From a virus: 25,256 bases of DNA. Made by a program: the position numbers and the translations under genes. This document shows positions 1 through 25,256 of the stretch, one piece after another. Location of the stretch: the IMG/VR virus record IMGVR_UViG_3300041809_001779, positions 1 through 25,256 of that record. One strand, given 5' to 3'. Below the pieces are notes generated by a model. That model was not told the origin of the DNA. It did no database searches and worked only from the letters and a program-made list of their open reading frames with translations. How positions within the stretch are numbered: position 1 is the stretch's first letter; each line of letters starts with the position of its first letter.

Positions 1-134
1 GTGGCTGCAGGCGCTCCGTGAGACTAAAAACAGGAATTACGTGAGACTAACGCCGAAAACCGACCAGTTTTAGGCCGCGCCGAGATGGCGACAAGCAACT
101 ATCGTGCCAAACTGACCGCCCCTCCTCATAATTC
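1..134. other. Non-coding left edge, downstream of the last tail gene
   Basis: I see no convincing gene in this stretch. On the minus strand an ATG at 127-129 opens only 19 codons to a TAA at 70-72, with a weak AGGA upstream. An imperfect inverted repeat lies at 52-75: arms GCCGAAAAC and GTTTTAGGC with one mismatch and a 6-nt loop. It could end the late transcript, but no T-run follows directly on either strand. Two 11-bp direct repeats lie closer to the edge and are listed separately. Confidence 0.5.
17..50. repeat. 11-bp direct repeat, two copies 23 bp apart
   Basis: The 11-mer CGTGAGACTAA occurs at 17-27 and again, identical, at 40-50. The start-to-start spacing of 23 bp is about two helical turns, so a protein binding both copies would sit on the same face of the DNA. 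The place, just beyond the last tail gene, would suit a transposase or regulator binding array near a Mu-type phage end. That role is inference, since the sequence further left is missing. Confidence 0.45.
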
Positions 135-1814
135 CTAGTAGCTACCATCTGCCCATGGCCCTGGAACGTCCACCCAGCTCGGCGTCATGGAGCTGTCGAA
201 GAACACGTTCGGGTTGTAGGTTCGAAGCGTCAGCGTGAGCATCCCTGCACCCTGTGTCGGGGCCGAAATAATCTCCGCGTTTCCGGTCACCTCACCACCA
301 CTCTGGCTGCCATAAGTCTGCGAAGCTTGTCCGCCAAACGGGACGTACTCACACTCGACGATCTCCCAGTCACCATTCCATTCCGGGTAGTTGACAGTGT
401 CGATGGTGAGCACGCGGCCGCAGATCGGACCCGGCGCGGTGTCGCTAAGAGACATCCCACTCTTCAAGATATTCCACGCGCTATCGACAGACTCTCCCCA
501 CACCGTCAGCCTCAGCGTCACCGGTGGTTGCCAAATCGCCCCCGATAGGAACGGCAGAAGCGCGACCAGAAAAGGATTCAGTGGATCGAGTCCGCACGCG
601 CGATACAGCTCGTACATCAGCAGCCGGTCAGCCTGGTCGAAGGAGCAGCTGGAGAAGTCGAGTTTTAGAGGCAGTCGCTTATAACGCAGAGGAGGGGGAG
701 CCGACGGCGGCCCACCATACGGGCCGACGCCCGCACCCCACACGTTGTGGTCTGTGCCCTGCAACCAGATGTACTGATTCACGGAGTCATAGAAATCTGG
801 GAAGAGACCTGGGTACGGACTTCCAGCTGGAAGCGTGGGGTTGTTGTACTCCGCCGTGAGGGGCGACAATGCCAGCGTCACGGCATCATAGAGGGACAGA
901 CCGTTGGGGATGAGGCCACCATTGACCGGGCCACTCTGCAACCACACAACCGCGGCCGAGGACACGATGGTCTGCGTTCCGATGTCCCATTTGTAAAGAA
1001 CATTTCCCACCCAGAACAGCAGAGTGTTGTCGATCGCGCAGTACTGGATATCGTTAGCGTTGCCGCTCAGACTCAAGGTGTAGTTTGTGAGGCCGGACGC
1101 CCCGACCTTGCTCAGTCGAGCGTTGTGTGACGTGTCACTTCCCAGTACCCACACATCATTGCCAGCCTGGCATGCGGCAGCCGTCGCGCCAGATCCCCAA
1201 CTGCCAGGCAGTGCGAACGGACCTCCGATTCCTGAGGTGCCCCACGTCCACACGTTCCCATCGGCGCCGACATGCACGAGCCCGAGCGTCGGACTCCAAG
1301 ATGCGGCGATGCGACTTTGCAGCGCTGTGCCGCCGCCCCAGTTATCGTCCCCAAGCGTCGCCAAAATGCCCCACGTAGTCGTGCCAGGGCATGGGCCTGG
1401 CCACGCTGTAGGGTCTAGCGGGGACTTGTGCCAGCGATAGCCGCCATCGCCGGCCTCTGAACCAAAGAACAGCGAGTCTCCGCCCAGCACCAAACCCAGC
1501 GGGTCCGGAGCGCCGTCCCAACTACAGGGAAAGGGGCCATAGGTAGTCGGCGTGAGGACGAAGCTGCGGTTGAGCGAATTGACCACGATGGTGAAAGAGT
1601 TTGCCCCCTCATCCGGAGTGGAGCAGCCAGGCGTGTAGCACTTCCCTGGGTACACGCACATGTCTGAGATCGGGTCTATGGCGGTGAAACCCTTCCACAC
1701 GTTGCCGGCGTTGGCGGAGGAAAGGATCCAATAAAGGATGCCCGCCACGGGATCGAAGCAGCCCATCGCTCCTGGCGAATATTCCGAGTACGGTCCTTTA
1801 GTGGGCGGCGCCAT
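135..1814 (-). CDS. Beta-propeller-like distal tail protein
   Basis: This 559-residue protein is the last gene of the tail block. Its ATG lies 3 nt after the stop of the J-like tip gene, which indicates co-translation. Roughly the first 360 residues carry spaced aromatic beta-strand units, for example around GILYWI, DGNVWTWG, NTLLFWVG and QYIWLQG, each followed by turn-rich segments. That is the look of a beta-propeller with about six irregular blades. A Pro/Gly-rich linker near 365-380 leads to a second, beta-rich domain of about 180 residues. I recognise no enzyme active site and no family by name. The position after the tip gene suggests a tip accessory or receptor-binding protein. The propeller reading rests on pattern only; a tail fibre with another beta fold is the main alternative. 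Confidence 0.75.
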   Translation of the reverse strand: MAPPTKGPYSEYSPGAMGCFDPVAGILYWILSSANAGNVWKGFTAIDPISDMCVYPGKCYTPGCSTPDEGANSFTIVVNSLNRSFVLTPTTYGPFPCSWDGAPDPLGLVLGGDSLFFGSEAGDGGYRWHKSPLDPTAWPGPCPGTTTWGILATLGDDNWGGGTALQSRIAASWSPTLGLVHVGADGNVWTWGTSGIGGPFALPGSWGSGATAAACQAGNDVWVLGSDTSHNARLSKVGASGLTNYTLSLSGNANDIQYCAIDNTLLFWVGNVLYKWDIGTQTIVSSAAVVWLQSGPVNGGLIPNGLSLYDAVTLALSPLTAEYNNPTLPAGSPYPGLFPDFYDSVNQYIWLQGTDHNVWGAGVGPYGGPPSAPPPLRYKRLPLKLDFSSCSFDQADRLLMYELYRACGLDPLNPFLVALLPFLSGAIWQPPVTLRLTVWGESVDSAWNILKSGMSLSDTAPGPICGRVLTIDTVNYPEWNGDWEIVECEYVPFGGQASQTYGSQSGGEVTGNAEIISAPTQGAGMLTLTLRTYNPNVFFDSSMTPSWVDVPGPWADGSY

Positions 1815-1817
1815 CGT

Positions 1818-3356
1818 TTACGGTCCTATCTGCCCGCGCGCCACGGCGTGGCTCTGGTGCCACAGCTCTGGATCGCGCTGCTGGAAGCGTGCCTGCGGAT
1901 AGCCCATGACGCCACCGGTGCCGGTCGCGCCATCTGACGGCGCTGTTCCCTGATAAACGGATGCCTTGAAGGCATAGTCGCTGATGATGTTGTTCACCTG
2001 GTACTGGCGATTCAGCGCCGGGTTCGAGTTGCCGCCGATCTGGATCACATCCCAGGGAGCGCAGGGATTCTCATTCGGCGAGGTGATGATCAGCGCCGGG
2101 CCTTCCGGATCCCCGGTAGTGTAGAGGATGCTGGCGACGGTGCACACCGCAGCCAGGTTGGTGTCGCTGAACTCGCCGGTCATGTCGTTGGCGTTCTGGT
2201 GCACTTCCTTGTCGTCCAGCTCCAGCGTATAGGGAATCTGGTGCTGATCGGTCAGCGTGAAGTACGAAGGCCGCGGCTTGTCCATGTTCAGGAACAGCTT
2301 CCCGGCATACTCCTGCTGATAGCCGCGCGAGCACAGCAGGATCTGCTCCGTGATGGCAGCCAGCGTAGTCTGGGAAGAGAAAGCATAGTTGCCCTGGAAG
2401 CGCGGCTTCCCGTTGGGCAGCACGTAATCGCAGTCCTGCGCGAACTCATAGATCGAGCCCCAGTCGAACTTGTCCAGCGCTGCTGAGTCAAGCGCCTCGG
2501 GGTAGGTGACGTAAGAAGGCCCGCTGTTGATGACCATGTTCAGCTGGTATTCCGAGCGGGGCATGATCATGCAGCGCAGGCATGCATCGACGTAGTGCCA
2601 TGCGGGGTTCTGCGTCCACTCGTAGCCCACCTGGTTCCCCAGGTCATCGAAGATGCGGCAGCGCAGGGCGCGCCAGTCGCCGATCGGGTTCAGTGTCTGC
2701 CCGATCTGGTTGATCTGGAAGCTGTCAGTGATGATGAACTGCGGCAGCCACTTCATCATGTAGTACGCCATGCGGCTATAACACTGCGTGATGATCGCTG
2801 CGCCTGTCGGCAGCTCCGCCAGCCAGTTGTCGGCGCCCTGGTCAGGGCCGTTCGAACTCGGCACCGGCAGCGATGCGCCAAACGCGCCGTCCGTGCCGCT
2901 GTGGAAGTGAATGGCTGCGGGATTCAGCAGCGTTGGTCCAGCATCGTACAAGCCTGTGCCGATGTCATAGCCCAGGCCCACAGCAAACAATGGCGAGGTC
3001 TGGTTCCACAAGATGTCGAAGCCGTCCCACTCACCTTCACCCAGCACCCAGAGCCCATACTGTGTGCCGGCACCGTTGGTCGAGCCGCCATTCTTGAAGG
3101 CAGCGCCGCCCCAACCGGTGAGGCCACCCGGCGATTCGTTCCATCCGGGAAGCCCTGAGCCCGAAAGCCCGGCGGTGACGCATACCTGCTGGTAGGTACC
3201 GTCGCTGATGATGTCGCCCACGTTGTAGAAGTGGCCGCTCTGCGGAGCCGGCAACACGTTGATCTGGTCGATCCACTTCTTGCCGGTGGCACGCACGCGG
3301 CCGTAGGCAAGAGCTTTGCCTGTTCCGTACGCGCCCATGGAATCGAGTAGCGCCAT
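1818..3356 (-). CDS. J-like tail tip protein with carbohydrate-binding-type insert
   Basis: This 512-residue protein is a candidate central tail tip protein of the lambda J/TipJ type, which closes the tail tube and contacts the host. The best signature is NPAWHYVDACL at residues 250-260, matching the NPA-aromatic segment typical of J-like proteins, followed by a mixed alpha/beta region. Residues about 43-90 form a separate small module (Y-x-x-G-D-I-I, then TAGLSGSGLPGW, then Gly-rich Trp-containing strands). It resembles the short aromatic modules found repeated in phage tail proteins and chitin-binding enzymes. The ATG abuts the TAA of the upstream hub gene, so translation is coupled. At 512 residues it is much shorter than lambda J (over 1100), so the receptor-binding tail of J may be replaced by the next gene. 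Confidence 0.72.
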   Translation of the reverse strand: MALLDSMGAYGTGKALAYGRVRATGKKWIDQINVLPAPQSGHFYNVGDIISDGTYQQVCVTAGLSGSGLPGWNESPGGLTGWGGAAFKNGGSTNGAGTQYGLWVLGEGEWDGFDILWNQTSPLFAVGLGYDIGTGLYDAGPTLLNPAAIHFHSGTDGAFGASLPVPSSNGPDQGADNWLAELPTGAAIITQCYSRMAYYMMKWLPQFIITDSFQINQIGQTLNPIGDWRALRCRIFDDLGNQVGYEWTQNPAWHYVDACLRCMIMPRSEYQLNMVINSGPSYVTYPEALDSAALDKFDWGSIYEFAQDCDYVLPNGKPRFQGNYAFSSQTTLAAITEQILLCSRGYQQEYAGKLFLNMDKPRPSYFTLTDQHQIPYTLELDDKEVHQNANDMTGEFSDTNLAAVCTVASILYTTGDPEGPALIITSPNENPCAPWDVIQIGGNSNPALNRQYQVNNIISDYAFKASVYQGTAPSDGATGTGGVMGYPQARFQQRDPELWHQSHAVARGQIGP

Positions 3357-4346
3357 TTAGACTTGCCTGTTTCTCACCACATCGCGCGTGCTCACGACGG
3401 CGGTGGCTTCGGGCTGCACGCTCACCTGCGTCAACACAATGCCGTTGAACCGCGACGGCTGCCTGCAGGTCTGCCAGCTCTGCTGGCACGGATTGTCAGT
3501 TGTGTCGCCGCACGCGGCCGACGCATAGCGCCAGGGGCAAGTCTCGCTGTAGAGCTGCAGCCCCTGATAGTCCGAGAAGTTGAAGAGCTGCTCGGCACCG
3601 AACTCGGCGAGCTCGCCGATCGCCGTCACCGTCAAATGCCCATGCATCTCGAACTCAACCGCCTCCGCGTCCAGGTTCCACTCGCGGAAGGCGAACAGCG
3701 CACCCTCGAATGCGCTGGCTGAGATCAGCTGGCTCATCGAGCGCTTCAGGCTGTCGCCGCTCATGTTCTGCAGGATGAAGCTGCCGATGTCGCTCTGCTG
3801 CGATCGCGAGAGGCGGAATGGTCCGGACTGCAACAGCCAGTTCAAGTACGTGTTGTCCCAGTTCTCGGTATTGATGCGCAGGTGGGCAGCGTTCCACGGC
3901 GGAGGGTTGCCCGTGTAGATGGGTGCGATCCCCAGTGCGCTGGCCGAAGGAATCGACTCGCTGGACCAGTGGTAGGAATAGCCGTTGGCGTCGAGCACAT
4001 CGAGCAAGTAGATGGGCCCCACGGCTCCATGCCGTGCCATCGCGCCGGCCAGCCGATTTGGAGGAGGGCTCAGGACGCCGCCGGCACGCAGGGAAACGTA
4101 CAGCACTGTCTTGCTCACGCTGGCGGCCGCGAGCGGGCGCGTCGAAGCGTAGGAGAGGATCTTCGTGCCGCTCAGGGCGCCCATCGTCCGTGTGCTGGCG
4201 AAGCTCACCAGCTTCGCCCCGCTCAGGGCGCCCACGGTCTGTGTGCTGGCGAAGCTCACCAGCTTCGTCCCGCTCAACTCGGGCAGCGTGATGGTTGAGG
4301 AGAAGGCGACCAGCTTCGAAGCGTTATCTCCCGTGAAGATCGCCAT
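3357..4346 (-). CDS. Tail hub protein, gpL/BR0599-like, with N-terminal repeats
   Basis: The 329-residue product has two parts. Residues 11-78 are four tandem 17-residue repeats of the form K-L-V-S-F-A-S-T followed by a small-residue tail. The rest resembles minor tail/hub proteins of the phage BR0599 (DUF2163) and lambda gpL type. The diagnostic part is near the C-terminus: a tyrosine-rich strand, then four cysteines, C270 (in TCPWRY), C279, C287 and C294, then a beta segment. Lambda gpL holds an iron-sulfur cluster with comparable cysteines, so metal binding is likely but inferred. The ATG is 1 nt after the stop of the upstream gene with no clear ribosome site, suggesting coupling. Genes on both sides are distal tail genes, which fits a hub role. 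Confidence 0.75.
   Translation of the reverse strand: MAIFTGDNASKLVAFSSTITLPELSGTKLVSFASTQTVGALSGAKLVSFASTRTMGALSGTKILSYASTRPLAAASVSKTVLYVSLRAGGVLSPPPNRLAGAMARHGAVGPIYLLDVLDANGYSYHWSSESIPSASALGIAPIYTGNPPPWNAAHLRINTENWDNTYLNWLLQSGPFRLSRSQQSDIGSFILQNMSGDSLKRSMSQLISASAFEGALFAFREWNLDAEAVEFEMHGHLTVTAIGELAEFGAEQLFNFSDYQGLQLYSETCPWRYASAACGDTTDNPCQQSWQTCRQPSRFNGIVLTQVSVQPEATAVVSTRDVVRNRQV
4113..4316 (-). repeat. Four tandem 51-bp (17-codon) repeats inside the hub gene
   Basis: Codons 11-27, 28-44, 45-61 and 62-78 of the hub gene encode units starting K-(L/I/T)-V/L-x-F/Y-(A/S)-S-T. Units 2 and 3 are nearly identical in DNA as well: both contain GTGCTGGCGAAGCTCACCAG when read on the plus strand. Units 1 and 4 have diverged. 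The exact 51-bp period keeps the frame, so unit number could change by recombination. Confidence 0.85.
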
Positions 4347-4347
4347 G

Positions 4348-5385
4348 TTAGGTTAGCGCCCTCATGTCGAGCTGCAGTGCGTTGATCTGGGCCTGCGTCC
4401 ATGCTGCCACGGTCACTGGGTTCTGCAGGTCCAGCTGCTCCCAGGTAGCGTAGGATCCTCCTGGAGCCTTCGTGGCTCCCGATCCGAAGCCGACAGTGCC
4501 GGCGACGTTATAGCCCAGCTCCAGATGGGCGACGCTCGATCCCGAGCCAACTGCGGCGCGCGCCGCGATCGTCACGGTGTCGGGGTTCCACGTTCCACTG
4601 GGAAGTGAGTTCAGCGCGTACTGCTGGTCATCCCCGTTGTTGTTGTCATAGGTCGGGTTTGCATCGCTGTAGCTGACGCCGTCGATATTCCCGTAAGCGT
4701 CATTTGTCCAGGCGTTGGTGGTGCCCTGCCCCGCCGGTGCAAGCGTTGCCAGCCCCAGGCGCGTCCGCGTGTCGTCGCTCGCCACCATTACTTCTGAGAA
4801 GCACTGGCCATAGACCATAAGGCTGGCCCAGGGCCCGATGACAAAGCAGTCGAAACCGGTGACGCCGCTGAGCGTGAGATCGCCCGTGAAGCTGATGATC
4901 AGGACCTTATTCAGGTAGAGGTTCAGGGTGCCGCTGCTTCCGAAGTTGATCAACTGGAGATCGAACCGCTGGAGACTGGCGAGGCTCAGCGACGCAGCGC
5001 TCTCGGTTGCCAGCTGAGTGAAGGTTGTCCCGTCGTACTTATAAAGAGCAGCCTTCTGCAGTCCCAACTCGGTGTTCGCTGCCGATCCTAGAAAGATCTG
5101 GCCTGCGCCGCTGAACACTCCAAACCCTCCCAGGCTTGGCGGCTGAGTACCCTGAAAGGTATTTTGGCCAGGCACATTGGCCAGCCAGCTTGCCCACCCG
5201 CTGGTAATCGCCCCGCCCCCAAAGCGATTTCCCTTGCACGGGGTTGTCCCCACAGACCAGGGCTGCGGCGCCAGAGCGCAGCGCGCCCAGCCCGAGCGAA
5301 AGCCGCCGCTCGTGACGACGCTCGCCGGATTCGGGCTTCCATTCAGGAAGCTGATATCTTCCCCACCTTGCCAAAGCATCGACAT
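4348..5385 (-). CDS. Adhesin-like beta-sandwich tail protein
   Basis: The 345-residue protein has no family signature I can name with certainty. It is rich in Gly, Ser, Thr, Asn and aromatic residues and poor in charged residues, like secreted beta-sandwich or lectin-type proteins. The middle (about residues 85-205) alternates strands such as LQRFDLQLINFG, GTLNLYLNKVLI and GVTGFDCFVIG. That resembles a concanavalin/LamG-like jelly roll. A second domain follows an Asn/Asp-rich linker (about 235-258). The C-terminal part, about 268-345, again looks like a jelly-roll strand set. The start is well supported: GAGGAG lies 7 nt before the ATG. The location between distal tail genes suggests a tail-surface or receptor-binding role; this is inference. 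Confidence 0.7.
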   Translation of the reverse strand: MSMLWQGGEDISFLNGSPNPASVVTSGGFRSGWARCALAPQPWSVGTTPCKGNRFGGGAITSGWASWLANVPGQNTFQGTQPPSLGGFGVFSGAGQIFLGSAANTELGLQKAALYKYDGTTFTQLATESAASLSLASLQRFDLQLINFGSSGTLNLYLNKVLIISFTGDLTLSGVTGFDCFVIGPWASLMVYGQCFSEVMVASDDTRTRLGLATLAPAGQGTTNAWTNDAYGNIDGVSYSDANPTYDNNNGDDQQYALNSLPSGTWNPDTVTIAARAAVGSGSSVAHLELGYNVAGTVGFGSGATKAPGGSYATWEQLDLQNPVTVAAWTQAQINALQLDMRALT

Positions 5386-5419
5386 CGTTTTCTCCTCACC
5401 GGCTTCAGCCGCTCAGCGC

Positions 5420-5617
5420 TCAGCCCTTCGCCGTTGTCTTCTTCACCTGCTTGGTGTTCAGCACGATCGAGGTTGGCTCCGTGTAGGGCGGCATCGGCAC
5501 CGCGGTAGCCAGCGTCACGTTGCAGTACTCCGCGCCGGGCGATACCTCTTTCACGATGCACGGCACGTTCACCTTGTCCCCCGCCTTCAGCTTCCTGCCC
5601 TTCATATCATGTGGCAT
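5420..5617 (-). CDS. Small beta-rich phage protein, 65 residues
   Basis: The product begins MPHDMKGRKLKAGDKV and continues with alternating strands (NVPCIVKEV, YCNVTLATA) and a KTKQV-like basic end. The order of turns and strands recalls small SH3/KOW-like barrels, and similar short proteins occur in other phage genomes, but I cannot assign a function. A good ribosome site, AAAGGAG, stands 7 nt before the ATG. It lies between a small helical gene and the adhesin-like gene, so it may be a tail-assembly factor or simply a passenger gene. The gap to the next gene (5386-5419) contains a short GC stem and that gene's ribosome site. Confidence 0.7.
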   Translation of the reverse strand: MPHDMKGRKLKAGDKVNVPCIVKEVSPGAEYCNVTLATAVPMPPYTEPTSIVLNTKQVKKTTAKG

Positions 5618-5634
5618 TCTTTCTCTCCTTTGTT

Positions 5635-5838
5635 TTATGGTGTCGCCTTTAGTTCTTCGTCGCGTGCGTCTCGCAGCATCTGATTGAGCTCTGCGAGCTG
5701 CGCCGCGACTTCGGACAGCATCAGCAACTTTGCGAGGTCGACGCTCAGCGCGATAGCGCTTGCATCCTGGGTGATCTTCCCGCCGGTAATGTTGTTGCAG
5801 GTCTCGGACATGGCCGTGCGGATCTGTTCAGCCGTCAT
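5635..5838 (-). CDS. Small helical protein, 67 residues
   Basis: The start chosen is the ATG at 5838, which overlaps the TGA of the upstream tail gene as ATGA and has AAAGGTG upstream. A longer reading of the same frame to 6102 would run through the upstream gene and gives unlikely Arg/His-rich protein. The product (MTAEQIRTAMSETCNN...) has a short N-terminal helix, a polar loop, and then a long amphipathic helix (about residues 27-62, with LLMLSEVAAQLAELNQML) suited to coiled-coil or oligomer contacts. It has no known motif. Position suggests a minor tail or assembly protein. Confidence 0.7.
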   Translation of the reverse strand: MTAEQIRTAMSETCNNITGGKITQDASAIALSVDLAKLLMLSEVAAQLAELNQMLRDARDEELKATP

Positions 5839-6686
5839 CGCATCACCTTTAGTGTGTCGAAAATCACGGTGTATCCGCTCGACGACGAATTCTTCAGGCC
5901 GCTGCACTGCACCTGCACCACATGCTTTCCCAGCGGAACGCTTTGCAGCTGCAGCTGCATTGCCGAGGGCTCGGAGGATGCCGAGTAAAGGTCGACAGTG
6001 CCTTCGTTCACGCCGTCGAGGGTGACAATCGCTTTGCCGTAGCTCGGCCCCGTGGGCATCCACACCTGGCAGCCCCAGCCGATGTAGGCCAGCTGCGCCC
6101 ACTCGCCTGTCACGTTGCTCTGCAGGTCGTAGCCGGCACTCGATCCGTAGATCACCGACATCTCGCTGTTGGCGTCCTGCACCAGCTCCCAGTTGCTGGC
6201 CGTCAACACCGAGGGCTGCTGCTCGCCAAAATCGTTCAGCGTGAAACGCCAGATGGCATCGCCGCTCCAGTCGTCTGGATAGTTCACCATCGGCACGTCA
6301 GGCAGCTCGATGAATCGAACGCCCTGCGCTGACCACCAGAGGTTGGCTACCTCGATGGGCTCGATCGGATCCAGGAAGCGCCCTACGTGATGGCGCGGCA
6401 GCCCGCTGCTGTTCGAGGTGTCGTCATAGTCGATGATGGTGAAGAAGCCGTCGCGGAACTGCTCGCCCCACCGCTTCAGCCGCTTGATGTCGGCATGCAG
6501 CTTGGCGTTTGAGCGCAGCGAGCCCCAGTTCAGCGTGTAGACGTGCATCGCATCAGTCACGTCGCGCATGTAGGGCGGGCCGCCGCTGGCCTTGGCCTCC
6601 AGATGCGTGACCGGACGCTTGCGCTGGAAGCCGTAGTCTGGGTTCAGCTCATCAGTCGCAGTCGGATTGAGGATGTCAGTTTCCAT
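5835..6686 (-). CDS. Distal tail-like protein with C-terminal sugar-binding-type domain
   Basis: This is the first gene after the tape measure, where siphophages encode the distal tail (Dit) or minor tail protein. The 283-residue product shows two parts. Residues about 1-130 have the mixed strand/helix look of small tail-completion proteins (HVYTLNWGSL, a Lys/Arg helix, then FFTIIDYDD). Residues about 160-283 look like a galactose-binding-type beta sandwich: QLAYIGWGCQVWMP, KAIVTLDGVNEGTVDLYS, GKHVVQVQCSG and VIFDTLKV follow the order of strands seen in such domains. The ATG directly follows the tape measure TAG. The role in closing the tail tube is inferred from position, and the added domain would allow surface glycan binding. 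Confidence 0.72.
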   Translation of the reverse strand: METDILNPTATDELNPDYGFQRKRPVTHLEAKASGGPPYMRDVTDAMHVYTLNWGSLRSNAKLHADIKRLKRWGEQFRDGFFTIIDYDDTSNSSGLPRHHVGRFLDPIEPIEVANLWWSAQGVRFIELPDVPMVNYPDDWSGDAIWRFTLNDFGEQQPSVLTASNWELVQDANSEMSVIYGSSAGYDLQSNVTGEWAQLAYIGWGCQVWMPTGPSYGKAIVTLDGVNEGTVDLYSASSEPSAMQLQLQSVPLGKHVVQVQCSGLKNSSSSGYTVIFDTLKVMR

Positions 6687-9600
6687 CTAGCTGCTAAGCG
6701 CCTTTCCTGAATAGCGCGCAGTGTTGCGGTTCAGCTCAGTCTGGATCTGCATGGCGCCGCCACTCCGCAGCCAGCGGCTCACGTCGCGCTGGTCGATGGC
6801 GTGGACGTGCAGGTGAACGTGATTCTCTGACGACGCACCACCGCGGCCACCGGTCGAGCTGCCGCCTCCAGCGCTCAAATAGGTCGAAGCTGAGCCGGTC
6901 TCGCGCGGTGGAGCTCCGGGGGACAGTACGGGTGCGAGTGCCGACGTCAGATCTAGGCCGCGATTCATCGCTTCCAACCATGGAGCGTTCGTCGAGGCAG
7001 CAGCATCGTGCATCATGTACTCGCCCTCGCGCGCGTGGATGAAGCCTTCGCTGTCGCTGGTGGCCAGGTCGAGGAAGTCGTCAACCCACCCGCCGCCGTG
7101 GAACTGCGCAGCCGTGGTGGTCACGTTGTCGCGGCCGGCACGGCCTTCGCGGGTCACCTGGGCTTCCGCATTCGTGATCTCAGGAAGGATGGTGCTGTGG
7201 TAGTAGTCAGCCGCCCCCGAGCCCCACTGGGCCGTCTGCTTCTGGGCCTGGATCTGCAGGTTATTCATGCCCAGCATCGCCGTGTCATAGTCCTGGTACA
7301 TCAGCTGCTGCAGCGCAGGCTCAACCGTCATGGTGTTGTAGTGCCGCGCCTTCGAGCGACCGTGATCACCGATCAGGTCCGCTGTCAACCCGGCCGCGAA
7401 GCCTGCGATCGCGCCGATGGCCGTGCCGATGCCGGGCATGATCGCGGTGCCGATCTCAGCGCCGCCCAGCGCAGTCTCGCCCGCGCCCAGGAGCCCACTG
7501 CCGACGTTCTTGGAGTTCCATGCTGAAGACAGACCGCCCCAGGCGGTCATGCCACCGGTAGCGATCCCACTGATCTCGCCCAGCGCACTGCTGCCCGCGC
7601 TGGCGTTATCGTCTGACGCTGCACCGCTGCCATCCGGCACGGTGCCCATCACGCCAGCTGAATTCGTCGGCGCCTGGTTGATGTCGCTGGGCTGGAACGC
7701 TCCACTGGAATTCAGCAGCTGCCCACCATCGCTGCTTCCCGAAGAGGAGAAGAGCTTAGCGAAGCCCTGATATAGTCCCAGCGTCGAACTGATGGCCGAT
7801 CCGCCAGGAATCATGCTGAGCAGCTGCGGAGAAATCAGCGTCTGACTCAGCCCTCCGACGCCACCGCTGCCGCCCGCTCCGCCTGCGCCGGCGAGGTTGC
7901 CCCCGGCCGCCGTCGCAGACCCAGCGCCCGCTGCCTCTTCGCCGGCAGTCCATGGACCTGGAGCCACATCGTTCTCGTTGTCGCTCTCTGGAGTCCACCC
8001 TCCGGCCGGCGAAGGCATGCCTGCAGTCGCGCCGCCCGAAGTCCATCCGCTGAAGCCGCTGCCCCCCGCGGTGCCACCGCTGCGGTTGTAGAGCGCCGAC
8101 TCCCACATCGTGGCGGCCTGGGCGAGCGCTGCAGCCGAGCTGGCCAGCATCGTCCCTGAAGACGAGAGCGTGGATCCCGCGCTGATCAGCGTGGAGCTCG
8201 CACTGGTCAGTCCCGACTGATCGTGCGTGGCGCCATGCGCGCCGAATAGCTGCCCTAGCGCATGCTGCGGCGATCCTGTGCCCACCTGGTTCAGCCCGAA
8301 CATGGCGCCGAGGGCACCCTGCATCCGCGGATTGTTTTGCTCCGCCTGCTGCAGCCAGTTGGCCATGATGTCGAACATCACCTGCTTGGCCCGCTGCTGC
8401 ATGTACTTCGCAGGGTTGTCAAAGAAGGAGGCGAGCTGGCCCGCCAGGCGATCGCGTTCCTGCATGGTCGCGCGCTCCATCTCGGAATTGGCCACGTCCC
8501 ACGCGGCCTTCACTTGGCGAGCACCTTGCTCTTCGGTCACAACGTGCTGCTCAACGTCCTCGCGAATCTTCTGCAGCCGCTGCTGGTAGTCGTCCTGGAT
8601 TTTCTGCTGGGCCGCTTGCCAGGGAGGCAGCAGCGCGCGCGCGGCTTCAGCTTCGGTCTGCGCGATCTGGCGATCGATGTCGTCAGCCAGCTTTTGCCGC
8701 TCGCGCTCGGCGGCTTCCTCGATCGCGGTCTTCGCGTCCTGGTAGCCTTGCCACTTCGCCTGGTCCGCCCCATAGAACTCTGTGTACGCTCGCCCCAGCT
8801 CGGTCAGCGAGTTCTTCTCGCTCGCAGCCACGCGCGCCAGGCCAGCGGTCATCTGATCATTGGAGCGCTCTGTGATCTGCGCGATCTTCTCAGCGAACTG
8901 CTGCTGGGCTTCCACGATCTGCTGGTTGCCCATCTGCTGATAGGCCGCCGTACGCTTCTTCACTTCCTCGTCAGGCAAGCCGGCGTTGGCTGGGTTCTCG
9001 GTCAGCTCATTGATGCGCGACTGCGTCTCCGCCTGGATCTTGGGAACACCGGTGAGGCCAGCCTGGGTCGCCTGCTCCTGGATCTTCTTGGTCGCGTACT
9101 CTTCTTCCTCCAGGCGCATCATCTTCTGGTTGTGGAACTTCATGTCCAGGTCAGCAGTCTCTTTCAGATAGCCATGCCTGGAGATCTCGCCCTGGGCGTA
9201 CTTCCGGTTTAGCTGCTCGATCGCATCGCTGCGCTGGTGATCGTAAAGCGCTTCGCCCCGCATGCCAGCCTCAATAGCCGCGTTGCGCATCGCGATCTCC
9301 TCTTCGGTCTCCTTCCGCGCCAGGACGAGACGCTGGCCGGCAGCCTCCTGCCGCGCCGCATTGATAGCGGCGCCGCGCTGCTGCTCGAATGCGTGCGGGT
9401 CCGCGGTCTCAAGGGTCTCGCCACTCACATCCTTCCCCGCAGCCTTCATCGCCGCGATGCCATCGTTGTGGATCTTGACCAGGTTCTGCTCTTCCTCTTT
9501 CATGTGGTCATAGCGCTGATTGATCTCAGCGATGGTGTCCTTCTCGTGTGCGGAGGCATGCGCGTAACCCTGCGTGACCGCACTGTTGTAGGCCGCTTGC

Positions 9601-10379
9601 CCGCGCAATCGCTCCTCATCGAGCTGCTGCTGCGTCTGGCGCTTGTGCTCCGTCAGCTTGTCCTGCTTCTCCATCGCCTCAGCCTGGTTCTTGTCGTCTC
9701 TAGCAGTGAACGGACTCTCTCCACTTGGGCCGTTCAAATTTTCGAAGCCCGTGATGTCATAGACGGCATAGTTGTTGCGCTTCTGTTCGAGCACCGTAGC
9801 CTGCTCGGTGATGTCTTTCAGGACATCCCTGGCTTGCTCCAGCGAGGCCGTGTCGAACAGCTTCTGCTCTGCCGCCTGCCCAGCTTTCTCCTGGTACTCG
9901 TCGACGGCCTTGTCCAGGTCGAGCCATTTTTCATATAGCTCCTGGACGCCCTCGACGACTTGCTTACCGATCTCGACAGCGCCCATGGCAAGGAAGCCGC
10001 CCTCCATGGCGCCGATCGCGGTGATGACCGCAGGGCTCTCCGCCAGGAAGGATCGCATCGAGTAACCGAGATTGAGGCCAAACTCCCGGGCCGTGCCGGA
10101 TACCAGGCGCATCTTGCTGTGCATGTGCCCCAGCTGCTCGTTGGCAGGGGGAAGGTGGCCGTGAAAGGAACTCAGGGCCGCGGTGTTCGCCTCGATCGCA
10201 GAGCGCAGCGCGTTGAACTCAGAAGTCGCGGCGCTGCCAGCCGTGCCCAGCCCCTTCATCAGCTGCGTCGTCGAAGAGGCAGCGGTGCCAACGCCCAGGA
10301 TGCGCGTCTCCACCTGCTGCAGCACAGGGCCGCTCTCGTCGATGGTGCGAATGCTGATAGTGATCGAGTCGGCGTCCAT
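6687..10379 (-). CDS. Tape measure protein
   Basis: At 1230 residues this is the longest gene of the block and lies in the tape measure position between the tail-chaperone region and the distal tail genes. Residues about 160-650 are almost wholly charged, Gln/Glu/Arg/Ala-rich helix, as expected for the rod that sets tail length. A hydrophobic helical segment lies at about 105-145. A second, Gly/Ala-rich one (GTAIMPGIGTAIGAIAGFAA) lies near 1000. Between them is a Gly/Ser-rich linker from about 720 to 960. The C-terminus has HVHLHVHAID, common in tape measures. I see no lytic enzyme motif. As a rule of thumb of about 1.5 angstroms per residue, the tail would be near 180 nm, an estimate only. 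The start overlaps the upstream stop as TGATG. Confidence 0.93.
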   Translation of the reverse strand: MDADSITISIRTIDESGPVLQQVETRILGVGTAASSTTQLMKGLGTAGSAATSEFNALRSAIEANTAALSSFHGHLPPANEQLGHMHSKMRLVSGTAREFGLNLGYSMRSFLAESPAVITAIGAMEGGFLAMGAVEIGKQVVEGVQELYEKWLDLDKAVDEYQEKAGQAAEQKLFDTASLEQARDVLKDITEQATVLEQKRNNYAVYDITGFENLNGPSGESPFTARDDKNQAEAMEKQDKLTEHKRQTQQQLDEERLRGQAAYNSAVTQGYAHASAHEKDTIAEINQRYDHMKEEEQNLVKIHNDGIAAMKAAGKDVSGETLETADPHAFEQQRGAAINAARQEAAGQRLVLARKETEEEIAMRNAAIEAGMRGEALYDHQRSDAIEQLNRKYAQGEISRHGYLKETADLDMKFHNQKMMRLEEEEYATKKIQEQATQAGLTGVPKIQAETQSRINELTENPANAGLPDEEVKKRTAAYQQMGNQQIVEAQQQFAEKIAQITERSNDQMTAGLARVAASEKNSLTELGRAYTEFYGADQAKWQGYQDAKTAIEEAAERERQKLADDIDRQIAQTEAEAARALLPPWQAAQQKIQDDYQQRLQKIREDVEQHVVTEEQGARQVKAAWDVANSEMERATMQERDRLAGQLASFFDNPAKYMQQRAKQVMFDIMANWLQQAEQNNPRMQGALGAMFGLNQVGTGSPQHALGQLFGAHGATHDQSGLTSASSTLISAGSTLSSSGTMLASSAAALAQAATMWESALYNRSGGTAGGSGFSGWTSGGATAGMPSPAGGWTPESDNENDVAPGPWTAGEEAAGAGSATAAGGNLAGAGGAGGSGGVGGLSQTLISPQLLSMIPGGSAISSTLGLYQGFAKLFSSSGSSDGGQLLNSSGAFQPSDINQAPTNSAGVMGTVPDGSGAASDDNASAGSSALGEISGIATGGMTAWGGLSSAWNSKNVGSGLLGAGETALGGAEIGTAIMPGIGTAIGAIAGFAAGLTADLIGDHGRSKARHYNTMTVEPALQQLMYQDYDTAMLGMNNLQIQAQKQTAQWGSGAADYYHSTILPEITNAEAQVTREGRAGRDNVTTTAAQFHGGGWVDDFLDLATSDSEGFIHAREGEYMMHDAAASTNAPWLEAMNRGLDLTSALAPVLSPGAPPRETGSASTYLSAGGGSSTGGRGGASSENHVHLHVHAIDQRDVSRWLRSGGAMQIQTELNRNTARYSGKALSS

Positions 10380-10777
10380 CAGTTCCTCTTGAACTCTGCT
10401 CCACAGCTATGGCACTGCAAGGCGTCGCGCGTGTCCTGTCGCTCACCACACTGCCAGCACGGCGGGTGCTTACTTTCGAATTCATTGCGCGCCGCCTTCA
10501 GAAGGGCCAGGCCGTTCGCCTCGAAGGCTGTGGCATCTGGAAGCGATGCTCCCACTGCTTCCAGCCCAGCTGCAAGCCAGATCAGATAGTCGCCCAGCAA
10601 GTAATAAGCCGGACTCAGTTCGCGCTCGGGCATCTGCTGTACCAGGCGCTCGCGCGTAGCGTCGCTCGCCGAATCGAGATTCGATTGGATGCGATGAAAA
10701 GCCAGGCTCTCCTCCATCAGGTGAAGCAGAGCCTGCTTCAGCCCATCGCGGTCGCGCCCTGGATCGAATGACGACAA
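10379..10777 (-). CDS. Helical protein with C-terminal zinc ribbon
   Basis: The 132-residue product is helical over residues 1-100. It ends in a four-cysteine zinc knuckle: C107 and C110, then C122 and C125, in the pattern CWQC...CHSCG. The start is TTG at 10777: GGAGG stands 9 nt upstream, a strong ribosome site, and no ATG is available before codon 21. The gene lies directly before the tape measure, where siphophages usually encode the second tail-assembly chaperone. Its frame is +1 relative to the preceding gene and stays open about 14 codons into it. A programmed frameshift is therefore possible, though the separate ribosome site argues for normal initiation. A zinc ribbon is not typical of tail chaperones, so the function is uncertain. 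Confidence 0.75.
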   Translation of the reverse strand: MSSFDPGRDRDGLKQALLHLMEESLAFHRIQSNLDSASDATRERLVQQMPERELSPAYYLLGDYLIWLAAGLEAVGASLPDATAFEANGLALLKAARNEFESKHPPCWQCGERQDTRDALQCHSCGAEFKRN

Positions 10778-10781
10778 GTCG

Positions 10782-11543
10782 CTAGACCTCCGCTTGCCCG
10801 AATAGTTGCCGGGTGGCGATCACCTTGTGGTGCGCGTCCATGTACTGCACGATGTGCCCCGGCGCGCTCAGGTCATCGTCGCCATAGCAGTAGCCTTCGA
10901 CGCCCTGGATGAGCTCATCGTAGATTTTGATCAGGGTGGGCTGCGAGCCCATCCAGACCGTCTTGCCAGTACGCGATCCGCCGATGACCTTGGAGCGGCC
11001 GCTGTCGCGCCGATACTTCCGCTCGTGGTCGAAGCTGGGCTCTTTGAACTTGTGCACCAGCCGGGGATAGCGCTCCATGTTGCCCTTGTCGTCGGCGTTC
11101 CACAGCGATTCGATCTCGACACTGCGATCGCCGCCCAGGCAAACCACTTCGCCATCCTCGGTGGAGGGCGCCGCGCTGGTCAGCACCGTGCCGATCGCCA
11201 TGCGATGCCCCATGGGAATCTTCTGTTTCCAGCCTTCCAGCGATGAGACTGTCTGATCGCCTGGAGTTTTGTAGCCCCAGGCCGAGATGAGTAGATCTTC
11301 GACCAGCGACAACAGGGCGCTCCCAGCGTCGATGGTGTTGAACTGCTCGCGGCCGCGGGTCTCTGAGCTTGACTCAATGCTCTGGAAGTATGTCAGCCAG
11401 CGGTCGCCGGTCACGGGCTTCAACAAGAAGCGGTAGAGCACTGCACGGTCGCGAATGGCAATGTGCCGCTCACTTGCGAGGTCGAGCAACGGCAGGGGCG
11501 GATCGTTTATCGGCAAAGTCCTGAGCAGTTTGTGGGTGTCCAT
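10782..11543 (-). CDS. Putative tail-assembly protein, 253 residues
   Basis: I do not recognise this family. The gene lies between the tail tube (with the Acb2-like gene in between) and the zinc-ribbon gene plus tape measure, the place of tail-assembly chaperones. The product is mixed alpha/beta with a helical middle (residues about 70-90, DAGSALLSLVEDLLISAWG). The C-terminal half is conserved-looking and charged, with FDHERKYRRDSGRSK at 171-185. Residues 188-195, GGSRTGKT, fit the P-loop pattern G-x4-G-K-T and are preceded by a short hydrophobic strand. No Walker B motif is evident, so nucleotide binding is unproven. GAGAAGG stands just before the ATG. Stop and next start are separated by 4 nt. 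Confidence 0.7.
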   Translation of the reverse strand: MDTHKLLRTLPINDPPLPLLDLASERHIAIRDRAVLYRFLLKPVTGDRWLTYFQSIESSSETRGREQFNTIDAGSALLSLVEDLLISAWGYKTPGDQTVSSLEGWKQKIPMGHRMAIGTVLTSAAPSTEDGEVVCLGGDRSVEIESLWNADDKGNMERYPRLVHKFKEPSFDHERKYRRDSGRSKVIGGSRTGKTVWMGSQPTLIKIYDELIQGVEGYCYGDDDLSAPGHIVQYMDAHHKVIATRQLFGQAEV

Positions 11544-11578
11544 AGTCCTTCTCTCTGTGTTTGGATTTTTTTGCCGCG

Positions 11579-11595
11579 CAGAGTGAGGAACTCTG
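11579..11595 (-). promoter_or_regulatory. Small stem-loop upstream of the 253-residue tail gene
   Basis: Perfect 6-bp arms CAGAGT and ACTCTG enclose a 5-nt loop. No T-run follows on either strand, so it does not look like a simple terminator. It lies about 36 nt before the next start codon and may shape the leader of that cistron. Confidence 0.45.
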
Positions 11596-11633
11596 TTACT
11601 GATGGGCGAGCCGAAGTTGATGGCCCAGCCCGG

Positions 11634-11659
11634 CCGCGCTGAGTAGTTGATCAGCGCGG
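11634..11659 (-). promoter_or_regulatory. Strong GC-rich hairpin just after the Acb2-like gene
   Basis: Perfect 9-bp arms CCGCGCTGA and TCAGCGCGG flank an 8-nt loop, starting 10 nt past the stop codon of the Acb2-like gene. The T-run of an intrinsic terminator is missing. It may be an mRNA 3'-end stabiliser, a processing site or a partial terminator. Confidence 0.65.
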
Positions 11660-11669
11660 GTTGCCGCCG

Positions 11670-11876
11670 CTAAAGTTTGCCGCCGAGCGCGATCGCCGCG
11701 TTCGCCGTCATCACCGCATCGCGCACATGCCGCACCGCGGTGGTCTGGTCAGGGCAAGGCGGTGTCAGCTCCACGATGGTCTCCGCGAAGGCAAGCGCTG
11801 CCGCGCGGAGCTTCTCGTATTTGACCACCTGCTCCGGCGTCGGAGGATGGTGGCGGAAGATCTCTTTCAGGTCCAT
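11670..11876 (-). CDS. acb2: Acb2/Tad1-family protein, candidate anti-CBASS cyclic-nucleotide sponge
   Basis: The 68-residue product matches the pattern I know for Acb2/Tad1-domain proteins (T4 Vs.4 relatives). A short N-terminal segment ends in F-R-H-H-P-P-T-P-E-Q (residues 7-16). Helix K-Y-E-K-L-R-A-A-A (19-27) follows, then a Pro/Cys/Asp turn (39-43). The last helix is T-A-V-R-H-V-R-D-A-V-M-T-A-N-A-A-I-A (46-63), with the family's characteristic ANAAIA end. Members of this family form oligomers that sequester cyclic oligonucleotide signals made by CBASS (and related) immune systems. The start chosen is ATG 11876, 9 nt after GAGGTG; ATG 11885 and GTG 11888 are alternatives. The gene has no structural role that I can see and is bracketed by inverted repeats, so it looks like an accessory gene inside the tail operon. 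Which nucleotides it binds cannot be told here. Confidence 0.8.
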   Translation of the reverse strand: MDLKEIFRHHPPTPEQVVKYEKLRAAALAFAETIVELTPPCPDQTTAVRHVRDAVMTANAAIALGGKL

Positions 11877-11894
11877 CTGAAACATCACCTCTGA

Positions 11895-11920
11895 AATATA
11901 TGTCTAGAGAAACATATATT
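11895..11920. promoter_or_regulatory. Perfect AT-rich inverted repeat before the Acb2-like gene
   Basis: Arms AATATATGT and ACATATATT (9 bp, perfect) flank the 8-nt spacer CTAGAGAA in the 57-bp gap between tail tube stop and Acb2-like start. The site is strikingly AT-rich for this sequence. It could be an operator for a dimeric repressor or an RNA hairpin just ahead of the ribosome site. I find no convincing -35/-10 pair at normal spacing. Confidence 0.65.
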
Positions 11921-11933
11921 CTGGAGTCATACA

Positions 11934-12941
11934 TTACACGGCCGTCAGGTACGCCGCCACGCTATTGGTGACGGAGGCAGTCGCCACGCCCGCGCCACCG
12001 ATGTTGTACATGCAGGTCTCGTCGGCCGAGATCTTCCAGATGATCATGTTCTCCTCGGCGCCGATCTGCACTGCCTTCAGCTTGAATGCCGGGAAGTTCA
12101 CGTCCATCTCAGCCGCAGCACCGGAGTTGGTGCTCAGGTCCAGGAATGAAAGTGTATCGTTCTCGATCAGCGTCAGGATGTCGTCGGTCGACTGCGCCGC
12201 GATTACCAGGTCGAAGCTGATCTTGCGCAGCCCCAGCCGCATGCCGTAGCCATAGAGACCATTCCCTGGCCCAGTGTGGCTCACCGCACCCGTGGAGAAC
12301 TTCACGCTGCCGGAGCGTACCCGGCTACTGATAACCGCTCCGCTGCCCACCGGCCCCAGCGTGACGGTCGTGTCGGAGTTCAGCAAATACGTCGGTTGCG
12401 CCACCGCCGGCAGGCTGGCGATCGCACCATCCGTCCAGTGCCCGCAGCCGGCCATCATGATGTCGATCTTGATGGCGCTCTTCTGCGCATAGCTCATCGT
12501 GAACTCGGTGATGGCCATGTCCTGGTACTTGGTTTTGATGGCGGCGGTGTCTTCGACGTAGACGTTCGTCATCATCGCCTTCGTGGTCGTCTCTTCGATG
12601 GTGAAGTCGTGCACATAGGGACCGCTCCCGGTCACCGTGTCCGTTCCCCAGGCGAAGGCGAACATCCAGCCCAGGGTGAAGCCCTCGGCCTCCATGCCTT
12701 TCAGCTCGCCCTTGGTATCCCACAGCGTCTCTTGGCCCTCGGTCGCGAATTCAGTCCCCTTGCCGGCCTGGTCCTTGTCGCTGCGCCGGCTGGGAATGCG
12801 CTCCCAGACCGAGGTGCCGTCAAAGCGCTGCCGCTGAGTGAACTTGTTGTCAGCGAAGAGATCGTTGGAACTGGCCTGGCTGTTGATGCTCAGACACACA
12901 TTCCGGGCTGTTCGTTTCTGGGATTCAAATAGGACGGCCAT
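11934..12941 (-). CDS. Major tail tube protein
   Basis: The 335-residue protein has the composition and order of a siphophage tail tube subunit: long beta-strand stretches, few cysteines, acidic loops. Examples are LKGMEAEGFTLGWMFAFAWG, VHDFTIEETTTKAMMTNVYVED, RSGSVKFSTGAVSH and MRLGLRKISFDLVIAAQS. Similar long tube proteins (about 300-350 residues) exist in phages whose tails lack a sheath. The start overlaps the upstream stop as TAATG, with GAGGAG 8 nt before. It follows the head-completion genes and precedes the tape measure region, the usual place. No sheath gene lies before it, unlike Mu. A tail-tube-like minor protein is a remote alternative. Confidence 0.82.
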   Translation of the reverse strand: MAVLFESQKRTARNVCLSINSQASSNDLFADNKFTQRQRFDGTSVWERIPSRRSDKDQAGKGTEFATEGQETLWDTKGELKGMEAEGFTLGWMFAFAWGTDTVTGSGPYVHDFTIEETTTKAMMTNVYVEDTAAIKTKYQDMAITEFTMSYAQKSAIKIDIMMAGCGHWTDGAIASLPAVAQPTYLLNSDTTVTLGPVGSGAVISSRVRSGSVKFSTGAVSHTGPGNGLYGYGMRLGLRKISFDLVIAAQSTDDILTLIENDTLSFLDLSTNSGAAAEMDVNFPAFKLKAVQIGAEENMIIWKISADETCMYNIGGAGVATASVTNSVAAYLTAV

Positions 12942-13306
12942 TATTTCTTCTCCTCAGCAGCCGCCGCGGTGGATGCGAAGCCCGAATCGGGTGCACCGGC
13001 CGCGGGAGGCCAGATCTTTCCAGGACGATTGGTAGCAGTATCCGGGGCGGCAGGCTTCGCCGGAGCTGCAGTAGCTGGAGCCACAACGGCAGCAGGAGCG
13101 CCAGAGGGCACGACCTCAAAGATCGGCTGGCCGTTGTACTTCATCGGAGCCACGCTCGCCCACTCGAAGCGCGTGAGGCGCAATGGCATCCCAACCTCAA
13201 ACCTCAAATCGGTCGCGGCAAACCGCACGCGAATATACTTGCCGGCGCCTGCCTTCTCTACGCCTGCCGCGGTCAACGCCACCTGCACAAAGTCTTCGCC
13301 TGCCAT
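12941..13306 (-). CDS. Small protein with Ala/Pro-rich tail, Mu gp38 position
   Basis: The first 66 residues look folded: strands FVQVALTAAG, KYIRVRFAATDLRFE and MPLRLTRFEWASV. From about residue 68 the chain is Ala/Pro/Thr-rich and probably disordered (PAAVVAPATAAPAKPAAP). It ends AAAAEEKK. I cannot name a family. In Mu the corresponding place, between gp37 and the tail genes, holds a small gp38 protein, so this may be its counterpart or a neck/tail-completion accessory. GAGG stands 7 nt before the ATG, which is 2 nt from the upstream stop. Confidence 0.7.
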   Translation of the reverse strand: MAGEDFVQVALTAAGVEKAGAGKYIRVRFAATDLRFEVGMPLRLTRFEWASVAPMKYNGQPIFEVVPSGAPAAVVAPATAAPAKPAAPDTATNRPGKIWPPAAGAPDSGFASTAAAAEEKK

Positions 13307-13308
13307 CT

Positions 13309-13800
13309 TCAGTCCTCACTTCCAGGGACGCCGGCAAATAGGCCTGGGAATTGCGCGATGCCTGGCACTTCAACGACCAGGATGTAGACCATGCCCACGA
13401 TGTCCTGAGGAAACGGAAAGTCCTTCCGCAGAATGATGGGCTCGCTATTCTTGCCGTCATCACTCAACACGATGCGCGCGCCAGCGACGATCGGCTTCAC
13501 CCGGTCCAGCAGCCGCTTCGAGGCTTCGCGCTGGTCCTCAGCGCTGCGCAGGTCTTCCTCCACGCACCAGATCTCGACCATCGGGGCGTAGTCATAGTTG
13601 CAGTGCGTGTTGTCATGCAGCCGCGTGTAGTCGCCGCCCACATAGCGAGTGCGCACGCACGGCGGCCGGAAGATCAACTGACCTTCCTCGTTGATGTCCT
13701 TCAATCCCAGGGAGGCGACATCGATGCCCGAACCCAGTGCTGCCGACAGCAGGTTCTTCACCGAGCTTTCGATATCGGCGCTGAGCATCTGGGACGGCAT
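13309..13800 (-). CDS. Mu gp37-like (DUF1834-type) tail completion protein
   Basis: The 163-residue product fits the gp37/DUF1834 family in length, place and pattern: an N-terminal helix (SADIESSVKNLLSAAL), a strand-rich core with PMVEIWCVEEDLRSAEDQREASKRLLDRV and a hydrophobic beta end, PQDIVGMVYILVVEV. Such proteins act at the head-tail joint or as tail terminators. The ATG directly follows the stop of the 34-codon microgene (TAG then ATG), so it probably depends on coupled translation. Annotation by family is a judgment from pattern and synteny. Confidence 0.72.
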   Translation of the reverse strand: MPSQMLSADIESSVKNLLSAALGSGIDVASLGLKDINEEGQLIFRPPCVRTRYVGGDYTRLHDNTHCNYDYAPMVEIWCVEEDLRSAEDQREASKRLLDRVKPIVAGARIVLSDDGKNSEPIILRKDFPFPQDIVGMVYILVVEVPGIAQFPGLFAGVPGSED

Positions 13801-13905
13801 CTATCTCTTCTTCCCTCCGCACTTCTTCACGAGAAACTCACGCATGCGCTGCTTGTCGGACTTCGCTGGCCGCTGCGGCCAGATTGCATAGCCATTGGTC
13901 CCCAT
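13801..13905 (-). CDS. Basic microprotein of 34 residues between gpG-like and gp37-like genes
   Basis: The gap between two structural genes is filled exactly by an open frame. Its ATG (13905) overlaps the gpG-like TGA as TGATG, and its TAG (13801-13803) is followed directly by the gp37-like ATG. The product starts MGTNGYAIWPQRPAKSDKQR and ends in the basic KKCGGKKR, with 10 Lys/Arg in 34 residues. This double coupling is how neighbouring true genes are joined. Function is unknown; a small DNA- or RNA-contacting head-completion peptide is only a guess. The alternative is a translated spacer that keeps ribosomes moving to gp37. Confidence 0.6.
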   Translation of the reverse strand: MGTNGYAIWPQRPAKSDKQRMREFLVKKCGGKKR

Positions 13906-14513
13906 CAGTTCATCTCCAGGCCCGCCCCGCGCGCGCGTTCGGCGACGAAGGCTCGGGTCGCGGCTTCCATGCGCGCCGGGTCCTCAGGACGGAATACCAG
14001 GAACGGCCGCGCCGGGATGGTGATGTGCCGCTCGAACGGATGCACGGTCACGAAGCTAACGCCGCTCACCATCTTGCGGTGCACATTCTGCTGGCGCCCG
14101 CGTTTGTTGGTGATGACGACATTGCCGAACTGATCTCGGCTGGCCACTGCTCGCGAATACTGATAGCCGGCGACATTCTGGGTTCCTTCCCAGCCTTCCT
14201 GCTGCAGCTTCATGTACCAAAGACTGGTGCCGATCGCGACGCTGTCGCCGCTCACTTCCCATCCGATCGAGGTGCGCCCGTGCCCGCTGTTCTGCAGCAA
14301 CATGTGCGCAGTCGTGTACTTCTTATTCCAACTGAGCGATGCATCCGAGAGCCCCGGCCAACCCGGTCCTTGCTCATCAAAGGTGCGGTAGATGCTATTT
14401 AGCTGCCCAGCGCCCAGCACCTTCAGCAGCTCGCTCTTGTCCTGCAACGAGAGGCGGAATTGTGCCAGGGCAACGGCGGCCTTTGCAGCATCGGCTTTGA
14501 CGGTGACTTCCAT
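13905..14513 (-). CDS. Phage virion morphogenesis protein, Mu gpG/tail completion S-like
   Basis: The 202-residue product fits the virion morphogenesis family that includes Mu gpG and P2 gpS. It opens with a helical region (VALAQFRLSLQDKSELL). WPGLSDASLSWN follows, close to the family's W-x-L-S-x-x-T signature, then LLQNSGHGRTSIGWEVSGDSVAIGTSLWYMKLQQEG, and later IPARPFLVF. Such proteins stabilise head-tail joining. The start overlaps the gp36-like stop as TAATG. In Mu, gpG lies between F and the protease; here it lies after gp36, so the gene has moved relative to the Mu order. Confidence 0.85.
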   Translation of the reverse strand: MEVTVKADAAKAAVALAQFRLSLQDKSELLKVLGAGQLNSIYRTFDEQGPGWPGLSDASLSWNKKYTTAHMLLQNSGHGRTSIGWEVSGDSVAIGTSLWYMKLQQEGWEGTQNVAGYQYSRAVASRDQFGNVVITNKRGRQQNVHRKMVSGVSFVTVHPFERHITIPARPFLVFRPEDPARMEAATRAFVAERARGAGLEMN

Positions 14514-14968
14514 TACACAAAGCCCTTCAGGTCCTCATCCTTGAAGCGCAGGCTGCGATCCTGAGGGATCGAGTGTGGCTGCGCGATCACCGGGCCACCA
14601 GTCGACTGCTGCGGCAGATCGCCGACCGGCTGGTCGAGCGATGCTTTCCCGTTGGAGATGTCCTTCAGGAATGCCATCGCCGCGTCATACCGCTGCTGCA
14701 CCGTCTCCGAAACCTTCACGCCGCGACGCCGCGAGAACAACGCCCACAGCGTCAGATCCACCGTCAACCGCTTCACATCATCATCCGCTTGCAGCGGCGT
14801 GACGTAGCGCTTGCGGCAGTAGCTGTCGACAGTCCCACTGGCCTCTTCCAGTGCCGTGTTCACCACAGCGGTGTTCACCTGACCGGTATGGTTGTCATCG
14901 GTCAGCTGGATGAGCTCCGGCATCGTCAGCCGGAGCGGGACCAGGTCGGATTGTGCAGCGTAGGCCAT
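14513..14968 (-). CDS. DUF1320/Mu gp36-like head completion protein
   Basis: The 151-residue product begins MAYAAQSDLVPLRLTMPELIQL, the usual start of gp36 proteins, and has the helix with SYCRKRYVTPL (residues about 49-60), RLTVDLTLWALFSRR and the late QRYDAAMAFLKDI. Gp36/DUF1320 proteins are connector-type proteins placed after the major capsid gene. The C-terminal 35 residues are Pro/Gln-rich and probably disordered. Start lies 3 nt from the stop of the 67-residue gene and has only a weak ribosome site. Confidence 0.88.
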   Translation of the reverse strand: MAYAAQSDLVPLRLTMPELIQLTDDNHTGQVNTAVVNTALEEASGTVDSYCRKRYVTPLQADDDVKRLTVDLTLWALFSRRRGVKVSETVQQRYDAAMAFLKDISNGKASLDQPVGDLPQQSTGGPVIAQPHSIPQDRSLRFKDEDLKGFV

Positions 14969-14971
14969 CAG

Positions 14972-15175
14972 CTATTTTTTGCCCTTGCCGTTGCCCTTGC
15001 TGCCGCTCACCCTGATGGGCTCACTCACCTCGAGGTTCTGGTCCGCCAGGTGAATGTAGCGGGCTTTCAGGTCAGCTGCCGCCTGTTTCTCGGTGAGCTC
15101 CACGATGGAGTAGCGGCTGAAGGTCTCGCCGTCGACCGTGTAGTTGGGAACCAGTACCGTATATTTCTTCTTCAT
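14972..15175 (-). CDS. Small basic-tailed protein after the capsid gene
   Basis: The 67-residue product starts MKKKYTVLVPNYTVDGETFSR and ends in a Gly/Lys tail (SKGNGKGKK). Residues about 5-48 follow a strand, loop and ELTEKQAAADL helix order that recalls the small Mu gp35/FluMu N-terminal-type proteins found after the capsid gene, but the match is loose. Start ATG is preceded by GAGAGGG. The gap to the capsid gene contains a strong hairpin. Role in head completion is inferred from position. Confidence 0.68.
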   Translation of the reverse strand: MKKKYTVLVPNYTVDGETFSRYSIVELTEKQAAADLKARYIHLADQNLEVSEPIRVSGSKGNGKGKK

Positions 15176-15198
15176 TGCGATTGCCCTCTCTGTGCGAT

Positions 15199-15229
15199 GG
15201 GCGCTCTAGCGGCTCCGGCCAGAACGCCC
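15199..15229 (-). promoter_or_regulatory. Hairpin between capsid gene and the 67-residue gene
   Basis: On the minus strand, arms GGGCGTTCT and AGAGCGCCC pair over 9 positions with one G-U, and the 13-nt loop can close further by GGC/GCC. It stands about 60 nt past the capsid stop codon and lacks a T-run. A partial terminator or a block to 3' exonuclease would protect the abundant capsid mRNA; this is inference. Confidence 0.6.
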
Positions 15230-15288
15230 AATCACTTCTTTCGGCGGCCGCTTTTACGGGAGCCAAGCAGCCTTCTGGTTGTAGCCCT

Positions 15289-16332
15289 CTACTCCTGCGT
15301 GGGCGCTGCGATCGTACCGAACGCTTCCGGCGTGCAGGTGTTCACGAACAGGAATCCGGTCTCGGTCGCCGTGATCTTCAGTGCGTAGTACCAGCTGCCG
15401 GCGCCCCAGTCCTTCTTGGTGGAGAGATCGGGATCGCGCCACTCAACCACGCTGTAACCATCGGTCGAGGGGAAGGTCCCGCCGTCCGGAGTCTTTCCGC
15501 CAGGCGCTGCACTCCACACGAACGTCTTGCCCATCGAGACGTCCATCATGGTCGGATCGGGCTGCGAGTAGGCCAGCACGCAAGTCGCTCCCCAGATCCA
15601 TGAGCCGACATTGGCTGCGCTCAGAACGATGCCCGAAGCCACGGTCACGGGAAGGCCGAACACCGAACTCAGTTCGCTCGTCCCAATAGAGCCTCCCGCT
15701 TGGCCCAGCGTGGTGTACTTGAAGCGCTCGATGATGTCCGGATGGTTCCTCAGCGCGACGAAGGTCGGATCGCTGATGATCATCTGGTTGGCCTTCACGC
15801 CGCTCTGCCGCACGACTTCCTTCGCGTTGTCGACATCGACGATCGGGTGCGAGGCATAGCTGGTGCCCAGCGTGATGTAGTCATCCCAGGGATGCGTGGT
15901 CGACAGGTCCAGGTGGTTCGGCATGTTCGCCGTGTTGGTCACGAGGTTGGCGATCTGCACCTCGCGGTCCAGCTGCAGCTTGTTGATCAGCCGCTGGATC
16001 GACTTCTGCTTCAGGTTGAAGTTCAGCCCGGCAGCGTAGATCGCGAGCTCGTCGGGGATCTCCGCCTTCAGCGCGTGATCGTGGGCGAAGTAGGTATCCT
16101 CGGTCCACGTCATGCGGATGCTCTGCGGAGTCCCGCCAGGCGCGCGCCGCGTCACTTCCGTCAGCCGCTGGTCAGAGCGGTCGAAGATGAGATACGGGAA
16201 GGACTGCCGGTCAACCGGAACGCGCGGGAAGACCAAGTCCCCCACAAAGTCGTTGTTCCGGAATTCCTTCATGAAGTTCGACAGCGCGACATTCGGGAAC
16301 CCAGTCGGCGCTAGCGGTGCAAGCGATCCCAT
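15289..16332 (-). CDS. Major capsid protein (HK97 fold)
   Basis: The 347-residue protein follows the protease, scaffold and decoration genes, the normal place for the shell protein. Its pattern is that of an HK97-type capsid: an N-terminal arm with FVGDLVFPRVPVDRQSFPYLIFDRSD, an E-loop-like region (RRAPGGTPQSIRMTW), a long helix with KQKSIQRLINKLQLDREVQI and then MIISDPTFVALRNHPDIIERFKYTT, which is the P-domain/spine area. The C-terminal part has FGLPVTVASGI and IWGATCVLAYSQ. The best start is ATG 16332: GGAGG stands 8 nt upstream. A GTG at 16347 is in frame but overlaps that site. The sequence looks closer to capsids of the E/actinophage type than to Mu gpT, so the head may be mosaic. Confidence 0.9.
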   Translation of the reverse strand: MGSLAPLAPTGFPNVALSNFMKEFRNNDFVGDLVFPRVPVDRQSFPYLIFDRSDQRLTEVTRRAPGGTPQSIRMTWTEDTYFAHDHALKAEIPDELAIYAAGLNFNLKQKSIQRLINKLQLDREVQIANLVTNTANMPNHLDLSTTHPWDDYITLGTSYASHPIVDVDNAKEVVRQSGVKANQMIISDPTFVALRNHPDIIERFKYTTLGQAGGSIGTSELSSVFGLPVTVASGIVLSAANVGSWIWGATCVLAYSQPDPTMMDVSMGKTFVWSAAPGGKTPDGGTFPSTDGYSVVEWRDPDLSTKKDWGAGSWYYALKITATETGFLFVNTCTPEAFGTIAAPTQE

Positions 16333-16346
16333 TTCCGTATCCTCCA

Positions 16347-16360
16347 CCCGCTCACGCGGG
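16347..16360 (-). promoter_or_regulatory. GNRA-loop hairpin at the capsid ribosome site
   Basis: On the minus strand, CCCGC and GCGGG pair around the tetraloop GTGA, ending one or two bases before the GGAGG of the capsid gene. A stable tetraloop hairpin so close to a ribosome site can shield the 5' end of a processed message while leaving the site open. Confidence 0.6.
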
Positions 16361-16375
16361 ATTCAATCAAAGGTT

Positions 16376-16399
16376 GGCGGCCAGCACTGGCCAGCCGCC
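16376..16399 (-). promoter_or_regulatory. Palindromic hairpin between decoration and capsid genes
   Basis: On the minus strand, GGCGGC pairs with GCCGCC and the inner part TGGC/GCTG can extend the stem with two G-U pairs; the core also reads as GGCCAG-TG-CTGGCC. It is about 15 nt past the decoration gene stop and is not followed by a T-run. Confidence 0.55.
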
Positions 16400-16413
16400 G
16401 CAAACTTTCACTT

Positions 16414-17202
16414 CTAGACCTCGCTCAGGGTCGCTCCGCGGAGTGCGATTACCTGCCACACGCCGTTGATCGACTTGAGCTCCACCATGTCGCCGACGTG
16501 GGCGAAGGTCACCGTGTCGTAGGTGGCGTTGGTGTCCTGAATTTTGTTGGCCGCAGTGGTCACAGTGTGAGCATGCGCGGTGAGTGCGACGATCGTGAGC
16601 GGGATGCCGTCCTGCGCCGGAGTGGTGGGCGTGGCCAGCGTCTCAGCCAGTGCAGCCGCACCGTTCAATCCGATCAGCCCAGGCGCGACCGGGATCGCTC
16701 CCGAGGCCGTGACGTAAGTCGTAGGGGTGCTGGCGCCGCGCACGAACTGGTTGATGTGCATGACGATGAAGTCGCCAGCGTTGGAGTTCGAGGAGAGCGC
16801 CTGCCCAACAATGTTGTCACCGGCAGCAGAGGTGGGAACAACCTGCCCGCTGGCGTTGGTGATCAGCCAGTTGCCAACAGCAACCGCTGCGCCGATCGGC
16901 ACCAGGACTTCACCACCCTCGACGATTCCAATGTCGTCGCCGGCGTTGATGTTCGATTCATCGATGAAGCCCAACACCGAAACGTTCGCCCCGGCGATCG
17001 CGACAGTGTTGTCGTCAGTGCCGCGAACTACCGCCAGACCCTTGCCCATGGCAGCTGCGCCGGCGGCGTAAGTGCGAACCTCGGGACGCCCGATCGGCCC
17101 CTTGGTGGCCAGCGTGATACCGACAGCAAGAACCAGCGCCGTCATGAGCGCCAGCAGACCGTGACCGCCAATTACCAGTGCCACGAGTGCGAAGGTCATC
17201 AT
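16414..17202 (-). CDS. Capsid decoration protein, DUF2190-like, with hydrophobic N-terminus
   Basis: From about residue 35 the 262-residue product follows the DUF2190 capsid-cement pattern: GKGLAVVRGTDDNTVAIAG, VLGFIDESNINAGDDIGIVEGG, VAVGNWLITNASGQVVPTS and AGDNIVGQALSS. The C-terminal 60 residues (IPLTIVALTAHAHTVTT to GVWQVIALRG) form a second small beta domain often seen in phage head decoration proteins. Such proteins bind the outside of the capsid. The N-terminus is unusual: about 30 hydrophobic residues (TFALVALVIGGHGLLALMTA...) that look membrane-spanning. The start chosen is ATG 17202, since GGAG stands 8 nt upstream; ATG 17208 and 17199 are alternatives. It precedes the capsid gene, as decoration genes usually do. 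Confidence 0.8.
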   Translation of the reverse strand: MMTFALVALVIGGHGLLALMTALVLAVGITLATKGPIGRPEVRTYAAGAAAMGKGLAVVRGTDDNTVAIAGANVSVLGFIDESNINAGDDIGIVEGGEVLVPIGAAVAVGNWLITNASGQVVPTSAAGDNIVGQALSSNSNAGDFIVMHINQFVRGASTPTTYVTASGAIPVAPGLIGLNGAAALAETLATPTTPAQDGIPLTIVALTAHAHTVTTAANKIQDTNATYDTVTFAHVGDMVELKSINGVWQVIALRGATLSEV

Positions 17203-17232
17203 TGTCATCTCTCCCGCTTCCGAACTTTTAAA

Positions 17233-17256
17233 CCGGGCGGCGACTGTGCCGCCCGG
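17233..17256 (-). terminator. Strong GC hairpin with short T-run between protease and decoration genes
   Basis: Perfect 9-bp arms CCGGGCGGC and GCCGCCCGG flank a 6-nt loop. On the minus strand the stem is followed by TTTAAAAG, so it is a weak candidate for an intrinsic (partial) terminator 25-30 nt before the decoration start. It may equally be an mRNA processing or stability element. Confidence 0.5.
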
Positions 17257-17275
17257 CTACTGCTACTGCATCCAC

Positions 17276-17293
17276 GGAGCGCCTAAGCGCCCC
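17276..17293 (-). promoter_or_regulatory. Hairpin just after the protease/scaffold gene
   Basis: On the minus strand, GGGGCGC pairs with GCGCTCC (one G-U) around the loop TTAG, about 13 nt past the stop codon. A TTTTTT run lies before, not after, the stem, so it is not an ordinary minus-strand terminator. Confidence 0.5.
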
Positions 17294-17305
17294 TTAAAAA
17301 ATCCC

Positions 17306-17983
17306 TTAGACAGCGCCTGCCGTTGCGAAACCGGCCTCGGTCAGCTCGGGGTGCTGCTTCGCAACCCTCGCCAGGGCTGTGCCGTAATCCACCCCGTCGT
17401 GCTTCTCCTGGTACTCGAGCACGAGCTCGTGGAGGTGCTGCGAATTCTGCGAAGCCGCGGGCAGCTCGGCCGCTTGGCCGTGGCGATGCTCACGGAAGGC
17501 GACGACGTTGTCCTTCACGATCTCGCCGGTGTGCACAACCTTGGGCAGCTTCTCCATGAAGCCGACCAGGATGTCAAGCACGGGCAGCTTCTTCTTGTTG
17601 TCGCCCTCGCCGAACTCGATGACGTCGCTGCTCTTGGCCAGCTCGGAGAAGACCAGCTTCAGGCCGGCCTTATCAAACCAGGGCACCCACTTGCCAGCCG
17701 AACGCAGCTTGTTAACGGCAGCATCGACGCGGCCGGAGTGCTCGCCAGCGGTGAGCTTGCGCTCGCGCTCGGCAAAGTCCGTCTTCTGTTCTTCCAGGTC
17801 CTTCTTCAGCTGTGCGTTCTGCTCCTCCAGCGGCTTCAGCATGCGGGTGATGCGGCTGTCGAGATCTGCTTCCGTAAAGCTCGCAGTCTGCTGCGAGCGA
17901 GCGCCGCCACCGAACGCGGACGCGAAGAAGTCCTTAACGCCGTCGCGGATCTGCTCCGCCATGGGCTTGCTTTCCGTTGCCAT
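17306..17983 (-). CDS. Nested in-frame scaffold protein (gpZ-like)
   Basis: Inside the protease gene, ATG 17983 is preceded by GAGGAGGAA with 5 nt spacing, the best ribosome site in the head region and stronger than that of the full-length gene. Translation from it gives 225 residues beginning MATESKPMAEQIRDGVKDF. It holds the coiled-coil segment (about 45-80) and a C-terminal helical region, but no protease domain. Mu makes the scaffold gpZ from an internal start of gene I, and lambda does the same with C and Nu3. By that analogy this gives free scaffold in excess over the protease fusion. Confidence 0.75.
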   Translation of the reverse strand: MATESKPMAEQIRDGVKDFFASAFGGGARSQQTASFTEADLDSRITRMLKPLEEQNAQLKKDLEEQKTDFAERERKLTAGEHSGRVDAAVNKLRSAGKWVPWFDKAGLKLVFSELAKSSDVIEFGEGDNKKKLPVLDILVGFMEKLPKVVHTGEIVKDNVVAFREHRHGQAAELPAASQNSQHLHELVLEYQEKHDGVDYGTALARVAKQHPELTEAGFATAGAV

Positions 17984-18640
17984 CGATTCCTCCTCGAACT
18001 CGAATACGCCGGTGGATTGCCGGCCCTCATCAAACTTGACTTCAGTCAGGCCCTTCACGGCCGGAGGCTGCGCACCCAGAAATCCGATATGCCGCAGCGA
18101 GAGGCCGTTCGGCGTCACATAGAAGGAGGCGCTGCGCTTCGGGAAGGCCCGCTTCTCCACCAGCTCGCCAAAATCTGGGTTCACGTCTTTCAGCTGAGCA
18201 AACAACCCCTCACCATCACGCTTTAGCGCACTGGTCCACCCATACGCAGGATGGTTGTCCTCGGGATGGCCAATGACTGCCGGCGCCTCGTGATAGTCGG
18301 GCTCGTAGTTCCGCACGACATCATCAAGGTCGCTGGTGGTGACGTTTCGCGTGTTGCCTTTGGAGTCGGTCCGGGTGCCAGCCTGAAAGATGTGGATCCA
18401 CTTGCCGTTGAGATCGGCGTGGTCGCTAGTGCTGGGCGTGTCCATGCCTTCCGACTTGTACATCGCGGCCAGTCTCGCCTTCGCACCGGATTTATCCGGC
18501 CCCTCGTAGCTCTTGCCACGGTATTCCGAGTGCAGCGCGGCCCAGGCCGCGCCCATCAGGCGGTGGTCGGGCTTGCCATCATCGCCCGTCACGGGCAGGT
18601 GGTCTTGGCCGTTCGCGGAAACAAGGTACTTTACCGCCAC
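17306..18640 (-). CDS. Head maturation protease with N-terminal accessory domain and C-terminal scaffold
   Basis: The product (444 residues from GTG 18640) has three parts. Residues 1-66 are a small module (VKYLVSANGQDHLPVTG ... HRLMGAAWAALHSEYRG ... KSEGM) known in phage head genes as a fused or separate domain. Residues about 80-205 resemble the Mu gpI protease: EAPAVIGHPEDNHPAYGW, then RSASFYVTP and LRHIGFLGAQPPAVKGL. H125 and a serine at 170 or 172 are the likely catalytic residues. Residues about 220-444 are scaffold, with a coiled coil near 270-305. The protease cleaves scaffold and shell proteins during head maturation. An upstream TTG at 18715 would add 25 residues of atypical composition, so I prefer GTG, though neither has a strong ribosome site. 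Confidence 0.82.
   Translation of the reverse strand: MAVKYLVSANGQDHLPVTGDDGKPDHRLMGAAWAALHSEYRGKSYEGPDKSGAKARLAAMYKSEGMDTPSTSDHADLNGKWIHIFQAGTRTDSKGNTRNVTTSDLDDVVRNYEPDYHEAPAVIGHPEDNHPAYGWTSALKRDGEGLFAQLKDVNPDFGELVEKRAFPKRSASFYVTPNGLSLRHIGFLGAQPPAVKGLTEVKFDEGRQSTGVFEFEEESMATESKPMAEQIRDGVKDFFASAFGGGARSQQTASFTEADLDSRITRMLKPLEEQNAQLKKDLEEQKTDFAERERKLTAGEHSGRVDAAVNKLRSAGKWVPWFDKAGLKLVFSELAKSSDVIEFGEGDNKKKLPVLDILVGFMEKLPKVVHTGEIVKDNVVAFREHRHGQAAELPAASQNSQHLHELVLEYQEKHDGVDYGTALARVAKQHPELTEAGFATAGAV
17984..17995 (-). promoter_or_regulatory. Internal ribosome-binding site for nested scaffold
   Basis: Reading the minus strand, GAGGAGGAA ends 4-5 nt before ATG 17983 within the protease coding frame. 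Its match to the anti-Shine-Dalgarno sequence is close to perfect, and such a site is unlikely inside a gene by chance. Confidence 0.75.
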
Positions 18641-18724
18641 GCGGCCATTCTCTACGTCACCCCATAGCGATGGTTTTCGACGTTGCGGATGTGCGGCAAG
18701 CTGGCGGAGATGCAAAGTACTTTA

Positions 18725-19522
18725 CTAGGAGAAGACCTTGCCGAAGCCAGGCTGCGGCACCAGGAGCTGGGCCAGCATCGGGAGTCGCTCGAAGCCTGGC
18801 TCCTCAGCGTTCTTCGGAGCTTCATTGAGGATCTGGGGAATGACACTGCAGCGGCATCCATAGCCGTTGGGTGGATAGATCTTGTGCCACACAGCATCGT
18901 CCGCTCGCGCAGCAAAGCGATGGAGCACGCGATGCTCCGGGCGTACGCGATCGTCGCCCACTGTCCAGTACTGCCAGATGGGCAGCAGGTGCTTCACCAC
19001 CGGCTCGCTCATCTGCTCGTAGCGGCCAAGTGAGTAGGCACGGTGCATTGCATTGCTAAAGGTGTTGTCCAGCGTGAACGAATTGAGATCAGCAACGCCG
19101 GCCGCGCTGGTGAGCTTGTGCGCAGCCTTCTCGAAGTCAGCCCGCGATCCGCCTTGCTTGGCCACATCGGCAAGGCCATCGCGAACCTTCTCGATCAGCC
19201 GCTGATCGGCGACCCCAGCCAGGGTGAATGCCTGGGCACGATACTGCGCCGTCAGCCCGTCGAAGACGTCTGGAGTGACCGCGGTCAGGTTGCGCAGGTA
19301 GTCGGCTGGCCGATCGGCAGGGACATCGAAGCTGTAGCCAACATTGACTGTTGAACTGTCATCCTCAGCGTAGTGTACCCGCGAGCTGGTGGCGATCTCC
19401 ACCTTGTGCCCGGTGCGCTTGTGAACCTCGCGCACCAGCTGCATGCGGCCAAGGACATTTGCCGCCGCCAGATGGCGAGCCAGGATGAGCCCCAGCCGAT
19501 GCTGCGCTTCCGATGCGTGCAC
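18725..19522 (-). CDS. Head morphogenesis protein, Mu gpF/SPP1 gp7 family
   Basis: The 265-residue product carries the family's signature at residues about 185-226: YWTVGDDRVRPEHRVLHRFA, then VWHKIYPPNGYGCRCSV. The first 150 residues are largely helical (with RADFEKAAHKLTSAAG). Proteins of this family are minor head components delivered with the portal in tailed phages. The start is GTG 19522, which follows AAAGGGGGC and lies 16 nt after the portal stop. It is short compared with Mu gpF, since N-terminal extensions seen in some relatives are missing. No toxin or ADP-ribosyltransferase domain is fused to it, unlike some relatives. Confidence 0.88.
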   Translation of the reverse strand: MHASEAQHRLGLILARHLAAANVLGRMQLVREVHKRTGHKVEIATSSRVHYAEDDSSTVNVGYSFDVPADRPADYLRNLTAVTPDVFDGLTAQYRAQAFTLAGVADQRLIEKVRDGLADVAKQGGSRADFEKAAHKLTSAAGVADLNSFTLDNTFSNAMHRAYSLGRYEQMSEPVVKHLLPIWQYWTVGDDRVRPEHRVLHRFAARADDAVWHKIYPPNGYGCRCSVIPQILNEAPKNAEEPGFERLPMLAQLLVPQPGFGKVFS

Positions 19523-19538
19523 GCGCCCCCTTTGCCGG

Positions 19539-21140
19539 TCAGCCCCTGAATCCAGATGCAGCCAGGATCTCGCGCACGCGCGAGGCCAGGACTTCAGACT
19601 TGGACTGGTGCACCAGGTCCTCGATCAAGCGATCAACTTCATGGAAGTCGCGCGACATCTCAGGCGACATCTCCCCGTAGTTTGAGACGCGGTTCGCAGC
19701 CTTTGCAGCGGCCATCACTTCTTCCAGCCGTGGCTGGCGTTTCGTTCCTTCCACAAAGTCTGCCCACCAGGTCGCGAGCCTGCCTTCAGCGAAGTTCGAA
19801 ACATCGCGCGCCTGCAATGCAACCTGCGGCGCGTTGACGTTGGGCACCAGGATCTCCGGCTCGCCATCGACGGCGGGGACACTGTAGCGGTCGACCACAT
19901 AGGAAGTCGGAAACTGCTTGCCCATGCGCTGCAGGGCAGAATCGATAACCGTGCGGGCCACCAGGTCCTCTTCCTCTTCCAGGTCGAAGCCCCAGTACGG
20001 CATGGGAACGTCTGGACCGAAGTTCCACAACACCAGCGGCCGCACCAGCTGCCGGTTCACCACTGCCTCAAGTGCACGGCACAGCTCGATGATGCGCTGG
20101 AGCAGAGTCTCTGCGTGCACTTCGCCCTGGGCCTTCGCTCCGGTGCCACCTTCGTTGCCGAAGGAGGTCAGCGTCTCGCCCAGAACCCGGCGCGTGATGT
20201 TGTACTGCATCGCCTGGTAGAGCTTCTCATACATCGCCGGGGGCGTGCTGCGCGTGTTCGTCTCCGTCTTCATCAGCGCCAGCAGGGTTGCCGGCACCGC
20301 GAGCGCTGGCCGCTCGTGCGCGGCCTTCGCGATCTCTGCGGCGCGGGACTTCTCTTGCTCATTGTCGCTGTCGTTATAGGGCACCATCACAGTGCCCGTG
20401 CCTTTCTCGCAGAACTGCAACCACAGCCGCTGTGCGTTACGCAGGAACCATGATGGCCAGAACACTCCGCGCAACAGCGGCCGCCCCATACGATTCTGGC
20501 CGCGACTGCGATAACTGAACACTTGAAACTTTTCTTGCGGCTGCGGCTGGCCATCCATGGCCCAGGGAGAATCCAGCAACTGCATTGGCCCCACTTGCGG
20601 ACGGTAACGCTGCCCGAACAAGAACAGCTCCTGGGGGCAGTCCTTCACGTCAGAGATCGAGACCTGACCCTCACTGATGTCGTAGATGTTCTCCTGCACG
20701 CTGAAGCCATAGCCGGGCGCATCGAGCATGCAATCGAGGATGGCATGGAAGTTGGGCAGGTTGGCCAGTTGCTCAGTCACGAAGTCAGCAACATCTTTGG
20801 CCACCTCCTCCGACTGCTGCGAACCCTTGCTGGCCACCCTCGTCGCCTTCGGCGTGACCAGGCGCTCGCGCTGCAACACCGCGAGCTTCAGCGTGTCCAG
20901 GCAGTTGGCGACGTTCTCGTCCTTCTCCTCGATCTCACGAAAGTAAGCCATCGTGGTGGGATGGTTGTAGGTCATCGAGGCCCAGATGGTGGATGGGTTC
21001 TGCACTCCGCCAAAGCCGAGGGAGTTGCGATAGAGCGAGATCTGCGTGAGGTACAGGCGCTCCTCGCCAATCGCCTCGCCTTTCGGTGGCAGGGGGGGCA
21101 CAGCCTGTGGCTGCACTTCTTTTTGTGGCGCAGTTGCCAT
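19539..21140 (-). CDS. Portal protein, DUF935/Mu gp29-like
   Basis: The 533-residue product has the length and pattern of Mu-type portals. An N-terminal Pro-rich arm is followed by NPSTIWASMTYNHPTTMAYFREIEEKDENVANCLDTLKLAVL. QLANLPNFHAILDCMLDAPGYGFSVQENIY and RGVFWPSWFLRNAQRLWLQFCEKGTGTVMVPYN come next, and the long C-terminal helical region contains RPLVLWNFG. The portal forms the DNA gate at one vertex and the docking site for the terminase, whose gene lies just before it. GAGGAG stands 7 nt before the ATG. A C-terminal helical region (about 440-530) is rich in Arg/Glu. Confidence 0.92.
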   Translation of the reverse strand: MATAPQKEVQPQAVPPLPPKGEAIGEERLYLTQISLYRNSLGFGGVQNPSTIWASMTYNHPTTMAYFREIEEKDENVANCLDTLKLAVLQRERLVTPKATRVASKGSQQSEEVAKDVADFVTEQLANLPNFHAILDCMLDAPGYGFSVQENIYDISEGQVSISDVKDCPQELFLFGQRYRPQVGPMQLLDSPWAMDGQPQPQEKFQVFSYRSRGQNRMGRPLLRGVFWPSWFLRNAQRLWLQFCEKGTGTVMVPYNDSDNEQEKSRAAEIAKAAHERPALAVPATLLALMKTETNTRSTPPAMYEKLYQAMQYNITRRVLGETLTSFGNEGGTGAKAQGEVHAETLLQRIIELCRALEAVVNRQLVRPLVLWNFGPDVPMPYWGFDLEEEEDLVARTVIDSALQRMGKQFPTSYVVDRYSVPAVDGEPEILVPNVNAPQVALQARDVSNFAEGRLATWWADFVEGTKRQPRLEEVMAAAKAANRVSNYGEMSPEMSRDFHEVDRLIEDLVHQSKSEVLASRVREILAASGFRG

Positions 21141-21151
21141 GGTTCAGCTCC

Positions 21152-22570
21152 TCATTGATAGCCTTGCGATCCTTGGTATGCCGACTCATCGCTCGGTGCA
21201 CGCATGCCCAGCTCGCACGGCGCGCCCTGCGCGGCTAGCAGCGCTAACGCCACAGCCCAGAACTCGTCAGCATGGCCCGCATCAGTGCGCTCCGCGTCGA
21301 AGCGGAAGTGGCCGGCTGTGGTGGCAAACTTCTTCACCGCGTGGATCGCGCCCTGGACATTCTTGTCGTCGGGGATGGTGATGGTGCCTTCCTCGAAGAC
21401 CCGCCGCGTGCGCACAGCCAGATCCTCCTTCACCTGCATGGTGAAGGTAATCGGCTCGACTCGTACACCGTACTTCTCCTGGAGCTCCTCACCCAGCTGT
21501 GCCCCGATGCCGGTGGCGTCTTGACAGTGGCGAGCAACGCGCAGCCCGTCGATCATCTGGCGCGCTACAACTTTCTGCTCCTTGAACTTTCGATTGCGCA
21601 TGCGAACGATGAAGGGCGTGATGTGCTGCCCGAGTGATGAGAAGACAAACAGCGGCCAGTTGACGGTGAGATCCCGTTTGCGCCCCACATCCCCACCCAT
21701 GAATGCACGGGCGCCTCTGGGGCACGGATGCCGCCGGATAGCATCAGCGACCTTGTCACGGGCCTCATCCAACGGCATCTTGGGATCGATGTCGATGACT
21801 TCGGCATCGACCGAGACCACGCGCAGGATGTTCTCCAGGGCGATCCAGCTTTGAGCGTCGCTCAGGAACTTGCAAAGATATTCCTGGTCGCGCGTGTCCG
21901 GGTCATCGATGCCAGCAAGCAGCTTCTCCACATCGAGGAGGGTGCCGTCGACGTTGCACAGCCCTTCGCGCACCGCCTGGTAGATATCGCACCAGTGCCC
22001 AGACCACTCCCCAACCCTCACCGGCTGCACTGGAGGAGCGATGCCGTCAGCGAGTCCCAGCTTCTTGGCGAGCTTGTAGAAGTCTCCACTCTCACCGAAC
22101 GGGGTGGAGATGACTGCAAGATCGAAGCCGCGGGTGGTACGGCCGTACGCGGCCGCGAAGACGGCCTTCGAATCCTTGTGGAACGCAAATTCATCGAGCG
22201 TGATGTCGCAGGTGTAGCCGCGAGCGGTGTCGGGATTTGAAGAGAGCGCGATGATGCGGGAGCGGTTGGGGAACTCGATGGTGTGCTGCAGCATCGAGGT
22301 GTTCTGAAACGATTCGTTCTCGATCAGCTGCGCCACCGCGCCGATCGCCTGACAGTGATCTTTACACTTGCGCGCGAACTCCAGCGACTGGCGCTCTGAG
22401 CGGGACAACACCGCACGCATGCTGTTGTCACGCTCCAGACAACGCAGCACGTCGGCATAGGACTCGGTGAAGGAGAAGCCGATCTGCGTGGACTTGACCG
22501 CGAGCTTTAGGCGGTTGTGATCTTCCACCCAGCGCTTCTGATATTCGAAGAGGATCTGATCATGCGCCAT
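21152..22570 (-). CDS. terL: Terminase large subunit, Mu gp28-like
   Basis: This 472-residue protein is the DNA-packaging motor. Residues 26-33 (KSTQIGFS) form a deviant Walker A like that of Mu gp28, which has KSRQIG. DITLDEFAF at 122-130 is Walker B with its catalytic glutamate. STPFGE at 155-160 is the coupling motif. The nuclease domain shows GGDVGRKRD (D294), DATGIG (D351) and GHADEFWAVALA (D434), the usual acidic triad. The start overlaps the preceding gene by 11 nt, with GAAGGTG upstream. Mu-type terminases pack by a headful mechanism, so terminal redundancy or host-flanked ends would be expected; the packaging mode itself is inferred. Confidence 0.92.
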   Translation of the reverse strand: MAHDQILFEYQKRWVEDHNRLKLAVKSTQIGFSFTESYADVLRCLERDNSMRAVLSRSERQSLEFARKCKDHCQAIGAVAQLIENESFQNTSMLQHTIEFPNRSRIIALSSNPDTARGYTCDITLDEFAFHKDSKAVFAAAYGRTTRGFDLAVISTPFGESGDFYKLAKKLGLADGIAPPVQPVRVGEWSGHWCDIYQAVREGLCNVDGTLLDVEKLLAGIDDPDTRDQEYLCKFLSDAQSWIALENILRVVSVDAEVIDIDPKMPLDEARDKVADAIRRHPCPRGARAFMGGDVGRKRDLTVNWPLFVFSSLGQHITPFIVRMRNRKFKEQKVVARQMIDGLRVARHCQDATGIGAQLGEELQEKYGVRVEPITFTMQVKEDLAVRTRRVFEEGTITIPDDKNVQGAIHAVKKFATTAGHFRFDAERTDAGHADEFWAVALALLAAQGAPCELGMRAPSDESAYQGSQGYQ

Positions 22571-23264
22571 AGATCTGCCGCACCTTCGCAGCCAGCGCCT
22601 TCAGATCGGGGGTCTTGCCTTTATCAGCGGCTGCTTCCATCTGGCCGGCAAGAGCGGAGGATTTCTTCTGCAACATGTCCAGCTTGCGCTCTAGCAGTTC
22701 GAGTCGGCCCTCATCCACCTTGACCTTGCGTTCCTTGATGGCGTTGGCCTTCACGCCGTTCATCACATCGCGCAGAACCAGCAGTGCCTTTGCCGCGACG
22801 ACGCGGCCTTTCTTATCGTTGCTCTCCTGGAGCATCACGAAGACGGCATCGCGAACGGCATTGGTCACAGCCTCGTCAGCCTTCTCGATTCCTGCGTCGG
22901 CAAAGACCTTCGCGAAATCGCGGGCCAACTGCATGCGCTCCGAAACCTCACGCCGCACCTGCAGCACCCGCAGGCTGTACCAGCGATGCAGATTGGAATG
23001 CGGCAGGTGCAGATCTGGGAACTTCTCCAGCACGGGCCGGGGCATCGCATCCCAGTTCACAAAGCCAGCACTGCCGATCCTTGCTTCCCACTTCTCGCCG
23101 TAAGGCAGAGAGGAGAGTCGCTCGATCTCTTCCCAGCTGAGGTTGTGATCAGACCGCAGCCGCTTAATGGCTTCCAGCACCTCCATCGGCAGCAGGTCAA
23201 TGGAAAGCGGGAGCAGTGTCTTGCGCGGCTCGCGAGCCCTCGGGCGTTTGCTTGCTTTCGCCAT
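22560..23264 (-). CDS. Mu gp27/DUF3486-like protein, candidate small terminase
   Basis: The gene starts at ATG 23264, overlapping the upstream stop as TGATG; the longer open frame to 23474 runs through the neighbouring gene and gives unnatural protein. The 234-residue product opens with a Lys/Arg-rich segment and then LPLSIDLLPMEVLEAIKRLRSDHNLSWEEIERLSS, the DUF3486 pattern with a helix-turn-helix-like DNA-recognition part. HLPHSNLHRWYSLRV is the second hallmark. The remainder is helical, with a long coiled coil near 175-220. It sits directly before the large terminase, the place of a DNA-recognising small subunit. That role is supported by position and family use. Confidence 0.85.
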   Translation of the reverse strand: MAKASKRPRAREPRKTLLPLSIDLLPMEVLEAIKRLRSDHNLSWEEIERLSSLPYGEKWEARIGSAGFVNWDAMPRPVLEKFPDLHLPHSNLHRWYSLRVLQVRREVSERMQLARDFAKVFADAGIEKADEAVTNAVRDAVFVMLQESNDKKGRVVAAKALLVLRDVMNGVKANAIKERKVKVDEGRLELLERKLDMLQKKSSALAGQMEAAADKGKTPDLKALAAKVRQIYGA

Positions 23265-23581
23265 CAGGGAACCAGGACCAGTGGATCTTCCTTGTAGCCC
23301 TCGACCAGACGTCGCCCTTCGCTGGTGATCATGATCCCTTCCAGGCGTGTCTTGCCGGAGACCCGATTGAAATTCTCGGTAAAGTTTAGGTAGCCGGCGC
23401 CCTTGAGCTCCTGCACCAGCGTGATCACGTAGTCCTGCCCGACGTGGTATCCCATGTCCATCAACAGCGCCCACAGCGACAGATCATCCATGGGCGGGAG
23501 CTGGCTGTGATGGTTATCGCGGATGAACTGCAGGATCATCCCGCGATGACGGCGCAACAGGATGGTGTTTTCTTTGGCCAT
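23264..23581 (-). CDS. Mu gp26-like winged-helix protein
   Basis: The 105-residue product matches the small family placed between gp25 and gp27 in Mu-like phages. It has an N-terminal RRHRGMILQFI helix, then LSLWALLMDMGYHVGQDYVITLVQELKGAGYL, typical of a winged helix with recognition helix, and finally GIMITSEGRRLVEG, the wing. DNA binding is plausible, in packaging or late gene control, but the exact role is not established. The ATG lies 3 nt past the previous stop and its ribosome site is weak, so translation is probably coupled. Confidence 0.8.
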   Translation of the reverse strand: MAKENTILLRRHRGMILQFIRDNHHSQLPPMDDLSLWALLMDMGYHVGQDYVITLVQELKGAGYLNFTENFNRVSGKTRLEGIMITSEGRRLVEGYKEDPLVLVP

Positions 23582-23584
23582 GTC

Positions 23585-24016
23585 TCAACCCGTCTTCGCG
23601 TTCGCGATAGAGCTCTCGATCCGCTTCAGCGTCTCGGCCTGCTCGCGCAGGATTTCGAAGTTGCGCTCTCCCTGCTGCGCAGCAAACTGACAGAGGCGGC
23701 GCATCTCTTCAAACTGCCGATCATCCTTCTCCGCAATCTGCGCCACGGCCGTAGAGAGGACCTGCATGCTGTCTGCCAGCCGGCCCACGTTGGTCACCCC
23801 CACCTTCACCAGATCCCAGAGCAGCACCAGGGCGACGATCGTTACCAGAAAGGAGGGGCCGAACTGCCGCAACAGTGCAAACGATTGGTCTGGGTTCTTC
23901 TGCACCAGCTCGTAAAGATAGAAGGCGAGCGAAGCTGTCAGCGTTCCGCCCAACAGCAACTTGCGGAAGAGCCCCTCACCCATGCCGAGAACCGGAGTGC
24001 GCGCTGGATCAGTCAT
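23585..24016 (-). CDS. Two-helix membrane protein with coiled coil (DUF2730/gp25-like or holin-like)
   Basis: I take ATG 24016 as the start (143 residues), with GGTGG about 11 nt upstream; a GTG at 24031 adds five residues but has no ribosome site and overlaps a hairpin. Residues about 18-38 (LLLGGTLTASLAFYLYELV) and 54-74 (SFLVTIVALVLLWDLVKVGV) are strong membrane helices. Residues about 80-140 are a coiled coil (QVLSTAVAQIAEKDDRQFEEMRRL...). Mu-like phages have DUF2730 membrane/coiled-coil proteins at this place. The neighbouring endolysin also makes a holin possible. I cannot decide between them from sequence alone. Confidence 0.75.
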   Translation of the reverse strand: MTDPARTPVLGMGEGLFRKLLLGGTLTASLAFYLYELVQKNPDQSFALLRQFGPSFLVTIVALVLLWDLVKVGVTNVGRLADSMQVLSTAVAQIAEKDDRQFEEMRRLCQFAAQQGERNFEILREQAETLKRIESSIANAKTG

Positions 24017-24021
24017 AAAGT

Positions 24022-24075
24022 TGCCGGCCACCAGTTTTCACTGGCCGGGGCGCCCACCGGATTCAAAGGCGCCCC
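24022..24075 (-). promoter_or_regulatory. Two adjacent hairpins before the membrane gene
   Basis: One stem (24046-24076) has perfect 9-bp arms CGGGGCGCC and GGCGCCCCG around a 13-nt loop. The next, on the minus strand, is CCAGT-GAAA-ACTGG with a GNRA tetraloop and flanking CCGG pairing, reaching 24024-24046. Neither has a T-run. They cover the region where the ribosome would load for the membrane gene, so they may limit its expression, as is common for holin-type genes. Confidence 0.5.
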
Positions 24076-24129
24076 GACACAATGGCTCTGGCGATTCTCC
24101 GCGACCTCCTTTCCTCACCGATTCGTAAA

Positions 24130-24762
24130 TCAGAGACCGAAGCGGTTGGCCAGTTGATCGAGCTGCACCACGCTGTAGCCGTATTCGCGCGCCACGCGGT
24201 CTTGCGTGTCCTGCGGAATATAGGGCTGCACTTTGCGCCACTGCTCGATTGCCGGCCGCGTAGCTGCATCGCTGATGAAGACCGACAGGCCGATCACTGC
24301 GGCATTCAGGATCGCAACAGCCCAACCAACCTTGTTGGCGATCGCCTGCGCAGAGGTGACGGTCTTAGCGATTCCATTCAGTATGAGGAACTGCGGCGTC
24401 AGATCGGCCGAGAAGGCCGACACCGCATTCGACAGTGCTACCAACTCTGTTTGGCCCGCAGCCTTAGCGGCGTTATAGGCCGTCAGGGCGTCTGTTGTTG
24501 CCTTGCCATCCGTGCCGACCAGCTGCGAGATCTTGTTCAGGACGGCGACCACGTCCGCAGGCGCGCCAGGATTGTTCTGGCTCAGACCGCTGAGCGTGGA
24601 GAGCAGAGTGGGCAGGTTCTTGTCCAGTGTCGCGATCTTCGAGGCCAGGGTGCAGCTGTTGCATCCCGTCTCGACGGTGGTGAAGACGCCCAGCGACATC
24701 ACCATCAGCATGGACAGCGTGACAGACCATGCCTTCGTCAGTGGACTTCGTTTCAGGGTCAT
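24130..24762 (-). CDS. Secreted or membrane-anchored protein, possible lysis component
   Basis: The 210-residue product begins with a basic segment and a hydrophobic stretch (AWSVTLSMLMVMSLGVFTTV, residues 11-30), then ETGCNSC. C34 could be lipid-modified, but -3 is Glu, a poor lipobox, so a plain signal peptide or signal anchor is as likely. Residues 45-140 are helical and polar. Residues 145-164 (KVGWAVAILNAAVIGLSVFIS region) are a second membrane helix. The end is charged and helical. It is near the endolysin gene and may act in host envelope disruption, for instance as a spanin- or holin-like partner; that is inference. AAGGAG stands 8-9 nt before the ATG. Confidence 0.7.
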   Translation of the reverse strand: MTLKRSPLTKAWSVTLSMLMVMSLGVFTTVETGCNSCTLASKIATLDKNLPTLLSTLSGLSQNNPGAPADVVAVLNKISQLVGTDGKATTDALTAYNAAKAAGQTELVALSNAVSAFSADLTPQFLILNGIAKTVTSAQAIANKVGWAVAILNAAVIGLSVFISDAATRPAIEQWRKVQPYIPQDTQDRVAREYGYSVVQLDQLANRFGL

Positions 24763-24827
24763 CGAATTTCTCCTTATTGAATTGTTTAGGGCCGTGTCTG
24801 TTTGGGTTGTCTTTTAGCCGCGCCGCC

Positions 24828-25103
24828 CTACGAGGACGGAGCTTGCACCGGAGAAGGAGCCTTCAGCGCGGTCACCGCCATCACTGCCATGGCAGTGAAT
24901 GCCTTGAATGCTTCCGCGTCATTCGGATCGATGCTCTGGGCTACGTCGGAGAGCTGCACCAGCGCCTGCGCTGCCAGCTGCGTCCTGGTTTCCGTGGAGG
25001 CGTCGGCCTTATCCTTCTCGATGTCGGCGACGATCTGTGGGGCTTGCTTCACTAGCTTCAGCCCCAGCTCCTCGGCAAATGCTTTCACTTTGGTCGGGTC
25101 CAT
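24828..25103 (-). CDS. Small helical protein, 91 residues
   Basis: The product starts MDPTKVKAFAEELGLKLVKQ and consists of amphipathic helices rich in Ala, Lys and Asp, with FTAMAVMAVTALKAP near the end. I recognise no family. It lies between the endolysin and a membrane protein in what looks like the lysis region. AAAGGAG stands about 7 nt before the ATG. A role as a lysis regulator or a packaging accessory is open. Confidence 0.68.
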   Translation of the reverse strand: MDPTKVKAFAEELGLKLVKQAPQIVADIEKDKADASTETRTQLAAQALVQLSDVAQSIDPNDAEAFKAFTAMAVMAVTALKAPSPVQAPSS

Positions 25104-25118
25104 AAACTTCTCCTTTAT

Positions 25119-25256
25119 TTATGCTGCCTTCTTGGCTTTGGCCGGTTCGTTCGGCGGCGATGGTGGCGCATCGTATTGCCGGAGGTGGAATTGATCCACT
25201 AGGTCGATCAGCTTGTCGGCGTAAGCGGGGTCCTTAGAGTAGCCGCACTGCTGCAG
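25119..25256 (-). CDS. C-terminal end of a glucosaminidase-type endolysin (partial)
   Basis: The last 138 bases encode 45 residues and a TAA in one frame that runs off the window edge. The stretch reads LQQCGYSKDPAYADKLIDLV, very close to the terminal helix of FlgJ-type (GH73) N-acetylglucosaminidases, where a C/A-G-Y-A-x-D-P-x-Y-A-x-K-L-x-x-L/I-I pattern is standard. A Pro/Lys-rich tail follows (PPSPPNEPAKAKKAA). This enzyme would cut the glycan strands of host peptidoglycan at lysis. The catalytic glutamate lies outside the window, so activity cannot be judged. It is 15 nt ahead of the next gene's start. Confidence 0.8.
   Translation of the reverse strand: MQQCGYSKDPAYADKLIDLVDQFHLRQYDAPPSPPNEPAKAKKAA

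Follow-up and report, generated by a model that had tools for sequence, protein, structure and literature searches.

A putative Acb2-type cyclic-nucleotide sponge encoded in the tail operon of a Mu-like phage

Can a gene of 68 codons, lodged among the tail genes of a phage, encode a sponge for the nucleotide signals of host defence, and why would such a gene be carried where expression is expected to be late? The question arose from a 25,256-nucleotide viral stretch (IMG/VR record IMGVR_UViG_3300041809_001779, positions 1 to 25,256; hereafter the window), in which a sequence-only reading had proposed an Acb2/Tad1-family anti-immune gene between tail tube and tail-chaperone genes. From the analyses below, we consider it probable that its product is a cyclic-nucleotide sponge of the Acb2 type, which a Mu-like phage carries as an accessory within its late operon and would make together with virion products able to trigger defence.

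The gene, its family and its predicted fold

The acb2-like gene lies on the minus strand, from an ATG at 11876 to a stop at 11670-11672, and the translation of 11670-11876 is MDLKEIFRHHPPTPEQVVKYEKLRAAALAFAETIVELTPPCPDQTTAVRHVRDAVMTANAAIALGGKL followed by the stop (68 aa). Reading the same positions on the plus strand gave an unrelated sequence, in which nothing was found. A Shine-Dalgarno-like AGAGGTG is located at 11886..11892 (minus strand), 9 nt before the ATG, and the start position is common to relatives such as those in records L003, L016 and L019. The coordinates proposed from sequence only, given at the time without a strand, were borne out, and the three motifs quoted with them were found letter for letter at residues 10-16, 19-25 and 46-63. 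Matches to Pfam PF24729 (E 1.9e-12) and PHROG 1454 (function unknown; E 1.2e-14), together with 137 relatives in IMG/VR, mark the gene as more than a chance reading frame. Low dN/dS, well under 1 in most close relative pairs (e.g. dN 0.013/dS 0.65 and 0.05/0.76), indicates a real gene under purifying selection; the exception was one pair (L062/L080) with a ratio near 1 at very low divergence.

The PF24729 match, to the Acb2/Tad1 hairpin, spans residues 9-63 and scores 47.6 bits, some 20 bits above the curated cut-off of 27 bits, and has no second occurrence in the 25-kb record. The same model also matches T4 Acb2 (Vs.4; E 7.1e-20) and one protein of phage PaP2, tying both to this group. An AlphaFold2 model of the single chain, built from 60 window and IMG/VR sequences, reached a pLDDT of 95.6 and comprises helices at residues 3-6, 14-37 and 42-64 with no strand, a layout equal to that of the published Acb2 protomer, in which a short helix is combined with two long antiparallel ones (PMC10419184). 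Foldseek comparison with the PDB ranked T4 Vs.4 (7uq2) first and second (TM 0.70) at E-values of 2.3-3.0, not significant for a two-helix hairpin, and Acb2 8h2x eighteenth; across these Acb2 matches E-values spanned 2.3 to 6.3, and for this model the PDB comparison lends support by rank, not by significance. Against BFVD, all of the first six matches and the majority of the first 20 bore the name of Acb2/Tad1 hairpin proteins. The best match had E 1.5e-4 and TM 0.90, and those ranking highest included proteins from Mycobacterium phage Phabba and Lactococcus phage 1706. Searches of the PDB with phmmer (single protein) and hmmsearch (60-row profile) recovered no Acb2 or Tad1 chain, and the link to the solved Acb2 proteins therefore comes from Pfam and the fold. 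Alignment to T4 Acb2 alone by hhalign gave a very low score (probability 1%), and an NCBIfam search of the protein returned no family.

Tad1 has, by Pfam definition, the same hairpin as its C-terminal domain, but adds an N-terminal antiparallel beta sheet (PMC12043709), whereas the window protein has no strand and only 13 residues ahead of its first long helix. Because it has the Acb2 protomer layout and lacks the Tad1 beta domain, we file it as an Acb2-type hairpin member; of the joint Acb2/Tad1 label, the first half stands on PF24729, the modelled layout and the fold ranks, and the second finds no support. The absence of a profile match combined with a fold unlike Acb2 had been named as grounds for dropping the idea, and the proposed profile search instead returned a significant match and the model an Acb2-like layout. 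As far as the hairpin domain and the Acb2 architecture go, the predicted family membership is ordinary and well supported by profile and model. With Acb2 of T4 (Vs.4, PDB 7uq2) and of Pseudomonas phage PaP2/PaMx33 (PDB 8h2j/8h2x), the protein has in common PF24729, the short and two long helices and its form as a small stand-alone phage protein, and T4 Acb2 takes the top PDB fold ranks, at non-significant E-values. It differs in length (68 aa compared with 88-93 aa), in that the solved chains are unmatched by this group's sequence profile, and at the residues considered below.

Hairpin proteins from Gordonia, Mycobacterium, Lactococcus, Paenibacillus and Tunturiibacter phages are 33-47% identical over most of their length, but their genes sit beside portal and RNA ligase genes (Gordonia) or small unnamed genes (Tunturi_1) and are usually annotated as hypothetical. 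Several members are annotated as 'phosphomannomutase' in GenBank (KT151955 78971-79177; Paenibacillus larvae phages Vegas, Hayley and Diane), which looks like a propagated naming error. Two relatives are extended: a 302-aa frame in L015 (7992-8897) joins an N-terminal acb2 hairpin to about 230 residues that have no Pfam match and contain two stretches similar by eye, possibly a fusion protein or a missing stop, and in L057 (5646-6026) the hairpin is preceded by about 65 in-frame residues with a Cys/His zinc-finger-like pattern and no Pfam match.

Tail-operon setting and accessory distribution

A 37.8-kb record (L002) has 16.2 kb in common with the window (100% identity), and its other half encodes a Mu-type transposase (PHROG 310, E 3.8e-76), a transposition protein, a regulator and an endolysin. 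The window itself encodes Mu-type portal, F-like and gp36-like genes and represents the late half of a transposable phage of the Mu type. That phage is known from metagenomes only. Searching named phages for a similar tail tube gave none, as did searching bacterial genomes for prophage relatives of the downstream neighbour gene. The putative sponge gene has relatives in MAGs that carry the labels Acidobacteria, Planctomycetes, Chloroflexi (Ardenticatenales) and Proteobacteria. Among named phages, the protein is matched best in acidobacterial phage Tunturi_1.

Upstream of the acb2-like gene lies the tail tube gene (11934..12941, minus strand; PF18906, E 1.6e-7). Downstream, also on the minus strand, follow a 253-aa gene conserved in the tail module (10782..11543), for which homologues but no Pfam or PHROG match were found, a conserved 132-aa protein with a weak C-terminal zinc-ribbon match in Pfam (10379..10777), and a probable tape measure gene of 1230 aa, called by size and position (6687..10379). 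The proposed placement between tail tube and chaperones accordingly holds on the tube side, whereas the 'chaperones' match no family and owe that name to position. Elsewhere in this otherwise tightly packed late operon, a 449-base stretch (5386-5834) has no called gene; the segment that ranks second in AT content within the window lies in it, at about 5601.

To compare tail modules, homologues of the tube gene and the gene after it were collected. The acb2 gene lies between the two in the window and L002 and in L043, L045 and L048, and is absent from the junction in the other records that show both genes; L109 ends after the tube gene. When 15 junction-negative records were searched whole, acb2 was found elsewhere in one (L091) and in none of the remaining 14, several of which are fragments. 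In the tail-module tree the window groups with L091 and L108, and L045 and L048 with L110, none of these three partners having acb2 at the site. The tree requires two changes, a single clade of carriers being rejected (p-AU 7e-61), and it would be compatible with gene gain on two occasions or with a single gain and several losses. The acb2 gene tree has too few columns to decide and does not reject a single origin of the tail-operon copies; on these trees, carriers are set apart by the tail module alone and not by the acb2 gene tree. Since the junction is without the gene in most phages that share the module, and the tree needs two changes, we regard it as an accessory 'moron' and not a tail part.

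In many unrelated phages, acb2 adjoins terminase, portal, methyltransferase, primase, polymerase or queuosine genes, and with neighbours of so many classes it behaves as a mobile accessory gene. The closest relative (72%) belongs to an unrelated phage (L003). There it sits among queuosine and GTP cyclohydrolase genes (4432-9276).

Putative ligand site and expression signals

Two segments of the protein are conserved: an N-terminal loop at codons 7-12, F-R-H-H-P-P (11841..11858, minus strand), as seen by hhalign with T4 Vs.4 and in the relatives' alignment, and the nearly invariant end of the last helix at codons 56-63, M-T-A-N-A-A-I-A (11688..11711, minus strand), as seen in the relatives' alignment. 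All 13 positions that are invariant in that alignment are kept in the 68-aa protein; F7 and P12 are invariant, Arg24 is kept in 70/72 proteins, and Asp43, Arg49 and Arg52 in 71/72 each. In the weak hhalign alignment with Vs.4, Tyr8 of T4 Acb2 falls on His9. Position 9 is Tyr in 64 and His in 8 of the 72 aligned proteins (the window protein and 7 of the 71 others), the His being scattered among relatives without marking one group. Phe82 of T4 Acb2, which stacks on the ligand there, sits two positions past the end of this weak alignment; ungapped extension would place it on the invariant Ala63 of the window protein, in the conserved MTANAAIA end. By these alignments, the putative ligand site is conserved inside the group yet differs from the T4 site. 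In the literature consulted, we found no ligand-binding data and no functional test for this subgroup.

The spacer between the tube and acb2 genes is 57 nt long in the window, coincides with the 60 bases of lowest GC content in the record (32% GC vs 62%) and holds a perfect 9+9 dyad, AATATATGT-8-ACATATATT, at 11895..11920, a possible operator or promoter region. Neither the rest of the window nor the genome's other half has another copy of this dyad. About 10 nt past the stop, a perfect 9-bp GC-rich hairpin with no T run (11634..11659, minus strand; RNA fold z -3.05) is possibly an attenuator or a site of RNA processing. The 25 kb contain just four perfect 9-bp dyads, and these two flank the gene. 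A scan for sigma-70 sites and terminators found no consensus promoter or T-tailed terminator for the gene on the minus strand. In L043, L045 and L048 the tube-acb2 gap is only 14-15 nt and is accompanied by a strong ribosome site, suggesting that acb2 is transcribed as part of the late operon.

Rival readings and proposed function

The substitution at position 9 raises the prospect of the same family with a changed ligand, in which His9 proteins would bind the usual cyclic dinucleotides poorly and be tuned to cyclic trinucleotides (the trimer-interface site) or gcADPR, or would avoid Panoptes-type guards. In T4 Acb2, Y8A abolishes cyclic-dinucleotide binding (PMC12657218), and the dinucleotide and trinucleotide sites of Acb2 are independent of each other (PMC12043709), both of which would fit such a shift. 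His can also stack on a base, however, the residue mapping depends on the weak alignment and the substitution singles out no one group; we regard a changed ligand as possible, if on the whole unlikely. Read more severely, the replaced ligand residue and the missing match to solved Acb2 sequences could be signs of a decayed, functionless remnant, but an open frame, a good ribosome site, the retained invariant positions, low dN/dS among relatives and a confidently predicted fold leave that reading a very slim chance.

The gene's position bears on two further alternatives. A small tail-assembly or virion protein sharing just a helical hairpin with Acb2 would account for a gene set between the tail tube and the next tail-module gene, at a junction also occupied in L043, L045 and L048. 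Its absence from most relatives of the tail module led us to reject a tail function, and with the closest relative among queuosine genes and other relatives beside genes of many classes we consider it highly improbable. The sponge could alternatively be a moron regulated separately from its own promoter instead of a plain late-operon gene. The AT-rich dyad upstream and the GC-rich hairpin downstream speak for this, but the minus strand lacks a sigma-70-like site and a T-tailed terminator, and the short gap and strong ribosome site of the tail-operon relatives favour the plain arrangement; as no consensus promoter or terminator was found, we entertain separate regulation only tentatively.

Under the preferred reading, an accessory Acb2-type sponge, the 68-residue helical hairpin would assemble as a hexamer by analogy with Acb2, whose hexamer has three dinucleotide and two trinucleotide sites; the window protein was modelled as a single chain. 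Such a hexamer would bind, but not degrade, the cyclic oligonucleotide signals of CBASS-like or related host defences, and with the signal sequestered the defence effector would stay off. The gene would have been acquired by this phage lineage as an accessory outside the tail structure, and its position in the late operon would allow the sponge to be produced together with virion proteins able to trigger defence.

Late expression had been called unusual for a protein expected to act early, an objection that is weakened by relatives lying beside terminase, portal and other virion genes and by the triggers that have been published. Thoeris can be triggered by the major head protein (PMC11312562), a CBASS sensor is triggered by the prohead protease (reviewed in PMC12409349), CdnE03 responds to RNA from terminase genes (PMC10686824), and a capsid mutation aids CBASS escape by an acb2-deleted phage (PMC10419184). 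All of these trace back to genes for virion or packaging functions, and because several of the triggers are themselves late products, a late position of the gene is no paradox and making the sponge alongside such products would be sensible. The further suggestion that the gene implies a nucleotide-signal defence in the host goes too far. A broader proposal, which we put forward as rather doubtful, is that the branch marked by F-x-Y/H-H-x-P and MTANAAIA, widespread in environmental phages, binds other signals than T4 Acb2 and has been repeatedly inserted in late operons for co-production with triggers.

The Acb2/Tad1 family was already known; what is described here is a divergent branch whose gene occupies, separately in two lineages, one and the same position within related tail operons. 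With it, the Acb2 type gains a compact and divergent group, apparently common, from environmental phages that have been little studied. A single tail junction that occurs both with the gene and empty provides a clean natural case for asking when a sponge must be made. Ultimately, if sponge genes travel with the virion genes that act as triggers, their operon position would be a clue to what the defence senses.
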